The notes under the pieces are model-generated. The model saw only the letters and a program-made list of their open reading frames with translations, had not been told where the DNA came from and made no database searches. Of a stretch of DNA of 64,000 nucleotides, positions 1-64,000 are shown piece by piece. The DNA comes from Salinispira pacifica (GTDB lineage: Bacteria; Spirochaetota; Spirochaetia; DSM-27196; Salinispiraceae), in assembly GCF_000507245.1 (NCBI RefSeq), contig NC_023035.1:248001-312000 (forward strand). The letters run 5' to 3'. Position 1 is the stretch's first letter, and every line of letters starts with the position of its first letter. The position numbers and the translations under genes were made by a program.

Positions 1-2
1 AC

Positions 3-83
3 GTTCAGGCCGGAAACTACGGGAACAATTCATGGAAGGTGTATTACGATTTTCTCAGCGAATTGCAGGCCCGGGAGCGCTAG
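3..83 (+). CDS. C-terminal fragment of an unidentified protein
   Basis: The frame is open from the window edge to a TAG at 81-83 and gives 26 residues ending YYDFLSELQARER. The aromatic and helical composition looks like a genuine protein C-terminus, loosely like the end of an alpha/beta-hydrolase esterase, but that is too little to assign a family. The gene converges on the minus-strand RNA and serC that follow. The other frames here read as low-complexity GC-rich translation and were not preferred. Confidence 0.45.
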   Translation, partial: VQAGNYGNNSWKVYYDFLSELQARER

Positions 84-202
84 GGAGTACCGGATCGCCG
101 GATTCGGCCGCTCAGGGCGGGAATACTGAATACGGCGGGTTTGCCTGGCCCCGACCCGGCAATCCAATTCGGCTCACTCCGCTTCCCCGGCCCTTTTTTC
201 TT

Positions 203-238
203 GGCCCTTTCAGCACCTGGGGCCCTTTCAGCACCCGG
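203..238. repeat. 18-bp tandem duplication
   Basis: Two adjacent 18-bp units, 203-220 and 221-238, each begin GGCCCTTTCAGCACC and differ at one position. They lie in the noncoding gap between the partial gene and the terminator at 252-280. No function is evident; this looks like a simple local duplication. Confidence 0.6.
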
Positions 239-251
239 CGGGGAAACGGGC

Positions 252-280
252 AAAAAAAGGGCCGGCACTCACTGCCGGCC
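252..280 (-). terminator. Rho-independent terminator of the structured RNA
   Basis: The inverted repeat GGCCGGCA/TGCCGGCC (260-267 and 273-280) has a 5-nt loop and, read on the minus strand, is followed by T7 (A-run at 252-258). It probably also ends read-through from serC. Confidence 0.8.
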
Positions 281-394
281 TTATCCATCGGGGGTACTAC
301 ACCCCGGGATGTTTTGTACCAATGTCATAGACATGGAATCGAATGTTTGGGCTTCGTTGCCCGGGGGATATTGAATTGAGGCGGTATTCGAGTT

Positions 395-436
395 TCACCT
401 CAATTCATCCCCTGCATGTTTAGGTGGATTATTCAT
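395..436 (-). CDS. possible 13-residue peptide within the structured RNA
   Basis: An ATG at 436 follows GGGAGG at 6-nt spacing and opens a 13-codon frame, MNNPPKHAGDELR, ending in TGA. The last codons form the 5' arm of the long hairpin near 366-411, so translating the peptide would disrupt that stem, as in leader-peptide or small-ORF control. No homology can be judged at this length. The frame may be fortuitous. Confidence 0.25.
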   Translation of the reverse strand: MNNPPKHAGDELR

Positions 437-537
437 ATGAATCCTCCCGTACTATATGCAGCTAAGCTTCCGGACGGGCGACAATTTCCCGCCGTTCCGG
501 AACTTGGAATCCGTGCTGATCTACATCAACTAACAAA

Positions 538-566
538 ATTCTAATACCGCCCGGGCCCGGGGTCAA
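538..566 (-). promoter_or_regulatory. sigma-70 promoter of the structured RNA
   Basis: On the minus strand, TTGACC (566-561), a 17-bp spacer and TAGAAT (543-538) sit immediately downstream of the serC stop codon. This makes the RNA below an independent transcription unit rather than only the serC 3' end. Confidence 0.55.
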
Positions 567-569
567 TGC

Positions 570-1652
570 TTAACCGTTCTTTTTTGCAAATTCTTTCATA
601 TAATCCGCAAGAGCCTGCACACCTTCCAGAGGCATTGCATTATAGATGGACGCCCGGCATCCGCCCACAGAGCGGTGACCCTTCAGTCCGAGCATATCCC
701 TCTGGGAAGCTCCTTTGAGGAACTCATCCTGCAGCTCTTCATTCTTTAATGTGAACACAACATTCATGTGGCTGCGCACATCTTTATCCACCGGGCAGTT
801 ATAGAATCCGTCGGTATTATCAATCACTCCGTACAGCAGTGAAGCCTTCCGGCTGTTCAATTCCTGAATTCCTTCAAGACCGCCTTTTCCTTCGATCCAT
901 TTCAGAACCTTGCTCATTGCCCAGATGGGGAACACCGGAGGGGTGTTGTACAGGCTGTCTTTATCTGCGTGGGTTTTATATTTCAGGTATGCTCCCAGTT
1001 TTTCGGGTGCCCGGTTGATCATATCTTTCCGGATAATCACCATGGTAACGCCGGCCGGGGCAAGGTTTTTCTGTGCACCTGCATAGATCAGTCCGAAACG
1101 GTCCACAGGGAGGGGGCGGGAGAGAATATCTGACGACATATCCGCAACAACTGGAATATCACTTTCGGGAAAATCCTTCCACTGAACACCGTTGATAGTC
1201 TCATTGCTGGTGATATGGAGATATGCGCTTTCCGCATTGGGTTTCAAATCCGCAGGAGAAGGCAGACTGGTATAAGCTCCGTCTTTCCCGTCCCAGAGAA
1301 CATTGGCCTCAGCGTAGAGCTTGGCATCCGCCAGCGCTTTTTTCGCCCAGGTACCGCTTACAACGAAATCCACCGAAGATTTATCTCCCAGCAGATTCTG
1401 GGGAATCATTGAAAACTGAAGGGTTGCACCGCCTCCCAGAAGGAGAACCTCATAATCGTCGGGTACATCGAGCAGGGATTTAATGCCGTTGATAACGGAA
1501 AAATGCACCTCATCATATTCTTTGCTTCGGTGACTTGTTTCCACCAAAGAAAGACCGCTGCCCTGATAATCAACCAGATCCTTTTCAAGCTCCTTCAACA
1601 CCTCAAAAGGCAGGGTGGAAGGTCCGGCGTAGAAATTATACTTTCGTGCCAT
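570..1652 (-). CDS. serC: phosphoserine aminotransferase
   Basis: SerC converts 3-phosphohydroxypyruvate and glutamate to phosphoserine and 2-oxoglutarate in cytosolic serine synthesis. It may also act in the PLP branch using 4-phosphohydroxythreonine. The 360-residue protein has the family length. It opens with the class V aminotransferase signature NFYAGPSTLP and keeps LVETSHRSKEY, and the PLP-binding lysine is K195 in GAQKNLAPAG. The start is supported by GGAG upstream. It is monocistronic, with a promoter upstream and the independent RNA downstream. Identification is secure. Confidence 0.95.
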   Translation of the reverse strand: MARKYNFYAGPSTLPFEVLKELEKDLVDYQGSGLSLVETSHRSKEYDEVHFSVINGIKSLLDVPDDYEVLLLGGGATLQFSMIPQNLLGDKSSVDFVVSGTWAKKALADAKLYAEANVLWDGKDGAYTSLPSPADLKPNAESAYLHITSNETINGVQWKDFPESDIPVVADMSSDILSRPLPVDRFGLIYAGAQKNLAPAGVTMVIIRKDMINRAPEKLGAYLKYKTHADKDSLYNTPPVFPIWAMSKVLKWIEGKGGLEGIQELNSRKASLLYGVIDNTDGFYNCPVDKDVRSHMNVVFTLKNEELQDEFLKGASQRDMLGLKGHRSVGGCRASIYNAMPLEGVQALADYMKEFAKKNG

Positions 1653-1678
1653 GTGTGGTCTCCTTGTGTTTTCCTTTG

Positions 1679-1741
1679 TCCGGCAAAATTCGCCGGAAAT
1701 CGATAATTATTTATAGTATACGAATGGGTATTCCACTGCAA
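1679..1741 (-). promoter_or_regulatory. serC promoter and leader hairpin
   Basis: On the minus strand, TTGCAG (1741-1736), a 17-bp spacer and TACTAT (1718-1713) form a sigma-70-like promoter. The leader then contains a short hairpin, TCCGGC/GCCGGA, at 1679-1697, ahead of the ribosome-binding site. The hairpin's function is not known. Confidence 0.5.
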
Positions 1742-1766
1742 TACACCTCGGGAAGTGCACTTCAAA

Positions 1767-2306
1767 TCAGCTTAACGTAAAATCAAGATATACGGAAATA
1801 ATGGATAACAGCTCCAGAGTGATGGCGGTGATAAAAAACAGCATTCCTCTGGAAAGCCATTTGGTTTTCCGCATGTTGATCTTTGAGATAGCATACAACT
1901 GTTTGCTGAACATGGTATACACCGCATGATCATCCTCCGCCAGATCTGCAAGATAGCGTGCATAATTGCCGGGGGTTCTGAAACGGGAGATACCGCCGAA
2001 AAACGTGGGATTGATCTGAAACCCCCGCTCTTCTTCTTTTGGCTCCCGGGGGACCTTTACCAGTTTGGGTCGAATAACCATGAGCAGGGAGAAGATTGTG
2101 AGGACGGCGGCAATGAAGTAGAAGAACACCAGCACCAGGCTGGCGACATTCGCCGACACCTTATCGAAGTGAACGATAAAAAACACCATGAATACCCCCA
2201 GGGTGGATAACAGTGCTGTGGCTTTTGAATCTGAGCGCTGGAGATTTTGCTGTTCTGTGTCCAGGATGCGCAACAGCACCGTGAGCTTTTCGGTAAATGC
2301 CTTCAT
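1767..2306 (-). CDS. Pycsar-effector-like (DUF5706) membrane protein
   Basis: A 179-residue inner-membrane protein with two predicted helices (about 31-49 and 54-78), a cytosolic region of about 70 residues, and a third helix (about 152-175). The layout resembles the Pycsar effector / DUF5706 family: LDTEQQNLQRSDSKATALL before helix 1, VIRPK after helix 2, NPTFFG, then KQLYAISKINMRKTKWL leading into helix 3. In that family, cyclic pyrimidine nucleotides made by a partner cyclase trigger membrane damage as phage defence. No cyclase or CBASS gene is adjacent, so defence is only a hypothesis. The start chosen at 2306 has GAGGAG at 8 nt; a longer upstream reading would run into the divergent hydrolase gene. 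Confidence 0.6.
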   Translation of the reverse strand: MKAFTEKLTVLLRILDTEQQNLQRSDSKATALLSTLGVFMVFFIVHFDKVSANVASLVLVFFYFIAAVLTIFSLLMVIRPKLVKVPREPKEEERGFQINPTFFGGISRFRTPGNYARYLADLAEDDHAVYTMFSKQLYAISKINMRKTKWLSRGMLFFITAITLELLSIISVYLDFTLS

Positions 2307-2376
2307 GGATACTACTCCTCGGAATACCTTCATCATAGCCGGGATGGCGCGGTTGTGTCCAATTTCGGCCAATTTC

Positions 2377-2405
2377 TGGACAGGCCGGCCGGACAGGTTT
2401 ATTCT
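2377..2405 (+). promoter_or_regulatory. promoter of the hydrolase gene, leaderless geometry
   Basis: TGGACA (2377-2382), a 17-bp spacer and TATTCT (2400-2405) are followed after 6 nt by the ATG at 2412. The expected transcription start coincides with the A of the start codon. No Shine-Dalgarno sequence is present. Confidence 0.5.
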
Positions 2406-2411
2406 GGCTGT

Positions 2412-3398
2412 ATGCGTGAGGAACAAATACATATACCCGTTAAGGGATCCATGGCCTTTGCCCGGATTTGGCATGCCAAGGGCGAAGCCAGGGGCATTAT
2501 TCTGCTGGTTCACGGTGCGCTGGAGCATTCGGGACGGTACGGGAACTTCGCTCTTTTTCTGGCCCATCACGGGTATCATGTTGTGGGATACGACCTGAGA
2601 GCCCACGGCTACTCCGCGCTGAGCAGCAAACATGCGGGGGACTCCCGTGCCATTACCCGTGCAATTCAGGAAACTCCCGATTTCGGGTATATGCCCGGTG
2701 AAGAGGGGTGGTATCTGTATCTTGATGATTTCGCCCAGGTGGTGGATTACATAAGCGCCCGGTATTCGGGGCTCAAGATTTTTGTGTTTTCACACAGCAT
2801 GGGATCCATGATCGCCCGTTCCGCCCTTTCGCTGCTGCCGCCGGGACAGCTTGGAAAAATCCGGGGAATGATCCTCAGCGGCACCCCGGGCAACGGAGGG
2901 CTGCGTGCCAAGGCCGGGAGGATCATCGTGAACTCTGCCATAAAGAAGAACGGAGATGCACATATCAGTCCCAAGATACATGATCTGGCCTTCGGTCCCT
3001 ATTCAAAATCCCGGAAATTCTCCTCGGTGCGCACCGAGCAGGACTGGATCAGCAGCGTACCCGACGAAGTGGATTCATATATCGCCGATCCGCTTTGCGG
3101 TACCCTCATGCGCTTGGGCTTCTACAAGACCCTTGCAGAGGGCAACATCTATCTCTACAGCAAGGCATACAAAAAAGCCCTCACCGGGAAGAGCATCCCT
3201 CTCATGATGATCGCAGGGGACCATGATCCGGTAAGCTCCTTCGGCAGGAGCGTGCTGAGACTCGCAGATTTCTTCCGCCGTCTTGATTGGCAGGACGTAC
3301 GGGTGAAGATCTACCCTCAGGGAAGACATGAACTTCTTCACGATGCCATGAAGGCCCGGGTCTACGATGATCTCCTTGACTGGCTGAACGAACACTGA
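2412..3398 (+). CDS. alpha/beta hydrolase, monoacylglycerol lipase/lysophospholipase type
   Basis: A 328-residue serine hydrolase of the Hydrolase_4 (monoglyceride lipase/PldB) group, expected to cleave acylglycerols or lysophospholipids. Visible features are the oxyanion-side LLVHGALEHSGRY, YDLRAHGYS, the nucleophile elbow FSHSMGS, a late acidic residue in IAGDHDPVSS, and the catalytic histidine in YPQGRHELLHD. There is no signal peptide, so it is probably cytosolic. It is transcribed alone, divergent from the DUF5706 gene. The ATG at 2412 lacks a Shine-Dalgarno sequence and fits a leaderless start. The exact substrate cannot be read from the sequence. Confidence 0.8.
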   Translation: MREEQIHIPVKGSMAFARIWHAKGEARGIILLVHGALEHSGRYGNFALFLAHHGYHVVGYDLRAHGYSALSSKHAGDSRAITRAIQETPDFGYMPGEEGWYLYLDDFAQVVDYISARYSGLKIFVFSHSMGSMIARSALSLLPPGQLGKIRGMILSGTPGNGGLRAKAGRIIVNSAIKKNGDAHISPKIHDLAFGPYSKSRKFSSVRTEQDWISSVPDEVDSYIADPLCGTLMRLGFYKTLAEGNIYLYSKAYKKALTGKSIPLMMIAGDHDPVSSFGRSVLRLADFFRRLDWQDVRVKIYPQGRHELLHDAMKARVYDDLLDWLNEH

Positions 3399-3483
3399 AC
3401 CGGCGGCGCTGAACCGGCCGGCTCACAGGCCCGGACACCGCCGCTCCCCTTGAATCGGCGGGGAAAAATGGACCGGCGGGGAT

Positions 3484-3515
3484 AAAAAAAAGCGGCAGGG
3501 CTTTCGCCCCGCCGC
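3484..3515 (-). terminator. pgi terminator
   Basis: GCGGC-A-GGGC / GCCC-C-GCCGC around a TTTC loop, followed on the minus strand by T8, lies 22 bp past the pgi stop. Confidence 0.8.
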
Positions 3516-3537
3516 CGCATATCAGCATTCATTCAAT

Positions 3538-5163
3538 TCAGCTGCGTACCCCCAGGAGTGCGCTGAATTCCTGGAGAGCAGGATCCAGCTCGCCGTCTCC
3601 CAACACCTGCTTGGTAAGTACTTTCCCCAGCTGAACCCCTTCCTGATCGAAGCTGTTCAGATTCCACACAAGTCCCTGGAACATTACCTTGTTTTCAAAA
3701 TGGGCCAGAAGGGCGCCAAGAACTCGGGGGGTGAGTGATTTGCTGTAGAGCAGACTTGAAGGGCGTTCACCCTGAAATGTTTTATTGGGGTTGTCATCCT
3801 TCTTGCCCTTGGCGAAGGCGATAATCTGGGCCGCCAGATTTGCGTTCAGCTTCTGCTGGCTTGTGGAGCCTTCCCAGTTCACATCCAGACCGTCCTGGCT
3901 GTTGAGAAAGCCGATGAACTGCAGGGGAATGATGTCCGTGCCCTGGTGAAGCAGCTGGTAGAAGCTGTGCTGGCCGTTGGTGCCGGGTTCTCCGAAAATA
4001 ACCGGCCCGGTAAGGTACCCCAGCTGTTCCCCGTCACGGTTTACGTGTTTCCCGTTGCTCTCCATATCCATCTGCTGAAGGTGGGCGGGGAAGCGGCTCA
4101 TGGCCTGGCTGTAGGGAAGTACTGCAGTTGAAGGGAAGCCCTGAAAATTCCGCTCCCAAATACCGATGAGGGCATCCAGTAATGCCGGGTTTTTCAGAAT
4201 ACCCGCTTCCATCGCGGCAGCATCTGCGGCGTGGGCTCCGTCCAGAAATTCTCTGAATACATCCGCGCCGAAGGCCAGACTGAGTACCGCACCTCCCACT
4301 GCGCTGGTGGAACTGTAGCGTCCTCCGATAAAATCATCAATAAAAAAGGAATCCAGATATTCACTGCTTTTGGCCAGCGGGCTGGTCTCGCTGGTTACAC
4401 AGATGATCTGCTTTCTGGGCTGCTTCACCCCCGCGTGCTTCAGCCGGTCCAGCACCAGCGCTTCATTGGTAAGGGTTTCCTGGGTTGTACCGCTTTTGGA
4501 GACCAGGATGAAGAGGGTGGTGGAGGGATCAATCTCTCTGAGGATATCTGCTGCATCGTCGGGGTCAACATTGGAAATGAAACGGGCATTCAGTTTTTCT
4601 CCCCGGCCGCGGAATGCCTCCCCGGAACCCTCACTGGAGTTCACATGGTTTTTCAGGGCGAGATACATTGCCCTGGGCCCCAGGTCTGATCCTCCGATAC
4701 CCACCTGCACAACCGTTGAAAAAGGCTTACCGTTCTCTGCGGTGATCCGGCCGGCATGTACTTCCTCAGCGAAGTCGGCTATCCGGCTGTTCTGTTCATT
4801 ATAGAACGCCCCCAGATCCCTGCCTTCATGGCTCACGCTTCCTGCAAGCTGTCCTCGGGTGAGGTGATGAAGTACCCGCCGGTTTTCACCGCTGTTCATG
4901 TATTCGCCCGATGCAATCAGTCGGAATTTATCGATCAGCTGCTGCTCATCACTCAGCTCCTGCAGTACCGAGAGGATCTGATTGTCCACCTGCTTGGCCG
5001 CGTAGTTGTAGTGAAGGGTTTCCTGTTTTCCCAGCTCATAGGATGAGTTGCAGGAAGTTACCCGCTTACCGTCCAGGACCGCAGATAGTGAAGGGGCCTG
5101 CAATTTCTGCAGAGCTTTGTATGCTTTGGTTTCATCAAAATTTCGGAATTGTACTTCAGACAT
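3538..5163 (-). CDS. pgi: glucose-6-phosphate isomerase
   Basis: Pgi interconverts glucose 6-phosphate and fructose 6-phosphate in glycolysis and gluconeogenesis. The 541-residue protein matches the long bacterial form. It carries the first PGI signature in DFIGGRYSSTSAVGG and the second in FDQEGVQLGK, where Q replaces the usual E of GVE. The substrate-binding stretch VQVGIGGSDLGPRAM and SKSGTTQET are present. The start at 5163 has AGGAGATAATA directly upstream; a longer in-frame reading of 81 residues runs into the glnA control region and looks non-protein. It is divergent from glnA. Confidence 0.95.
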   Translation of the reverse strand: MSEVQFRNFDETKAYKALQKLQAPSLSAVLDGKRVTSCNSSYELGKQETLHYNYAAKQVDNQILSVLQELSDEQQLIDKFRLIASGEYMNSGENRRVLHHLTRGQLAGSVSHEGRDLGAFYNEQNSRIADFAEEVHAGRITAENGKPFSTVVQVGIGGSDLGPRAMYLALKNHVNSSEGSGEAFRGRGEKLNARFISNVDPDDAADILREIDPSTTLFILVSKSGTTQETLTNEALVLDRLKHAGVKQPRKQIICVTSETSPLAKSSEYLDSFFIDDFIGGRYSSTSAVGGAVLSLAFGADVFREFLDGAHAADAAAMEAGILKNPALLDALIGIWERNFQGFPSTAVLPYSQAMSRFPAHLQQMDMESNGKHVNRDGEQLGYLTGPVIFGEPGTNGQHSFYQLLHQGTDIIPLQFIGFLNSQDGLDVNWEGSTSQQKLNANLAAQIIAFAKGKKDDNPNKTFQGERPSSLLYSKSLTPRVLGALLAHFENKVMFQGLVWNLNSFDQEGVQLGKVLTKQVLGDGELDPALQEFSALLGVRS

Positions 5164-5268
5164 TATTATCTCCTCGTTGAAATCCCGGAGGGGATCACTA
5201 TGGGCTTCAGAATATTCAAAACCGGGGATTTTTACCAGTGCTAATCGCCGTTGCACCCCCGGGTGTAT

Positions 5269-5305
5269 AAAAAACGGAATATGGAGAATATTTATGCCGT
5301 TTTTT
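5269..5305. repeat. inverted repeat between pgi and glnA
   Basis: AAAAAACGG (5269-5277) and CCGTTTTTT (5297-5305) are perfect 9-bp arms around a 19-nt AT-rich centre. They lie in the divergent control region upstream of the glnA promoter. This could be an operator or a hairpin in a pgi leader transcript. The protein that binds it, if any, is unknown. Confidence 0.45.
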
Positions 5306-5337
5306 CGTATTTTTTTGTAAATCCCTTCGGATTGCTC

Positions 5338-5366
5338 TTTACATTCATGAAGGCCTTGGCTATATT
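5338..5366 (+). promoter_or_regulatory. glnA promoter
   Basis: TTTACA (5338-5343), a 17-bp spacer and TATATT (5361-5366) form a sigma-70-type promoter with a start near 5373. The 45-nt leader holds a small hairpin (AGCC/GGCT) before AAAGGAG. No sigma-54 GG-N10-GC element was found. Confidence 0.6.
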
Positions 5367-5417
5367 TACTACAAAATTGTATTAAAAAAAGCCGAAGGCT
5401 ACACAAAAGGAGTTTTT

Positions 5418-6821
5418 ATGTCAGCGAAAGCAATTCTTGACATGATTCAAAAGGAAGGCATCGAATATCTGGATCTTCAGTTCGGTGATATGTTCGGTAT
5501 GCTTCAGCATACTACCTTCGTTGCGAAAAATATGGATGAGGATCAGCTCACCGAAGGTATTCCTTTTGACGGTTCCAGCATTCGTGCATGGAAGAGCATC
5601 GATAAGTCCGATATGGTGTTTAAACCGGACCTGGAATCAGCGTTCGTAGACCCCTTTCGTGAGCGCAAAACTCTTGTACTCTTTGGCGATATCTACGAAC
5701 CCCGGACCGGTGAACGCTATGAGCGTGCTCCCCGGAATATTGCTCACCGTGCGGTTGAGTACATGAAGAGCCTGGGTATCGGTGATGAGGTGTTCTTCGG
5801 TCCTGAACCCGAGTTTTTCATATTTGATTCGGTTCGGATTGAAAACTCTTCCAATGTCAGCTTCTTCGAAGTGGAAACCGGCGAAGGTCCCTGGACTTCA
5901 GGTAATGAAGGGGTGAACCTGGGTCATAAAGTGCGCCACAAGATGGGATATTTTCCCGCTACGCCCCAGGATACTCTCATGGATCTGAGAAGTGATATTG
6001 TGAATCACATGGAAGATATGGGAATTACCGTATTCCTTCACCACCATGAGGTAGCAACCGCCCAGGGTGAGATCGGAGTGAAATTCGGTGATATTATCAG
6101 CGCAGGCGACATGGTTCACAAGTACAAGTATGCCGTGAAAAACACCGCATACCAGTACGGAAAAACTGCAACCTTCATGCCCAAACCCATGTTCGGAGAC
6201 AACGGCTCAGGAATGCACGTTCATGCTTCCATCTGGAAGGACGGTAAGAATACTTTTGCCGGCGACGGATACGCAAACCTCAGCGAGACCGCTCTCTATG
6301 CAATCGGCGGGCTTCTGAAACACGGCCGCTCCATTCAGGCATTCACCAACCCCACGGGAAACAGTTACCGTCGTCTGGTACCCGGCTACGAAGCGCCGGT
6401 TAAGCTGGCGTATTCTGCCACCAACCGTTCAGCTGCGGTGCGGATTCCTTATGTGACCGGCGATAAGGCCCGGCGCTTCGAGTTCCGCTGCGGTGACGCT
6501 TCCGGTTCGCCCTATCTTGCCTTCGCAGCAATGACCATGGCCATGATCGACGGTATTAAAAACAAAATTGATCCCGGCTCCGCACTGGATAAGAACATCT
6601 ACGATCTGCCTGCGGAAGAAGCGGATGCGATTCCCTCCACCTGTGCAACTCAGGAAGAGGCAATCAAGGAAATGCTTGCAGATAAAGACTGGCTTACAGC
6701 CGGTGATGTGTTTGATGAAGCCTTCATCAAGGCATACACCGATTACCGCCTCCAGGAAGAGGTGGAAATACAGAAACTTCAGCCCACTCCGGTTGAGTTT
6801 GAACTGTACTACGACGTGTAA
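5418..6821 (+). CDS. glnA: glutamine synthetase type I
   Basis: GlnA makes glutamine from glutamate, ammonia and ATP. The 467 residues fit the dodecameric GSI family. Visible motifs are the latch-region FDGSSIRAW, the metal-binding GPEPEFF, the ATP-binding KPMFGDNGSGMHVH, and NPTGNSYRRLVPGYEAP. The loop KNIYDLPAEE contains Y395, equivalent to the tyrosine adenylylated by GlnE, so activity is probably controlled by covalent modification; glnE is at 14880-18707. The AAAGGAG site supports the start. It is a single-gene unit ending in a strong terminator that carries a group II intron. Identification is secure. Confidence 0.97.
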   Translation: MSAKAILDMIQKEGIEYLDLQFGDMFGMLQHTTFVAKNMDEDQLTEGIPFDGSSIRAWKSIDKSDMVFKPDLESAFVDPFRERKTLVLFGDIYEPRTGERYERAPRNIAHRAVEYMKSLGIGDEVFFGPEPEFFIFDSVRIENSSNVSFFEVETGEGPWTSGNEGVNLGHKVRHKMGYFPATPQDTLMDLRSDIVNHMEDMGITVFLHHHEVATAQGEIGVKFGDIISAGDMVHKYKYAVKNTAYQYGKTATFMPKPMFGDNGSGMHVHASIWKDGKNTFAGDGYANLSETALYAIGGLLKHGRSIQAFTNPTGNSYRRLVPGYEAPVKLAYSATNRSAAVRIPYVTGDKARRFEFRCGDASGSPYLAFAAMTMAMIDGIKNKIDPGSALDKNIYDLPAEEADAIPSTCATQEEAIKEMLADKDWLTAGDVFDEAFIKAYTDYRLQEEVEIQKLQPTPVEFELYYDV

Positions 6822-6868
6822 GATTCTTCATCGGGCGGGGATCTCATCCCCGCCGCCATTCTCCTCTC

Positions 6869-6902
6869 GGGCACCGGCACTATTCGCCGGTGCCCTTTTT
6901 TT
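6869..6902 (+). terminator. glnA terminator and intron target
   Basis: A perfect 10-bp stem, GGGCACCGGC/GCCGGTGCCC, with a 7-nt loop is followed by T7. The group IIC intron begins at the end of the T-run, the usual insertion site of this intron class. Confidence 0.92.
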
Positions 6903-9050
6903 GTATGCCCAGCGAAGCGCAGGCATACCCGACCGGTTGGAAGATACCGGTGTCGCCTCGTTCAGGAGGAAGACAATCCGAATTGCAAGGGCGCAGCTGG
7001 CAACGGTTGGGTCTGAAGGAAGCAATAGGAAGTGAACAGCACATAGCGAAAGCGAACCTGATACGGCACAACAGGGGTGGTAAGCGTGCAAAATAGCGCG
7101 AAGCCCGAAACCTGAACAGACCTGTAGTGTGTTTGAGGATGGCGTTGTTTACAGGGACTGCGCACAGTATCTGGGGAAACCTGTTGAAATCCCAGCAAAG
7201 GGTAGGGAACGACAAGCAGAAATGCAAGTCAGATCGAAGTTTCAGCAGGTGGCAGATGAGTCCGTAGTAGTGAGTAAGTTCCGGCCAGTGAAAGCCAGTA
7301 ATGGTGTGGAGGAGAAAACCGGAATGACCTCGTCCCCGGTGACGAGGACTGCATTCAGGCCAAAAGCCGGATGCGGATGCGAAGGGACGAAGTTTTTAGT
7401 AAATCTTGTTTCGATGAAAAGGCTGGTCGGCAGCTACGCTGCCTGCTCGCCTATGCAACCGAAGGAGCGTGAAGCCTAAACAGAAAGTTGCTGGAAAGTG
7501 AGCAGAGTATGTGGCCACGGCCGACTGGGGAACCAGGAAGCTGAGCCAGAATACCGTTGACCTGAGTATCTTTTTGACCAGCTGAATATTGCCGGAAAAT
7601 GGCTAAGAGACAGCTGCAGAGGAGAGAATGAGCAGGAGTTTCACCGCCGAGGTTTCAAACGAAAGAAGATGCAGACACAAGGAAATCGTAAAATCTGGTA
7701 CAGCCTCTACGGCAGGATGCTCGAGAGACCACGGCTGGAGGCCGCTTTCAGGAAGGTGAAGGCAGCGAACGGAGCCCCCGGAGTAGACGGAGTGAGCGTC
7801 AAAGCCTTTGCCGACCGTCTGGCGGAGCAACTCGATGTACTTGTGAAGGAATTGAAGGACAAGAGCTACCGACCGCTTCCAGTCTTGAGGGTGGAAATAC
7901 CCAAAGACGGGGGAGGAGTAAGGAAACTCGGGATACCTTCGGTTCGCGACCGGGTAGTCCAGCAAGCCTTACTGGACATTCTAAACCCAATATTTGACCC
8001 GGACTTTCATCCGTCCAGTTACGGATACCGACCGGGCAGAAGCGCACATCAGGCAATTGAGAAGGCATCTACGTTCATGCGCAGGTATGAATTGGAATGG
8101 GTAGTGGATATGGACTTGTCGAAGTGTTTTGACACACTGAAGCATGACTTTTTACTGACTCAAGTACGAAAACGAGTTGCCGATGGAAGCATCTTGAATC
8201 TCATACGCCTCTTTCTTGAAAGTGGTGTGATGACGGATGCTGGTGAAGAGAACACTGAAGAAGGGAGTCCCCAGGGCGGGGTGATTAGTCCGCTTCTCGC
8301 GAACATCTACCTCGACTTCTTTGACCAGTGGAGCATGGCACGAGGGTATCGCATAGTTCGCTATGCCGACGATATCCTCATCTTTGCTTCATCACAAAAA
8401 GGTGCGGAACGTCGGCTTGCAGCTGCAACGCATTTTCTGGAAGAAGAAATGGGACTGGCTGTGAATCGTGAGAAAACTCACATTACAAACCTGTATGAGG
8501 GGGTGCGCTACCTTGGAGTAGTAATCTCTCGTCACCACACCCGGATTCAGGAAAAGAAGGTGAAAGCCTTCAAGGACAAGGTCAGGAAACTGACCCGACG
8601 CAACAGCGGGAGACCGCTGGGATCGACAATTTACGAACTCAATCCAGTACTACGCGGGTTTGCTAACTATTTCAGGATAGCAAATTGTACGAAGGTATTC
8701 AGGGAGCTGATGAGCTGGGTACGCAGGCGATTGCGGGCTATTCAGTTGCGACTTTGGAAACGCTCTTCCCGGCTGCACCGCCGATTGCGGCAGCTGGGAT
8801 TTCAAGGCGAGTTCAAACACATCAAGATGAGTTCGTGGAGATCGGCTAAAAGTCCGCTTGCAGCCATGGCGCTGCAAAACAAGCACTTTGAAGAGATGAA
8901 TCTGTTTTCTCTCGACAAGGTACAGGTCGCAATTTCTGTCCGGCAGCTTGCTGGATAACTGAAGACAGGAGCCGTATACGAGGTCCGTACGTACGGTTCT
9001 GTGAGAGGGACAATAAAGGAGGTCATTCCTCCTTTATTGCCCTACTCGAT
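6903..9050 (+). mobile_element. group IIC intron
   Basis: About 2.15 kb. The 5' end is GTATG, a departure from the usual GUGYG, placed right after the glnA terminator T-run. Roughly 760 nt of structured RNA (domains I-III) precede a reverse-transcriptase gene in domain IV. Domain V is recognisable at about 8969-9003 (GAGCCGTATACG pairing with CGTACGGTTCT). Domain VI is the hairpin CAATAAAGGAGG/CCTCCTTTATTG (9011-9038), and the 3' end is near CCTACTCGAT at 9050. All parts look intact, so the intron may be active. Exact ends are inferred from class features and could shift by a few bases. Confidence 0.85.
7669..8958 (+). CDS. group II intron reverse transcriptase/maturase (class C)
   Basis: A 429-residue intron-encoded protein that would help the intron splice and copy it into new sites by target-primed reverse transcription. 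RT motifs in order are GAPGVDGVS, VEIPKDGGGVRKLGIPSVRD, SSYGYRPGRSAHQAI, DMDLSKCFDTL, GSPQGGVISPLLANIYL, the catalytic RYADDILIF (YADD), and a maturase X/thumb region (RRNSGRPL to RGFANYFR). No HNH endonuclease follows, as expected for class C. The frame is intact. The ATG at 7669 has only weak upstream purine pairing. Confidence 0.93.
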   Translation: MQTQGNRKIWYSLYGRMLERPRLEAAFRKVKAANGAPGVDGVSVKAFADRLAEQLDVLVKELKDKSYRPLPVLRVEIPKDGGGVRKLGIPSVRDRVVQQALLDILNPIFDPDFHPSSYGYRPGRSAHQAIEKASTFMRRYELEWVVDMDLSKCFDTLKHDFLLTQVRKRVADGSILNLIRLFLESGVMTDAGEENTEEGSPQGGVISPLLANIYLDFFDQWSMARGYRIVRYADDILIFASSQKGAERRLAAATHFLEEEMGLAVNREKTHITNLYEGVRYLGVVISRHHTRIQEKKVKAFKDKVRKLTRRNSGRPLGSTIYELNPVLRGFANYFRIANCTKVFRELMSWVRRRLRAIQLRLWKRSSRLHRRLRQLGFQGEFKHIKMSSWRSAKSPLAAMALQNKHFEEMNLFSLDKVQVAISVRQLAG

Positions 9051-9124
9051 ACCCGCCTCCCGGGTAAAAAAGAAGACGTCACTCAAAATTTCGATTTGAG
9101 ATTCTCTATGCATCCCGAAAATCG

Positions 9125-9153
9125 TTGAGACCGGCCATATTGCAGGATATAAT
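9125..9153 (+). promoter_or_regulatory. promoter of the FN3-like lipoprotein gene
   Basis: TTGAGA (9125-9130), a 17-bp spacer and a consensus TATAAT (9148-9153) predict a start near 9160 and a leader of about 113 nt. Confidence 0.65.
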
Positions 9154-9221
9154 TAATGCGGGTTATGACTGCGGCGGGATGAACGTACTCCCAACCCAGA
9201 ATGCAGGGACCGGCATCAGGG

Positions 9222-9259
9222 GGGTACAACAGACGAGTCTGTACCGGCAGTCTGTACCC
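9222..9259 (+). promoter_or_regulatory. overlapping inverted repeats just before a ribosome-binding site
   Basis: GGGTACA (9222-9228) can pair with TGTACC at 9240-9245 or with TGTACCC at 9253-9259, because GTCTGTACC occurs twice; AGAC/GTCT can form an inner hairpin. The second pairing abuts the GGAGGAG Shine-Dalgarno sequence at 9260. This may be a leader structure or an operator. Confidence 0.35.
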
Positions 9260-9272
9260 GGAGGAGATTGTC

Positions 9273-9971
9273 ATGAACCGGAAATCAGGAATGTTTTCTG
9301 CAGTTTTTCTTCTTATTCCAGCCCTGCTTTTGCTTGTATCTTCCTGCAGCATTATTTTCAAAGATTTGGTTACCAAACCTCAGATTACCACCCATGAACT
9401 GGAGTATTATCTTGATACTACAACCAACACCGGCAGCTTTGATCAAGTAACCATCACCTGGTCTGAAGCAAAACGGGCAGGGTATTATGATGTTCAGCTG
9501 ATCGACCGGGACAGCACTGCGGTATGGGATTTTGACAGAACAGAGGATAATGATACCAGCTTTACCGATCACGGAGAAAAACTCGGTCCCGACAAATTTC
9601 AACCGGGAAAGAGATATGCATACAGAGTCCGGGGATATTCAGATTTTCTGGATGAAGAAGGCCCCTGGTCCGACGACTATGACATTCGAATTCCTGCGTT
9701 TATGCCCCCATGGGAGGTATTTCCCGATATTGGCACATCAGGCGAAATTACCCTGAGTTGGGCAGCTCAGGATCTTGAGGACTTAAGCTATGTCATTCGC
9801 CGGGGTACAGACGGCGAATTTGGTAGTTTCACCCAGCTGGCTGAGGTAAGCGGAAACAGCTACAGTGATGATTCGGTGATTGCCGAACAGGTGTATTATT
9901 ACCGGGTATCGGCCAAACATCCGGAGTACGGCGAGACGCCGTATTTTGCCCTGCAGGCATCGGCACAGTAG
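9273..9971 (+). CDS. lipoprotein with two fibronectin III-like domains
   Basis: A 232-residue predicted lipoprotein. A hydrophobic signal segment ends in the lipobox LVSSC at about residue 25. The mature part contains two beta-sandwich-like units, about 45-145 (VTITWSEAKRAGYYDVQL, YAYRVRGYSD) and 155-230 (EITLSWAAQDL, YYYRVSAKHPEYG), the typical pattern of fibronectin III repeats. It is probably anchored in a membrane and exposed to the periplasm or surface. GGAGGAG before the ATG supports the start. It has its own promoter and a long leader, and converges on the caspase operon. No enzymatic function is apparent. Confidence 0.75.
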   Translation: MNRKSGMFSAVFLLIPALLLLVSSCSIIFKDLVTKPQITTHELEYYLDTTTNTGSFDQVTITWSEAKRAGYYDVQLIDRDSTAVWDFDRTEDNDTSFTDHGEKLGPDKFQPGKRYAYRVRGYSDFLDEEGPWSDDYDIRIPAFMPPWEVFPDIGTSGEITLSWAAQDLEDLSYVIRRGTDGEFGSFTQLAEVSGNSYSDDSVIAEQVYYYRVSAKHPEYGETPYFALQASAQ

Positions 9972-9993
9972 CCGCGAATTTTTCATTACATGC

Positions 9994-10033
9994 GAAAAAA
10001 AAATAGCCGGAGCTCCCGAAAGAGCTGCCGGCT
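9994..10033 (-). terminator. terminator of the sigma/caspase operon, possibly bidirectional
   Basis: The near-perfect stem AGCCGG-AGCTC / GAGCT-GCCGGCT with a 6-nt loop is followed on the minus strand by a run of nine T. It lies between two convergent genes and could also act weakly on the plus strand. Confidence 0.75.
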
Positions 10034-10105
10034 TTCTCCAGATTTTTTGGGGAACGTCCTCGCTACCGGGTGCATTCCTTTTGGACTGCACCCATCACCT
10101 GCAGG

Positions 10106-12775
10106 CTATAATCTGAACCCCAGGGTGAACCTGTTGTGCACGGTTCCGAATCCGGGGATTTCGTAGGAACCGCCCCCCGGACCGTTATACTGGCTGTAGC
10201 CTCCGGTGAGGCCGGGTTCAAGTTCCAGGTCGGCATTAACCCCCATATAGAATCCCATTCCCAGGAACTGCAGTCCCACAACCGCCTTGGCTGAAGGATA
10301 GGTGTAACGGTTTTCAGGATCAAAGATGCTTGCCAGACGCTGGTTGGCATTGTCGCCAACGCTTCCCCGGCGAATGGAGATTTCCAGGTCGGCGTAGAGC
10401 GGACGGAACTTCAACCGGGTTCCCCAGCCGAATCCCATGGTGAGATCCTCAAGCTGATCCACACCGTTCACAGGCAGGATTCCCCCGTACAGGGTTGTAT
10501 AGAAGTTCCTGCTGCCGTTGGCGATTCCCAGGAAATGATGAGTATCATTTTCCACCCACCAGCCGATATCATGAATGCCTTTTTTTACCCAGCTGAACAA
10601 TCCGATGGGAATACCGTAGAGATCGTTGGAGATGTTGATTACCCCCAGTTGGATGCCCTTCATTTCACCCCGTGCGATGTTCAGAACCCCGATTTGCGCA
10701 CCGGCTCCATCTTCGGTGATGTTCACCGTGGACAGCTGTGCTCCGTTGATTCTGCGGCTGCCGTTGAATACACCGGCGACCTGTACGCCGTTCATCAGAC
10801 CGGTTGAGTTAAACACTCCCGCCGCCTGTACGCCGTTCATCTGGTGATCCGCCGTATTGAAGACCCCGGCAAGCTGGGCGCCGCTCAGGGGCTCGTCCGC
10901 CACATTGAAGACCCCTGCAACCTGGGCGGCGCTTGAGCGTTCCATGCTGGTATTGAACACCCCGGCGGTCTGTACGCCGGTGATGCTTCCCTCGGCAGTG
11001 TTGAAAATACCCGCAGATTGCACCCCGGTGAAATTCCTGCGGCTCACGTTACCGATTCCCGAACTCATCACCCCGCTGCTGTTCTCATAAAGAGTGGTGA
11101 ATATTCCTGCTGATGCCAGGCCCGCCAGCCCGCCCAGGTCCAGGATGAGGGGACTGTAGGCGAAGGTGCTTTGAACCGATCTGCCCTCCATCACGGGATA
11201 CGAGATTCCCGGAACTGCAGAGACGTAGAATGGATGATAACTGAGTGTAACCGGCCGGGGGGAAACGGTCTCGTCGGCGGGAGTCTTTTCAATACCCCCG
11301 GCCGTCTTGCTGCCGGTTTTCAGCCCGGTTTCCGGTTCCTTGCGGTTGCCGCTTTCATCGGGCTCAGGCTGAGCAGCTTCGGTGGAAGGGGTGGTTTCGG
11401 AGAAGAAGTCATCTTTATCGCTGAAAAAATCCTCTTCGGTGGTGAAAAAATCATCTTCCACCGCAAAAAAGTCATCCTCCCCAGACGGCCGGCCGCTGTT
11501 GTCCCCGGAAGACTCATCAGAGGCGGACGGTGCCGGTGAAGTTGATCCATCGGCGTTTGTAACGTCATCATATGGTGCCGGCACAGCCCGGGCCCCTTCG
11601 GATGATTGTGCAATTTCCGTGTCCTCATCCATAAAGGGTTCGGATGGGCTTCCTCCTCTGCTGCGGTTCTGTTCCTGCTCCAGAGGATAAAAATCTCCGG
11701 CAACCAGAAACTTCTGGCTTCTGTAGGAAAGATTAAAAGAGTGGTTCCAGGCGGATCCGCTGCTGTCGCTGAGTTCCAGATGGTAGATACCCGGATCCAA
11801 TGCAATTTCAAGAATTTTATCCGCAGGTTTGTTGATCTCTGCTACGATATTTCTCCGTCCGTTCTTTACATACACTCTACCGGCAATCTCCTCATCCAGC
11901 ACCACCGAGCTTACCGGATTGCTGAGATCGGTGAGCACAAGGTCTCCCGAACCGCTGAGATTAATATTGTAGGAGGGGTGCTGTGGACCCGAAAGGCTGC
12001 TGCTGGTGACCGAAAGAGTTTCGTTGAACGCATACTCATACGCCTCATTTAATGTGACTTTCCGGTCCCCCGAGTGATCAGCTGCCCCTCTGAGAGCAGA
12101 AACCATGTAATGGGTGAAAAATGACGCTTCAATCCGGTCTGACTCCTGGGCAAGTTCATCCGCAGAGCTGGAGGTGATAAACGCATGCCCGCTCATGCTG
12201 GAACTGTCATCCAGCAGAAATGGCTGGGTTCGCACTCCGCCTTTTGTGCGGGTAAATGCTCCTGATGCGCAGGAGTCCAGAATCGCAATGCTCACATCCG
12301 CATCCACGCTGTTGATATTCTCCCGGAGCTCCTGGTATGCGAAATGCTCATCGCCCAGAAGCAGCCCTGTCTCATCGGAGTGTCCGGAATAATAGAACAC
12401 GAACTCAACCCGTCTTGAGTCCTCACTGCTTTCATCGATAATCCGGCTCAGGCGGGTAAATGTCTGCTCCACATTCCGCTTTCCGGGATTTTCCAGAACC
12501 ACTCCGTCTCCCGGCAGAATGCCGCCCACTTCTGAAAGAACCCGGGAGAGTTTAATGGCGTCGCTGACTGCCCATCGTAGTTCCTGCCGGGAGCTGCCGC
12601 CGTCGTTGGTTCCCACGAAGAGCCCGAAACGGCGGATGGGTCCGCTGGCCGAGCCTGAATCGCTCTCCTGACCGAAGGCCGGCACTGCCGTGAGCCACAG
12701 CAGGCCGATCAATCCCATGAGAACCGCCCTGCGGATTGTTGTATATCGTCCTGTCTTTTTGGTATGAACGGTCAT
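10106..12775 (-). CDS. exported caspase-like (peptidase C14) protein with surface repeats
   Basis: An 889-residue secreted protein with a signal peptide at about 15-36. A caspase/metacaspase-like domain follows (about 48-285), with the catalytic histidine at H132 (FYYSGHSDETG) and cysteine at C169 (AILDSCASGAF). A middle region has low-complexity acidic sequence, including four 7-residue repeats of the type (E/K)xDFF near 11396-11485. From about 590 to 730 come at least seven copies of a GVQxAGVFN-type repeat like the spirochaetal LA_2272 surface repeats, then a beta-rich C-terminus ending in RFTLGFRL that suggests an outer-membrane barrel. It is the last gene after sigma and anti-sigma genes, with AAGGAG before its ATG. 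Its protease target is unknown. Confidence 0.8.
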   Translation of the reverse strand: MTVHTKKTGRYTTIRRAVLMGLIGLLWLTAVPAFGQESDSGSASGPIRRFGLFVGTNDGGSSRQELRWAVSDAIKLSRVLSEVGGILPGDGVVLENPGKRNVEQTFTRLSRIIDESSEDSRRVEFVFYYSGHSDETGLLLGDEHFAYQELRENINSVDADVSIAILDSCASGAFTRTKGGVRTQPFLLDDSSSMSGHAFITSSSADELAQESDRIEASFFTHYMVSALRGAADHSGDRKVTLNEAYEYAFNETLSVTSSSLSGPQHPSYNINLSGSGDLVLTDLSNPVSSVVLDEEIAGRVYVKNGRRNIVAEINKPADKILEIALDPGIYHLELSDSSGSAWNHSFNLSYRSQKFLVAGDFYPLEQEQNRSRGGSPSEPFMDEDTEIAQSSEGARAVPAPYDDVTNADGSTSPAPSASDESSGDNSGRPSGEDDFFAVEDDFFTTEEDFFSDKDDFFSETTPSTEAAQPEPDESGNRKEPETGLKTGSKTAGGIEKTPADETVSPRPVTLSYHPFYVSAVPGISYPVMEGRSVQSTFAYSPLILDLGGLAGLASAGIFTTLYENSSGVMSSGIGNVSRRNFTGVQSAGIFNTAEGSITGVQTAGVFNTSMERSSAAQVAGVFNVADEPLSGAQLAGVFNTADHQMNGVQAAGVFNSTGLMNGVQVAGVFNGSRRINGAQLSTVNITEDGAGAQIGVLNIARGEMKGIQLGVINISNDLYGIPIGLFSWVKKGIHDIGWWVENDTHHFLGIANGSRNFYTTLYGGILPVNGVDQLEDLTMGFGWGTRLKFRPLYADLEISIRRGSVGDNANQRLASIFDPENRYTYPSAKAVVGLQFLGMGFYMGVNADLELEPGLTGGYSQYNGPGGGSYEIPGFGTVHNRFTLGFRL
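11396..11485 (-). repeat. coding tandem repeat, acidic-Phe-Phe heptads
   Basis: Four consecutive units read EDDFFAV, EDDFFTT, EEDFFSD and KDDFFSE inside the caspase-like protein. They lie in the linker between the protease-like domain and the surface repeats. They resemble short linear docking motifs, but no partner can be named. Confidence 0.6.
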
Positions 12776-12790
12776 AAGGTTCTCCTTAAA

Positions 12791-13672
12791 TTATCTGCCC
12801 GCAGGCTTTACCAGGTCGATGCGGTGCACGCTGAATTCCTCCGGGAAATCCAGTTCCCCGCTTCGTGTCCACCGTGCAGATTTCAACTGTGGTGCGATGG
12901 ATGCCAACAGGTCACCCACATCAAATGCTTCCTCGGAACTCACGAAAAAGAATCTTTCAAATTGAGGTGCATCATCAAGTCGATATCCATATGGAAGATA
13001 TACCTCATCATAGGGCTGTAATCGGGGAAGAATATCAGAATTTTCCGGATAATGAAGAGTTATTACATCCCGTGAGTCCACGGAGATAATCGCCCCGTAA
13101 TTTTTCCCTGTTGCCAGATAGCTGATCTGCAGATTATCTCCCTGAAAGCTGCGGTCCCCGTCTTCCAGCAACTCCGCGTCCCCGTCTCCCAGATCCCGGT
13201 AAATGAAGATCCGCGGCTCCAGTCCCTTGGTGCGGATGCCGTCGCCCGCCGGATCTGCCTGATCCATGGGAAGGGCGAAGCGGAACACCAGACCCAGAAC
13301 CAGTACCACCGGCAGAGCTGCGGCCAAAGCTGCACTCCAGCCCGGGTTTTTGAACCGTGAGATGAAGCTTTTCTTCGGTTTCGGGGGCAGGGGTTCACCA
13401 TGCTCAGGAATATCCAGAACTCCCGATGCAATTCTGCGTGATTCCATGGATTCGGCGAAGGCTCTGCGGCGAATTTCCGCAAGTTCCGACTGTGTGTCGT
13501 GCTGCTGAAGGAAGCGGGTGTTGGCATCTTTCAGCCGATCCACCGCTGCATCGAAATCCCGGGGGGAGAAACCGGGGCGGGAGGAAATATCCTGCCATGT
13601 TTCTTCACCGAGCTCATCCACGGCGGCCTGTTCCAAATATAAATCCTGTACCTGTGTTGAATTGTGTTTCAT
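12791..13672 (-). CDS. membrane anti-sigma-like protein with DUF4384-like C-terminal domain
   Basis: A 293-residue protein with one predicted transmembrane helix (about 112-134) between an N-terminal cytosolic region and a C-terminal extracytoplasmic domain. The N-terminus (LYLEQAAVDELGEETW) and its position right after an ECF sigma gene suggest an anti-sigma factor, although no HCCxxC zinc motif is visible. The C-terminal part (LQISYLATGKNYGAIISV, VITLHYPE) resembles DUF4384-like domains often encoded beside caspase-family proteins. It would sense a signal outside the membrane and release the sigma factor. It sits 4 bp after the sigma gene and 15 bp before the caspase gene. The role is inferred mainly from context. 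Confidence 0.6.
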   Translation of the reverse strand: MKHNSTQVQDLYLEQAAVDELGEETWQDISSRPGFSPRDFDAAVDRLKDANTRFLQQHDTQSELAEIRRRAFAESMESRRIASGVLDIPEHGEPLPPKPKKSFISRFKNPGWSAALAAALPVVLVLGLVFRFALPMDQADPAGDGIRTKGLEPRIFIYRDLGDGDAELLEDGDRSFQGDNLQISYLATGKNYGAIISVDSRDVITLHYPENSDILPRLQPYDEVYLPYGYRLDDAPQFERFFFVSSEEAFDVGDLLASIAPQLKSARWTRSGELDFPEEFSVHRIDLVKPAGR

Positions 13673-13676
13673 GTTT

Positions 13677-14150
13677 TCAAGCCTCCTTCAGGGCTTTTCC
13701 CCTGGACTGCAGTTTTCTCAGGCGTTTGCGGATACCCGAGACGGACATCCCGACGTGAGAAGCGGTTTCCTCCAGGGTGTACTTATCAACATAATGGAGC
13801 CATGCAATGATTCTGGTTTTGTCATCATCAATCGCAAAGAGCCGCTCCAGGAAATGGCGGGCCAGAACCGTTTCTCCGCTTGGATCTATCCATCCGGGGT
13901 CCTGATCCTCAACCGCCGCATGCTGTCGAAGTTTCTGTGACCTGAGGTAGTTCAGGCTCAAATTGGTTGCCATGGTGTACAGAAGGCTGGACGGTCCCTT
14001 ATGCTCCAGCCGGTTCTGAAAGCGCAGGAGATTTACAAATACATCCTGCATAATATCCTGGGCTGCCTCATCATTCTTCACAATGCCGAGACAGCGGCGG
14101 TACACCATGGGGGCGTATTTTTCATAATAGCTTTCAATATTGATATTCAC
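13677..14150 (-). CDS. ECF-type RNA polymerase sigma factor
   Basis: A 157-residue sigma-70 family factor of extracytoplasmic-function size. Region 2 is about residues 5-70 (YAPMVYRRCLGIVKNDEAAQ, DIMQDVFVNLL). Region 4 is about 105-155 and contains a helix-turn-helix (YTLEETASHVGMSVSGIRKR). The GTG at 14150 was chosen because AGGAG lies 6 nt upstream; an in-frame ATG at 14210 lacks a site and would overlap the divergent eda promoter. It is the first gene of an operon with an anti-sigma-like protein and a caspase-like protein. A GGGAAC element at 14208-14203 may be its own ECF promoter. Confidence 0.85.
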   Translation of the reverse strand: MNINIESYYEKYAPMVYRRCLGIVKNDEAAQDIMQDVFVNLLRFQNRLEHKGPSSLLYTMATNLSLNYLRSQKLRQHAAVEDQDPGWIDPSGETVLARHFLERLFAIDDDKTRIIAWLHYVDKYTLEETASHVGMSVSGIRKRLRKLQSRGKALKEA

Positions 14151-14180
14151 TCTGCGCTCCTGAATTGGTTCATAGACTCT

Positions 14181-14208
14181 AACAGCTCTGAGCAGAAAAT
14201 ATGTTCCC
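14181..14208 (-). promoter_or_regulatory. possible ECF-dependent promoter of the sigma operon
   Basis: On the minus strand, GGGAAC (14208-14203) is followed about 17-19 nt later by GTT (14183-14181), similar to the GGAAC/CGTT promoters of ECF sigma factors. This would give positive autoregulation. It overlaps the -35 region of the divergent eda promoter. Confidence 0.35.
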
Positions 14209-14233
14209 ATATTCTTTCCCTTGCCTCTATAAT
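14204..14233 (+). promoter_or_regulatory. eda promoter, leaderless geometry
   Basis: A consensus TATAAT (14228-14233) stands 6 nt before the ATG at 14240; the -35 is weak (TTCCCA, 14204-14209, 18-bp spacer). No Shine-Dalgarno sequence is present, so translation probably starts at the 5' end of the mRNA. Confidence 0.55.
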
Positions 14234-14239
14234 TCAGCT

Positions 14240-14896
14240 ATGAGTCTTTTTGAAAAAATTGCGGAATACCGGATAATTCCGGTGCTGAATCTTCCGGAGC
14301 CCCAGCCGGCCATCCGTCTTGCCCAGCTGTTTCTGGAAGAGGGACTGCCTGTAATGGAAATTACGTTCCGGAATTCCGGAGCATCTCAGGTGATCCGGGC
14401 TGTCCGTGAGCGTTTTCCGGAAATGCTCCTGGGCGCCGGTACGGTGAGGCAGCCGGAACAGCTGGATGATGCCCTGGAAGCGGGGGTGGATTTTCTGGTT
14501 TCACCCAGTCTTGTCCCCGGGGTTATCCGTTCCTGGGATGCCATGCGCAGCAATGGAGCGGCCCCTCCTCCCTACATACCCGGGATCGCCACGGTCAGGG
14601 AGGCGGAGGAGGCTCTGGAATACGGCTTAACGCTGCTCAAATTTTTTCCTGCTTCTGTATCCGGAGGTCCGGGGATGCTCAAGGCCATCAAGGCCACCCA
14701 TCCGGAATTGAAATTTATTCCAACCGGAGGCATCAATCTTGAAAATCTGTCGGATTATCTGAAGCTGCCGAATGTGACTGCATGCGGAGCAAGTTCGGTT
14801 TTCAACCGTTCGGCCTTCGAATCCGGAGATATTGAGGCAGTGCGGGAGAGAATCCGGGATTTCCTGACGGTCCGGGGAATCAGTCTCCCTGAATGA
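14240..14896 (+). CDS. eda: KDPG/KHG aldolase
   Basis: A 218-residue class I aldolase splitting 2-keto-3-deoxy-6-phosphogluconate to pyruvate and glyceraldehyde 3-phosphate, or 4-hydroxy-2-oxoglutarate to pyruvate and glyoxylate. Visible are the catalytic glutamate in VMEITFRN, GAGTV, the Schiff-base lysine in LLKFFPAS, and the phosphate-binding PTGGI. No edd or sugar-acid genes are next to it, so the pathway (Entner-Doudoroff or hexuronate breakdown) is open. It appears to be a leaderless single gene. Its end overlaps the convergent glnE by 17 bp. Confidence 0.92.
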   Translation: MSLFEKIAEYRIIPVLNLPEPQPAIRLAQLFLEEGLPVMEITFRNSGASQVIRAVRERFPEMLLGAGTVRQPEQLDDALEAGVDFLVSPSLVPGVIRSWDAMRSNGAAPPPYIPGIATVREAEEALEYGLTLLKFFPASVSGGPGMLKAIKATHPELKFIPTGGINLENLSDYLKLPNVTACGASSVFNRSAFESGDIEAVRERIRDFLTVRGISLPE

Positions 14897-17800
14897 ACCC
14901 CGAGTATGTGGAGTGAACTTCACTGATTGCGGTTCTGAAATAGCGGAAAAAACGCTCAGGCTTCCATGAGGGCTTCAGGCAGAGGGCCAGTTTATTCAGT
15001 TCATGCTCCTGCTCCGGGAGGCTGTGGGCCTGTTTGTTATTGCTGAGCTGAAGATAGTGCTCCACCCTCCGGAAGAAGGTATAGTACTCTGTCAACGCAT
15101 TTCCCGTTTCCCGGGGGATGAGTTGGGTCCGCTGCAGCAGCTGAAGTCCCCGCAGGCTGTTCCCGGTGAGAATTACCGGGTATTCCCCGCTGTACAGCAT
15201 CTGCATTCCCTGTATGAAAAATTCGATATCCCTGATTCCCCCGTGGTCGTTTTTCACATCAAAGCCCGGCAGCAGATTATCCTGCGCCTCCCCGGGGTCG
15301 GAACCGCTGCCTCCCACATGATGGGCTATGCTCTTTTTCCGCATGGAGTCGATATTGCTTCTGGGATCCTGTTCATCCCATACTCTGTCGAATTCAGGTT
15401 TCAGTTCCGTGAGAAGCCGTTCCCCCAGAGCCAGGCTGCCGGCCACGGGTTTCAGCTTAATAAGAGCCTGGAACTCCCAGGGATCTGCGTGTTTCCGGTA
15501 ATACTCCAGAATTGCGGGCATGGAAGAGACCAGGGGGCCGGATGCACCGTAGGGTCTGAGGCGCATGTCTACCCGGTACGCCTGTCCCTCACGGGTGAAA
15601 TCGTTCAGGCTTTTCACCATGGTCTTGAATATTCCGGTGTACAGTTTGATTTCCCCATCCCGATCCTGTGATTCATCGGGAAGATATACACAGAGAAGAT
15701 CAATGTCCGAGCTGTAATTCAGTTCCCATCCCCCCAGCTTTCCGAAGGCGAGAACCGACAATGAGCTGAGAATTTCACGCAGCCGCGGATCATTCCTTCC
15801 TTCCTGTGGCCGGAGTTCCCGGAAGGCTGCTTCCCGCAGGGCAATCTCGCAGCAGCTTCGGGCAAGGAAGGAAATTTCACCCATTATTTCCTCGATTTTC
15901 ACCCCAAGGGCAATATCCCGAACCCCTATGCGAAGGATTTCCTTTTTCCGCTGCCGCCGGAGCCGGTTCAGCCAATCATGATGGTCAGATGCAGCCAACG
16001 CCTCATTGCTCAGGGCTTCTTCCATTTCGATCTGGTTCCTCGGACGGCTGACAACTTCGGGGTCGGTGGCCCAGAAAAAGAACCCGGGGTTTTGAATCAG
16101 GGTGTCCGCCAGGAACTGGGAGCTGGAGAGCAGGCTGAACAGGATATCCATCCGTTTGGGCTGGCTGAGCAGCTGAGTGAAGTGACGCTCCTGGCTCTTC
16201 AGCCGTGCGGTGAACTGTTCCCAATTGTTCAGAGCCATATCCGGGTCTGCGCTTCGTGATATCCTCTCCCAGACAAGAATTGCCAGCCGGATGAAATGTT
16301 CACCGTTCACATCCCGCTGGGCGATGTTCTGAATGTTCACCATGGCTTTCTGACCGTCCTGGAAGCCTGACAGGCGGAAGAATTCATCCATCTCATCGGG
16401 GTCCAGGCCGTCGCTGATAACGATATCCACAATGGTGAGTTTCCGCTTCCCGGGGATGGCTTCCCGGCCGAGATGACGCTCCACAAATTGCCGCACCCTG
16501 GCGCTGTGGGTTTCGAAGTCGATGGTCAGCTGATCGGCCTCACTCAGACCTTCCCGGGTTTTGTAGCCGATTCTCCGGGCCAGATGCCGGTACTCCCGGT
16601 CATGCTGGGGGGGAAGAAAAAGGTCCTCGGCGTTCCCCCTGAGCATCCGCAGCCCGTTGATCAGATTGCGGTGAAAGCGGTAGGCCTGGATCATTGCCTG
16701 GGTTTCCGAATCATCGATGGTGCCCAGATTGTGCAGACTTTTCAGTGCGTCGTGGATTCCCGGTCCCCTGAGAGACTCATGCTTCCGTCCGTGAATCACC
16801 TGGAGAATCTGAACGTTGTATTCCAGGTCAACCAGTCCGCCGGGGCTGAATTTGGCATTGATTCTCCCTTCCTTGAGCTTTTCCCTGAGCTGAAGCTGAC
16901 GCAGATCCCTGAGTTCCGGTACGATGATGGCGTCGCTTTCGTACAGAATGTGATTTCTGATGCTCAGGCATTCCCGTCCCAGCTCCGGGCTCCCTCCCAG
17001 ATGCCGCATCCGCACCAGGGCCAGACGCTCGGCACTGTGGGCCTTGCCCCCTTCCCGGAAGTATTCGCTGAATTTGTCCAGCTTCACCGCCACCGGGCCG
17101 TCCTCTCCATGGGGACGCAGGCGAAGATCCACCTGGAAAATGCCTTCTTTTTTGGCGCTGATCATCCCGCCGGCCCGTTTGAACATCTTTTCGAAAAAAT
17201 CCCGGTTGGCAATGGACTTTTCACCGTCGCTGTGACCGTTGTCGGAAAACACAAACATCAGTTCCAGATCGCTGGCATATCCCAGGGCTTTTCCCCCCAG
17301 CTTGCCCAGGCCGAACACCGCCCATTCCGCTTCCAGGCCCCCGGCGCTCCGGGGAATGCCGTATCGGCCGGTCATTTCAAGCCATGCAAGCCGGCAGGCC
17401 GCCCGGACCACAGCCTCCGCCAGGGTGCTCAGCCGGCGGGAGAGAAAGAAAAAGTCCAGATCCCGGATGGTGATGTGGTCCATGTCGATAAGAAAGCTTT
17501 CCCGGTTTTTAAATTCATTCAATGCGGCGGTCATTGCGGCGATGTCCGGGGAACCGGGATCCGGGCCCCGTGCTTCATCCAGCTTGTTTCCCAGGGCTTC
17601 TTCCAGGCTGTCTTCCGGGGTGCTGAGCAGATGCCGTTTATCCAGATTTTTCAGCATGGGGACGATGCTGTCCCGCTGAATCCTGATGAAATCCTCCCAG
17701 AGAAAGTCACTGGTTCCCAGAAGCCGTGCCAGTTCTCCATGGAAGCCGCTGGAAGCCAGCAGCTGCCGGAAGTCTTCGGCGGCATCCAGTTGCTGAACAT

Positions 17801-18707
17801 CCTGAATGAGGCTGTCGAAGCGCTCCAGAGCCTTCGCCGGGTCCGGCGCCTTGTCCAGGAAGTAGGTGAATTGCTTTGAGATGAGAATGGAAAGTTTGAT
17901 CCGGTTCAGGACCCGCTCGTTCTTGATGGGTTTACCTTTGCGGTCGGTGAATTCTATGGTATCCACCAGCCGGCCGTTCCGGGTTTCTATGTGAACGTGT
18001 TCTATGCGGAGACGGTGAAGATTGAGAACCGTGCTCAAACTGTACAAAAAAAACGGCGTATCCGAAGATTTCACTTCAATTGCGGTGGAATGCTCTTTTT
18101 GTATGATCTGCAGGTGTATGGGATTCAGCAGGGTGCCGCTTCCGGGAACTGAATTCTGAATCCTCTGGCTGACCAGTTCAATAACCCTCTGCTGGATGGA
18201 TACCGGGTGCACCGGGCTCCCTCCTGGTCGGGCGGGAGACTCCAGAAGCTGATAAAACTCCCTGATATGTTCTTCCACCTGGGCGATCCAGCTGTGCATT
18301 CCGCCGCTTCCGGAGATGTTTCCGGAAAAGTGGTCGATGATCACCCTTCTGCCGCCGATATTCCGGCTGGTGGCGATGGTCCCTTCTCGGATATTCATCC
18401 CGGCGGCCGCCAGCACCCCTACCAGAATGCTGAACAGCAAATCGTGATCGTATCCGATTACATAGAGGGATATTTCCCATCCCTCCATGGTGTCTTTCCT
18501 GTCCACAATGAAGTGAACGGGATGGTCTGTCTGAAGACTCTGCATGCCCCGGATAATCCGGGGTAAATCTCTTCTTGGAAACCTGCGGATGCCGTCCCCC
18601 GGCAAGGCCTGAACCAGACGTTCCACATCATGAGTTTCCAGCTCCGGGGATTTCGCGCAAATTTCCTGTATCAGATCGTTATTGCTTGCCTGCATATTCG
18701 GGTACAT
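14880..18707 (-). CDS. glnE: glutamine synthetase adenylyltransferase with N-terminal ACT-like domains
   Basis: A 1275-residue protein, about 330 longer than the E. coli enzyme. It is expected to add and remove AMP on the GlnA tyrosine. ACT-like domains lie at about 78-130 and 208-258. The first nucleotidyltransferase core is at about 460-690 (FGLGKLGG, D480/E482 in SDLEL, DLRLRPHGEDGP) and the second at about 980-1240 (FGKLGGWELNYSSDIDL with D1001/D1003, DMRLRPYGASGPL). By eye the first resembles the C-terminal adenylylating half of E. coli GlnE and the second its N-terminal de-adenylylating half, so the order seems swapped. ACT domains are normally in GlnD, suggesting direct glutamine sensing. 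The start overlaps the DUF2156 gene by 29 bp, implying coupling; an ATG at 18695 is the alternative. Confidence 0.9.
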   Translation of the reverse strand: MYPNMQASNNDLIQEICAKSPELETHDVERLVQALPGDGIRRFPRRDLPRIIRGMQSLQTDHPVHFIVDRKDTMEGWEISLYVIGYDHDLLFSILVGVLAAAGMNIREGTIATSRNIGGRRVIIDHFSGNISGSGGMHSWIAQVEEHIREFYQLLESPARPGGSPVHPVSIQQRVIELVSQRIQNSVPGSGTLLNPIHLQIIQKEHSTAIEVKSSDTPFFLYSLSTVLNLHRLRIEHVHIETRNGRLVDTIEFTDRKGKPIKNERVLNRIKLSILISKQFTYFLDKAPDPAKALERFDSLIQDVQQLDAAEDFRQLLASSGFHGELARLLGTSDFLWEDFIRIQRDSIVPMLKNLDKRHLLSTPEDSLEEALGNKLDEARGPDPGSPDIAAMTAALNEFKNRESFLIDMDHITIRDLDFFFLSRRLSTLAEAVVRAACRLAWLEMTGRYGIPRSAGGLEAEWAVFGLGKLGGKALGYASDLELMFVFSDNGHSDGEKSIANRDFFEKMFKRAGGMISAKKEGIFQVDLRLRPHGEDGPVAVKLDKFSEYFREGGKAHSAERLALVRMRHLGGSPELGRECLSIRNHILYESDAIIVPELRDLRQLQLREKLKEGRINAKFSPGGLVDLEYNVQILQVIHGRKHESLRGPGIHDALKSLHNLGTIDDSETQAMIQAYRFHRNLINGLRMLRGNAEDLFLPPQHDREYRHLARRIGYKTREGLSEADQLTIDFETHSARVRQFVERHLGREAIPGKRKLTIVDIVISDGLDPDEMDEFFRLSGFQDGQKAMVNIQNIAQRDVNGEHFIRLAILVWERISRSADPDMALNNWEQFTARLKSQERHFTQLLSQPKRMDILFSLLSSSQFLADTLIQNPGFFFWATDPEVVSRPRNQIEMEEALSNEALAASDHHDWLNRLRRQRKKEILRIGVRDIALGVKIEEIMGEISFLARSCCEIALREAAFRELRPQEGRNDPRLREILSSLSVLAFGKLGGWELNYSSDIDLLCVYLPDESQDRDGEIKLYTGIFKTMVKSLNDFTREGQAYRVDMRLRPYGASGPLVSSMPAILEYYRKHADPWEFQALIKLKPVAGSLALGERLLTELKPEFDRVWDEQDPRSNIDSMRKKSIAHHVGGSGSDPGEAQDNLLPGFDVKNDHGGIRDIEFFIQGMQMLYSGEYPVILTGNSLRGLQLLQRTQLIPRETGNALTEYYTFFRRVEHYLQLSNNKQAHSLPEQEHELNKLALCLKPSWKPERFFRYFRTAISEVHSTYSGFIQGD

Positions 18708-19623
18708 CCTGTCGGTTCAGGGTATGGAAGGGCATTTCCACCTCTCCCATTGTACATACCCGGTATTTTTTAATGAACCCGGCGGGACGGTAGGTCATTT
18801 TGGCCTGGCGGAGGCCCTCGTCTCCAAGGTCCTGCTCCCGGTTGATGTATTTATAGCATTTGGGAAGAACTGCGGCGTAGGCCCGGTTGATGAACTGATA
18901 AATGCCCTTATATTCCCCCAGAGCCTTTTCGATGTGAATTACATATGTGCTCTTTTTTGATATGCCTTCACCCATGGTGTATGCTGCGGGCTTACCGTCA
19001 ACATAGATCATGTATCCGTTCAGCTCCAGGAAATCCTTCAGTTCCAAGGCCTCTTTACTTTCTTTGTAGTCACCTTCATCTTCCCTGCCTTCCCGCCATT
19101 TTTCCAGGACTGCAAAGGCATCATCCACGTTGTCGTTGCAAAGGGGCCGCTCTTCATAGGAATAATTATTGAGAAAGGCGTTAATCTGATTCCGTTTTTT
19201 ATGATATTTTTTGCCTTTCAGGGTGGCCAGGTCTTCTCTGAGGTAGAGGTAATCGAAGTTGTCCCGGTCTTCACAGACATTGTAGCCCAAACCCTCCAGC
19301 CAGATCCGGGCTTCATCCGCCCGTTCTTCGTTCAGGTTTTTAATATAATCGGCTTCTTCCAGAAGACGCTTTCTCAGCTCTCCGTCATTGGGGAAGCCCA
19401 TGGGGAGGCTGTAGAAGGTTTTTCCATCCTTTTTGCCTTTGATGAGCAGTTTGTCATCGGGAAGCCAGCTGAGCTGGTACTCATAGTGGTTTCGGAAGAG
19501 GAACAGGCCGGTGAACGTGAACTCGGAAACCCCTCCGGCCTCATTATTGAGTCTGGGGTACAGTTCTTTTTTAAAATCCTTATGAATATTTGAAAATTCC
19601 GGATATTCTGGTATGTGTTGCAT
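18679..19623 (-). CDS. DUF2156 (phosphatidylglycerol lysyltransferase C-domain-like) protein
   Basis: A 314-residue protein of the DUF2156 family, whose fold is a pair of GNAT-like domains also found in LPG synthases that move amino acids from aminoacyl-tRNA to lipids. Seen here are DKLLIKGKKDGKTFYSLPMG near the N-terminus, the conserved RDNFDYLYLREDLATLKGKK followed by YHKKRNQINAF, and C-terminal INREQDLGDEGLRQAKMTYRPAGFIKKY. There is no membrane domain, so it is a soluble stand-alone version with unknown substrate. The ATG at 19623 has no Shine-Dalgarno sequence but a well-placed promoter. Its last 29 bp overlap glnE, so the two are probably co-expressed. Confidence 0.75.
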   Translation of the reverse strand: MQHIPEYPEFSNIHKDFKKELYPRLNNEAGGVSEFTFTGLFLFRNHYEYQLSWLPDDKLLIKGKKDGKTFYSLPMGFPNDGELRKRLLEEADYIKNLNEERADEARIWLEGLGYNVCEDRDNFDYLYLREDLATLKGKKYHKKRNQINAFLNNYSYEERPLCNDNVDDAFAVLEKWREGREDEGDYKESKEALELKDFLELNGYMIYVDGKPAAYTMGEGISKKSTYVIHIEKALGEYKGIYQFINRAYAAVLPKCYKYINREQDLGDEGLRQAKMTYRPAGFIKKYRVCTMGEVEMPFHTLNRQDVPEYAGKQ

Positions 19624-19629
19624 ACCAGT

Positions 19630-19658
19630 AATATATGCGATTCCCCGGCTCCGGGCAA
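19630..19658 (-). promoter_or_regulatory. promoter of DUF2156-glnE, leaderless geometry
   Basis: On the minus strand, TTGCCC (19658-19653), a 17-bp spacer and TATATT (19635-19630) end 6 nt before the ATG at 19623. Confidence 0.5.
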
Positions 19659-19721
19659 ACATAAACATGTGTATATGCAAGAAGATTGTCCTGATTGAGA
19701 GGAATCCGAGGAGAATAATAG

Positions 19722-20975
19722 ATGCTGCAGAACATAGACCTGGACAGAGAATGGTTTGAAGAACGGCTGTTGGAACGTTTTGTGCGATACGCCAAAGTGC
19801 ATACCACCAGCGACCCCCACGCTGAAGGGACGCCAAGTACGGAGCGCCAGTGGGTACTGGCCAAACTCCTGGAACAGGAACTGAAGGAATTGGGCCTGAA
19901 GGAAGTTGAGCTTACAGAATACTGCAACCTTGTGGGACGCCTTCCCGCCAATATCAAAACAGATGCAGATCCGGTGATGTTTCTGGCTCACATGGATACC
20001 GCACCGGATTTTTCCGGAGAGAATGTAAATCCCCGGATTCACGCCGACTATGACGGTGGGGTGATCCGCCTGAACGACGAGTATCAGCTGGATCCCCGGG
20101 ATAATCCCCTGCTGAAGGATTATCTGGGCGATACTGTGATTACCACCGACGGAAACACCCTTCTGGGGGCGGATGATAAGGCGGGGATTGCCGAAATTAT
20201 GACCGCCCTTGAGTATCTGGTGGAGCATCCGGATATCAGCCACGGCGATGTGGAGGTTGTCTTCACCCCGGATGAGGAGATCGGGAAGGGAACCGTGAAA
20301 TTTCCCGGGGATCTTGTCCGATCGAAGTTCGGCTTCACCCTGGACGGTGACACCGAGGGGAGCTACAACGCCCAGTGTTTCAATGCCTTTGCCATTGATG
20401 TTGAGTTCACCGGCGTGATGATCCATCCCGGGTACGCCAGGGGAGAAATGGTCAATGCCATTGCCATGGCTTCCCATTTTGCGGCCATGCTGCCCGGGCA
20501 GGAAACCCCCGAGGCAACCGACGGCGACTACGGCTTCTACGCTCTCAGGGAGATCAGCGGAACCATGGAGTCTGCCAAACTGGGGATCTTCATCAGGGAT
20601 TTCAGCATGGATGAGATTACCCGGCGGATAGCGTATCTTGAGCAGCTTGGAAAAACCGTGGAAATGAAGTTCCCCGGAAGCAGGGTGCAAATCAGCACAA
20701 CCCAGCGCTATCTGAACCTGAAGCAGTTTCTCGAAGGTTCTCCCTGGGTAATTGAAACTCTGGAGGAAGCCATACGTGATACCGGCATGGAGCCGGTTCA
20801 AAAGAGCATCAGGGGAGGCACCGACGGTGCACGGCTGTCTGAAATGGGTTTTCCCACCCCCAATATATTCGCAGGAGGCCTGAATTTTCACAGCCGGTTT
20901 GAATGGGTGGGACTGAGAGCCATGGTCCGGGCATCAAAGGTGGTGCTGAACATTATTCAGCGCTGGTCCGCCTGA
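19722..20975 (+). CDS. pepT: peptidase T-like tripeptide aminopeptidase (M20)
   Basis: A 417-residue cytosolic di-zinc aminopeptidase that removes N-terminal residues from tripeptides. Metal and catalytic motifs of M20B are visible: AHMDTAPD, LLGADDKAG, FTPDEEIG, TLDGDTEG, and the C-terminal metal ligand in GGLNFHSRFEW. Length is typical for PepT. GAGGAG lies 8 nt upstream of the ATG. It is divergent from the DUF2156-glnE unit and convergent with alr. Peptide scavenging fits a fermentative lifestyle. Confidence 0.92.
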   Translation: MLQNIDLDREWFEERLLERFVRYAKVHTTSDPHAEGTPSTERQWVLAKLLEQELKELGLKEVELTEYCNLVGRLPANIKTDADPVMFLAHMDTAPDFSGENVNPRIHADYDGGVIRLNDEYQLDPRDNPLLKDYLGDTVITTDGNTLLGADDKAGIAEIMTALEYLVEHPDISHGDVEVVFTPDEEIGKGTVKFPGDLVRSKFGFTLDGDTEGSYNAQCFNAFAIDVEFTGVMIHPGYARGEMVNAIAMASHFAAMLPGQETPEATDGDYGFYALREISGTMESAKLGIFIRDFSMDEITRRIAYLEQLGKTVEMKFPGSRVQISTTQRYLNLKQFLEGSPWVIETLEEAIRDTGMEPVQKSIRGGTDGARLSEMGFPTPNIFAGGLNFHSRFEWVGLRAMVRASKVVLNIIQRWSA

Positions 20976-21036
20976 TGAGCCGATGCCGCTATTCCGGAGT
21001 GCCCGGGCGTGGGTCCCGGAAAACCGCATGCATCGA

Positions 21037-22182
21037 TTACATGTACACCCTCTGAACCCGGGGACTGATCCCGCAGGTGATTTCGTAGGCAATGGTGCCT
21101 GCCTTGTCGGCCAGGGTTGAGGCCGTCTCGGCTCCGGGGCTGAATCCGAAGAGAACGGCATCGCTGTAGCGCTGCACCGGGGTTCGGGGACCGCAGTCAA
21201 CCATGCATTGATCCATGCAGATTCTGCCTACCTGGGGCAGTTGCCGTCCCTCAATGAGAACGGCGGCGTTATTGGAGACGATCCTGGGGTATCCGTCGGC
21301 GTACCCGGCGTTGACGGTGGCTATCCAGCTTTCCTCATTGCTGGTCCAGGTGTGTCCGTAGGAAATTGACGTCCCCGGGGGAACCTTCTTTACAAAGGTC
21401 ACAGGAGCCCGCAGTTCCATAACCGGCTTCAGCTCCATGTTTCGCCGGGTGAGTTCCTCTGCGAAGGCTGAATCCGGGGCGTACCCGTATGCTGCGATCC
21501 CCGGCCGCATCATGCTGCTTCCGTCATCTCCGTGGAAAAGGATCCCCCCCGAATTGGCTCCGTGAACAAATTCCGGCGCCATCCCCCTGGACTCCAGCTC
21601 CTCAGCTGCGGCCTTCAGCAATGCCGCCTGCCTGGGAGCCAGGCTGTCGCCGGGATCATCGCTCAGGGGAAAGTGGGTTGCCAGGCCGGCAATGCGGAAC
21701 CCCGGGGTGGAGAAGACGGCCTTGGCCAGAGCAGGAATATCCTCCGGCGGGCAGCCCAGCCTGCCCATACCGGTATCGGTTTTCACATGGATTCCCAGAT
21801 CAGGAGCTTCATCTGAAATGACGGCCTGTTTCAGAAGGAGGTTCCGGCATTCCGCCAGCTCGTGGAAATAATCAAGGTCGCTGACAAAGGGTTCGATGTT
21901 CCGGGTGAACAGAAACTCTTCTTCACCCCGGTCCGCAATGCTGAACAGGAAAATTCGTGAACCGATGCCCGCTTCCCGGAGTTCCACTGCTTCTGAGACC
22001 CTGGCTACTCCAAAGTGCCGAATGCCCCAGGCTTCCGCCTCACGGGCCATTCGTACTGCGCCGTGACCGTATGCGTCGGCCTTTACAGCCAGGCACAGGG
22101 GCCGTCGGCCAGCCTGCTTCTGGAGTACTGAAAGATTATGCCGGAAATTTTCAAGGTTGATGATGGCCCTGGTCTGTGTCAT
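21037..22182 (-). CDS. alr: alanine racemase
   Basis: A 381-residue PLP enzyme that interconverts L- and D-alanine for peptidoglycan. The PLP lysine is in CLAVKADAYGHG near the N-terminus, the catalytic tyrosine is in GTSISYGHTW, and conserved MRPGIAAYGY and GYADGYPR are present. The ATG at 22182 gives the family length; a longer in-frame reading adds 112 non-homologous residues crossing the divergent promoter. There is no Shine-Dalgarno sequence, but a promoter ends 7 nt upstream. It is transcribed alone. Confidence 0.95.
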   Translation of the reverse strand: MTQTRAIINLENFRHNLSVLQKQAGRRPLCLAVKADAYGHGAVRMAREAEAWGIRHFGVARVSEAVELREAGIGSRIFLFSIADRGEEEFLFTRNIEPFVSDLDYFHELAECRNLLLKQAVISDEAPDLGIHVKTDTGMGRLGCPPEDIPALAKAVFSTPGFRIAGLATHFPLSDDPGDSLAPRQAALLKAAAEELESRGMAPEFVHGANSGGILFHGDDGSSMMRPGIAAYGYAPDSAFAEELTRRNMELKPVMELRAPVTFVKKVPPGTSISYGHTWTSNEESWIATVNAGYADGYPRIVSNNAAVLIEGRQLPQVGRICMDQCMVDCGPRTPVQRYSDAVLFGFSPGAETASTLADKAGTIAYEITCGISPRVQRVYM

Positions 22183-22189
22183 GGTTTTC

Positions 22190-22218
22190 AGTGTAACCCG
22201 CCGGCCCGGGTGCTGCAA
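22190..22218 (-). promoter_or_regulatory. alr promoter, leaderless geometry
   Basis: On the minus strand, TTGCAG (22218-22213), a 17-bp spacer and TACACT (22195-22190) end 7 nt before the alr ATG. Confidence 0.5.
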
Positions 22219-22300
22219 TAACTCCATGCCGGACGTGTGAAACCTGTGGTGTATCTGTTTCCCGGCGGAAATATCAATATTCAAAGAAATTTTCCGCTCT

Positions 22301-22329
22301 TTGGCTTTTTTCCGTATCCGTGCTATATT
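22301..22329 (+). promoter_or_regulatory. promoter of the 22346 lipoprotein gene
   Basis: TTGGCT (22301-22306), a 17-bp spacer and TATATT (22324-22329) give a start near 22336, leaving only about 10 nt before the ATG with a weak GGA. Confidence 0.5.
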
Positions 22330-22345
22330 ATTTGTGGAAAAACAT

Positions 22346-24271
22346 ATGAAAATTGCAAGACCGTTTTCCATTACCATTCTCCTCTCTCTGCTGGTACTCT
22401 CCGGCTGCGATACGGGATCATTTTTCATGACTTCCTCCGGGGAAGGCAGCATTTCTGTAGATACCGTGGAGCCTGCATCTTTTGTGGAGGCAGACGGAAG
22501 CATCCCCGTAACATTCAACAGCGATAGAAGCAGTGAAGAACCTGATCTTATCAGGCTCAGTGTGGAAGACGAGGCGGGAACGGTACTCCATGAGAGGGAA
22601 TTCTCCCGGGGGACACCGGATTTTCCCGAAATTCCCGATCTTCAGCTGGACGAACTTGAACTGCCCCGGGGCAGAGTGTATGTGATCAATCTTGAATTTT
22701 TCCGTGAAGGCGAGTTCCTCCACCAGGAAGACAGCTGGTTCTTTTATGGCGCTGAACCAACGGATATTCGACAGGTCACTGTCAGCCCCCACTCCGCCGC
22801 CCCCGGAGAAGAGGTAAAAGTCCTTGTGGAAATCGGTTCAGATCCCTCGGTTTCGCCGTACCTGCAGTTCCGGATGGACGGGGATGTGGTGTATGAAGGG
22901 TTGGCAGAAACATCCAGCATTGAATTTGAACTTACCGCCCCGGAACAGGGGGGCGTATACGATCTCAGGCTGGATCTCTACCCGTGGTTTGACAGCAGAA
23001 TAGATGAAGACAGTTCTTCAACCATTCACCAGACCCTGGAGATGCTGGTAATCCAGCCGAGAAATAATGAAAGTCCCCGGGGGGTTCGCCAGATTACCCG
23101 GGATGATTCTCTTTCCCCGGAGACCGCTCCGTTTTTCTACAACAATGACCGGGTGGCTACGGGGATCCAGCTCAATTTCTCCTCTACAGAACAGGAATCC
23201 AGCCCGGTTGCCCGGACTGAAGATGGATCGGGCTCGGCAGAGGATGACGACTCCCTCACGGAAGCATTGTTATTCAGCCTCTCGGATGGAGGACTGGGAA
23301 TTCGGGCGGTTGCCGAAGATGATGACCTGCTGTTTCATATCCGCTATCGGTTCCAGACCTCCCAAACTTCCGCTGACGAATCGGGGAATCAGAGATCACG
23401 GAACATTGAACGGCCGGTTTTTGAGAAAACAGTACGCATAGAGCGGGCAGTCAGTTCACGGTCCGCCGCATTGACCATGGATATTCTGGAAAGCGACAGG
23501 CATCTTACGCTTCTGGTCTCTGCAGCAGGGAAACTCCTGTACGGAGAACTGCTGTATTTCGATGATTTTGCCTCCGTTGAACCTGCAGACAGTGACGACG
23601 GTCCCGGAGAATTCGCGACTGAGGGTCGCATTGGTCCGGGAGTGTCGCTGCTGGAGTTGACTCCCCTGGCGGAGAGTTCAGATCTTGAAAGCCTGTTTCA
23701 GATGATACTCAGAAAGAAATACGGCAACTTTATTTTATTCGCTGAGGGATTTGAGTTTGCATCATCGGTGAATAATGCCATCAGTTACTCCGATCAGGCT
23801 TTTATCCAGGACGGATATCTGGTGCTACCCCCCGGAGCATGGGTTGAACTGCCCGGATTTGCCCTTGATGAGTATCTGGTAAATGTAGCTGCGGAATTCC
23901 ATGATGATGATTCTCTTCGGGGAACCAAACTGGAATTGGTTCAGCTGCAATCTTCCGAGGATTCTGAATCAGCTTCATCGGTATTCAGCCTGAACGGTGC
24001 CGGAGAAGTTTCTGTGGAAGGCGTATCCATGATGCGCATTCCCGCGCCGGACAGCGTATTCGAGTTTACCCTTTCCCAGAAGGATGAGCTTCTCTCCCTG
24101 GTGTTTCCCCAGGTGAGTGAAAATGGATTGAATATTCCCGTGAACCGGGGAGGCCTCTACCGTCTGTATATCAACCGTCAAAGCGAAGCCCAGCTTCAGA
24201 TCAGACTGGATTCCGTTCAGGCCACCAATACCGCCGATGAGCTGGTAGACCGGGTTTTTGACGGAATCTGA
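22346..24271 (+). CDS. large lipoprotein of unknown function
   Basis: A 641-residue predicted lipoprotein. The signal segment ends in the lipobox LVLSGC (about residues 16-21). The remainder is acidic and beta-rich, with Ig-like stretches such as VSPHSAAPGEEVKVLVEIG and APEQGGVYDLRLDLYPW, then a C-terminal part predicted as beta-sandwich (LPPGAWVELPGFALDEYLVN). No family was recognised. The start at ATG 22346 precedes the signal peptide directly. It is followed after 120 bp by another exported protein with its own promoter, so it is probably a separate unit at the head of a cluster of envelope genes. Confidence 0.7.
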   Translation: MKIARPFSITILLSLLVLSGCDTGSFFMTSSGEGSISVDTVEPASFVEADGSIPVTFNSDRSSEEPDLIRLSVEDEAGTVLHEREFSRGTPDFPEIPDLQLDELELPRGRVYVINLEFFREGEFLHQEDSWFFYGAEPTDIRQVTVSPHSAAPGEEVKVLVEIGSDPSVSPYLQFRMDGDVVYEGLAETSSIEFELTAPEQGGVYDLRLDLYPWFDSRIDEDSSSTIHQTLEMLVIQPRNNESPRGVRQITRDDSLSPETAPFFYNNDRVATGIQLNFSSTEQESSPVARTEDGSGSAEDDDSLTEALLFSLSDGGLGIRAVAEDDDLLFHIRYRFQTSQTSADESGNQRSRNIERPVFEKTVRIERAVSSRSAALTMDILESDRHLTLLVSAAGKLLYGELLYFDDFASVEPADSDDGPGEFATEGRIGPGVSLLELTPLAESSDLESLFQMILRKKYGNFILFAEGFEFASSVNNAISYSDQAFIQDGYLVLPPGAWVELPGFALDEYLVNVAAEFHDDDSLRGTKLELVQLQSSEDSESASSVFSLNGAGEVSVEGVSMMRIPAPDSVFEFTLSQKDELLSLVFPQVSENGLNIPVNRGGLYRLYINRQSEAQLQIRLDSVQATNTADELVDRVFDGI

Positions 24272-24323
24272 TCCTCAGTTTCGTATCAGTATGCACTTTT
24301 TCGAAAAACTGTTCTCCTGATCG

Positions 24324-24352
24324 TTGAAAACCGACAGCGCCGCAGCTACTAT
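24324..24352 (+). promoter_or_regulatory. promoter of the FlgT/LPP20-like cluster
   Basis: TTGAAA (24324-24329), a 17-bp spacer and TACTAT (24347-24352) predict a start near 24360, about 30 nt before the ATG at 24391. Confidence 0.6.
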
Positions 24353-24390
24353 TTCAGTATCAGAATAAAAAGATTAGAACAGGAACCCGA

Positions 24391-25785
24391 ATGAAAAAGT
24401 TAATTGCACTGATTGCCGTCTTTTGCATATTCGCCTGGGGGCTCTATGCCCAGGAAATATCGGAAAAGCAGGATCTGTCCATATTCCGCGCCAATTATTA
24501 CGGAGCTCCGGTTGAGAAACAGGGTGATTCCCTGAGCATCAAAGCCCAGATTGGAAAAACCTCGGTAGAGCTTGATCTCACCAGCAGCGGCAATATGGAA
24601 ACTGACCGGATTTTCCGCAACAGTATCGGAGCGGTGGATGCCGGAATCAGGCAGGTTTTTCAGAATCTGGGAAGATTCAATATTATTGCCATGCCCCAGC
24701 GGGTAAGCACCTCCAATGTAACGGATTTTATCTCAGCCATTCAGGATTACCGCCAGCAGGGTGTGGAAATCCCCGAAGCGGTGCGTCTGGGGCAGGAGGC
24801 ATTTACCGAATCCGACCTCAACAGGATCATCAATTCATTTATCATGGTTGTTCCCGAAGTTACTTATTACGATATTAACATCGGAGATGTCAGCCTGTAT
24901 GAGGCAACAATAGTAACATCTTTCAGCATCTTCAATGTTGAAGATTACAGCAGCATAGCGGAGTTCTCGGTGGAATCCACCGGCTACTCGGATGATAAAC
25001 AGGAAGCCATGCGGCTGGCCGTGGAGGATATATCCGACCAGCTGGAATTTGAAATCCGCTCTGTGGAACAGTTCAGACTGAAATCTGCAATTCTGGAACG
25101 GAGAGCAGGACGGATTATTCTTGAATTCGGAAGAAATATGGGGATACGGGTTGGGGACGAATATGAGGTTACCCGAATCCGCGATCTCGGCGGGAAAGTC
25201 TTTAATGAGCGGGTGGGCCTGCTTCGAATTCGGGAAGTGAACCAGGAATTTTCCATCGCCTCGGTGATGTATGAAAAAGAGAGAATCGTTGCCGGGGATC
25301 AGGTGAAGGAAATTCCTCGAATCGGATTCGATGTCACCCCCTATGTGGCGGCAATATTCAATCTGGAGAGCAGAAGTATCTCCAGTATTTCGTTCGGAGC
25401 CAGGGCTGCTCCAAGCCGGGGCTTTTATGCCTTCCGTCCGGTGGCTGGGGTGGAGATTGTGCTCTCAAACGCCAGTACCGCAGGAGAATTTATCGGCCTG
25501 CCGGTAAGTGTGAATTTCGGAGCCGAGTACAACCTGTTTCTCCGGCGTCTGCGGCTCACTCCCCACGCCTATCTGGGATTGGTGGGGCAGATTCCGCTAC
25601 AGGAGGGTGATGACTTTGCGCTGAAGGCATTGAAGACGGGTCTGGTATCCGGACTTTCCTATTTGCTGCCCAGCGCAGCGGATAATATTGAACTATACCT
25701 GGAAGGAGGCTATGAGCTTCAATTCGGGTTTGAATCCAATCCGGTTTCCGGTATCAGCCTGGGTGCTGGGGTGCGGATCCGCTAA
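24391..25785 (+). CDS. exported protein with FlgT-like C-terminal domain and possible barrel
   Basis: 464 residues. A cleavable signal peptide (about 1-20, ending WGLYAQE) is followed by a region resembling CsgG/FlgT proteins (GAVDAGIRQVFQNLGRFNII). A FlgT_C-like SH3 segment spans about 236-310 (GIRVGDEYEVTRIRD, VGLLRIREVN, AGDQVKEIP). Residues after about 315 alternate in the way of outer-membrane strands, ending in SGISLGAGVRIR. FlgT-like proteins shape the Vibrio flagellar base in the outer membrane; here the role is unknown. AGGA precedes the ATG. It is the first gene of a probable operon with three lipoproteins. Confidence 0.65.
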   Translation: MKKLIALIAVFCIFAWGLYAQEISEKQDLSIFRANYYGAPVEKQGDSLSIKAQIGKTSVELDLTSSGNMETDRIFRNSIGAVDAGIRQVFQNLGRFNIIAMPQRVSTSNVTDFISAIQDYRQQGVEIPEAVRLGQEAFTESDLNRIINSFIMVVPEVTYYDINIGDVSLYEATIVTSFSIFNVEDYSSIAEFSVESTGYSDDKQEAMRLAVEDISDQLEFEIRSVEQFRLKSAILERRAGRIILEFGRNMGIRVGDEYEVTRIRDLGGKVFNERVGLLRIREVNQEFSIASVMYEKERIVAGDQVKEIPRIGFDVTPYVAAIFNLESRSISSISFGARAAPSRGFYAFRPVAGVEIVLSNASTAGEFIGLPVSVNFGAEYNLFLRRLRLTPHAYLGLVGQIPLQEGDDFALKALKTGLVSGLSYLLPSAADNIELYLEGGYELQFGFESNPVSGISLGAGVRIR

Positions 25786-25829
25786 CTACGGAAAACGGAA
25801 AAAAGATCGGATATTTGAAGAGGACGGTT

Positions 25830-27164
25830 ATGAAAAGCATATACAGAACAATGGTCCTGCTGCTCAGTATGCTGCTGTTGATCGGCTCCTGTGCGGGAAC
25901 CGGAGCTGCAGTGGGGGGCGGGAGTGATGTGTTCGCCGGACAGGGGCGGGACGAGAGTCTGCTTACGGCAATGAACAAGGCGAAAATGGATGCTGTGCGG
26001 AATGCGGTGATCCGGATGATCGGAGCCCCGGCTGAGGATGCCCAGTCCGCTCAGCTGCAGGAGGTTCTGTACTCCAGCTCCAACCCCAACCGTTTCGTAT
26101 ACCCCGAAAGCATGGAGACTCTCCGGAAAGAGAACATGGGCAGCATAGACGCCATGGATATGCTGTACGAGATCCGGATCCGGGTGCGGATGGATGCAGT
26201 GAGAAATGTACTTGATACCCATGGGATCAGTTCAAACCCCGGAAATGGAGGGGCCGACTCCGGTACCGGGGAAATGAAGTCTGGCACAGGGGATAATTCA
26301 GTTGAAGAAGCCGGGGAGGTCACCGGAAACAAATCGACCTCCGAAGATCCGGCAACCGCTGAAGACCCGGCATCCACCGAAGAGCGGCAGTTTGTCCGCA
26401 GCTTTCTGGAAAACATGACCTACATGGTGTATTTCAGTGAAGAGGGGGATGTGGATCCCTTTCTCATGAAAGCCGCCGTTACCCAGGCTAATGCATGGCT
26501 GGCAAACAACGGTTACCGTGTTGTGGACTCCGATCAGATAGAAGATCTGAAAGCCGACGCAGAGCTCTTGTATGAAGAGCAGACCGGAGGCAGTATTTCC
26601 CTGCTGCAGTGGATCGCCCAGCGGCTGGATGCGGATGTGTATGTTGAAATTGACGCATCTCTCACCGCCCGCAGCCAGTCGGGATCCCATTACGGGAAGG
26701 CCATCATCACCATGAAAATGTATGAGACCTCCACCGCAGCTCTTCTGGGTTCAATTCCCTACACCAGTCCCGAAACCTACAGCGCATCCTCCACAGAGGA
26801 CGCCTTGTCCAATGCTCTGCAGAGTTCCGTGTATCAGGCCATGCCTTATATGGCCGAACAAAGCAGACTGCGGATGAATGAGGAAATCAGTGACGGTGTA
26901 CGTTACAATGTCACGTTCATCAACAGCACCGATTCCAGACTGATGAGCAGTTTCCGCAGAGAACTCAGGGATGAGGTTGAAGACCTTGAGACAGTATCCC
27001 AGACCGGGGAGGAAACCCGTTATGCGATATATTATTTTGGACGTAAAGATGAAGTTGAAGACCTGATATACCGGGTTGCTGACCGCACCCCCGGTATGGA
27101 GTACATTTCTCTGGTGTTAACCAGAGGCAAATCCATGACATTTGATACAGGCTTATTGCCTTAG
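25830..27164 (+). CDS. FlgT/LPP20-like lipoprotein
   Basis: 444 residues. The lipobox LLIGSC lies at about residues 16-21. After it comes a segment like the N-terminal domain of FlgT and LPP20 proteins: AGQGRDESLLTAMNKAKMDA, VRNAVIRMIGAP. A Ser/Thr/Glu-rich linker (about 135-190) separates it from a C-terminal domain that recalls TolB/CsgG-type modules (LLQWIAQRLDADVYVEIDAS). The ATG at 25830 has AGAGG 5 nt upstream; a TTG 15 nt earlier is less likely. It is 44 bp after the preceding gene and 10 bp before the next, so it is co-transcribed. The specific role is unknown. Confidence 0.65.
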   Translation: MKSIYRTMVLLLSMLLLIGSCAGTGAAVGGGSDVFAGQGRDESLLTAMNKAKMDAVRNAVIRMIGAPAEDAQSAQLQEVLYSSSNPNRFVYPESMETLRKENMGSIDAMDMLYEIRIRVRMDAVRNVLDTHGISSNPGNGGADSGTGEMKSGTGDNSVEEAGEVTGNKSTSEDPATAEDPASTEERQFVRSFLENMTYMVYFSEEGDVDPFLMKAAVTQANAWLANNGYRVVDSDQIEDLKADAELLYEEQTGGSISLLQWIAQRLDADVYVEIDASLTARSQSGSHYGKAIITMKMYETSTAALLGSIPYTSPETYSASSTEDALSNALQSSVYQAMPYMAEQSRLRMNEEISDGVRYNVTFINSTDSRLMSSFRRELRDEVEDLETVSQTGEETRYAIYYFGRKDEVEDLIYRVADRTPGMEYISLVLTRGKSMTFDTGLLP

Positions 27165-27174
27165 GAGGAATTTG

Positions 27175-27810
27175 ATGAAATCCCGTATCAATGCAGTTAT
27201 TTTCGCCGTGATATTAGCAGCCTTGCTGGTATCCTGTGCCAGCCGTCCTCAGCCCACAGAACAGGCGGAGGAACTTGAAGAGGTTCGTTCACCCTATACG
27301 GTTATCGAACACAAGAACACCCAGCTCGGCGGGCCCATCCCCGATTGGACCTATACTGCCATCGGTGCCCTTGAGCAGCAGGACCGTTTTGAAGAACGTT
27401 ATCTCTACCGGTTTGAACGAATCGGACAGGATCTCAACGGTATCAAGACTCTTGCTGATAACCTGGACGCCGGTGCAGCCATTGCCCGGGAGATTAATAT
27501 CCGGGTTCAGCAGAAATTCGCCGGTGCAGAAGTTGGTGACAACGACTTTGTTGAAACCTATTTCGAAAACACCGTGAAAGTGCTGGCGGACGCCAGGATC
27601 AGCGGGTATCGCAAATATGACGACTTCTGGATTCTCCGGGTTGATAATGAGACCGATGAAGAAGAATACGTCTACTACAGCCTGTTCACCATTGAACAGG
27701 ATGAGGTTGACCGTCTCATCCAGGAGGCCATCTCCGGTCAGACAGCGGATACCGAAGAAGAGCAGACTGCCAAGGAACGTGTGAGGGAAATATTCGAAGA
27801 AGGCCTCTAA
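27175..27810 (+). CDS. small lipoprotein of the FlgT/LPP20-like cluster
   Basis: 211 residues. The lipobox LLVSC is at about residues 17-21. A conserved-looking IPDWTYTAIGALEQQD segment leads into a mixed alpha/beta domain (LADNLDAGAAIAREINIRVQ, VKVLADARISGYRKYDDFWI). The tail is a charged helix. AGGAGG precedes the ATG. The PDW motif after the lipobox is common in LPP20-type lipoproteins, so it probably belongs with its neighbours in one envelope assembly. The family is otherwise unassigned. Confidence 0.65.
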   Translation: MKSRINAVIFAVILAALLVSCASRPQPTEQAEELEEVRSPYTVIEHKNTQLGGPIPDWTYTAIGALEQQDRFEERYLYRFERIGQDLNGIKTLADNLDAGAAIAREINIRVQQKFAGAEVGDNDFVETYFENTVKVLADARISGYRKYDDFWILRVDNETDEEEYVYYSLFTIEQDEVDRLIQEAISGQTADTEEEQTAKERVREIFEEGL

Positions 27811-27865
27811 TCCTTCTTCCGGATTTTACCTGATACGTTGCCATAGATCTGCAAGTAAATAATGT

Positions 27866-27910
27866 CCGCAGCGTGAGACGGTCCAGGCCGGCGCTGCGGG
27901 CCGTTTTTTT
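27866..27910 (+). terminator. hairpin and T-run between lipoprotein genes
   Basis: CCGCAGCG (27866-27873) pairs with CGCTGCGG (27892-27899), followed by GCCG and T7. It lies 56 bp after one lipoprotein gene and ends 11 bp before the next ATG, so it may be an attenuator that lowers expression of the downstream gene. Confidence 0.6.
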
Positions 27911-27921
27911 CGAGGTGCTAC

Positions 27922-29406
27922 ATGAAAATTTCCAGGCTGATTTCCAATATCATTCTCAGCGCACTTTTACTCAGTCTTGCCGCCTGCGCCGGGGGCCGTG
28001 GCCTTACCAGGGACCTCCCCCAATGGGTTATTTCACCGCCGCAGTCGGACGATGAAAATGAATATTTTGTGGTAAACGCAGGGAGCGACAGTGGAAATCT
28101 GGCAGACGCCGAGGAAGCTGCCGCACTCAATCTGCTGGGCGAAATCAACCGGGTTCTCGGTGTTGATATTTCCATGATCAGCGATGCCCGGGCCCGGGGC
28201 ACCCTGGAAAGCTATGAGGCTGAAGTAGTTCAATCAGTGCAGCAGCAGGCCGAAGGCAGGATCAGCGGCCTTCGTATTGTAGACCGCTATGTCATTCAGA
28301 CCGACAGCGGTGTCACCGTGTATATTCTGGCCTCCTATGAACGCAGCGAACTGGAGAGCGAACGCAGGCGACGGCAGGCTTTACTGGAAGAGCGGAGGGA
28401 TGCCGTTGCCGTTCCCGAGGAAAAAGGGGAGCAGGCCGAATCAGCAGGCCGGCTATATGAAGCATTCCGCTTTTATGCTGATGCTGCGGTGGCGGCCTCC
28501 AGCAGTGACATCCGGAACAGCCAGGTGAAGCTGGAGCGAAACCTACAGAACGCCCAACGGGTTCTGGCCAATATGGAACTGAGTCTTCTGGACGGCCCCG
28601 ACACCCTCATGCTGGGAGAAGCCCAGCAGCGTCCATTCAGAATACAGGTGCTGGATTCCCGGGGCAGAGGCGGCGGAATCACCCCCTTTGTTGTTTCCTA
28701 CAGGGAGTCGGTGAATAACCGGGGGCGTCAGGTCCGGGAAACAGTCAACAGTGACAGTTCCGGAATTATCAGCTACCAAATCGGTAATCCGGGGATTATC
28801 GGGCGTCAGTTCATCAGCTTTTATCTTGATGCGGATCCCGTCCTGGAAAACCTCAGGCAGGCGGGGTTGGAGGGCAGTCCACAGTTCAGCGCCATGGAAG
28901 ACGTGGCTGCAGATATCCGGGTTCGCTTTGAATTTGAAGTGGTTTCCCGGGCATCGGAAGTGCCGACCGCCGTGTTTATCAGGGAATTTGATATTGCCGG
29001 CAATACCATAGACAGCAGCTCGGTTCATGACGGGTTTATTCAGGAACTCAGCAGTGCGGGTTTCACTGTGATCGATCTCAGGACCATGAACGGAGATTTT
29101 GCCGATCCTCTGGAACTGGACGGTTCCAGGGATGAATTCCTCTCCCGTGTCCGAAACAGTGTGGATCCGGATGTGCAACGGGTTATCTTCGGCAGTGCCC
29201 GGATTGTTGAAGTGGATGAGCGGGACGGGTTTATTGTTCGAGTGCAGGGCAGCGTAACCGCGGTGGATCTGAGCAGCAACCGGATTCTTGCAACCCTCGA
29301 GTCAACGAAAAACAGCAGGGGCGCCAGCAGTTCCCGGGCGGTTTCAAGTGCATTTGCCAACCTTGGCAGCGATCTTGCCGGCAGGATGCTCAGCAGCCTT
29401 CGCTGA
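27922..29406 (+). CDS. LPP20-domain lipoprotein with CsgG/FlgO-like C-terminus
   Basis: 494 residues. The lipobox LSLAAC lies at about residues 17-22. An LPP20-like domain follows (LPQWVISPPQ, FVVNAGSDSGNLADAEEAAA, then a helix with IYILASYERS-type ending). Residues 150-190 are a charged helix. A beta-sandwich region (about 215-330) precedes a C-terminal CsgG/FlgO-like domain (VPTAVFIREFDIAGNTID, ELSSAGFTVIDLR, VQRVIFGSARIVEV). The start is supported by GAGG at a short distance. The terminator-like hairpin directly upstream suggests differential expression within the cluster. The exact role is unknown. Confidence 0.65.
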   Translation: MKISRLISNIILSALLLSLAACAGGRGLTRDLPQWVISPPQSDDENEYFVVNAGSDSGNLADAEEAAALNLLGEINRVLGVDISMISDARARGTLESYEAEVVQSVQQQAEGRISGLRIVDRYVIQTDSGVTVYILASYERSELESERRRRQALLEERRDAVAVPEEKGEQAESAGRLYEAFRFYADAAVAASSSDIRNSQVKLERNLQNAQRVLANMELSLLDGPDTLMLGEAQQRPFRIQVLDSRGRGGGITPFVVSYRESVNNRGRQVRETVNSDSSGIISYQIGNPGIIGRQFISFYLDADPVLENLRQAGLEGSPQFSAMEDVAADIRVRFEFEVVSRASEVPTAVFIREFDIAGNTIDSSSVHDGFIQELSSAGFTVIDLRTMNGDFADPLELDGSRDEFLSRVRNSVDPDVQRVIFGSARIVEVDERDGFIVRVQGSVTAVDLSSNRILATLESTKNSRGASSSRAVSSAFANLGSDLAGRMLSSLR

Positions 29407-29523
29407 AGCATTCAGTCCAGAGCTCAATCTCCGGTGTACGGGTGAGGTTGGGCTGCTCTCTCCGCTACACGCCAACTCTATTCGCTGCCTCCGGAAAAAA
29501 CCCATGGAAGACGATTTTTTCCC

Positions 29524-29552
29524 TTGTATTATCGTAAAAAAACGATTAACCT
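29524..29552 (+). promoter_or_regulatory. arsR-family gene promoter with operator in its spacer
   Basis: TTGTAT (29524-29529), 17 bp and TAACCT (29547-29552) end 7 nt before the ATG at 29560, so the transcript is probably leaderless. The spacer is filled by the palindrome ATCGT-A6-ACGAT (29531-29546), the expected place for a steric repressor. Confidence 0.6.
29531..29546. promoter_or_regulatory. ArsR operator copy 1
   Basis: ATCGTAAAAAAACGAT, a dyad of 5-bp arms around A6. An almost identical sequence precedes the permease gene at 30036-30051, which ties both to the same regulator. Confidence 0.7.
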
Positions 29553-29559
29553 CAGTCGT

Positions 29560-29862
29560 ATGAATCGGTGCTGCAGTCTTGAAATTCATGGCGATGATCA
29601 GGAACGCTTTCTCAGGATGTGCAAAGCAATTGGAAATCCCATTCGCTTTGAAATTCTGAAATTTCTGTTGTCACATCCCAGCTGCATAACCGGAGACATC
29701 GTGAATCATGTACCCATCGCCCAGGCTACGGTTTCCCAGCATCTGAAAGTTTTGAAAGAAAGCGGCTGGATTCAAGGGGAGAGTGAAGGGTCATCAACCT
29801 GTTATTGCATGAGCGATGCGGGCGTGCAGTGGTTCAAGCAAACCATCGGAGAAATTTTCTAA
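29560..29862 (+). CDS. ArsR/SmtB-family transcriptional regulator
   Basis: A 100-residue winged-helix repressor. Helix-turn-helix and wing are clear: ERFLRMCKAIGNPIRFEILK, CITGDIVNHVPIAQATVSQH, LKVLKESGWIQGESEGSST, CYCMSDAG. Cysteines at the N-terminus (RCCSLEI) and in PSCITGD and CYC could bind arsenite or another thiol-reactive ligand, but the classic ELCVCDL site is absent. It should repress itself and the permease downstream through the shared operator. It lacks a Shine-Dalgarno sequence and fits a leaderless start at 29560. A 141-bp inverted-repeat element separates it from the permease gene. Confidence 0.88.
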   Translation: MNRCCSLEIHGDDQERFLRMCKAIGNPIRFEILKFLLSHPSCITGDIVNHVPIAQATVSQHLKVLKESGWIQGESEGSSTCYCMSDAGVQWFKQTIGEIF

Positions 29863-29874
29863 CTCTGATTTTAT

Positions 29875-30015
29875 AGTGCACAGAAGCTTGTGAAAAACAT
29901 GGGTTTCCATAGAGAGGTTTAAAACATCCTCTCCCGGTAGTGTGATGGAATATTCACCCCGCCATATGTGAGCCCGATTTCCAGGATATTTCAGTTTCAC
30001 AAGCTTCTGTGCACT
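29875..30015 (+). repeat. inverted-repeat element, copy 1
   Basis: Perfect 21-bp arms at 29875-29895 and 29995-30015, AGTGCACAGAAGCTTGTG at the outside, enclose about 99 bp. The 3' end runs into GCG and T8, so the transcript would form a long closing stem plus U-run and could end arsR transcription. The interior contains three smaller hairpins (ATGG/CCAT, GAGAGG/CCTCTC, GTGA/TCAC). Copies 2 and 3 are at 31305 and 59924. Confidence 0.85.
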
Positions 30016-30035
30016 GCGTTTTTTTTACCCCTATT

Positions 30036-30051
30036 ATCGTAAAAATACGAT
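30036..30051. promoter_or_regulatory. ArsR operator copy 2
   Basis: ATCGTAAAAATACGAT, followed by TTAAC as in copy 1 and located 23 bp before the permease ATG. It probably overlaps the permease promoter. Confidence 0.7.
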
Positions 30052-30074
30052 TAACTAGGATCACAGGAGCAAAA

Positions 30075-31271
30075 ATGGAATATGTGTACGAAATTGCCCG
30101 ATTCATGGGCGGTGCGTTTGTAAAAATCTGGCCCTTGCTGGCCATTACCATCCCCTTTGCCGCAGCAATGCGAATAAGCGGTAATCACGCAAAGGTGACC
30201 CGCTTTCTCTCTGCCCGGCCGGCTCCTGCAATCCTTCTGGCAATGCTGATCGGAGCCGTGAGTCCATTGTGCAGCTGCTCGGTAATTCCTGTTATCGCAG
30301 GAATGATGGCTGCGGGTGTACCCTTGGGCCCGATCATGACCTTCTGGATTGCCTCACCGTCAATGGATCCTGAAATATTCTTTTTAAGCGTATCTACCCT
30401 GGGGATGAACCTGGCTGTGTGGCGCATTATTGCAACTGCAGTACTGAGCCTTGCGGGAGGAATCCTGGCCCATTTTATGCAAAGCCGTGGTTGGGTCGGA
30501 CAAAGCATTCTCAAAGACGGATATACCACCCGGGTTTTCCGGCTTCTCCCCTGGCTCCGTGAGCGGGTATCTCTTGCCTGGACCCGGCTTGTTGAATCTC
30601 GAAGACCTAACGGGTATGCGGCCGAAACCTCGGTCAGTCCCGAAGTCCGGATTTCATCAATCGAGGGTGCCCCCCGGGAGTTCAGCCTCTCCGCTTCGTT
30701 AAGCCCGACGGCCGTACCTGGAGGGGATAGCTGCTGTACTCCCGGATCCCGGGTGTCCTCGGCGGCAAGCTGTTGCAGCGGGGAAAAGCCGGAGAAAACC
30801 TGCGAATGCTCAGGAGATGCAACAGAAGCTGCACATGACGGCCAGAGCCGGAAAGGAAGCACAAAGCCATTGCTGCGCCGGTTTTTCCGGGAAATGGGGC
30901 GCTCCGGCGTGATGGTGCTCCAGTTTATTGCATTGGCCTTTTTTCTTGAAGCGCTGATAGTTTTGTATGTGCCGCTGGAATGGATTACCGGTATATTCGG
31001 ACAATCTGATGCAGCCAATATATTCATGGCCACTCTGGTAAGTATTCCCCTCTATACCACCAACCTGAGCGCACTGGGCCTTATGGGAGGCCTCCTTCAG
31101 CAGGGTCTTGCTCCGGCTGCGGTATTGGCCTTTCTAATCGGAGGCGCAACCACCACTCTTCCGGCCATGGCTGCAGTGTACGGCCTCACCCATCGAAGAG
31201 TGTTTGCCCTATATGTATCAATTTCCATTATTGGCTCGCTGATGTTCGGACTGCTCTACAGTATTTTCTGA
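30075..31271 (+). CDS. arsP: ArsP-type permease (DUF318/UPF0718)
   Basis: A 398-residue inner-membrane permease with about eight helices in two halves separated by a soluble loop (about 170-280). The signature GAVSPLCSCSVIPVIAGM contains the CxC of the DUF318 family; ArsP members export trivalent organoarsenicals. The second half has the matching SIPLYTTNLSALGLMGGLL and GGATTTLPAMAAVYGL. The loop carries a cysteine cluster (DSCCTPGS, ASCCSGEKPEKTCEC) that could hold a soft metal or metalloid. CAGGAG precedes the ATG. Regulation by the adjacent ArsR protein is supported by the shared operator. Substrate is inferred from family and context. Confidence 0.8.
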   Translation: MEYVYEIARFMGGAFVKIWPLLAITIPFAAAMRISGNHAKVTRFLSARPAPAILLAMLIGAVSPLCSCSVIPVIAGMMAAGVPLGPIMTFWIASPSMDPEIFFLSVSTLGMNLAVWRIIATAVLSLAGGILAHFMQSRGWVGQSILKDGYTTRVFRLLPWLRERVSLAWTRLVESRRPNGYAAETSVSPEVRISSIEGAPREFSLSASLSPTAVPGGDSCCTPGSRVSSAASCCSGEKPEKTCECSGDATEAAHDGQSRKGSTKPLLRRFFREMGRSGVMVLQFIALAFFLEALIVLYVPLEWITGIFGQSDAANIFMATLVSIPLYTTNLSALGLMGGLLQQGLAPAAVLAFLIGGATTTLPAMAAVYGLTHRRVFALYVSISIIGSLMFGLLYSIF

Positions 31272-31304
31272 AGTATTTTCTGATTCAGGTGGGGGGGAGA
31301 TAGA

Positions 31305-31342
31305 CAGTGCACGGAAGCTGGTTTACAGGCTTTGGTGCACTG
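31305..31342 (+). repeat. inverted-repeat element, copy 2 (compact)
   Basis: CAGTGCACGGAAGC at 31305-31318 faces GGCTTTGGTGCACTG at 31328-31342, followed by TTTT. It is the same family as copies 1 and 3 but with the interior lost, leaving a hairpin 33 bp after the permease stop that can act as its terminator. Confidence 0.75.
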
Positions 31343-31391
31343 TTTTCCCGTTGGCAAATTTACCGATGAGCAATGTATCGCTGAGCAACGC

Positions 31392-31859
31392 CTACTTCAG
31401 TTTTTTGCGAAGCTCTTCCAGCTCATTATCCAGTTCTGCGTCCTTCAGCTCCGCATCCATTTTCCGCGATTCGGCCTCCATGCGGTCATCCGGATTATTG
31501 GGATCACCGGGGCTGAACCCCGCCGCAGCCTGAAGGCCGGCAACCAGAGCGTCGGTACCTTCTCGGCTCAGTCCCCGTTCATCGTCGATCTGAGCATCTT
31601 TGAGCCGGTTTTTGGCATCCTCTATTTCACGATCCATTGCAAAAAACGAGTTTTCCAGTCCCGGAAGCCGGGTTTCCAGTTCACTGAGCTTTTCCCGGGC
31701 TGCGGATACCAGATCCTGCCGCTGGTGCTGCTCTGCCAGTTCCAGACGATCCTTCCAGACCTGAAGCTCATTCTTCAGATCTTTCAGCTGCTTCTCCCGT
31801 CGGTTCTTCTCTTTCAGTAAATCCAGCATGTACTGCTTTTCAATTTCCAATTGACCCAT
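31392..31859 (-). CDS. small coiled-coil protein of unknown function
   Basis: A 155-residue cytosolic protein. Residues 1-85 are predicted continuous coiled coil (MGQLEIEKQYMLDLLKEKNR, REKQLKDLKNELQVWKDR), followed by a Gly/Asp/Pro-containing linker (FSPGDPNNPDDR) and a C-terminal charged helix (DAELDNELEELRKKLK). It resembles phage-shock/PspA-like helical proteins only in composition. The ATG at 31859 lacks a Shine-Dalgarno sequence but has a promoter ending 5 nt away; a longer reading from 31955 is unlikely. It is divergent from mnmE. Confidence 0.7.
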   Translation of the reverse strand: MGQLEIEKQYMLDLLKEKNRREKQLKDLKNELQVWKDRLELAEQHQRQDLVSAAREKLSELETRLPGLENSFFAMDREIEDAKNRLKDAQIDDERGLSREGTDALVAGLQAAAGFSPGDPNNPDDRMEAESRKMDAELKDAELDNELEELRKKLK

Positions 31860-31864
31860 ACCGC

Positions 31865-31894
31865 ATTGTAATCCGCAGGAGATTTCCTGCACAA
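31865..31894 (-). promoter_or_regulatory. promoter of the coiled-coil gene, leaderless geometry
   Basis: On the minus strand, TTGTGC (31894-31889), an 18-bp spacer and TACAAT (31870-31865) end 5 nt before the ATG at 31859. Confidence 0.5.
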
Positions 31895-31948
31895 GATCAT
31901 ATTGGCCTGTATTGCCGTACATGAAGAACCGCCGGGACCGGTGTAAGG

Positions 31949-31977
31949 CTGACATACCGGCCCGGCCCTGCTATCTT
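31949..31977 (+). promoter_or_regulatory. mnmE promoter, leaderless geometry
   Basis: CTGACA (31949-31954), a 17-bp spacer and TATCTT (31972-31977) end 7 nt before the ATG at 31985. Confidence 0.5.
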
Positions 31978-31984
31978 ACAAGGC

Positions 31985-33391
31985 ATGAGTATGAACGGGA
32001 TGATGCAGGACGACCGGATTGCCGCTTTGGCAACTCCTTTGGGAGAAAGCGCACTTGCGGTGATCAGAACAAGCGGTGAGGGTACGCTCCAGGCTTTGAG
32101 CAGGGGATTTTCCCGGCCCGGGACGCTGCAGGAGGCTCCGGGAAACACGATTATCTACGGCTGGCTCCAGTATGATGAATCGCGGCGGGTGGATGAAGTG
32201 ACGGTTGCCGTTTTCCGTGCTCCCCGGAGCTATACCGGAGAGGAGAGTGCGGAAATTTACTGTCACGGCAGTATTCCCGGCATCCAGAAGATCATGGAAC
32301 TTCTGTTCACTCTCGGGTTCCGTCAGGCCGAACCCGGAGAATTCAGTCTCAGAGCATTCATTAACGGCAAGATGGATCTTACCCGTGCAGAAGCTGTTCA
32401 TGAAATAGTCAGGTCACAGAGCCGGAAAGCCCAGAGCCTGGCTCTGAACAGGCTTTCCGGAAGAGTCTTTGAAGAGATTGACCGGGTGAAAAGCCGGCTG
32501 GTGGATATTATGGCTGCGGTAAGCGTTCAGCTGGATTATCCAGACGATGAGCTCCCCGGAGAGGATGATGACAGCGGCTACGTACGTTCGCTGATTCCCA
32601 TGGATACGGTACAGGATGCGGTATCGGGGCTCGAGCGTCTGGTCAGCAGCTACCGCAGCGGAAGGCTGTATCAGCAGGGGGCCAGGGTTGCCCTGGCCGG
32701 GCAAACCAATGCGGGAAAATCCAGCATGTTTAATCTTTTTCTGAAGGAAGACCGCTCAATTGTATCCAACATCCACGGAACCACCCGGGATTATATCCAG
32801 GCTCCGGTGGTGCTGGACGGCATTCCCCTCTCACTATACGATACTGCCGGGCTGCGGGAAGTGGATGAAATTATTGAAAAGGAAGGTATCCGCAGAAGCG
32901 GTCAGGTGATTGAAAATTCCAGCGTCATCCTGTATCTTGTTGACGGTACTAATTCCGACAAATCCGCTCATGCTTTTGATGAAAAGCAGCTGGAAAGAAT
33001 CGGTGAATTGAATCTTCCCTGTGTGAAAATCTGGACCAAAACCGATCTTCCCCAATGCGCCCCGGCACCCAAGGGCTTTCTTCCCCTCTCCATGATCAGC
33101 GGTGAAGGGTTTGACCGGGTGCAGCAGGCAATGATGGAGGCTCTCCTTCAGGGCGAGCGCCTTGCCGGTGACGGCGATCTGGTAATCGACTCCCTTCGCC
33201 AGAAACAGCTGATAGATGACGCCCTGGACGGGCTTCAGCAGGCTTTGACCAGCATGGAGGGCGATCAGCCCCTGGATATTATTGCCATGGATCTTCAGCG
33301 ATCCATCAGATCTCTGGGGGAAATTACCGGGGAGGTCAGTTCGGAGGATATCCTGGACAGGGTGTTCTCGGGATTCTGTGTTGGGAAATGA
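31985..33391 (+). CDS. mnmE: tRNA modification GTPase MnmE
   Basis: A 468-residue GTPase that, with MnmG, installs carboxymethylaminomethyl (or aminomethyl) groups on U34 of certain tRNAs. Domains in order are an N-terminal folate-binding domain (1-120; ALATPLGESALAVIRTSG), a helical domain, and an inserted G domain at about 225-375 with P-loop GQTNAGKSS, switch HGTTRDYI, DTAGL and the NKxD-position variant TKTD. The C-terminal FCVGK carries the catalytic cysteine. mnmG and rsmG follow, a common bacterial order. The start is one of several closely spaced ATGs; 31985 fits the promoter. Confidence 0.95.
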   Translation: MSMNGMMQDDRIAALATPLGESALAVIRTSGEGTLQALSRGFSRPGTLQEAPGNTIIYGWLQYDESRRVDEVTVAVFRAPRSYTGEESAEIYCHGSIPGIQKIMELLFTLGFRQAEPGEFSLRAFINGKMDLTRAEAVHEIVRSQSRKAQSLALNRLSGRVFEEIDRVKSRLVDIMAAVSVQLDYPDDELPGEDDDSGYVRSLIPMDTVQDAVSGLERLVSSYRSGRLYQQGARVALAGQTNAGKSSMFNLFLKEDRSIVSNIHGTTRDYIQAPVVLDGIPLSLYDTAGLREVDEIIEKEGIRRSGQVIENSSVILYLVDGTNSDKSAHAFDEKQLERIGELNLPCVKIWTKTDLPQCAPAPKGFLPLSMISGEGFDRVQQAMMEALLQGERLAGDGDLVIDSLRQKQLIDDALDGLQQALTSMEGDQPLDIIAMDLQRSIRSLGEITGEVSSEDILDRVFSGFCVGK

Positions 33392-33430
33392 TACGGAAAA
33401 ATGACGCGGGAAAACGATACGAAAAAATGA
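33390..33430 (+). repeat. 15-bp direct repeat after mnmE
   Basis: GATACG(G/A)AAAAATGA occurs at 33390-33404, overlapping the mnmE stop, and again at 33416-33430. It is a short local duplication in the 87-bp mnmE-mnmG gap. No role is evident. Confidence 0.45.
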
Positions 33431-33478
33431 TACAGGCGGCTGACAGGGCGGAACAGGCTCTGAAGTAAGAGGTAATAC

Positions 33479-35410
33479 ATGGATTTTGATGTAATAGTAG
33501 TAGGCGGTGGACATGCGGGCATAGAAGCAAGTCTGGTTCCGGCCAGACTGGGGTTTCAGACTCTCATGATCACCCAGAATCTGGATACAATAGGTAAACT
33601 CTCCTGTAATCCCGCGGTAGGCGGTCTTGCCAAGGGCAATATGGTCCGGGAAATTGATGCTCTGGGCGGTGAGATGGGACGCCTCATCGATAAAACCATG
33701 ATCCAGTACCGGGTTCTGAATCGCCGGAAAGGGCCCTCGGTGCAGGCTCCCCGGGCACAGGCTGACAAGATGCGTTATCAGGTGGAGGCCAAAAAAACCC
33801 TCGAGCTGCAGGAAAACCTGGAAATTTTCATGGATACCGTTGTTGACCTGATCTATGAGGGAGATTCCCCGGAGATTCGAGGTGTGGTCACCGAGCGTGG
33901 ACGACGCATTACTGCCGAAAAGGTGGTGCTTACAACCGGAACATTTTTGAACGGGAAAATCTACATCGGCGAGTTCAACATGGATTCGGGACGGATCGGC
34001 GAACCCAACGCCCGCGGGCTGGAAAGGCCTCTGAAGGAACTGGGGTTCCGGATGGGCCGGATGAAGACCGGCACCCCTGCCAGGGTGCACAAGGACAGTC
34101 TGGATCTGGAAAAAATGGACGTTCAGTTCGGGGACGATGAAATGCTCTCTTTCTCCTTTTCCGGAGATGATGTTGGACGTCCCAACGAGCCCTGCTATAT
34201 CACCTTCACCAGCGATGAAACTCATCGGATTATCAATGAAAACATGCACCGCTCGCCCCTCTTTTCCGGAGCAATTGAGGGAATCGGTCCCAGGTACTGT
34301 CCATCCATTGAAGACAAGGTGGTGAAATTTCCCCAGCGGAACAGGCATCAGATTTTTGTGGAGCCCGAAGGGATTGAAACCAAGGAGATGTATCTTAACG
34401 GAATATCATCATCCCTGCCGGAGGATGTTCAGGAAAAATTTATCCACAGCATACCCGGCCTGGAGAATGCGGTAATTATGAGGCCCGGATATGCCGTGGA
34501 ATATGATTACATCGATCCCAGTCAGCTCTTTCCCACCCTTGAAGCCAAACTTTGCAAAGGTCTCTACATTGCAGGTCAGACCAACGGGACCAGCGGATAT
34601 GAGGAAGCTGCGGCCCAGGGGCTGATAGCAGGTATCAATGCCTCCTTGAGCATTCAGGGCAGAGAGCAGCTGATTCTTTCACGGGCGGAGGCATATATCG
34701 GGGTTCTCATTGACGATTTGGTTACGTTGGGAACCAAAGAGCCCTACCGGATGTTCACCTCCCGGGCGGAGCACCGCATCAGCCTCCGGCACGATTCATC
34801 AGATATGCGGCTCTATAAAATCGGCTGGGAAATAGGTCTTCATGACCGTGCCCGCTGGGAAAGTTTCCTGGAGAAGCAAAAGGGGCTGGAGGAGATCAAG
34901 GAGCTTCTTGCGGGCAGACGGCTGTCGGAGAAGGAGCTGGATACCGCAATGGCAGTTCTGGGTGACAGCCGCCAGCATGTGGACCGGCTTCCGGGTAAAA
35001 CATTTATGCAGATGCTGAAAAATCCGGCCACATCCATTGAGGATCTTGTAAAGATTGATCCAAAGCTTCTGGAAAACCGCCCCATTGACTGGATTCGCCA
35101 GGTTGAAATAGATATTAAGTACGAGGGCTATGTGGCACGGCAGGAAGAGCAGATTCTGCGCTTCAACAAGATGGAACAGCTGAAGATTCCGGCGGATTTT
35201 GATTATGACGAAGTTATGGGGCTTTCCAATGAGGCCAGGGAAAAATTCAGGGAGGTGAAGCCTCTTTCCATCGGGCAGGCCGGCAGGATCAGCGGGGTGA
35301 GAAACTCCGATATCGCCATCCTCATGGTTGCGGTGGCCCGCAGGCCGGGTCAGACCTCCCAGCAAAAGGCTTTGAGCCGGGAACTGCTGAACGGCAGCAA
35401 GATCGATTAA
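33479..35410 (+). CDS. mnmG: tRNA uridine-5-carboxymethylaminomethyl synthesis protein MnmG
   Basis: A 643-residue FAD enzyme, partner of MnmE in modifying wobble U34 of tRNAs. The dinucleotide-binding [14 protein letters not shown] is at the N-terminus. Two GidA signatures are clear: [15 protein letters not shown] (with catalytic Cys) and [15 protein letters not shown]-type, plus [17 protein letters not shown]. The C-terminal helical region ends [24 protein letters not shown] precedes the ATG. The TAA overlaps the rsmG ATG by one base, so the two are translationally coupled. Confidence 0.96.
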
Positions 35411-36180
35411 TGACCGAAGTTAACCGTCAGCTTCTATACAGCGGACTTGAACAGTGCACGCCATCCTATCCCCCGGGCGGGGCCTCCTATCCAGCGGGTG
35501 AACCCCGCCGCTCCGAGGCCTCCGGTCTTGGGGGTTTTGCAGAGGATCTTGTACGTTACATTGATGAAATACTGCTCTGGAACCCCCGACTGGGCCTGAT
35601 TGAAGGGGATGAACGGGATATTGTAATCCGGCATGTGCTGGATTCCGCCGCAGGGCTGCCTGTTATGTCCGCCTGCATTGCCGGTATCAGTTCACAGATG
35701 GGGCGGGAACAGCCCAACACTCTGCATCTGGCGGATTTGGGCAGCGGTTCCGGTATGCCCGGGCTGGTGATTGCACTCTGGGCCAAACACTTCCTCCTGC
35801 CGGAGGAGGGTGCTCCGCAACTTGCCGTTCATCTGGTGGAAAAACAGCAGCGCAGATGCGGTTTTCTGAAGAATGCGGTGGCCCTCCTGGGCCTGAAAGA
35901 GGGGGTGCGGATCCGGCAGATGAACAGCAAAGACCTTCAACCCGGGTTTCATGTGGTGACTTCCAGGGCCTATACGGCAGTTGATCCCGAAGAGCTGAGG
36001 TTCCAGCAATCTCTTTTGGCCGCACCGGGGGCGATTCTTGCCTACAAGGGGCGGAGGGAAAACCTGGTGAGGGATCTTGGAACGGATCTGGCGGAGAAAC
36101 TGCAGATCCTTCCGGTTTCAGCCCGGGAGCCGGGGGCAAAGAAGCCGGTGCACCGGATGAAGCGCTTATCCAATTGTTGA
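35410..36180 (+). CDS. rsmG: 16S rRNA m7G527 methyltransferase RsmG, C-terminus out of frame
   Basis: RsmG methylates G527 of 16S rRNA using S-adenosylmethionine. The SAM-binding core is present (HLADLGSGSGMPGLVIAL, VHLVEKQQRRCGFLKNAVAL, VVTSRAYTAVDPEELRF). The N-terminus carries an unusual 30-residue Pro/Gly-rich insert (PPGGASYPAGEP). After AREPGAKKP the frame drifts to a stop at 36180. Reading one base back gives the family-typical MEVPGLDGQRHMLIA and a stop at 36300-36302. One extra G in the G5 run at 36132-36136 restores the full protein. This is a sequencing error, a real mutation or programmed frameshifting; see findings. Confidence 0.85.
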   Translation: MTEVNRQLLYSGLEQCTPSYPPGGASYPAGEPRRSEASGLGGFAEDLVRYIDEILLWNPRLGLIEGDERDIVIRHVLDSAAGLPVMSACIAGISSQMGREQPNTLHLADLGSGSGMPGLVIALWAKHFLLPEEGAPQLAVHLVEKQQRRCGFLKNAVALLGLKEGVRIRQMNSKDLQPGFHVVTSRAYTAVDPEELRFQQSLLAAPGAILAYKGRRENLVRDLGTDLAEKLQILPVSAREPGAKKPVHRMKRLSNC

Positions 36181-36340
36181 GAGGAAGCGGAGAGATTGCT
36201 GCAATGCCCATGGAAGTTCCCGGGCTGGATGGCCAGCGGCATATGCTGATTGCCTGTTCGTCTCCCGCTGCCGACGATGAAGCTTCGGCGGCGGATGAGT
36301 AACCTCCGGAAGCGGATGACCAAGCCGTGTCTCTCTTTGG

Positions 36341-36369
36341 GGATGTAATCCGCTACGCACATTACATCC
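36341..36369. repeat. hairpin between convergent rsmG and TPR genes
   Basis: GGATGTAAT (36341-36349) and ATTACATCC (36361-36369) are perfect 9-bp arms without a clear U-run. They lie in the convergent gap and may slow transcription from either side. Confidence 0.4.
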
Positions 36370-36383
36370 GGCCGGGTACTTGG

Positions 36384-37754
36384 TTACATTCGGGTTTTCC
36401 GGGAGAGGCGCTGCATGGATTTCAGCAGGCCAGGTTTATCAACCAGGTCAATGAACCGGGCTTCCACAAAGCTCTGAGCGGTTTCCGAAAAGCTTCCTGC
36501 GCAAATGCAGAAGCCCCGGCCCGCCTTGGTTTCCTTGATCCTTGAGTGGAGATCCCGCAATACAAATTCACCAACCACTCCGGTGGTGCGTACAAAGCGA
36601 AAAAGAACAATATCCGCCCAGGTGCTGGTTTCCACTTCTGCCAGAATGTCAGCATACTCGCCTTTGCGCACCTGAATATCGGTGATCTTGGTGTTGGCAT
36701 TTCTGAAAAACATGGCTGACAGTCTGCGGCAGAGGGCAACGAAGTCGGCGTCGTTGGCCATCAAATACGTCTGAAGATGTTCATTCTGGGAGAGTTCACT
36801 GCTTCGCTTGATCTGGGCCGCCACATCCTTGTAATCCGGGTTCGCCTTGTAAATATCCTGAAGATGAGCCAGAGCGTCGCTCACCAGCTGCTGTTTCATT
36901 AATGCCGCTGCCAGCCGGTATTTCAGTTCAAGGCGGAGCTCCGGCTTGATTTTTTCATGCCGCAGCCCGATCTCAAAGTCCATCTGGGCTTTATCAAGCT
37001 GTTCCATTTTCAGATGAATGCTTCCGGCCATAATTGCGGCATGGGGACCGAAAACAGGATCGGGACGCAACTGTTCAAAAATCTTCACCGATTTATCGCT
37101 CTGACCCAGCTCATAATATCCCTGGGCCAGGAAATAGAGGGATTCCTTTTCATCGGGCCGTTCGGTGACCACGGTTCTGAGTTTGGTTACCGAATCGTTG
37201 AGGCGCTTCAGGCGGAACAGCGAGAGCCCCAGATATTTATTGCTGTCCAGATGTTCGGGATTGGTTTTTACCGCATTATTCAGATATCCTGCGGATTTTT
37301 CGTAGTTTTTCCGTTTATATTCGATTACACCCAGGTGGTAGTTGATCTCAAAGAGCTCCGAATCGAAGGTTCTTGCCAGAAGCAGCCCCTTGTAGGCCTC
37401 TTCCATCATGCCAAGATGGTATGCCGACAGGGCGTAGCGCAGATTGACGGTTTTCTCATCAATTTCAGGGTGGCTGCTGGCCATCTCGATCAACATGGCA
37501 TATGAGCGGTGGGCTTTTTCCCATTCCTGATCATTGAAATAAATATCCGCAATGGTTGAAAGAGCTTCATGATCCTTGGGGTTCGATGCCAGCCGCTTGT
37601 TTGCTTCACGGATTTGCTGGTCCCGGTTCTTGGTCTTTTTCTTTTTTGCAGGTTTTTCTTCCCCGTCACCTCCGGTACGGGTGAATATCATCACCGCAAC
37701 CAGGCTGAGAAGAAGGACCGCAATTCCGGCAATGAGCAGGGGAAAGAGGTTCAT
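36384..37754 (-). CDS. membrane-anchored TPR protein with restriction-endonuclease-like C-terminal domain
   Basis: 456 residues. One N-terminal transmembrane helix (LLIAGIAVLLLSLVAVMIF) is followed by a lysine-rich stretch (KPAKKKKTK) and roughly seven TPR units at about 45-330. The C-terminal 110 residues (FFRNANTKITDIQVRKGEYA, GFCICAGSFSETAQSFVEAR, FIDLVDKPGLLKSM) resemble the Mrr-type restriction-endonuclease fold, including the final FIxLID-like strand. The usual QxK catalytic strand reads VLFRFVR, so it is probably not a nuclease. The orientation places TPRs in the cytosol. The start is leaderless with a TTGACA promoter. Function is unknown. Confidence 0.7.
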   Translation of the reverse strand: MNLFPLLIAGIAVLLLSLVAVMIFTRTGGDGEEKPAKKKKTKNRDQQIREANKRLASNPKDHEALSTIADIYFNDQEWEKAHRSYAMLIEMASSHPEIDEKTVNLRYALSAYHLGMMEEAYKGLLLARTFDSELFEINYHLGVIEYKRKNYEKSAGYLNNAVKTNPEHLDSNKYLGLSLFRLKRLNDSVTKLRTVVTERPDEKESLYFLAQGYYELGQSDKSVKIFEQLRPDPVFGPHAAIMAGSIHLKMEQLDKAQMDFEIGLRHEKIKPELRLELKYRLAAALMKQQLVSDALAHLQDIYKANPDYKDVAAQIKRSSELSQNEHLQTYLMANDADFVALCRRLSAMFFRNANTKITDIQVRKGEYADILAEVETSTWADIVLFRFVRTTGVVGEFVLRDLHSRIKETKAGRGFCICAGSFSETAQSFVEARFIDLVDKPGLLKSMQRLSRKTRM

Positions 37755-37760
37755 GTGTTC

Positions 37761-37790
37761 ATTATTCTGTAGAGACGCAATACTTGTCAA
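37761..37790 (-). promoter_or_regulatory. TPR-gene promoter, leaderless geometry
   Basis: On the minus strand, consensus TTGACA (37790-37785), an 18-bp spacer and AATAAT (37766-37761) end 6 nt before the ATG at 37754. Its -35 box shares five base pairs with the divergent promoter's -35 box. Confidence 0.6.
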
Positions 37791-37812
37791 GAAAAGCCAA
37801 CAAACATACAAT
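37784..37812 (+). promoter_or_regulatory. promoter of the DnaK-like membrane protein gene
   Basis: TTGTCA (37784-37789), 17 bp and TACAAT (37807-37812) predict a start near 37819 and a 19-nt leader with AGGGGG. The -35 coincides with that of the divergent TPR gene, so polymerase can engage only one at a time. Confidence 0.6.
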
Positions 37813-37837
37813 ATGTACTGTCTACCAGGGGGCAGAT

Positions 37838-38653
37838 ATGATAGGTATCCGACTTGCGGACGGCACATATTATCCGGTGCTGGATGAATCCAGTCATTCA
37901 CGGAAACGCTTTGTTCTCACGCCGGCACATGAAAATCAGCATTCGGTGCATGTGCTTTTTTACCATGCGGAAGATGGTTCATTTTCCAATCCCCGGCCCA
38001 TCGGCAGGTTGGATCTCGACCAGCTTGCGCCTGCGGAATCGGTGAATGAGCAGGAGATATCCATAGCCATTAACGCCCAGCCCGATGGAAAGCTGAATAT
38101 TACCGCCCGGGATGAAAAAGGCGGAACCACCAGAGAGATAATTCTGGACAGCATTCCTGATGAGGAAAATATGTTCAGCGATGAGGAATTTCATCCTGAT
38201 GATGATATTTCACTCCCCGAACCCGGTGATTTTATCGGAGATAAGGAAGATATGGAGGCGCTGCACCGGGAGGCCGCAGCCCACGGGGGAGTGCTTGAAG
38301 CCCCGGTCCCGGATAATGGTCCTCAGGAATCTTCTTTTGATGAAATGGATGATATGTTTCAGGAGGAGGACGGGTATGAAGGAGGGGACGAATATCCGGA
38401 ATCAGATGAGGAATTCGATGCGGAAAGCCATTTCGTGGAAACCAGAAAGGGTATCCGTACGGGAGTTCTTGCGGCACTGGTTCTCATATTCACTGCCGCC
38501 CTTATAGGATTGAGTTTTCTCATTTTCAGCCTGATGAAGGGTGAACCTGTGCCTCCCCTTGAAGCAGATGCGGACGACCTGAACGGGAGAGTTGTAAGAA
38601 TGGTACAGACTGACCGGCGGGATTTCGCCGTAAGGACTGACGGCAGCCTGTGA
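37838..38653 (+). CDS. single-pass membrane protein with DnaK substrate-domain-like N-terminus
   Basis: 271 residues. Residues 1-110 resemble the beta-sandwich substrate-binding domain of DnaK/Hsp70 (YPVLDESSHSRKRFVLTPAH, SVHVLFYHAEDG, IGRLDLDQL, ISIAINAQPDGKLNITARDE) without an ATPase domain. A long acidic linker (about 115-215) leads to one transmembrane helix (about 220-243, GVLAALVLIFTAALIGLSFL) and a short outside tail. It may tether unfolded clients or signal at the membrane; that is speculative. AGGGGG lies 5 nt before the ATG. The next gene follows closely or overlaps, suggesting co-expression with a lytic transglycosylase. Confidence 0.6.
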   Translation: MIGIRLADGTYYPVLDESSHSRKRFVLTPAHENQHSVHVLFYHAEDGSFSNPRPIGRLDLDQLAPAESVNEQEISIAINAQPDGKLNITARDEKGGTTREIILDSIPDEENMFSDEEFHPDDDISLPEPGDFIGDKEDMEALHREAAAHGGVLEAPVPDNGPQESSFDEMDDMFQEEDGYEGGDEYPESDEEFDAESHFVETRKGIRTGVLAALVLIFTAALIGLSFLIFSLMKGEPVPPLEADADDLNGRVVRMVQTDRRDFAVRTDGSL

Positions 38654-38715
38654 ACCATCCATGTAAAAAAACCTGTTCATACGGCCGTTTGACCTCATCC
38701 CGAGGTTCCAGCCGA

Positions 38716-41193
38716 ATGGGGGAAAGGCTGGGGCTGTTTTTTTCAGTGATGCCTGTGTTTCTCCTTATTTTGTCATGCAGTTCTCCCTCCACGATGTGGG
38801 GTATGGATGCCGAGGAGTTTTCCCGACAGCTCCACATCCGGGGACCCGGAATGCTGGACGGTCTCAGTCTTGAACCCGATGATCTGCGATCTGCGGCATT
38901 CAGCTCCTCAGGAGCAGGCTGGTATCTGGGAAGGCTGTTCCAGGAAGCGGGGAAGGAGGATGCGGCTCAGATGCTGTATCTTCTGGAGTGGGAGAAGGGC
39001 GAACCGCCCTATGCATTTCCCGCCCTCCGTTCGCTGTTTGAGCTGCTTCTTCAGAGAGCCGAATACAGGGAAATTGTACAGATCAGCGACGGTCTGCTTC
39101 GCAGGAATCCTCCATCTCCGCTTGAATTCGGATGGATCTACACTCACCGCTACGAGAGTCTCATTGGACTGGAGCGTCCCCGCCAGGCTGCGAGCGAACT
39201 GAATGCATTGCTTCCGGATATCAGTGCCGCACCCCATAGCTTTCTCTACTACAAGAGCGTACTGGCCGCCCTCACCGCCGATTATACCGATCTGGAAGAG
39301 CTGCTCACCCCCTATATATTTGTATCCGATGCCCGTCTGGGCCACGGCCGGATTCTTGAAATCCTGGAAGAACGCTTTCCCCTCCGGGGTGTACCGGCGT
39401 CAATTGAACCCGTGCTCAGGGCCAAAACTCTTGCCCTCCGGGGAGATGCCCGGGAAGCGCTGGATATACTGAGTCCTCTGCTTCAGGAGAAGGGTGACCT
39501 GGTTCTCCGCTACGGTATGGAGAGGCCTGGGGAAGGGATTATAGCTGATTACTTCTCCGCTGCCCTGAACCTTGCCGGTTCCTCATCCGGCCGACCCGAT
39601 CCCGGTGACAATGAAGCCCTCGCAACCGTCCTTCAGGTACTGGAAGATACGACCTCCCGGCTCTCACAACAGGCCGGAGCTCCGGCGGCGGGAAACTTCC
39701 GCGCCCAGGAAATGCTCCTGCTCTACGGTGAATACCGAGGCCGTATTCTTTTGGAGCTGGGACGGGCAGAGGAGGCTTCTGCGGTGCTTGAGCCTCTCTT
39801 TTTTCATGCCAGGGACCTGTATTCCGCAGCCCGTTCTCTCTCAAGGGAGCCATCGGGCGGTTTCCGGGAGCAGGATCCGGTTCTCCGCTTTTCGCTGCTC
39901 AGGGAGCGGCTGTTATGGCGCTGGCTGGACAGCCTGCAGCAGCAGCCGGAAGTGGGTGTGGATGATTTGGTGCGGCCCTGGAGCTGGGTACGGCATGATG
40001 AATATTTTTTCGATATCGGAGATGAATATATCAGCAGCCTGCTTCAACAGGAGAAGTGGGACAGGGTTAACTCCCTGCTGAACATTCTTCCCCGGGGACT
40101 GCAGCTGCGCTACGGTATCCCGGGGTTGTCGGTGCTGGAGCACACAGCAGACAGGGGTCGCTACCGCGCTTCGCCGTCAGCCGTGCGGGACCGTATTTCC
40201 CAGATGGCCCACGACTCCTCCATGCCGGTGTACAGTGTTTTGATCTCAGAACTGGTCATCGCCAGAGATGAATCACCTGGCGGCATGCAGCAGGGTTCCC
40301 GGGTAGCTGAGGAGCTTAGCAGCGGGAGAGTGATCAGGCATCTCTTTCCCATTACCAGAAGCATTCCCTATGAGGTGAGTGATGCCCGGCCCGCTGAACT
40401 GGACGCCCGGGAACATGCAGAAATATCCGAGATTTTCCGAGGGTTCCTCCGTTTCGGAATGTACCGGGATGCCGCAGGGTATCTTTCCCGGGCGGAACCC
40501 GGTTTTGAACCGGACCGGGAGATGGTAGTGAAGGGGGTTCGTTCGGCCTATAGCAGCGGTAAATGGTACCAGGGCATGCTGCTTCTGGAGACCGCTCTCA
40601 ACCGAAGCGTAATGTACTCCCATGGCCTCCAGGGCTGGGTATCCGCCGCCGGAGATGAAGAAGAGCTGCTGAAGCTTCTGTTTCCCCTGAGTTTCCCCCG
40701 GGATGTGAAAATGTCCGCCGGCGAAAACATGGTGGATCCCCTTCTTCTCCAGGCCCTGATGCGGGAAGAGAGCCGTTTTAATGAAACGGCGGGCAGTCAT
40801 GCCGGGGCTCTGGGGCTGGGGCAGATTATTCCCGAAACCGGAGCAGATATTGCACGGAGAATGGGGCTTGATAGCTTTGATCTCTTTAATCCCGGGGATA
40901 ATATCAGCATGTCATCCTATTATCTGGCATATCTGCAGGGGCGCTTCTCAACAATCTGGGAAACCCTGGCAGCATACAATGCAGGACAGGGCAGGGTGGA
41001 TCGGTGGATCGATGATCTTCCGGTGGATCTCATGCCGGGATATCTTCTTCAACCTTTCATCCCCTTCGAGGAAACCAGAAATTATATCCGCAGGGTGATT
41101 GAAAGCTGGATGATCTACCGGGTATTGTATGGAAATCTTGAGCAGGAGTTTCTGGAAGAGCTGATGTTCACCAGAATCCGCCCCCTGCGCTGA
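38716..41193 (+). CDS. lytic murein transglycosylase (SLT family) lipoprotein
   Basis: About 825 residues. The lipobox LLILSC follows a short hydrophobic signal, so it is probably membrane-anchored in the periplasm. A long alpha-superhelical region comes first, similar to the U-domain of Slt70. The catalytic SLT domain is at about residues 680-800: LLQALMREESRFNETAGSHA with catalytic Glu, ALGLGQIIPETGADIARRMG, YYLAYLQG, and AAYNAGQGRVDRW. It cleaves the MurNAc-GlcNAc bond to 1,6-anhydro ends. The start is uncertain: ATG 38716 opens directly on the signal peptide, while GTG 38650 overlaps the preceding stop. uppP follows 17 bp later. Confidence 0.88.
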   Translation: MGERLGLFFSVMPVFLLILSCSSPSTMWGMDAEEFSRQLHIRGPGMLDGLSLEPDDLRSAAFSSSGAGWYLGRLFQEAGKEDAAQMLYLLEWEKGEPPYAFPALRSLFELLLQRAEYREIVQISDGLLRRNPPSPLEFGWIYTHRYESLIGLERPRQAASELNALLPDISAAPHSFLYYKSVLAALTADYTDLEELLTPYIFVSDARLGHGRILEILEERFPLRGVPASIEPVLRAKTLALRGDAREALDILSPLLQEKGDLVLRYGMERPGEGIIADYFSAALNLAGSSSGRPDPGDNEALATVLQVLEDTTSRLSQQAGAPAAGNFRAQEMLLLYGEYRGRILLELGRAEEASAVLEPLFFHARDLYSAARSLSREPSGGFREQDPVLRFSLLRERLLWRWLDSLQQQPEVGVDDLVRPWSWVRHDEYFFDIGDEYISSLLQQEKWDRVNSLLNILPRGLQLRYGIPGLSVLEHTADRGRYRASPSAVRDRISQMAHDSSMPVYSVLISELVIARDESPGGMQQGSRVAEELSSGRVIRHLFPITRSIPYEVSDARPAELDAREHAEISEIFRGFLRFGMYRDAAGYLSRAEPGFEPDREMVVKGVRSAYSSGKWYQGMLLLETALNRSVMYSHGLQGWVSAAGDEEELLKLLFPLSFPRDVKMSAGENMVDPLLLQALMREESRFNETAGSHAGALGLGQIIPETGADIARRMGLDSFDLFNPGDNISMSSYYLAYLQGRFSTIWETLAAYNAGQGRVDRWIDDLPVDLMPGYLLQPFIPFEETRNYIRRVIESWMIYRVLYGNLEQEFLEELMFTRIRPLR

Positions 41194-41210
41194 ATGTAAT
41201 TGGAGATTTT

Positions 41211-42011
41211 ATGACTGCTCTTCAGGCTGCAGCCTTCGGACTTATCCAGGGACTTACGGAATTCTTACCGGTTTCCAGCTCAGGTCATCTTGCGCTGCTG
41301 AAAAGCATTTGGGGTTTTGAGGATGTGTCCATCCTCTTCGATGTGCTGCTTCACGTGGCCACTCTGGCGGCGGTGCTGATTGTATTCCGGAAGCGGATAT
41401 GGAAGCTCATTCTCAGCCTTCTTCACGGCATCCGCGGCCGGGCGGATGAGGGCGACAGAATGCATCTGAAACTGATCCTCATGCTTCTTCTTGCTACTGT
41501 TATTACTGCGGTGTTGGGGATCGGGATTGATGAAATGCTTCAGCCCGCTTCCAATATCAAACTGGTTTCCCTGTTGTTTATTGTAACCGCAGGTATTCTT
41601 ATTCTCAGTTCAAGGGTGAAGCCCGGAAACAAAGGCTACAAAGAGCTGGGAGTCAGGGAGAGCATCATTACCGGTGTGGCCCAGGGAATGGGCGTGTTTG
41701 CCGGGATCAGCCGTTCGGGAATTACCATATCAGCGGGAATATTCGCCGGTCTGAAACGGGAGGAAGCGGGGGAGTTCAGCTTTCTCCTGGCCATCCCCGC
41801 GATTTTGGGAGCTGCAATTCTGAAAATTCCCGAACTGGGAGACCTTCAGGGAAGTATCGGCGGACTTCCTCTCATATTGGGAATTTCCGCTGCCTTTTTC
41901 AGCGGTCTCATTTCTCTCATTCTGCTCATGAAGCTGGTGCGCAGCGGCAAACTGCACTATTTCAGTCTGTATCTCATCCCTCTGGGCATCGCAGGTCTGA
42001 TATTTCTCTGA
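41211..42011 (+). CDS. uppP: undecaprenyl-diphosphatase
   Basis: A 266-residue polytopic membrane enzyme (BacA/UppP) that converts undecaprenyl diphosphate to the monophosphate carrier used for peptidoglycan and other glycans; overexpression in other bacteria gives bacitracin resistance. Signature regions are GLIQGLTEFLPVSSSGHLAL with the catalytic Glu, and GVFAGISRSGITISAGIFAG with the conserved Arg/Ser. About eight hydrophobic segments are visible. GGAG lies 6 nt before the ATG. It follows the transglycosylase gene at 17 bp, a sensible cell-wall pairing. Confidence 0.95.
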   Translation: MTALQAAAFGLIQGLTEFLPVSSSGHLALLKSIWGFEDVSILFDVLLHVATLAAVLIVFRKRIWKLILSLLHGIRGRADEGDRMHLKLILMLLLATVITAVLGIGIDEMLQPASNIKLVSLLFIVTAGILILSSRVKPGNKGYKELGVRESIITGVAQGMGVFAGISRSGITISAGIFAGLKREEAGEFSFLLAIPAILGAAILKIPELGDLQGSIGGLPLILGISAAFFSGLISLILLMKLVRSGKLHYFSLYLIPLGIAGLIFL

Positions 42012-42124
42012 TCAGCTGATATTTTCTTTTCTGCAGGCGCATAAACCCGGTCGCTCCACATTCTTCAGATGCTTCAGGCCGGCCTCCTTTCTACCGATAT
42101 TCTGAGTCAGGGAGGGAGGTTTTT

Positions 42125-44794
42125 ATGCGAGATGTTTTCCAATCCAGGGTGCTTGGCGGTATACTCACAGTACTGGGGGTGTATCTGCTGCTGTCCACAG
42201 CCGGGGCGGCTGTACCCGCACTCCAGGCCGGGTTTATTATCCGGCTGCTGGCTCTTCCCGGTGAGTTTCTTTATTCATGGTTTTTTGTCATGGGATTTTA
42301 TCCCGGCATATATCTGGTATATAACGGACTGCTCATTGCCCTGGGACAGGACAGCCCCCGTTCGCTCTATGTCTCCAGCTTCGCCGCTCTACCGGTGATC
42401 AGCTTCGCGGCATTTCTGCGCTTTCTTGTGGATCCGGGGTTCGCCGATACGCTGCTGGCCTCAGTAATGACCGAGAGTCTCGGGCTGCAGCCTTCTCTCT
42501 ATATATCCGGGATTCTCAGCGCAGCTCTGGTTCTGTTTACCATTCGCATGGCATTTTTGCCGGAGTTGTCCGCTGCTCCGACGGAAGATAACGATGTTGA
42601 AGACCTGGAAGAAGTTCCTCAATCCCTCCTCCCCGAACCTTCGGCCGAAACCTCCCTGTTCCGGGCGGACAGCAGTTCCCGTAATACATCAGCACAGAAC
42701 CGCGCCGGAGACCCGGTAACGGCAGCCCGGGAATTCCTGCGAACCGAGTTGAGCAGGTATGAACCCGCGGGAGCTGAACTTGAAGATCCCGGTGAATATC
42801 CCGTCCTCACAGAGGACCCCGGGGCAGACCATTGGAGGCAGGCAGAGGATACCCATGTGGAAATGGGCTTTGACTCTTCAGCGGAAACAGCTGAACCGCA
42901 GATATCCCATACCGCTTTCGGCAGTTCTTCTGCAGGTCCTTCCAACGCCCCCCATGAGTACAGCCTGGAATACGGAAACGAAGAGGCGGTGGAACCTGAA
43001 GGTGAGGTGATCCATCTGAATCTTGGAAGCAGGTTTGTAGATACACAGGCGCCGGCACCGGCGGTGCAGGACGTGGCTCCAGCTGTTCATGAGAGCGGCG
43101 ATTTTCATGAGAGTACCAATGTTGATGAGAGCAACAATGCACACGAGAGCAACGATGTTCATGAAAGCAACAATACTGAGGATCAGCTTTCGAATCCTGC
43201 TTCTACAGGGCCCTTCGGAGATTTCAGCATTGACGACCACTGGGAAGAAGAGGATGAGAGCGAAGATGATGCCGCCGGGGAAGACGATGAGTATGCCGGA
43301 GATGACGATGATCTGCCGGTAAATGAGGACCTCCTTCCCCATACGGAAGAGGAACCCGAGTTGAACTTTTCCCGGAAGACCGGCCCGTATGAAATTCCCA
43401 TCGACGGTGTGCTGAGGGCACAAAGCTCCGAGTCCTACTGGGTTGTGGACCAGGCAACCAGTGACCAGGGGGAGGTGCTTCGCAACACCCTACAGGAGTT
43501 CGGCATTGAGGCGGAGGTCACCGGAATCCGAAAGGGTCCGGTGATCACCATGTTTGAAATACTCCCCGCACCCGGGGTGAAGCTGAACCGGATCGTGAAT
43601 CTTGCCGACAATATCGCCCTGAGTCTGGCTGCCTCAAGTGTACGAATCGTGGCGCCTATTCCCGGGAAGCATGCTGTGGGGATCGAAGTGCCCAATAAGC
43701 GACGTCACCTGGTAACCTTCTCGGAAATTCTGAAGGAAGATGAGTTCATGGAGGGGGATCATGGTATTCCCGTGGCACTTGGAAAGGATATTACCGGGGA
43801 TGCACAGATTGTGGATCTCACCAAAATGCCCCATCTGCTGATTGCCGGGGCCACGGGTGCCGGTAAATCGGTGTGCGTGAACAGCATTATCTCCTCGGTT
43901 CTGTATAGACGGGATCCCGACGAGGTGAAGATGATCCTCATTGACCCGAAGATTGTTGAATTGAAGTTCTATAATGATATTCCTCATCTTCTCACACCGG
44001 TGATCACCGATCCCAAGCGGGCGTTCCAGGCGCTTCAATGGTGCCTCTACGAGATGGAGCGGCGCTACAGCCTCCTGGACGCCATGGCCGTACGGGATGT
44101 GAAGAGCTATAACAAAAAAATTGTGGACAAGAAGATTGCCACCACCAAGCTTCCCTATATTGTGGTGGTTGTTGATGAGTTTGCCGACCTGATGGCCACC
44201 AGCGGAAAGGAGCTGGAGTCCACCCTGGCCCGCCTGGCGGCCATGAGCCGGGCAGTGGGCATACACCTGGTGCTTGCCACCCAGCGTCCCTCCACGGATG
44301 TGATTACCGGTCTTATCAAAGCGAACATTCCCAGCCGCATCGCTTTCATGGTTGCCAGCAAGGTGGACAGCCGGATCATTATCGATTCCGGGGGTGCTGA
44401 AAAACTCCTTGGCAAGGGAGACATGCTGTTTACATCTGCCTGGGACCCCTTCCCCCAGCGTATGCAGGGAGCATTCCTTTCGGAAGGGGAGGTGGAAACC
44501 ATCGTCTCCCACGTGAAGGAGATGGGGAGTCCCGACTACATAGATGATGAAATTTTCTTCGAGGAGGAGGAAAGCGAGCTGGTTCAGGGTGAACTGGATG
44601 ATCCTCTGATGCAAAAAGCCATAGATATTGTATGTACTGCCAATAAAGCGTCCGCCAGCTATTTACAACGACGATTGAGTATAGGTTATAATAGAGCTGC
44701 AAGACTAATTGAAGAAATGGAAGATATGGGGATCGTCGGTCCTCAGAACGGGTCGAAACCCAGAGAAATCCTCAAAAACAGGGATGTCATGTGA
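42125..44794 (+). CDS. ftsK: DNA translocase FtsK/SpoIIIE
   Basis: An 889-residue septal DNA pump for chromosome segregation. The N-terminal 150 residues hold about four membrane helices. A long acidic, Ser/Glu-rich linker (about 155-420) includes a run of six-residue repeats (HESNNV type, see the repeat entry). The motor has the Walker A motif GATGAGKSVCVN, VVVVDEFADLMATSG and ATQRPSTDVITGLIKANIPS. The C-terminal gamma winged helix (SASYLQRRLSIGYNRAARLI) would read orienting DNA sequences. GGGAGG precedes the ATG. The stop overlaps the GTG of the transporter gene by 4 bp. Confidence 0.95.
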   Translation: MRDVFQSRVLGGILTVLGVYLLLSTAGAAVPALQAGFIIRLLALPGEFLYSWFFVMGFYPGIYLVYNGLLIALGQDSPRSLYVSSFAALPVISFAAFLRFLVDPGFADTLLASVMTESLGLQPSLYISGILSAALVLFTIRMAFLPELSAAPTEDNDVEDLEEVPQSLLPEPSAETSLFRADSSSRNTSAQNRAGDPVTAAREFLRTELSRYEPAGAELEDPGEYPVLTEDPGADHWRQAEDTHVEMGFDSSAETAEPQISHTAFGSSSAGPSNAPHEYSLEYGNEEAVEPEGEVIHLNLGSRFVDTQAPAPAVQDVAPAVHESGDFHESTNVDESNNAHESNDVHESNNTEDQLSNPASTGPFGDFSIDDHWEEEDESEDDAAGEDDEYAGDDDDLPVNEDLLPHTEEEPELNFSRKTGPYEIPIDGVLRAQSSESYWVVDQATSDQGEVLRNTLQEFGIEAEVTGIRKGPVITMFEILPAPGVKLNRIVNLADNIALSLAASSVRIVAPIPGKHAVGIEVPNKRRHLVTFSEILKEDEFMEGDHGIPVALGKDITGDAQIVDLTKMPHLLIAGATGAGKSVCVNSIISSVLYRRDPDEVKMILIDPKIVELKFYNDIPHLLTPVITDPKRAFQALQWCLYEMERRYSLLDAMAVRDVKSYNKKIVDKKIATTKLPYIVVVVDEFADLMATSGKELESTLARLAAMSRAVGIHLVLATQRPSTDVITGLIKANIPSRIAFMVASKVDSRIIIDSGGAEKLLGKGDMLFTSAWDPFPQRMQGAFLSEGEVETIVSHVKEMGSPDYIDDEIFFEEEESELVQGELDDPLMQKAIDIVCTANKASASYLQRRLSIGYNRAARLIEEMEDMGIVGPQNGSKPREILKNRDVM
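43087..43180 (+). repeat. 18-bp coding tandem repeat in ftsK linker
   Basis: Five imperfect 18-bp units encode HESGDF, HESTNV, DESNNA, HESNDV and HESNNT in the disordered FtsK linker. Their number probably varies among strains, as is common for such slippage-prone coding repeats. Confidence 0.75.
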
Positions 44795-46182
44795 ACGAGC
44801 TTTCGCGGTCAAAACGATGGCTTTACGGATCCGGGGATCTGAGCTTCAGTTTGGCCAATACATCAATCGGCGCGTATCTGGCGATTTATCTCACCGATGT
44901 GGTGGGTATTCACGCCAGCTTCGCTGCAATAATAATACTTCTGGGAGGGGTGTGGGATGCATTCACCGACCCCCTCATGGGCGTTTTGTCGGACCGGACC
45001 AAGACGGGAATGGGGCGAAGAAGACCGTATATTCTCTTCGGGGCCATCCCCTACGGCCTGCTCTATGCCCTTATCTGGTGGCGGCCCGAGTGGGCGGGGC
45101 AGGGATTCAATAATCTTTTCTACCCCATTGTGCTCATCCTCTTTCAGTCGGCGTCCACACTGGTGAATATGCCCTTTCTGGCGCTGACGCCGGAATTGAC
45201 AGCAGATTACGATGAGCGCAACAGTCTTACATCCAACAGAATGATCTTTTCGATTATCGGATCGCTGCTGGCATTCACCATACCGATTATGATTATCGGG
45301 GAATTTATTCCGGCCAATGGTGCGAAGGTGTGGATCATCGGGATTGTAACCGGTCTCATATCCATTCTTCCCTTTGTCCTGATCGGCAGTCTCATAAAAG
45401 AAAATCCCCGCAGGCGGAAGGAGCATGGCATCCATCTGAATGTGTTCGCTTCCTTCAAAATCGTGAAAAAAAACCGTGCCTTTCTCTGGGCTCTGGGATT
45501 GTTTCTGTTCAGCTGGCTTGCCATAGAAGTTGTACAGGCCCTGCTGATTTACTTCATTAAATATCGGCTGCAGATGCCCCAGAATTCCGATGTGATTATG
45601 GCTGCGGTATTTGTCAGTGCACTGATCTCTCTCCCCTTCTGGGATCTTCTCTCAAGAAAGAGCGATAAGCGGAAAAGTTTTATTTTCGGAACATCATTCT
45701 GGCTGCTGATGCAGATCGTTCTGGTGCTGTTTCGGCCCGAAACTCCCCTGCCTCTCATCATTACGGTTGCCGCCCTTGCAGGAGTGGGAGTTGGCGCTGT
45801 TCATGTGTTCTCCTGGTCGATGATTCCGGACAGTATTGATGCCGGAGACCCCGAAGGAATGAGCCAGGAGGGGCTGTACTACTCGGTGGTGAGCTTTGCC
45901 CGGAAGCTGGCAAGCAAGGGCACCGTTTTTCTGGTGCTGTTCATTCTGGGCCAGTCGGGATATGAGGCCAATGCGGCAATACAAATTCAGTCCGCGGATA
46001 ATGCCCTCGGCTTCATGATGGGCCCCCTGCCGACCCTGCTGCTGGGAATCGCAATCTTCTCGGCCTACAAATATCCGGTGCGCCGGGAAACAATCAGGCT
46101 GCCCTCATTGAAAGGGGCCTCAGGGGTTAAACCGGAAGCGGTTCCCGAGCCGGTGCGAACCTCCGAATCCGAAGAGGAATGA
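44791..46182 (+). CDS. GPH-family sugar:cation symporter
   Basis: A 463-residue major-facilitator transporter of the glycoside-pentoside-hexuronide group (MelB-like), with twelve predicted helices. Characteristic features are the N-terminal LYGSGDLSFSLANTSIGAYL, WDAFTDPLMGVLSDRTKTGMGRRRPYI between helices 2 and 3, and a second-half DAGDPEGMSQEGLYYS. The substrate, probably a glycoside or uronide, cannot be set. The GTG start overlaps the ftsK stop (GTGA), with AGGG upstream, so it is coupled to ftsK. The acetyltransferase gene begins one base after its stop. Confidence 0.85.
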   Translation: MNELSRSKRWLYGSGDLSFSLANTSIGAYLAIYLTDVVGIHASFAAIIILLGGVWDAFTDPLMGVLSDRTKTGMGRRRPYILFGAIPYGLLYALIWWRPEWAGQGFNNLFYPIVLILFQSASTLVNMPFLALTPELTADYDERNSLTSNRMIFSIIGSLLAFTIPIMIIGEFIPANGAKVWIIGIVTGLISILPFVLIGSLIKENPRRRKEHGIHLNVFASFKIVKKNRAFLWALGLFLFSWLAIEVVQALLIYFIKYRLQMPQNSDVIMAAVFVSALISLPFWDLLSRKSDKRKSFIFGTSFWLLMQIVLVLFRPETPLPLIITVAALAGVGVGAVHVFSWSMIPDSIDAGDPEGMSQEGLYYSVVSFARKLASKGTVFLVLFILGQSGYEANAAIQIQSADNALGFMMGPLPTLLLGIAIFSAYKYPVRRETIRLPSLKGASGVKPEAVPEPVRTSESEEE

Positions 46183-46183
46183 T

Positions 46184-47374
46184 ATGCCGGAAATCAGAAC
46201 GATTAATCTGAGAAGCCGAAGAGCAAGAAAGCAGGTGCTTCTATTCCCGCACCGTCTCTATGCAGGAGACCCAAACTGGGTGCCTCCCCGTTTTCACGAA
46301 CAGATGCGCACCCTCGATCCCCGAACCGGAGAGTTTTTTACACACGGATACGGGGAGTGCTTCGGCGCATTCGAAAACGGAACGTTGCGCGGAACTGTGT
46401 GTGTTGCAGAGGATGAGTATAAAAACCGGATTACCGGACTGAAAGACTGTATATTCGGCTTTTTCGAGTATGAGAATGATACAGCGGTTTTTAATGCACT
46501 TATGAACCGGGCGGTATCCTGGGCCAGGGAACATGGTCTGAGCCGTCTCATCGGGCCGTTCAATCTTGATTATGAAAATAACTACGGCCTTGTGGTGGAA
46601 GGGGAAGACCGGCTGCCCACCATGCTTTGCGCATATACCAAAGATTATTACCTGGAGCATATGCGGCGCTGGAATTTCAGCGAGGACAGGGGGCGGAATC
46701 TTGCATTTGAACTGGATCTTTCCCGTCCCAATGGGGAGATGGAGAAACTTTTCCGACTGGGAGACCGCTTGGTCAGCCGCAGCGATCTGCGGGTTCGGGG
46801 AGCGGATTTTTCCGATTTTGAAAACGAGGTTGAACGGATTTACTACCTCATAAACAAAAGTCTTGCCCATATTCCGGATTTCAAGCCATGGCACCGGGAG
46901 GATCTGGCCAAGACCTTGAAAGAATTCAAGAGCTTCGCGGATCCCGAACTGATATTGTTCGCCGAGATTCCCCGGGGAAGCGCCCTGAGCCGAAATCCTG
47001 AGAACCAGCCGCTGATAGGCGGCTGGGAACCGGTGGGCTGGCTCCCCGGTCTTCCGAACCTGAACGAATATCTGGTTCATACCGGCGGTTTGCGGTTTCC
47101 CTGGCAGTTTATTCAGTTACTGGCCCTTATGCGTCGGCAGCCCCGATGCCTCACCATCAAATCAGTTCTCATCCCCCGGAATATTGGGCAAAGGGAGTTA
47201 GTATCGGTCTGTTCAGCCGGATGTTTCAGACTGCCATCTCCCGGGGCTATTCCTGGGTGGACTTTTCTCTTACATCGGAAAAAAACCCCTACACCCCGGA
47301 TCTTGCAAGGCGTATGGGTGCCCGGATGTATCGGGCCTATCAGGTGTTCACCCTGGAAATATAGAACGCAGTGA
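46184..47374 (+). CDS. GNAT-like acyltransferase, C-terminus out of frame
   Basis: About 393 residues when repaired. The protein resembles a bacterial GNAT-type family starting FPHRLYAGDPNWVPPRFHEQ and containing FFEYENDTAVFNALMNRAVS, GLSRLIGPFNLDYENNYGLV. After KSVLIP near 47177 the frame is lost and ends in a Pro/Gly/Cys-rich tail. The neighbouring frame continues the expected C-terminus (PEYWAKGVSIGLFSRMF, SRGYSWVDFSLTSEKNP, ARRMGARMYRAYQVF) to a stop at 47364. One extra C in the C5 run at 47173-47177 restores it. GAGGAATG precedes the ATG. The substrate is unknown. Confidence 0.7.
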   Translation: MPEIRTINLRSRRARKQVLLFPHRLYAGDPNWVPPRFHEQMRTLDPRTGEFFTHGYGECFGAFENGTLRGTVCVAEDEYKNRITGLKDCIFGFFEYENDTAVFNALMNRAVSWAREHGLSRLIGPFNLDYENNYGLVVEGEDRLPTMLCAYTKDYYLEHMRRWNFSEDRGRNLAFELDLSRPNGEMEKLFRLGDRLVSRSDLRVRGADFSDFENEVERIYYLINKSLAHIPDFKPWHREDLAKTLKEFKSFADPELILFAEIPRGSALSRNPENQPLIGGWEPVGWLPGLPNLNEYLVHTGGLRFPWQFIQLLALMRRQPRCLTIKSVLIPRNIGQRELVSVCSAGCFRLPSPGAIPGWTFLLHRKKTPTPRILQGVWVPGCIGPIRCSPWKYRTQ

Positions 47375-47378
47375 AGGT

Positions 47379-47407
47379 TTGCTTTTTCACCGTGCTTCAA
47401 TTAGCGT
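47379..47407 (+). promoter_or_regulatory. possible promoter of the two-component trio, leaderless geometry
   Basis: TTGCTT (47379-47384), a 17-bp spacer and a poor -10 TAGCGT (47402-47407) end 7 nt before the ATG at 47415. The geometry matches other genes here, but the -10 match is weak. Confidence 0.3.
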
Positions 47408-47414
47408 ATTGATT

Positions 47415-49235
47415 ATGACAACTACGTTTACCGGGGAAGTGATGATGTTGCTCGGCAGCAGTGCTGCAATATTCTCTGCACTTGCTTTGGGGTATGCAGT
47501 TATCCAGCGGTATATCCCCGGTGAATCTGCTCTCCTGACCCGGAATCTGAAGACCCTGTTGTTTCTTCTTGTATCCACCCTGTCATTTTTTTCTGCCCAG
47601 GAGATAGCTCAGGGGATTTACGCCGAATCCGGTGAGGCATTGGTGCTTCTGGCCGTTTACTTTGCAGGGCCTTTGGGGGCTCTGCTGTCTGCGCTGATCT
47701 TTACATTCCTGAGACTGTATCTGGGGTCAGTGGGGTTTTCTTTTTCACTATTTTTGCCTCTTCTGATATTTCTTGTATACCAGGCGATCAGGTTCACTCA
47801 AGCCCGCCTGAGAGCAGGAGCCGGGGAGGCGATGGCCGGAATACAAAAACGATTCCGGAAGCTCTTCCGCATGACGTCCCAGGCCTCTCCTCTGGCCGTT
47901 CTTCTGTCGTCTTCAATGGCGTCTTCAATGGCGTCTCCTTTGGCCTCTCTTCTGGCACTTGGAGTTGCCGCAACAGCTTCTACCCTGATTCGCTACCGAA
48001 TGCTGGCCGCTGCACAGGGGCTTGAAGCCTCCGGAGATTTTAATATACATGCCCTTGTTTTGTTCCCGCTGGTTCTTCTTTTCGGCGGGTTTATGAGCAT
48101 GTCCGATTCTTCCCGCATGTTGCTGGAAAAACGCAGGAGGAGAGAGCTGGAATTCCAGCATTTGTTTGAGTACGCTCCCATACCGCTCTGGGAGGAGGAT
48201 TATTCCAGGGCCTACAGCTATGTGAAGGAATTCGGGACTCCTCTGGAGGATCGGCAGGTGGAGAATATCATTTCCAATATATCCGAGTATTTTTCACATA
48301 TTCGGATTGTAAATATGAATCAGCGTGCGGTCAGTCTTGCAGCTGCGGAAAGCAAGGAGGAACTGCTGGCTCGCCTGGATGAGACCTTTCTCCCGGAAAC
48401 CGCCAGGTCGTTTATCCCTGAGATTCTTGCCCTGAGTGAACAGCGGATGAGCTGTTCCACACATTCAGAGATCCGGAATCTGGAAGGGAAGAGGCAGTAT
48501 GTAAAAATTCAATGGAACGTACTTCCGGAATTCGCCAGAGATTACCGGCGGGTGATCGTGTCCTTCATCGATAATACTGAACTTATAGTTCAGGGGCAGC
48601 GGATTGAAGAAAGCATGGGCAGGCGCGGAGTGTTGATAAAAGAAATTCATCACCGGGTACGTAACAGTCTCTCAATTGCATACAGCATTCTTGCCATGAA
48701 ACAGGAGAATTTTTCCACAGAACTTGAACGGCTTGCCATTACACGGGCCCAAAACCGGATTCAGACCATTGCGCTTCTCCACACTCGGCTGTATATGGAC
48801 AATGAAGTGCTGATCATCCGGGTACGAAGTTACTTTGAGGAGCTAACCCGAATGATCTGCGCACCCTTTTCAGAAGAAGTGGAGCTGCGTGTACCTGATA
48901 TTCAGCTTTCAATAGAGCAGCTGCTCCCTTTGGGGCTTCTCATGGGGGAGCTCCTATTCACCCGGCTCTCCCAAATACCTGAGGATGAAAGAGGGAGAAC
49001 GCGAAGGGGTATTCTCACCATACGAAGCTACTTTCATGAGATTCACTGTCAGCTCAGTGATACTTTTCAGCTTCCCCGATCCGATGGTCGATCCATGGAG
49101 GATCCCCGCCTTACCCCGGTGGAGCTGATGATAACCGAGAGCCTGACTCTCCAATTACGCGGGCGTCTTTCAGAACGCACCGAGCATGGAGTTCATAATT
49201 ATGATCTCTATTTTCCTCTCAGGGAGGGTATATGA
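47415..49235 (+). CDS. membrane histidine kinase with apparently degenerate ATPase domain
   Basis: 606 residues. N-terminal membrane helices (about 1-220) resemble a 5TM/LytS-type sensor (YFAGPLGALLSALIFTFLRL). A PAS-like domain follows (about 245-385; FEYAPIPLWEEDYSRAYSYV), then a HisKA_2-type dimerisation helix with phosphoacceptor His in LIKEIHHRVRNSLSIAYSIL. The C-terminal ATP-binding region keeps LLPLGLLMGELL but lacks the N-box Asn/His (reads FTRLSQ) and has no DxGxG. It may therefore be a pseudokinase phosphorylated by, or controlling, its paralogue 350 bp downstream. It overlaps the response-regulator ATG by 4 bp. The start lacks a Shine-Dalgarno sequence. Confidence 0.75.
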   Translation: MTTTFTGEVMMLLGSSAAIFSALALGYAVIQRYIPGESALLTRNLKTLLFLLVSTLSFFSAQEIAQGIYAESGEALVLLAVYFAGPLGALLSALIFTFLRLYLGSVGFSFSLFLPLLIFLVYQAIRFTQARLRAGAGEAMAGIQKRFRKLFRMTSQASPLAVLLSSSMASSMASPLASLLALGVAATASTLIRYRMLAAAQGLEASGDFNIHALVLFPLVLLFGGFMSMSDSSRMLLEKRRRRELEFQHLFEYAPIPLWEEDYSRAYSYVKEFGTPLEDRQVENIISNISEYFSHIRIVNMNQRAVSLAAAESKEELLARLDETFLPETARSFIPEILALSEQRMSCSTHSEIRNLEGKRQYVKIQWNVLPEFARDYRRVIVSFIDNTELIVQGQRIEESMGRRGVLIKEIHHRVRNSLSIAYSILAMKQENFSTELERLAITRAQNRIQTIALLHTRLYMDNEVLIIRVRSYFEELTRMICAPFSEEVELRVPDIQLSIEQLLPLGLLMGELLFTRLSQIPEDERGRTRRGILTIRSYFHEIHCQLSDTFQLPRSDGRSMEDPRLTPVELMITESLTLQLRGRLSERTEHGVHNYDLYFPLREGI

Positions 49236-49609
49236 AATTGCCCCGGATTCTCCTGGTTGAGGATGAGATTCTCATACGAATGTTCATGAAAAAGCAGCTG
49301 GAAAAACACGGTCTTACGGTTGCGGCTGAAACAGGGGATAGCCGGGATGTTGAGGATTTGGTGCTTTCCAAAACACCCGATCTTGTATTCTTGGATGTTC
49401 GTCTGGAAGGGCCGCTGAGCGGTACAGATCTTGCGCCGATCATTTTAAAGCGGAGTTCTGCCGCGATGGTTTTTGTCAGTGCCTATGAACTTCCTTCCCA
49501 TCTTATTCCCGGGGATCCACGGGTGTTGGGAGTGTACCAGAAACCCCTGGCACAAAATTCGGTGAAGGAAATTCTGGGGAGATGGAATGAGTACCTGGTT
49601 TCTACCTGA
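49232..49609 (+). CDS. single-domain response regulator
   Basis: A 125-residue receiver domain with no output domain. The acidic pocket is in LLVEDEILI, the phosphoacceptor Asp in LVFLDVRLEG, the conserved Ser in VFVSAYE, and the Lys in YQKPL. It would pass or buffer phosphate between the two flanking kinases, or act on a protein partner. It overlaps both neighbours (4 bp upstream, 23 bp downstream), so the three genes are one translational unit. GGGAGG precedes the ATG. Confidence 0.9.
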   Translation: MKLPRILLVEDEILIRMFMKKQLEKHGLTVAAETGDSRDVEDLVLSKTPDLVFLDVRLEGPLSGTDLAPIILKRSSAAMVFVSAYELPSHLIPGDPRVLGVYQKPLAQNSVKEILGRWNEYLVST

Positions 49610-51341
49610 GCTGCGGAAAATTCTGGTGTTCGGCGGGTACAATCTTGTCCTGGCCGCCGTCATGGGTCTGGGAAGCTGGTATTTGTTCCGCATGGGAGCC
49701 CGGTGGAAGACCCGGTTATCTGAGAATGCAGGTACACGGCTCATCCACATCGGCCAGGTTATCCTCTACACCCTGTGTACCGCTCTTTCAGGACTGTACG
49801 CGCTTGCGCTTGGTCAGGATCTGTTTTTAACCGGGGCGGTGAACCTGATTGCGGCGGCAACGGTATTCGCAGGTCTTCCGGCCGGCATGTTCAGTTCCCT
49901 GGCAGCGATGGCGGTAAATCCTCTGACATTTGCCAATGTCCAAATTGCCGGTTTAGGGGGGCTCCTGCTTCTTCCTCTGTTTGTCAGGCCTTTTTTTCGC
50001 CGTGGCGGCGGGGCCGGATGGCTGCGTCAGCTGTGGCCTGCCGCTGTTGCATCCTTGTGTTGTATTTTCCTGAATGCCCGGCAGTCTCCATCAATTACCG
50101 CTGATTGGATGGACTTTCTCCTTTTTTCACTGGCACTTCTCGTGATTAATTCCGCCGGGTACGCTCTTTTATATCTGTTTATCCGCATTCCCGGAGAGAA
50201 CAGGTTGCTGATTCAAACTCTCAGCAGCAGGGAAGAAAACTACCGTCAATTGCTGGAACATGCGCCGATTTCTCTGTGGGAGGAGGACTTTTCTGTTCTG
50301 GCGGAATATATCCGGCAACATCCCGAAGAGTTTGTATCCGGCAGGATGGAGCATATTGTGAAGAATTCCTGGCGGTATTTTTCCATGATTTCGATTCTCT
50401 CCACCAACCGTGCAACGCTTCAACTGCTCGGGGCGGAAAATGCAGAGGAACTGATGCGCCGGTTACCCGAATCCCGTACTCCGGAATTCACCCATGCCCT
50501 GGCCCAGGAAATAATTGCAGTGCGAGACGGAAAGACCTTTTTTATGACCGGCACCAGCATCCGGAACTTTCAGGGAGAGCTGCTCAATGTGGTTCTCCAA
50601 TGGAGTGTACTTCCCGGGCACGAAACAGATTACCGGCGAGTACTGGTATCCATTGTTGATATTACCCAGACGGCCGTTCAGGCCAGGGAGCTGGCGTTTG
50701 CGGATGCTCAGCAGGAACAGCTGATAGGAGAGGTACATCACCGGGTCCGAAACAGTCTGGCCATTGCCTACAGCATTATGGGTCTTGAATTGGAGGAGAT
50801 GGAATCCCCGGAGCTGCGGGAACTCTATGCTTCAAGCATGAACCGGATACAGGCGATTGCCCTGATACACACCAAGCTTTATAAAAATGATGAGATTCTG
50901 GCCATGGATTTGGCGGGATACCTGGATGATTTGATCGGGATTATCACAAGCCAGACATCAGAATCCCGGATTTCCTGCCGTCTCCATTGTCCTTCCCGGA
51001 CCGTTCATATAGATCAGGTGCTGCCCCTTGGAATTATGCTGAACGAAATGGTAATCAACAGCCAAAAACATGCATTCTCCCGGGACCAGACAGACCCGCA
51101 AATTGTTATCCGGGTGGAATTCAGCGGAAACAGCTGCAGTTTTCGGTATTCGGACAACGGACGGGGAATGGATCCCGGTATTCTTGATAGGGAAGGCGGC
51201 AGTTCTCTTGGTACCAGTCTTTTAAATTCTCTTGCCCTGCAGCTGGGAGGCCGGCTGAGCTACAACTACAGGGATGGGTGGTCGGTCTTTCTCCTGAAAT
51301 TTCCTCTGGAAGATGTCTCTCTTCAGGAAGCTGTTACCTGA
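49587..51341 (+). CDS. membrane histidine kinase (HisKA_2/HWE-like)
   Basis: A 584-residue paralogue of the kinase upstream. It has N-terminal membrane helices (about 1-200), a PAS-like domain (EHAPISLWEEDFSVLAEYIR), the phosphoacceptor His in LIGEVHHRVRNSLAIAYSIM, and an intact ATP-binding domain: N-box VLPLGIMLNEMVINSQKHAF, G1 box SDNGRGMDPG, G2 GGSSLGTSLLNSLALQLGG. GGGGAG lies before the ATG. It is the catalytically complete member of the trio and the likely phosphate source for the receiver protein. Its last 19 bp overlap the convergent PHP gene. The signal sensed is unknown. Confidence 0.88.
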   Translation: MSTWFLPELRKILVFGGYNLVLAAVMGLGSWYLFRMGARWKTRLSENAGTRLIHIGQVILYTLCTALSGLYALALGQDLFLTGAVNLIAAATVFAGLPAGMFSSLAAMAVNPLTFANVQIAGLGGLLLLPLFVRPFFRRGGGAGWLRQLWPAAVASLCCIFLNARQSPSITADWMDFLLFSLALLVINSAGYALLYLFIRIPGENRLLIQTLSSREENYRQLLEHAPISLWEEDFSVLAEYIRQHPEEFVSGRMEHIVKNSWRYFSMISILSTNRATLQLLGAENAEELMRRLPESRTPEFTHALAQEIIAVRDGKTFFMTGTSIRNFQGELLNVVLQWSVLPGHETDYRRVLVSIVDITQTAVQARELAFADAQQEQLIGEVHHRVRNSLAIAYSIMGLELEEMESPELRELYASSMNRIQAIALIHTKLYKNDEILAMDLAGYLDDLIGIITSQTSESRISCRLHCPSRTVHIDQVLPLGIMLNEMVINSQKHAFSRDQTDPQIVIRVEFSGNSCSFRYSDNGRGMDPGILDREGGSSLGTSLLNSLALQLGGRLSYNYRDGWSVFLLKFPLEDVSLQEAVT

Positions 51342-52051
51342 TCTGTTTCAAGCCAGTGTCGGAAACTCTGAAAGTCAGCCGTCAAAGCCCTGAATTCGGT
51401 GCTGCGTCTTCCGATGTCCTCGATCATATGGGCATCGGAATTATAGAGAACAGGATACCCGGGATATGAATCAATCATGGGATTGTCCTTCCGGTACCAC
51501 TCAAGACCATGATAGCGGTCATGGGGGATAAATCCCAGCTGACTGATCAGACTGAAATTGGCCCTGTCCACGTGGGCGGGAATTACCAATCCGTCTCGTT
51601 CCCTGACTTCCTCCACCAGTTGTGACAGGGGAATATCTGTCGCACTGATTAAAAGATAATCAATGGTTCCCAGAATATTTTCTGAAACATCCACGATGAC
51701 CTGGTCCCCCATGCGCTCAGGCTTCAGGGGGATGCGCTGAATTCGGGATGAAATCCAGCCATCGGCATCCAGGGCCTGTGAGAGATGCTCGAATATTGCC
51801 AGGCAGTGGAGCTCTTCGGAGGTGGTGACTTCCATGCCGTACATGCATGCTATGCCCTCCCGGCGGCAGGCGTCCCGGAAGGCAGGACAATTTGCGGCAC
51901 TGTTGTGATCGGTCAGTGCAATGAGATCAAGCCCTTTTTTTACCGCCTCTCTGGCAATGGCTCCGGGAGAACTGAACAGACTGCCGCAGGGGCTGAGACA
52001 GGAGTGAAGATGAATATCTGCTTTGAATGTCCTCAGTTCCTGAGAGTCCAT
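51323..52051 (-). CDS. PHP-domain phosphoesterase-like protein of the hydrogenase locus
   Basis: A 242-residue PHP domain metalloprotein. Metal-binding motifs are FKADIHLHSCLSPCG, LIALTDHNSAANC, the central GMEVTTSEELHCLA, LVIPAHVDR, and C-terminal YNSDAHMIEDIG. PHP proteins hydrolyse phosphate esters, but the substrate here is unknown. It is the last gene of the operon that begins with rex. PHP genes recur beside NADH-linked [FeFe]-hydrogenase genes in anaerobes, without an established role there. It starts 22 bp after the second DRTGG gene, with weak Shine-Dalgarno pairing. Confidence 0.85.
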   Translation of the reverse strand: MDSQELRTFKADIHLHSCLSPCGSLFSSPGAIAREAVKKGLDLIALTDHNSAANCPAFRDACRREGIACMYGMEVTTSEELHCLAIFEHLSQALDADGWISSRIQRIPLKPERMGDQVIVDVSENILGTIDYLLISATDIPLSQLVEEVRERDGLVIPAHVDRANFSLISQLGFIPHDRYHGLEWYRKDNPMIDSYPGYPVLYNSDAHMIEDIGRRSTEFRALTADFQSFRHWLETDQVTAS

Positions 52052-52073
52052 GACGGCGCCGATCCCGATACGG

Positions 52074-52415
52074 TCAGGCCGGAAAGAACTGTCGGTACAG
52101 CTTCCCGGATACGGTGAATTGGTCCTCGGTGCTGAGGAAAATGGCGATGCCTTCTTCTTCAGCAGCTTTGATCATTTCCTGCGGCACAGGGCGGCTGTTG
52201 CAGATAATGATGCATGGTGCACCGTAGAGGGCTGCAACCGCCACGGTGTTTTTGTGTGACTGGATGGTGATGAGAGCCTGGCCTTCTTTGGCATTGGCCA
52301 TTACATCCGAAAGGAGATCAGAGCAATAGGCCCCGTTGATCTCAGCTGCTTCGGCCTCCTGCTGGACGGTTTCGCAATTCAGAAGCTCATTGAGTCTGGT
52401 AAGCGGCAGATTCAT
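52074..52415 (-). CDS. DRTGG-domain protein (second of two)
   Basis: A 113-residue DRTGG-like domain (LLNCETVQQEAEAAEINGAY, CSDLLSDVMANAKEGQALIT, GAPCIIICNSRPVPQEMIKA). The domain also occurs in CBS-pyrophosphatases and phosphotransacetylases, where it is regulatory; stand-alone versions lie next to [FeFe]-hydrogenase genes. Its ATG overlaps the preceding stop (ATGA) with GAGGAGG upstream. It is about 30% similar by eye to the DRTGG protein at 53470, which suggests duplication and perhaps a heterodimer. Confidence 0.8.
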   Translation of the reverse strand: MNLPLTRLNELLNCETVQQEAEAAEINGAYCSDLLSDVMANAKEGQALITIQSHKNTVAVAALYGAPCIIICNSRPVPQEMIKAAEEEGIAIFLSTEDQFTVSGKLYRQFFPA

Positions 52416-53473
52416 TTTTCCTCCTCATGTACCGGCCCGACGGGGGGTGTTGGATCCTCCAGCCGGAAGCCCGCATGTACAATCGTGCCTTCAGGACAGG
52501 ATTGTATATTGAAATCATCTGAAACCCGCCTGGCATTAGGAAGCCCCATACCGGCCCCGAATCCCAGGCTGCGGATCCATTCTGTTGCGGTGGAGTACCC
52601 TTCTGTAAGGGCCTGCTCAATGTCCTGGATTCCCGGCCCCCGATCCTCGGCGGTGAGAAGAATTCGGTCCGGAGACATGGTGAAGCGGATACTTCCCCCT
52701 TCCGAGTGGACAACCTGGTTCATTTCAAGTTCATAACTGGCCACTGCAACCCGCCGGATCAGCTTTCGGGAAAGCTGGGGGAAGCGGTTGCGCAGGAATT
52801 TCTTGATCTCTGTGCTTGCCTTCCCAGCTTCTTCAAAATCGAACTTTCGGGTCTGCCACTCCATGGCAACCCCCGGATCCCCCCTGGAGTCGACGATTTC
52901 CCGAGCCCCGGATTCGGCGGATGGGCTGTTCCCGCCGGAGTCTGCGTCCGGGGTATTTCCGATGCTGGTGGTGGGCAGGCTGTAGAGGGATGATTTGGGA
53001 TGAAGCCTTCGCTGCTCTTCAATCCGTTCCAGTTCGCTGTTCATCTTTAAAAGAAGGTGCACAATTATGTCTCTGCTGGTAATGATTCCCACAAGTTCCC
53101 GCTCTTTGCTGAGTACGGGAAAGCGGCCGTAACGGTATTTTTCCATATAAGAAATGGCGAAGCTCAGGGGCATGTCGTCTTCAAGCACGATGAGATTTCT
53201 GCTCATCCGTTCTGATGCAGGATCAGCGATGTATCCTTCACCCAGGGCCTGCATAATGTCATCCATACTCACAATTCCCACCAGACGGCGTCCGTCGACA
53301 ATGGGTACTCCGGTAATTCCGTTTTCCTTCATTTGAAGCTGAATATGACTGAGCGATGTTTCCCTGCCGGCGGTAATCAGATGAGTGTTCATTACATCCC
53401 GCACCTTGAGATCAAACATCATCTCAATAATCAGCGAAGGGCTCTCATCTGTATCCAGCGGGAATCGGTTCAT
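52412..53473 (-). CDS. CBS-pair protein with anti-sigma-type ATPase domain
   Basis: 353 residues. Two CBS motifs form a nucleotide-sensing pair at about 20-140 (VRDVMNTHLITAGRETSLSH, ITGVPIVDGRRLVGIVSMDD, YGRFPVLSKERELVGIITSR). A Ser/Gly-rich linker follows, then a GHKL ATPase domain at about 215-340 of the RsbW/SpoIIAB type (VASYELEMNQVVHSEGG, AEDRGPGIQDI, GFGAGMGLPNARRVSDDF). It could phosphorylate or bind a partner according to adenylate levels. It overlaps both DRTGG genes by 4 bp, so the three are co-translated. The partner is unknown. Confidence 0.85.
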   Translation of the reverse strand: MNRFPLDTDESPSLIIEMMFDLKVRDVMNTHLITAGRETSLSHIQLQMKENGITGVPIVDGRRLVGIVSMDDIMQALGEGYIADPASERMSRNLIVLEDDMPLSFAISYMEKYRYGRFPVLSKERELVGIITSRDIIVHLLLKMNSELERIEEQRRLHPKSSLYSLPTTSIGNTPDADSGGNSPSAESGAREIVDSRGDPGVAMEWQTRKFDFEEAGKASTEIKKFLRNRFPQLSRKLIRRVAVASYELEMNQVVHSEGGSIRFTMSPDRILLTAEDRGPGIQDIEQALTEGYSTATEWIRSLGFGAGMGLPNARRVSDDFNIQSCPEGTIVHAGFRLEDPTPPVGPVHEEEK

Positions 53474-53823
53474 ATGTGCCGGCCTTCCGCTGTCAGAGCG
53501 GTCCCGAGAATATAACAGACCTTGAACATGGGGTATGGGGTGCTGATAAGGCTTATATTGAATTCTTCTGCAAAATCCACAAGTCTCTGCTGGGGTTGTT
53601 TGCCGTTCACCAGAAGCACAGCCCTGGCGCCCACAATATCTGCGGTTCTGGCAACCTGATCCGAGGTAAGACTGGTAATGAGGACGAAATTTTCCGAATC
53701 CACGGTGAGCACGTCGCTCATCAGATCGCTTGCTACAAAACTGTCAATTTCTGCTTCATTATATGTGCTGCACCGGAAAAAATGCTTTGCTTCCAGCAGC
53801 TCAAGTATATGCTGATAATTCAT
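53470..53823 (-). CDS. DRTGG-domain protein (first of two)
   Basis: A 117-residue stand-alone DRTGG-like domain (EIDSFVASDLMSDVLTVDSE, TADIVGARAVLLVNGKQPQQ, NISLISTPYPMFKVCYIL). It starts by ATGA overlap with rex and ends by ATGA overlap with the CBS/ATPase gene. It probably works with those partners in regulating the hydrogenase, but that is inferred from gene order only. Confidence 0.8.
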   Translation of the reverse strand: MNYQHILELLEAKHFFRCSTYNEAEIDSFVASDLMSDVLTVDSENFVLITSLTSDQVARTADIVGARAVLLVNGKQPQQRLVDFAEEFNISLISTPYPMFKVCYILGTALTAEGRHI

Positions 53824-54494
53824 GCGTCGTCCTGAACCTGTTCCATTTCATTCATATTTATCAGGTAAAACAGATTTTCCAGTTCCAGACCGATATTCAC
53901 GGTGTGTACCGTGCAGTTTTTAGGACAGTTTGGACGGTCGCATTTTCCCTGACATTTCAGTTCCACCGGAGTGAAGTTGAGCACGCCTCTGATTCCGGCT
54001 TGAAGCATCTGATCAAACACGTCATTGGCTGCCGGTTCGGGAACCGAGATTATTGCCACTTCTATCTCATTTTTTTTCACGAACTCTTCCATCTCCTCCA
54101 TGGGGAGGATGGGGATATGGGCTTCCCTGTCGATCTTTGCTTCTGAATTATCGAAGCCTGCAATTATATTGATGCCTTCCTTGGGGAACTCCCGGTATGC
54201 CATGAGCGCCTGGCCGATGCGGCCGCAGCCCGCCACGATAACCCGTTTACTGTCCCGTTTTCCCAGCTGGTCCTCCAGCTTCTGCATGAGAACATCTATA
54301 TTGTAGCCACCCCGCTTATTTCCGGTGATGTTGATTTGGCTGAAATCTTTCCGTACAACCGCAGGGGTAACGCCCAGGGCATCTCCCAGATTATTTGAAA
54401 AAACATTCACGATCCCCAGGGTCTTCAGCTTCCGCAGAACCCTCAGGTAACGCACCATTCGAAGGATCATTCCCTTACTCAGTTTATCAGGCAT
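53820..54494 (-). CDS. rex: redox-sensing repressor Rex with cysteine cluster
   Basis: A 224-residue repressor that leaves DNA when NADH rises. The N-terminal winged helix is at 1-75 (LGDALGVTPAVVRKDFSQIN, KRGGYNID) and the Rossmann NAD(H)-binding domain is from about 82 (RVIVAGCGRIGQALMAY), with ISVPEPAANDVFDQML and GVLNFTPVEL. Unlike typical Rex, four cysteines follow at 181, 185, 190 and 194 (CQGKCDRPNCPKNC), which could bind zinc or an Fe-S cluster and add a second redox input. A Rex-type operator lies over its own promoter at 54517-54534. It is the first gene of a five-gene operon divergent from the hydrogenase genes. Confidence 0.93.
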   Translation of the reverse strand: MPDKLSKGMILRMVRYLRVLRKLKTLGIVNVFSNNLGDALGVTPAVVRKDFSQINITGNKRGGYNIDVLMQKLEDQLGKRDSKRVIVAGCGRIGQALMAYREFPKEGINIIAGFDNSEAKIDREAHIPILPMEEMEEFVKKNEIEVAIISVPEPAANDVFDQMLQAGIRGVLNFTPVELKCQGKCDRPNCPKNCTVHTVNIGLELENLFYLINMNEMEQVQDDA

Positions 54495-54516
54495 ATGCTC
54501 ACTCTTTTTTAGAAAA

Positions 54517-54534
54517 ATGTTATGCTATTCACAA
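54517..54534. promoter_or_regulatory. candidate Rex operator over the rex promoter
   Basis: ATGTTATGCTATTCACAA matches the two forms of the Rex site, TTGTTAA-N4-TTAACAA and TTGTGAA-N4-TTCACAA, at most positions. It covers the -10 element (CATAAC on the minus strand, 54524-54519) of a promoter whose -35 is TTGTTT (54547-54542), so Rex would repress its own operon. Confidence 0.55.
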
Positions 54535-54628
54535 TAAATTAAAACAATTATATATAGATGTGAACAAAACTTCAATTAAAAATATTGTAAGTTTCTATTA
54601 ATATACCTGTTTTTAATATAGAAAGATG

Positions 54629-54657
54629 TTGCACAACAAATCACTTGATTGTACACT
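54629..54657 (+). promoter_or_regulatory. hydrogenase operon promoter and long leader
   Basis: TTGCAC (54629-54634), 17 bp and TACACT (54652-54657) predict a start near 54664. The leader to the ATG at 54848 is about 185 nt and holds the palindrome CCGGAGCTCCGG near 54709. The rest of the 54495-54847 gap is very AT-rich and shows no gene. Confidence 0.5.
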
Positions 54658-54847
54658 CATGAGCGTACCAGAAAGCATGAGAGATAGGTTCCCGCAACCC
54701 TTCTTTCCGGAGCTCCGGCTTTCGGAGAGAAGGGGCTATCCTCAATATGAGAAATCCCCCGGATTAATCCTGCAAGTACCGGCAGGAGCTGCGTTCCGGG
54801 AGGAATTCTTTCTTTGCGGATTGAAACCACACGGACGAGGAGGTTCC

Positions 54848-55339
54848 ATGGCTGCTACGGCTGAAACTCTCGAAATAACTCCGGCTCTTCAGGAATTCGT
54901 TGACGAATGGAAGGAAAAGCCCGGAAACCTCATCATGATCCTGCATAAAACCCAGCAGGAATTCGGATATATTCCACGGAAAATTGCCAAGGATCTGGCC
55001 AAAGAGCTGGAAGTACCCCTGGCGAAAATCTACGGCGTAATCACCTTTTACCATTACTTCAAGCTGGAGAAACCCGGAAGGAATATTATTTCTGTCTGCA
55101 TGGGTACTGCCTGCTATCTGAAAGGCGGCAAGGATATTATTCAGGAGTTTGAAAACCTTCTTGGGGTGGGAATAAATACCACCACCGATGACGGGGAATT
55201 TTCTCTTGAAGCAGTTCGCTGTGTCGGATGCTGCGGCCTTGCTCCGGTGGTAACCGTGAACAACGAGGTCTACGGCAAGGTCGGCACGGAAGATCTTGCG
55301 GATATTATTGCCAAGCATCGCGGTGAAGCCGACTCATAA
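54848..55339 (+). CDS. hydC: NADH-dependent [FeFe]-hydrogenase subunit HydC (NuoE-like)
   Basis: A 163-residue NuoE/HydC subunit with a thioredoxin-like [2Fe-2S] domain. Four cysteine ligands are visible, in CMGTACYLKGG and VRCVGCCGLAP. The N-terminal helical part reads LIMILHKTQQEFGYIPRKIA. It would relay electrons in the trimeric HydABC enzyme that couples NADH and ferredoxin to H2. GAGGAGG 4 nt before the ATG fixes the start; a longer in-frame reading of 74 residues from 54626 lacks family similarity. It is the first gene of the plus-strand operon. Confidence 0.93.
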   Translation: MAATAETLEITPALQEFVDEWKEKPGNLIMILHKTQQEFGYIPRKIAKDLAKELEVPLAKIYGVITFYHYFKLEKPGRNIISVCMGTACYLKGGKDIIQEFENLLGVGINTTTDDGEFSLEAVRCVGCCGLAPVVTVNNEVYGKVGTEDLADIIAKHRGEADS

Positions 55340-55357
55340 GGGGCGGGTGAGAGTCCG

Positions 55358-55915
55358 GTGCATTATCATCTGACGGATTATCTGATGGATCTGGTCCACA
55401 ATGCCATTGAAGCCGGATCAGATCATATCACTGTGGATATTCATCAGGATGATGCACAAGGTGTTCTTGAGCTGACCGTCCGGGATAACGGCCCGGGAAT
55501 GGATGAGGCCCTCCAGCGGCGTGTCCTTGATCCGTTTTGTACCGACGGGAAAAAACATCCCGAAAGGCGGATGGGGCTGGGCCTGGCTTTTCTGAAACAG
55601 TTGCTGGATATGACCGGAGGGACGTTCAGTCTCCGGTCCGAACCCGGGGAGGGAACCCGGGTCCACTGCAGATTCAATCCGGGGCATATAGACTGTCCGC
55701 CCCTGGGGGATCTCAGCGGAAGCCTGATGGCCCTGTTCAGTTACCCGGGGTCATTTGAACTTGAACTGAACCGGAGTAGGGGAGACTTACAATACCGGGT
55801 GTACCGTTCCGAACTGCACGATGTGCTGGGAGGATTTGATGATCCCGAATCCCTGTCACTCCTGAATCAATTTTTGGAATCACAGGAGGATTTCCATGGC
55901 GAAACTGACCCTTGA
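55358..55915 (+). CDS. GHKL-type ATPase protein of the hydrogenase operon
   Basis: A 185-residue protein dominated by a histidine-kinase-type ATP-binding domain: N-box DYLMDLVHNAIEAGSDHI, G1 VRDNGPGMDEAL, G2 RRMGLGLAFLKQLLDMTGG, EGTRVHCRF. There is no phosphoacceptor helix or sensor, so it is either a protein kinase partner or an ATP sensor. It lies between hydC and the ferredoxin-like gene, as in other anaerobes with HydABC. GTG is the start; the end overlaps the next gene by 20 bp. The role is unknown. Confidence 0.82.
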   Translation: MHYHLTDYLMDLVHNAIEAGSDHITVDIHQDDAQGVLELTVRDNGPGMDEALQRRVLDPFCTDGKKHPERRMGLGLAFLKQLLDMTGGTFSLRSEPGEGTRVHCRFNPGHIDCPPLGDLSGSLMALFSYPGSFELELNRSRGDLQYRVYRSELHDVLGGFDDPESLSLLNQFLESQEDFHGETDP

Positions 55916-56309
55916 GGACCTTCGCAAGCTTCGCAATGAAAAGAAGCAGGAAATGGATATGCGGGACACCGCCAATAAAACCATTCAAATTATTGTGGGT
56001 ATGGGAACCAGCGGAATAGCCGCCGGAGCCAAGGATACCCTGAAAGCCTTTACAGATGAACTTCAGCGTCACTCTCTTACCCAGGTAAGTCTCCGGCAGG
56101 CCGGGAGTCTTGGGCTGGATCATGCCGAGCCGGTTGTTGAAGTGAAAATGCCCGATATGCCCGACACCATCTACGGAAAGGTCAACCCTGACGTCGCCCG
56201 CCAGATTATTCAGCAGCACATCCTCGATAAACAGCTGGTGAACGAGCATGTGTTCGATCGCCCTTCGGTGGATATTATCACTGAAGATGCGGATAAGGGG
56301 GCAAACTGA
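55896..56309 (+). CDS. thioredoxin-fold ferredoxin-like protein lacking cluster cysteines
   Basis: 137 residues. A helical N-terminus (LTLEDLRKLRNEKKQEMDMR) precedes a thioredoxin-like ferredoxin fold (IQIIVGMGTSGIAAGAKDTL, QVSLRQAGSLGLDHAEPVVE). Homologous subunits in hydrogenase operons normally have Cys where this one has Ser or Asp (GTCGIAAGA, GCIGLC). With no cysteine left it cannot hold a [2Fe-2S] cluster and may be structural. The ATG has AGGAGG upstream inside the preceding gene. Its TGA shares the A with the ATG of hydB. Confidence 0.8.
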   Translation: MAKLTLEDLRKLRNEKKQEMDMRDTANKTIQIIVGMGTSGIAAGAKDTLKAFTDELQRHSLTQVSLRQAGSLGLDHAEPVVEVKMPDMPDTIYGKVNPDVARQIIQQHILDKQLVNEHVFDRPSVDIITEDADKGAN

Positions 56310-58093
56310 TGGCATATAACCAGTATATTCTTGTCTGCGGCGGAACGGGATGCGAATCCAGTAAAGCCGACGATATTTATCAGAACCTGAAACAGAGTGC
56401 AGAAGAGCATAAAGTTGAGAAGGATGTTCAAATCGTGAAAACCGGCTGTTTCGGTTTCTGCGAAAAAGGCCCCATTTGTAAGGTCCTTCCCGATGAAAGC
56501 TTTTATGTGGAAGTAAAACCTGAAGACGCCAAAGATATTATCGAAGAGCATGTGGTAAAAGGACGGCAGGTTGACCGGCTTCTCTACAAGGAAGAAGGCA
56601 CCCATGCCAAGAGCATTGAGAACATCAGCTTTTATCAGAAGCAGGTGAGGATCGTGCTCAGGAACTGCGGATTTATAAATCCTGAAAACATCGAAGAGTA
56701 TATCGCCCGGGAAGGGTATGCAGCACTGGAGAAGGTGCTTTCCGAGATGAAACCCCAGGATGTTATCGAAGAACTGAAGGCTTCGAAAATACGGGGCCGG
56801 GGTGGAGCGGGGTTCCCTACCTGGAAAAAATGGTCCTTCACCAAAGATGTGGACGCCGATCAGAAATATATTGTGTGTAATGCCGATGAAGGTGACCCCG
56901 GCGCATACATGGACCGTTCGGTCCTTGAAGGGGATCCCCATTCGGTACTGGAAGCAATGGCCATCGCCGGATATACCGTCGGCGCAGATAAGGGCTTTAT
57001 TTACATCCGTGCCGAGTATCCCCTGGCCATCAACCGATTGGAAATAGCCATCGCACAGGCCCGTGAAATGGGGCTGTTGGGTAACAATATTCTGGGTACG
57101 GATTTCAGTTTCGACATTGAAGTGCGTCTTGGTGCCGGAGCCTTTGTCTGCGGTGAAGAAACCGCCCTTCTTGCTTCCATCGAAGGAAATCGGGGAATGC
57201 CCGTTCCCCGTCCTCCCTTCCCTGCTGTGAAAGGTTTGTGGAATCAGCCTACGGTGATCAACAACGTAGAGACCTGGGCCAACATTCCGGTAATCATCAA
57301 CCGCGGAGGAGACTGGTTTGCGGGAATCGGTACCGATAAATCCACCGGCACAAAAGTCTTCGCCCTTACCGGTAAAATCAATAACTCGGGTCTGGTTGAA
57401 GTTCCCATGGGAACTCCTCTGAAAGATATTGTGTACAATATCGGCGGCGGTATTCCCAAAGGAAAGGCGTTCAAGGCGGTACAAACCGGAGGTCCTTCCG
57501 GCGGCGTGATTACATCAGATTACATTGATGTGCCCATCGACTATGAGCATCTTGCGGAGCTGGGCTCCATCATGGGCTCCGGCGGAATGATCGTCATGGA
57601 CGAGGACGACTGTATCGTTGATGTGGCAAAATTCTACCTGGGATTCACCGTTGAAGAATCCTGCGGGAAGTGTGCTCCATGCCGAATCGGCGGCCGGAAG
57701 CTCTACAATATTCTGGACAGGATCACCAAGGGACAGTCCAGCATGGATGAGCTGGAAACAATCAAGCAGATCGGTCACGCCATGCAGCGGGCCAGCCTCT
57801 GCGGACTGGGACAAACTGCACCCAATCCGGTTCTTTCCTCCATGAAGTACTTTGAAGACGAGTATCTGGCACACATAAAGGACGAAACCTGTCCTTCCGG
57901 AGTGTGTAAGGATCTTGTTCACTATGAAATTGATCCGGAGAAATGTATCGGCTGCGGTCTCTGTGCCCGGAAGTGTCCGGTGAATGTAATCAGCGGTGAA
58001 AAGCGTCAGCCCTATGTCATCGATCAGTCGGGATGTATCAAGTGCGGGGAATGTTACAACGCATGTAAATTCCAGGCCGTTCTGGTGAAATAA
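56309..58093 (+). CDS. hydB: NADH-dependent [FeFe]-hydrogenase subunit HydB (NuoF-like)
   Basis: A 594-residue flavoprotein. An N-terminal thioredoxin-like [2Fe-2S] domain (CGGTGCESSKADD, KTGCFGFCEKGPIC) is followed by the NuoF core that binds FMN and NAD(H): KIRGRGGAGFPTWKKW, CNADEGDPGAYMDRSVLEGD, the N3-type cluster ESCGKCAPCRIGGRK with a fourth Cys in SLCGLGQ. A C-terminal pair of [4Fe-4S] motifs reads CIGCGLCARKCPVNVI and CIKCGECYNACKFQAV. It is the proposed site of NADH oxidation and electron bifurcation. It overlaps the previous stop by one base and hydA follows after 18 bp. Confidence 0.95.
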   Translation: MAYNQYILVCGGTGCESSKADDIYQNLKQSAEEHKVEKDVQIVKTGCFGFCEKGPICKVLPDESFYVEVKPEDAKDIIEEHVVKGRQVDRLLYKEEGTHAKSIENISFYQKQVRIVLRNCGFINPENIEEYIAREGYAALEKVLSEMKPQDVIEELKASKIRGRGGAGFPTWKKWSFTKDVDADQKYIVCNADEGDPGAYMDRSVLEGDPHSVLEAMAIAGYTVGADKGFIYIRAEYPLAINRLEIAIAQAREMGLLGNNILGTDFSFDIEVRLGAGAFVCGEETALLASIEGNRGMPVPRPPFPAVKGLWNQPTVINNVETWANIPVIINRGGDWFAGIGTDKSTGTKVFALTGKINNSGLVEVPMGTPLKDIVYNIGGGIPKGKAFKAVQTGGPSGGVITSDYIDVPIDYEHLAELGSIMGSGGMIVMDEDDCIVDVAKFYLGFTVEESCGKCAPCRIGGRKLYNILDRITKGQSSMDELETIKQIGHAMQRASLCGLGQTAPNPVLSSMKYFEDEYLAHIKDETCPSGVCKDLVHYEIDPEKCIGCGLCARKCPVNVISGEKRQPYVIDQSGCIKCGECYNACKFQAVLVK

Positions 58094-58111
58094 GCGGGAG
58101 GATAAACAACC

Positions 58112-59854
58112 ATGGTAAATGTGAAAATAAATGGAATTGATGTGCAGGTCGAAGAGGGAACCACCATTCTCGAAGCTGCAAAACAGAATCAGATCAAGGT
58201 TCCCACCCTGTGTTACCACCAGGATTTGGAACCCTGGGCAGCCTGCGGAATCTGCGTGGTGAAAACCGAGGGTTCCCCCAAGATGGTGCGGGCATGTGCA
58301 ACTCCGGTTCATGAAGGTGCGAACTATCTCACCCACGATGCGGAAATTGTTGAGGTGCGAAAAAGCGTTGTAGAGATGATACTCTCCAACCATCCCGACG
58401 ACTGCCTGTACTGTCCCCGGAACCAGAACTGTGAACTCCAGCGTCTTGCCCAGGAATTCGGTATCCGGGAACAGCCATTTGAAAAGAATCTCCGGGAACT
58501 GCCCGTTGACGATTCCACCCCTTCCATCATTCTTGATCCTGAAAAATGTGTGCTGTGCGGACGCTGTGCCAAGGTCTGCCAGGACATGCAGAATGTATGG
58601 GCCCTGGAATTTATCGGCCGGGGGGATGAAACCCGTATTGCAGGAGCCGGAGATATTCAGCTGAACGAAACACCCTGTATTAAGTGCGGTCAGTGTTCAG
58701 CCCATTGTCCTGTTGGCGCCATTTACGAAAACAGCCAGTGCGGGAATGTGTGGAATGAACTGAGACAAACCGACAAGCATGTGGTGGTTCAGGTTGCTCC
58801 GGCGGTCAGGGTCGCCATAGGCGAGGCCTTCGGCAATGCCCCGGGAACCATCATGACCGGACAGATGTACGCCGCCCTGAGGAAAATGGGATTTGATGCG
58901 ATTTTCGACACCAACTTTGCTGCGGACCTCACCATTATGGAAGAGGCCACGGAGTTTGTATCCCGATTCACCAAGGGAGAGACTCTCCCGCTGATTACCA
59001 CCTGCTGCCCAAGCTGGGTGGACTATCTGGAAAAATACTACTCGGAAATGATTCCTCATTTTTCCACAGCCAAGAGTCCCCAGATGATGATGGCATCCAT
59101 GATCAAGAGCTACTACGCCGATCAGAAAGGAATTAAGCCCGAAGATATTACCGTGGTGAGCATTATGCCCTGTACTTCCAAAAAATATGAGATCACCCGT
59201 GACGATCATATGTTTTCTTCCGGAATCCAGGACTGTGACTATGTTCTTACCACCCGGGAATTCAGCCGTATGATCAAGCAGGCGGGAATCGATTTCAACA
59301 GTCTGCCCGAAGAAGAGGCTGATAATCCCCTTGGAATGTACACCGGCGCGGGAACCATATTTGGGGTTTCGGGGGGAGTTATGGAAGCCGCTCTGCGAAG
59401 CGCATACAATATGGTTACCGGAGAAGACCTGACCCAGGTGAATTTCCAGGCAGTCCGGGGAATTGAAGGTATCAAGGAAGCCGAGATCGACATTAAGGGA
59501 ACCAAGGTAAGAGTCGCAGTAGCTCACCAGATGGGAAACATCGAAGAGGTTCTTAAAAGAGTGAAGAAAGCCCAGGCCGAGGGAGGCGAGATCCCTTATC
59601 ATTTTATTGAAGTGATGGCGTGCCGGGGCGGCTGTATTGCCGGCGGCGGTCAACCCTACGGTGCCACCGATGAAATCCGTCAACAGCGGATTGACGGCTT
59701 GTATGCTGATGACACCAAGCAGAAGATCCGCATGAGTCACCAAAATCCATATATTCAGAAAATCTACAGTGATTTCCTGGACAAGCCGGGCAGTGAAAAG
59801 GCCCACAAGTTTCTTCACACCCATTATACGCCCCGGCCGCTGTATCAGAAGTAA
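58112..59854 (+). CDS. hydA: [FeFe]-hydrogenase catalytic subunit HydA
   Basis: A 580-residue enzyme that makes or uses H2 at the H-cluster. An N-terminal [2Fe-2S] domain (TLCYHQDLEPWAACGICVVK) and a His/Cys-ligated cluster (HPDDCLYCPRNQNCELQRLA) are followed by a pair of [4Fe-4S] motifs (CVLCGRCAKVCQDM, CIKCGQCSAHCPVGAI). The H-cluster motifs are TTCCPSWVDY (L1), IMPCTSKKYEITRDD (L2) and VMACRGGCIAGGGQPY (L3). L1 has Thr for the usual Ser, and L3 has Arg for the usual Pro. The maturases HydEFG are not in this window. It is the last gene of the operon and ends before a terminator hairpin. Confidence 0.95.
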   Translation: MVNVKINGIDVQVEEGTTILEAAKQNQIKVPTLCYHQDLEPWAACGICVVKTEGSPKMVRACATPVHEGANYLTHDAEIVEVRKSVVEMILSNHPDDCLYCPRNQNCELQRLAQEFGIREQPFEKNLRELPVDDSTPSIILDPEKCVLCGRCAKVCQDMQNVWALEFIGRGDETRIAGAGDIQLNETPCIKCGQCSAHCPVGAIYENSQCGNVWNELRQTDKHVVVQVAPAVRVAIGEAFGNAPGTIMTGQMYAALRKMGFDAIFDTNFAADLTIMEEATEFVSRFTKGETLPLITTCCPSWVDYLEKYYSEMIPHFSTAKSPQMMMASMIKSYYADQKGIKPEDITVVSIMPCTSKKYEITRDDHMFSSGIQDCDYVLTTREFSRMIKQAGIDFNSLPEEEADNPLGMYTGAGTIFGVSGGVMEAALRSAYNMVTGEDLTQVNFQAVRGIEGIKEAEIDIKGTKVRVAVAHQMGNIEEVLKRVKKAQAEGGEIPYHFIEVMACRGGCIAGGGQPYGATDEIRQQRIDGLYADDTKQKIRMSHQNPYIQKIYSDFLDKPGSEKAHKFLHTHYTPRPLYQK

Positions 59855-59882
59855 GAGTCAACATTCCTCCTTAGAATTTCCG

Positions 59883-59906
59883 GCGGGGCCCAGGCCCCGC
59901 TGTCTT
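59883..59906 (+). terminator. hydrogenase operon terminator
   Basis: GCGGGGCC/GGCCCCGC with a 2-nt loop, then TGTCTTT. The stem is strong and the U-run is imperfect. It lies 28 bp after the hydA stop. Confidence 0.65.
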
Positions 59907-59923
59907 TGTATCTAAAAAAAAAG

Positions 59924-60056
59924 CAGTGCACCAAAGCTTGTGAAAAAAGTATATTTCGAAAAATTCGACCGTACCGGTGGTGTCGGGTGATTTTCCGGCA
60001 CTAAATATGTTGTTTTTTGCTGGAAAACCTAGTGCTTCACAAGCTTCCGTGCACTG
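59924..60056 (-). repeat. inverted-repeat element, copy 3
   Basis: Arms at 59924-59944 and 60036-60056 match in 19 of 21 positions and share the core CAGTGCACNNAAGCTTGTGA with copies 1 and 2. The roughly 91-bp interior differs from copy 1. On the minus strand the right-hand end is followed by GC and nine T (A-run at 59914-59922), as in copy 1, so this copy is in the opposite orientation. The remaining gap up to 60160 shows no gene. Confidence 0.85.
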
Positions 60057-60159
60057 GTCGTCGTTTTTGCTGCGCCAACCCCATGATTTTCCTGCGGATA
60101 TCTTTTAGACTATGCAATATGACTGCACAGTTCAGCATCGTCAGCCGGAGAGTCTAACC

Positions 60160-61635
60160 ATGGAAATACGGGAAATACAGGCATTCATAGAAGGAAAAGA
60201 TACTGACTCAAATGCCTTGCGAACCCAGCTGGCTCATTTGGTGAAAGCCCACCGTGTTCAGGCTGAGCGGGAAAAGAAGCTGAAGGATGAATTACAGGGG
60301 GAGAAGGAAGAAAACCGAAGACTCATTCATCTTTCCTCAATTCACCCTGACACCATGCTTCCCCTCTACCGGGAATATCTGAAAGATATGAATATCCTAC
60401 TTGAGGGGCTGGATCCCCGGGTAAACAGTTTTGCCCTGGTCCACTTTATGATTAAGGATCATACAGACCAGCAATACAGTTCCTACAATGTCCGGAAACC
60501 TCTGATGTTCAAGACGGTAATGAAGCTTCAGGACCTGCTGCTGCAAGGTGAAACCCTTTACCAGGGAGAGCGCCTGGAAGATCTGATTCTTTATGTGCCT
60601 GCTCTGGAAAAAGAGGAGTTTCTCAGGGATCGGCTGCTTACCCGTTTTCTCCCGATCATCAGTGCCCGGCATCAGACCGGGAGCGGCGAGCTGCAGTTTG
60701 ACTGTCATATGGGCATGGTGAGATATCCGGATCACGGTACGAGTCTCAATGAGCTGAATTCCAATCTCGAGTTTGCACTCCAGGAAGCTGTGAGGGAAAA
60801 GCAGAGTCTGATTCAGTACAACACGGATATCGGCGAGATTCAGCGAAAGAATCTCATTATTCAGCGAGATCTGAGAAAGGAAAAGGAAGAGAGCTTCGCC
60901 GGTCTGGAACTTCGCTATCAGCCCTTTGTAAATTCCGGGAACCGGGTTGTGGGCTGTGAGAGTCTGGTTCGCTGGAACCATCCGGAGTTCGGGTTTATTT
61001 CCCCGGAGAAATTTATCCGCATATCGGAACAGACGGGAGATATAAAAATGCTCGGCCGCTGGATTCTGTATCAGGCCCTGCAGGATCTTAAGCGCTGGTT
61101 GAAGGCCGGGCTGGAAGATATCTATGTTTCGGTGAATCTGTCCCCCGTGCAGTTCACCCATAAAGGCTTATCCGAAGAGATTATCAGAATGATGAAAGCC
61201 ATCGGTCTGGAGGGAAGATACCTAAAACTTGAGATTACCGAAGGTGCGATTATGGCGGATCCGGAAGAATCCACCATGATAATCAAGAATCTTCAGAATT
61301 ATGGCATCCGCATTGCCATAGACGATTTCGGAACCGGATACTCTTCCCTGAATTATCTCATGAATTTGCCGATAAATACTCTGAAACTCGATAAGTCCTT
61401 CGTGGATGATGTGTTGAATAACAGCCGAAATCAGGAAGTCGTTCGAAGCATCATTAATCTGGGGGACAGCTTAGGAATGGAACTGCTTGCAGAAGGTGTG
61501 GAAAGCAAAGATCAAAAAGAGTATCTGTTTGCCCAGGGTGTTCACTACATTCAGGGATACTACTATTCTGCCCCGGTCACATCAGGGGAATTCGAAACCA
61601 TCATCGGGGATCCGGACTATTTCCAGGATAAATAG
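60160..61635 (+). CDS. EAL-domain protein (c-di-GMP phosphodiesterase)
   Basis: 491 residues. An N-terminal coiled coil (about 20-55) and a degenerate GGDEF-like region (about 110-240; CHMGMVRYPDHGTSLNELNS) precede an EAL domain from about 260. Catalytic elements appear intact: ESLVRWNHPEFG (Ser in place of Ala), SVNLSPVQF, LEITEGAIM, AIDDFGTGYSSLNYL, TLKLDKSFV, AEGVES, QGYYYSAP. It should hydrolyse c-di-GMP to pGpG and influence motility or adhesion. There is no membrane segment. GGAGAG supports the ATG at 60160; an ATG at 60112, 7 nt after a TATCTT box, is a possible leaderless alternative adding 16 residues. Confidence 0.88.
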   Translation: MEIREIQAFIEGKDTDSNALRTQLAHLVKAHRVQAEREKKLKDELQGEKEENRRLIHLSSIHPDTMLPLYREYLKDMNILLEGLDPRVNSFALVHFMIKDHTDQQYSSYNVRKPLMFKTVMKLQDLLLQGETLYQGERLEDLILYVPALEKEEFLRDRLLTRFLPIISARHQTGSGELQFDCHMGMVRYPDHGTSLNELNSNLEFALQEAVREKQSLIQYNTDIGEIQRKNLIIQRDLRKEKEESFAGLELRYQPFVNSGNRVVGCESLVRWNHPEFGFISPEKFIRISEQTGDIKMLGRWILYQALQDLKRWLKAGLEDIYVSVNLSPVQFTHKGLSEEIIRMMKAIGLEGRYLKLEITEGAIMADPEESTMIIKNLQNYGIRIAIDDFGTGYSSLNYLMNLPINTLKLDKSFVDDVLNNSRNQEVVRSIINLGDSLGMELLAEGVESKDQKEYLFAQGVHYIQGYYYSAPVTSGEFETIIGDPDYFQDK

Positions 61636-61714
61636 CTCATCGGCTGAATACTCCGGACACAGGTTCAGCGGGGTTCTGAGCGGTTGGCATCTCCCGGCAG
61701 GGCGGGTTTTCGCA

Positions 61715-62326
61715 ATGATTACACTGTTCGTCCTGGTCTTCCTGATTCCCACGGAGATACATTCTCAAAACTCTCAAGAAGGGATTCCGGATTCCCGCAC
61801 AGGTGAAAACCGGGCTGAGGGTACCCCAGCCGGAGGAAACAGTAACGAAGGGCTCCCGGGGCTGAACAGAGAGGAGCTTCTGCAGATTCGGGAAATTGAG
61901 GCGCTTCTGGATGAAGAAGGCAGATTTCTCGCAGGCCCCATAGAAATACCCCGGGCGTCAGAAGTGGGGCAGATGCTTCCCCGGGTCCTGGAAAACCGGG
62001 GTGTGCCGCTGCGCATGTTTCCTCTCCGTGGTGAAGAATCATGGATGGATGATGTGGTCTTCTTCTACGATGACTACAGCTACCTCTACTGGTATGAGGA
62101 TCGGGTCTGGCAGATACGCTTTGATTACCGCTATGCATCTGCCATAGCCGGAGTTCGGATGGGGATGAATATAGATGAGGTGAGTTCAATTCTCGGCCCA
62201 CCCAGATATATGGGAAACAGCAGCCTCTATTATGATCTGGTTGACCCCGGGTATCCGCTCAGGGCAAGATTTGTATTCGAAGAAAATATTCTCAAGGATG
62301 TGTACATCTACCGAAGCGATTTCTAA
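61715..62326 (+). CDS. exported protein with BamE/SmpA-like C-terminal region
   Basis: 203 residues. A signal peptide (about 1-18, ending IPTEIHSQ) is followed by a Gly/Asn/Glu-rich linker and a mixed domain. The C-terminal 70 residues (GVRMGMNIDEVSSILGPPRY, then SLYYDLVDPGYPLRARFVF) follow the BamE/SmpA pattern of a helix plus three strands, which in other bacteria stabilises outer-membrane protein assembly. An upstream in-frame extension overlaps the EAL gene and looks non-coding. The Shine-Dalgarno sequence is weak. Function is inferred only from fold resemblance. Confidence 0.6.
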   Translation: MITLFVLVFLIPTEIHSQNSQEGIPDSRTGENRAEGTPAGGNSNEGLPGLNREELLQIREIEALLDEEGRFLAGPIEIPRASEVGQMLPRVLENRGVPLRMFPLRGEESWMDDVVFFYDDYSYLYWYEDRVWQIRFDYRYASAIAGVRMGMNIDEVSSILGPPRYMGNSSLYYDLVDPGYPLRARFVFEENILKDVYIYRSDF

Positions 62327-62371
62327 TCCGTTTCACTAACGTAAAACATTCTGTTCATATGAGGAAAAACC

Positions 62372-63925
62372 ATGTCGCGTATTTGTCTGACGCTTCCGGG
62401 GCCCGATGCAGGAGCCGACATCCGCTTCGCCGGAGATTATCAGGGCTGTTATCAGGCCCTGGAACTGAGATTGGACCTGCTCGAAAACCCTGTAGCTGAC
62501 GCCCTGGAAATTTTGAGTTTTCTGGGGGAGCAGAATTCCGTTATGGAAACCCTGGGGAATGATCCGTCGCTGATAATGACTCTGAGGAGAGTTGAGGACG
62601 GGGGCCGGTTTTCTGGAAGTGTACAAGAGCAAACCGAGCGTATCAGCGCAATTCTTGAATCTCTTCAGAATACTGCCGGTCATACCTGGAGCAGAATCCA
62701 GCCCGTTCTGGCAGTGGACCTGGAAGCAGACTCCGCTCTGGATCAGTTTGCAGGTTCACTTGGCAGAAAGCATGTGACCGTTATCCGGTCTCTACACGAT
62801 TTTCAGGGAACCCCGCACGATCTGGCCTCGCTTCTGGAGCACTGTGCTTCACAAGGGGATATTCCCAAGCTCGCGGTAATGCCCGGAGGTCTGCATGATC
62901 TTACAAGGATATTTCAGGAAGGAAGAAAGTATGCCCGGCGCCGCCCCGGTAAGCGGTTCATTCTCCTGGGGATGGGAGAGTATGGTATTCCCAGCAGAAT
63001 TCTGCCGGAACGGATCGGAAGCTATTTGAGTTTCGCTTCTCCAGGAGAAGGGGTTGCTCCCGGGCAGATGGATTGCCGGGAGTTGCATGAAAGCTTTCGT
63101 GCCCGGAAGATCAATCCCGATACGCCCATCTTTGCGATTATCGGAAACCCCGTATCCCACAGCCGTAGTCCGGAAATACACAACGGGAATTTCCGGCGTG
63201 ACCGGCGGGAGGCATTGTACATTCCTCTCCTTTGCGATGATCCCGAAGAAATTCCCGCTTTTGCTCTGGAAGCAAATCTTCTGGGGGCTTCGGTAACCGT
63301 GCCCCATAAGGAGGCGGTGCGGAGGATTCTCCAGCACGAGGACGATGAGGTCTCAGCCGTTGAAGCCTGCAATACTATTATTCGCGATTCCCGGGGATGG
63401 ACGGGGCTGAATACGGATGTCAGCGGGTTTATTCAGCCCATTATCCCGGTCCTCAGAGAAATCAGAGAGTCCCGGGGCGAGGTGAAGGCGGCGGTGATTG
63501 GAGCCGGCGGTGCGGCCAAGGCTGCGGCATATGCTCTTCTGAGAGAAGGCTGTGAGCTCATAATTCTCAACCGTACGCCCCGCCGGGCAGAAGAGCTGGC
63601 GGAGCAGCTATCTTCAATCTTCCCGGGGAAGGTTATCAGCGGAGTACTTGGTCCTGATTCAAGGTCTTTGCTGCAAACATACCGGTATATGATTGTCCAA
63701 ACAACAACTGTGGGTATGGCTCACGGTCATGCCGGGGATCCCCTATCATTTTACGATTTTACAGGAGATGAATTTCTCTATGATATTATTTATACCCCTG
63801 CGGTTACAGAACTTATGGGGCGGGCCGAAAATGCCGGATGCAGAACCAAAAACGGATGGGAAATGTTTCAGAGACAGGCTGCCCTTCAGGCCCGGCGTTC
63901 TCCAAAGTTATTGACGAATATGTGA
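62372..63925 (+). CDS. aroDE: fused 3-dehydroquinate dehydratase / shikimate dehydrogenase
   Basis: 517 residues catalysing steps 3 and 4 of the shikimate pathway. Residues 1-230 are a type I dehydroquinase with the catalytic His in SLHDFQGTP and the Schiff-base Lys in PKLAVMP. Residues about 250-510 are AroE: IIGNPVSHSRSPEIHN, VTVPHKEAV with the catalytic Lys, GLNTDVSGF with Asp, and the NADP-binding GAGGAAKAAAYAL followed by NRTPRR. GAGGAAAA precedes the ATG. Such fusions are known in spirochaetes, chlamydiae and plants. The last 75 bp of the window after the stop show no feature. Confidence 0.95.
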   Translation: MSRICLTLPGPDAGADIRFAGDYQGCYQALELRLDLLENPVADALEILSFLGEQNSVMETLGNDPSLIMTLRRVEDGGRFSGSVQEQTERISAILESLQNTAGHTWSRIQPVLAVDLEADSALDQFAGSLGRKHVTVIRSLHDFQGTPHDLASLLEHCASQGDIPKLAVMPGGLHDLTRIFQEGRKYARRRPGKRFILLGMGEYGIPSRILPERIGSYLSFASPGEGVAPGQMDCRELHESFRARKINPDTPIFAIIGNPVSHSRSPEIHNGNFRRDRREALYIPLLCDDPEEIPAFALEANLLGASVTVPHKEAVRRILQHEDDEVSAVEACNTIIRDSRGWTGLNTDVSGFIQPIIPVLREIRESRGEVKAAVIGAGGAAKAAAYALLREGCELIILNRTPRRAEELAEQLSSIFPGKVISGVLGPDSRSLLQTYRYMIVQTTTVGMAHGHAGDPLSFYDFTGDEFLYDIIYTPAVTELMGRAENAGCRTKNGWEMFQRQAALQARRSPKLLTNM

Positions 63926-64000
63926 AGCGTCGCGTATAGACTCTGATGCCGACGGACCAGCTCCGGTAAGCCCCGGTCTGCCTTGTTCTGCCCTGGAGCC

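Follow-up and report, generated by a model that had tools for sequence, protein, structure and literature searches.

An operon of three genes in Salinispira pacifica is moderately likely to specify a self-contained signalling circuit of the cell envelope, in which an exported caspase-barrel protein (CASP) would cut an anti-sigma-like membrane protein (ANTI) and free an ECF sigma factor to switch on its own operon and a regulon. The operon, its promoter, one regulon gene, the domain architecture, a protease-type active site and a set of conserved motifs were established by sequence comparison. The window that was analysed is a 64,000-nt stretch (GCF_000507245.1, NC_023035.1, positions 248,001-312,000), and all coordinates below refer to it. 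New relative to a first-pass annotation of this DNA are an unlinked regulon gene, a distribution beyond spirochaetes and conserved motifs connecting the protease with the anti-sigma factor.

Organization and distribution of the operon

The genes for the sigma factor, ANTI and CASP are three adjacent ORFs on the minus strand, and inspection of the ORFs together with Pfam and NCBIfam searches recovered all three as the first-pass annotation had described them. Their linkage is maintained in 11/11 order relatives of the window species, and the ANTI gene lies directly upstream of the CASP gene at 56/56 caspase matches in 393 genomes of the spirochaete phylum, in keeping with the conserved co-occurrence that had been anticipated. 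Among 80 GTDB loci from spirochaetes, myxobacteria, acidobacteria, Aminicenantes, gammaproteobacteria and FCPU426, the genes are colinear at 73; five of the other seven are interrupted by contig ends and two are rearranged. At one locus (L143) the sigma factor and the cytoplasmic anti-sigma domain are of a different type (zf-HC2 above cut-off), and the caspase and the ANTI outer domain, with the motif RIKG, are retained. At another (G391) the caspase and anti-sigma genes have both decayed. A DNA-level search for carriage of the operon on plasmids gave no match. Neither CASP nor ANTI matched a PADLOC family, and the sigma factor produced just weak matches in its HTH region. This comparison lent no support to an anti-phage defence role, and the missing CASP and ANTI matches are consistent with the earlier view that the system is unlike cytosolic caspase defence modules.

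The sigma factor, its promoter and a regulon gene

The longest ORF for the sigma factor spans 13677-14210 (minus strand) from the annotated ATG. Its product matched Sigma70_r2 of Pfam (1e-12) and sigma70-ECF of NCBIfam (57 bits, above cut-off), as expected for the ECF sigma factor that had been named. The probable translation start is the GTG at 14148-14150, 60 bases inside the annotated ORF and preceded by AGGAG, since homology begins at this codon and the annotated ATG overlaps with a promoter; the gene would then occupy 13677-14150. This candidate autoregulatory ECF promoter, GGAACA-N16-CTGTTA, is located at 14180-14207 (minus strand), with the -35 element at 14202-14207 and the -10 element at 14180-14185. 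The GGGAAC sequence through which autoregulation had been considered probable forms the -35 part of a promoter with the conserved pattern G[GT][AG]AC-N18-TGTT, which precedes the sigma gene at 51/76 loci compared to an expectation of 1.0 and is spaced by 18 without exception. Autoregulation thereby gains phylogenetic support. The classic ECF pattern GGGAAC-N14-19-CGT was discarded as it occurred at chance level both in the window and upstream of sigma genes; the actual -10 element is TGTT at spacing 18 instead of CGT.

The same promoter, for which the first-pass annotation had proposed a wider search, was found upstream of an unlinked gene for a 188-aa exported protein in 11/11 genomes that encode this protein. 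The gene is nearly confined to operon-bearing genomes and, judged by its promoter, is the first regulon member outside the operon. A promoter scan of the genome of the window species returned 11 matches versus six for a reversed-pattern control, which is near background. The regulon claim is limited to the 188-aa family for this reason, as the family recurs in 11 genomes. Proteins with DUF2807 are a weaker regulon lead: the promoter occurs with them in one genome (G414), and they are neighbors of the operon at two loci (L102 and L124).

The anti-sigma-like protein

ANTI (293 aa; 12791-13672, minus strand) was delineated from its orthologue family and an AF2 model of the full protein. The model has a helical N-terminus, one transmembrane helix at residues 112-133 (13274-13339), which also is evident from hydrophobicity, and an outer beta sandwich at residues 154-288 (12809-13213), and so agrees with the single-pass topology noted previously. 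The outer domain is DUF4384-like: the match of PF14326 to ANTI of the window is weak and under cut-off (12.4 bits), but 9/11 orthologues are matched with a best value of 1e-5, and one (G041) attains 27.3 bits against a cut-off of 27. A structure search with the outer domain returned beta sandwiches, the best being an S-layer protein (Z 8.9, rmsd 3.7, 123 residues), and yielded no specific fold relative. The N-terminal domain has no Pfam match, and a recognised anti-sigma zinc finger was found only in the shuffled relative L143. Gene order, the predicted fold and the L143 variant suggest that the N-terminus of ANTI may act as an anti-sigma domain.

The exported caspase-barrel protein

CASP (889 aa; 10106-12775, minus strand) was characterized by Pfam and NCBIfam matches, alignment and an AF2 model of the full-length protein. 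A signal peptide, already noted in the first-pass annotation, is predicted at approximately residues 1-36 (12668-12775) from a basic n-region, a hydrophobic core, the sequence PAFG-QE and an AF2 helix at residues 13-34. The caspase (C14) domain comprises residues 44-290 (11906-12646). Its Peptidase_C14 match is 41.4 bits against a curated cut-off of 21.4, and the model aligns with Arabidopsis metacaspase 4 (6w8r) with Z 20.6 and rmsd 2.8 over 208 residues (VIA-align), which upholds the caspase-like designation. His-132 (12380-12382) and Cys-169 (12269-12271) had been assigned correctly as the catalytic pair and are invariant in 81/81 homologues. Residues Asp-72, Ser-130 and Asp-167, which correspond to Asp-95, Ser-156 and Asp-211 of TbMCA2 (PMC4357240), likewise are unchanged in 81/81. 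Metacaspases and orthocaspases cleave after Arg or Lys. The acidic S1 residues known from Arg/Lys-specific metacaspases are present in CASP, which has a predicted protease-type active site.

The C-terminal beta domain (residues 511-889; 10109-11245) contains the LA_2272 surface repeats (NF047436, 54 bits, above cut-off) and ends in a barrel-like region that is visible within the full-length model. Foldseek matches to this all-beta domain were the outer-membrane barrels OmpA, NspA, PagL and OmpX, in line with the possible barrel that had been proposed together with the repeats. The C-terminal region at other loci consists of PF13505-like barrels, CsgG-like domains or Kelch domains. The FF-rich heptads that had been described as fused to the caspase are present (residues 433-460; 11396-11479) but are specific to the window species: they lie in the disordered linker, are missing from all nine aligned order relatives and fall outside the conserved machine.

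Conserved [K/R]-G motifs in the protease and its putative substrate

Conserved [K/R]-G pairs number just three in CASP and one in ANTI. The first lies in the loop R176-x-K178-G179-G180 that follows the catalytic cysteine (12236-12250, minus strand) and is a proposed autoprocessing site. Lys-178 and Gly-179 are conserved in 81/81 homologues and Arg-176 in 80/81, and the pair falls in a predicted flexible loop of low pLDDT. The post-cysteine RxKGG was not found in those spirochaete caspases outside the system that were examined. The second pair, R373-G374 (11654-11659), marks the start of the disordered linker between caspase and barrel, where pLDDT falls below 50 from residue 373 onward, and is a proposed release site. 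Position 373 is Arg or Lys in 81/81 homologues (79 Arg, two Lys), with Lys the sole substitution even when divergent CsgG-fused copies are included, and Gly-374 is present in 81/81 amid hypervariable surroundings. The third pair, R229-G230, is inside the folded domain, and therefore not every conserved [K/R]-G pair is a plausible cut site.

The pair in ANTI belongs to the motif R147-T-K149-G150 (13223-13234, minus strand), a proposed site-1 cleavage site in an otherwise variable, low-pLDDT linker just outside the membrane. Lys-149 is conserved in 68/68 aligned sequences, Gly-150 in 67/68 and Arg-147 in 64/68. One sequence (L130) keeps the lysine and has Ser in place of Gly; three further apparent exceptions (L111, L114 and L138) were rejected as alignment shifts. 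The upstream RxKG was not found in DUF4384 proteins outside the system. These conserved motifs could alternatively serve folding, docking or another protease.

A proposed signalling cascade and its alternatives

In the proposed cascade CASP would leave the cytoplasm as a caspase-type zymogen. Its catalytic domain would be suspended from the outer-membrane barrel and most likely face the periplasm; if the caspase were solely surface-exposed, it would be unable to reach ANTI. The helical cytoplasmic domain of ANTI would retain the sigma factor at the inner membrane. An envelope signal, for which stress or contact had been suggested in the first-pass annotation, would activate CASP, probably with autocleavage after Lys-178 and release from the barrel after Arg-373, and the active protease would cut ANTI after Lys-149, immediately beyond the membrane. 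The sigma factor would then be liberated by ordinary intramembrane proteolysis, and a gene for an M50 site-2 protease is present in the genome of the window species. The freed sigma factor would transcribe its own operon, thereby generating positive feedback, and also a small regulon of exported proteins. We infer each cleavage event, the membrane orientation and the order of events. The broader proposition has an even chance of being correct: that in several bacterial phyla a caspase-family protease encoded in the same operon is dedicated to the site-1 cleavage of an ECF anti-sigma factor, being made as a self-activating and self-releasing zymogen tethered to the outer membrane and cutting this inhibitor in the inner membrane at a universal R-x-K|G site.

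Cell-surface signalling systems have the same gene order, with a sigma factor, an anti-sigma factor and an outer-membrane barrel that bears an N-terminal domain; in these systems a transducer domain touches the anti-sigma factor, which is processed by Prc and RseP (PMC11637429). By analogy with FecIRA, the barrel might sense a ligand, the periplasmic N-terminal domain of CASP might bind ANTI with RxKG as a binding element, and general proteases of the DegS or Prc type might cut. This is unlikely: a role in binding only would make the invariant catalytic dyad and S1 residues (81/81) needless, the conserved motifs fit the expected P1 residues, and Pfam scans of CASP, both from the window and from the other loci covered, detected no STN/Secretin_N TonB-transducer signalling domain. 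It is quite unlikely that CASP instead is the output, a sigma-induced exported protease that uses its own [K/R]-G sites for maturation only and hits other targets, with the sigma factor released by other means: the final position of its gene in an autoregulated operon, the effector-like variation of its C-terminal parts (barrels, CsgG-like, Kelch) and the reliance of known RIP cascades on DegS-type site-1 proteases suit this role, but the retention of the membrane-adjacent lysine in every aligned ANTI sequence and the persistent pairing of the ANTI outer domain with the caspase where the sigma factor and inner domain were swapped (L143) oppose it. Candidate targets in that case would be competitors, predators, envelope proteins or the cell itself.

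Relation to known systems

Among known systems, FecIRA-type signalling and Craspase are the nearest analogues. The system resembles FecIRA and FoxIRA in its three-gene order, single-pass anti-sigma factor with an outer domain, partner with an N-terminal domain and barrel, and sigma-dependent transcription. However, the barrel partner here has intact caspase catalytic residues, the outer domain of the anti-sigma factor is a DUF4384-like beta sandwich, and in the known systems general proteases (Prc, CtpA and RseP) act and the site-1 protease is unidentified (PMC11637429). As the TonB-dependent transducer is missing, the present system is FecIRA-like but not a member of that group. In RseA-DegS-RseP and RsiW pathways there similarly are a single-pass anti-sigma factor, a juxtamembrane site-1 cut (proposed here) and a site-2 protease, whereas the site-1 protease in the present system would be an operon-encoded caspase and not DegS or the protease that acts on RsiW. 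The Craspase (type III-E CRISPR) protease Csx29 (TPR-CHAT) cuts Csx30, an inhibitor of CASP-sigma (PMC10028731), and so also is a caspase-fold protease whose substrate inhibits an ECF-type sigma factor, as proposed for CASP. Craspase is cytoplasmic, RNA-activated and of the CHAT family with a soluble inhibitor; by contrast, the system described here is exported, bound to membranes and built on a protease of family C14.

CASP shares its fold, His-Cys dyad and acidic S1 residues with orthocaspases and metacaspases (C14B; Arabidopsis metacaspase 4, TbMCA2), but adds a signal peptide, a barrel or CsgG fusion, a fixed anti-sigma partner and the RxKGG loop. The ECF54 group also places an ECF sigma factor beside a caspase-clan gene, with CHAT, subtilase and carboxypeptidase neighbors, but is listed among groups without an anti-sigma factor (PMC8999054), which always is present here. 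A full-text literature search, which did not extend to the main ECF re-classification (NAR 2021), gave no description of the operon; earlier mention of the neighborhood is possible.

Significance

The system comprises widespread exported caspases with one fixed partner that is the predicted substrate, a cut site predicted at residue level, a promoter and a first regulon gene. Most proposals for the roles of bacterial caspases concern cell death or defence. If the cascade proposed here is correct, caspase proteolysis relays an outer-envelope signal to the level of transcription. This would give an operon-encoded site-1 protease to a system that resembles cell-surface signalling, and would offer a concrete non-death role for bacterial caspases.

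Results

The host genome (3.78 Mb, one contig), whose relatives are spirochaetes, carries the consecutive minus-strand series proposed in the first-pass annotation: an ECF sigma factor gene (stop end 13677) is followed by genes for a single-pass membrane protein, ANTI (12791–13672; 293 aa), and for CASP (10106–12775; 889 aa), which is exported and contains a caspase domain. The start of the sigma gene was placed at a GTG (14148–14150) because homologues begin ~20 residues inside the longest ORF, which begins at 14210, because the GTG lies at this homology start and is preceded by AGGAG, and because the sigma promoter overlaps the ATG of the longest ORF. A divergent aldolase-like gene (14201–14896, plus strand) starts within ~60 bases of the sigma promoter, and the promoters of the two genes may overlap. 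At the other end, a plus-strand gene (9201–9971) whose putatively exported product gives a weak FN3-like match converges with CASP, and the GC-rich hairpin between them, with A/T runs on either side (9990–10040), resembles a shared terminator. A group II intron reverse transcriptase/maturase (RVT_1 and GIIM; 7669–8958, plus strand) is situated ~1.1 kb from the operon end.

Co-occurrence of the three genes in spirochaetes, suggested earlier as a check, was borne out. Of the 46 genomes in the order, 11 have relatives of CASP that include the caspase part, and in each of these the ANTI and sigma genes lie directly upstream in unchanged order; in a survey of the phylum (393 genomes) ANTI was directly upstream on the same strand at 56/56 caspase-type matches. 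Six ANTI genes in the survey had no listed caspase: the coordinates of three place them at contig ends, two are in fact accompanied by a caspase that is fused to a different C-terminal domain, and the sixth, next to a truncated caspase, has decayed. The decayed copy (L144:5299–6591) has a truncated anti-sigma N-terminus and an RxKG motif without its Arg. A scan of one genome per species (84,980 species) recovered 274 relatives; among the best 80 loci, sigma, anti-sigma and caspase genes were colinear in 73, five were cut by contig ends and two were rearranged. Named carrier strains include Treponema bryantii, Breznakiella homolactica and Enhygromyxa salina, and carrier MAGs are assigned, possibly with errors, to Myxococcota, Aminicenantes, Acidobacteriota, Gammaproteobacteria and FCPU426. 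At two loci (L133:2979–6220 and L120) a barrel/repeat protein without a caspase domain lies downstream of a sigma/anti-sigma pair, divergent from a caspase gene.

The AlphaFold2 model of ANTI comprises a helical N-terminal domain, a transmembrane helix (residues 112–133), a disordered stretch (~134–153) and a beta sandwich (154–288). The outer domain is DUF4384-like, with matches in 9/11 orthologues, one above the cut-off. In CASP the signal peptide and caspase domain are followed by a small beta domain and then, from residue 373, by a disordered linker that leads to the C-terminal beta domain. The caspase domain best matches Arabidopsis metacaspase 4 (Z 20.6, rmsd 2.8, 208 residues). The C-terminal domain contains LA_2272 repeats, and Foldseek matches of its predicted structure are outer-membrane barrels including OmpA, NspA, PagL and OmpX, which supports the barrel previously suggested as possible; the FF-rich heptads also noted in CASP are present, but are confined to this one species among those compared. 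The C-terminal part is exchanged for other barrels in other phyla (PF13505-like at L139 and L138, with scores under the curated cut-off) and for CsgG-like or CsgG and Kelch domains in one genome. Caspases of the same kind with a CsgG-like (and Kelch) fusion and no barrel are located at L142:4351–6270 and L143:5651–8026; the genome has four operon copies.

At the L143 locus (genome G207) the sigma factor differs and the anti-sigma domain is of the zf-HC2 type, yet the RIKG outer domain and the caspase are both retained, with R373 of the caspase replaced by Lys. Thus the outer domain and caspase behave as one unit attachable to different sigma/anti-sigma pairs, which is the main reason for thinking that the caspase acts on ANTI.

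Metacaspase-type enzymes cleave after Arg or Lys, and the proposed S1 pocket of TbMCA2 comprises Asp95, Ser156 and Asp211 (PMC4357240). The equivalent CASP residues D72, S130 and D167 are invariant, with the dyad H132 and C169, in 81/81 sequences. CASP has just three conserved [K/R]-G pairs and ANTI a single one. Of those in CASP, R229-G230 lies within the folded domain. K178-G179, conserved in 81/81, occupies a low-confidence loop just past the catalytic cysteine, and caspases are commonly processed at the loop following this residue. Position 373 is Arg in 79 and Lys in two of 81 sequences, all with G374; the pair is the only conserved feature of a hypervariable stretch and sits right at the onset of disorder, regardless of the domain that follows. 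In ANTI, K149 (68/68), G150 (67/68) and R147 (64/68) lie in the disordered segment immediately outside the membrane. The RxKGG loop was absent from caspases of related genomes outside such operons, and the upstream RxKG from DUF4384 proteins elsewhere. One genome without the operon has a DUF4384 protein clustered with several other exported caspase-like proteins (L045:3140–12720).

The motif G[GT][AG]AC plus TGTT precedes the sigma gene at 51/76 loci, always with a spacing of exactly 18 although 15–20 was permitted; it was expected by chance in 1.0 loci, with a maximum of three in 100 dinucleotide shuffles. As the window copy, GGAACA-N16-CTGTTA, sits at 14207–14180 (minus strand), the GGGAAC to which probable autoregulation had been ascribed is the -35 element of this promoter. 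Total matches in a whole-genome scan were near background. One match precedes the gene for a 188-aa exported protein without known family, and a homologue from a different family within the order likewise has the site. A search with this protein identified 11 genomes of the order, a nearly identical set to the operon carriers, with the promoter on the correct strand within ~50–130 bases of the match in 11/11. The glycine-rich family (183–190 aa; L193:1311–1877, minus strand, and L207–L217) matched nothing in Pfam or NCBIfam. Since its gene is unlinked to the operon, the shared promoter sequence points to a real regulon. DUF2807 (GIN) proteins, a possible second regulon family, adjoin the operon in two phyla (L102:7570–8418, L124:3941–4690) and in a third genome lie behind the same motif (L204:1546–2262).

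Discussion

The gene order resembles that of FecIRA-type cell-surface signalling, for which the site-1 protease is not yet identified (PMC11637429), but the transducer domain is absent here and a protease takes its place. The sole precedent found in which an enzyme of caspase fold acts on the inhibitor of an ECF sigma factor is Craspase (PMC10028731); unlike the present system, it belongs to another family, works in the cytoplasm and is activated by RNA. ECF54, which occurs near CHAT genes, is listed in a review among groups without anti-sigma factors. In literature other than the chief ECF classification paper, full-text searches turned up no account of the operon.

Comparison of sequences shows the circuit, the type of protease and the conservation of the motifs, and we infer the cuts, orientation and order of events. 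CASP would be a zymogen tethered to the outer membrane and activated by an envelope signal, with autoprocessing after K178 and release after R373. It would then cut ANTI after K149, and proteolysis would be completed by an M50 site-2 protease, which the genome encodes. The freed sigma factor would exert positive feedback and drive regulon expression. We call the operon an ECF/anti-sigma envelope switch with the caspase as its proposed built-in protease.
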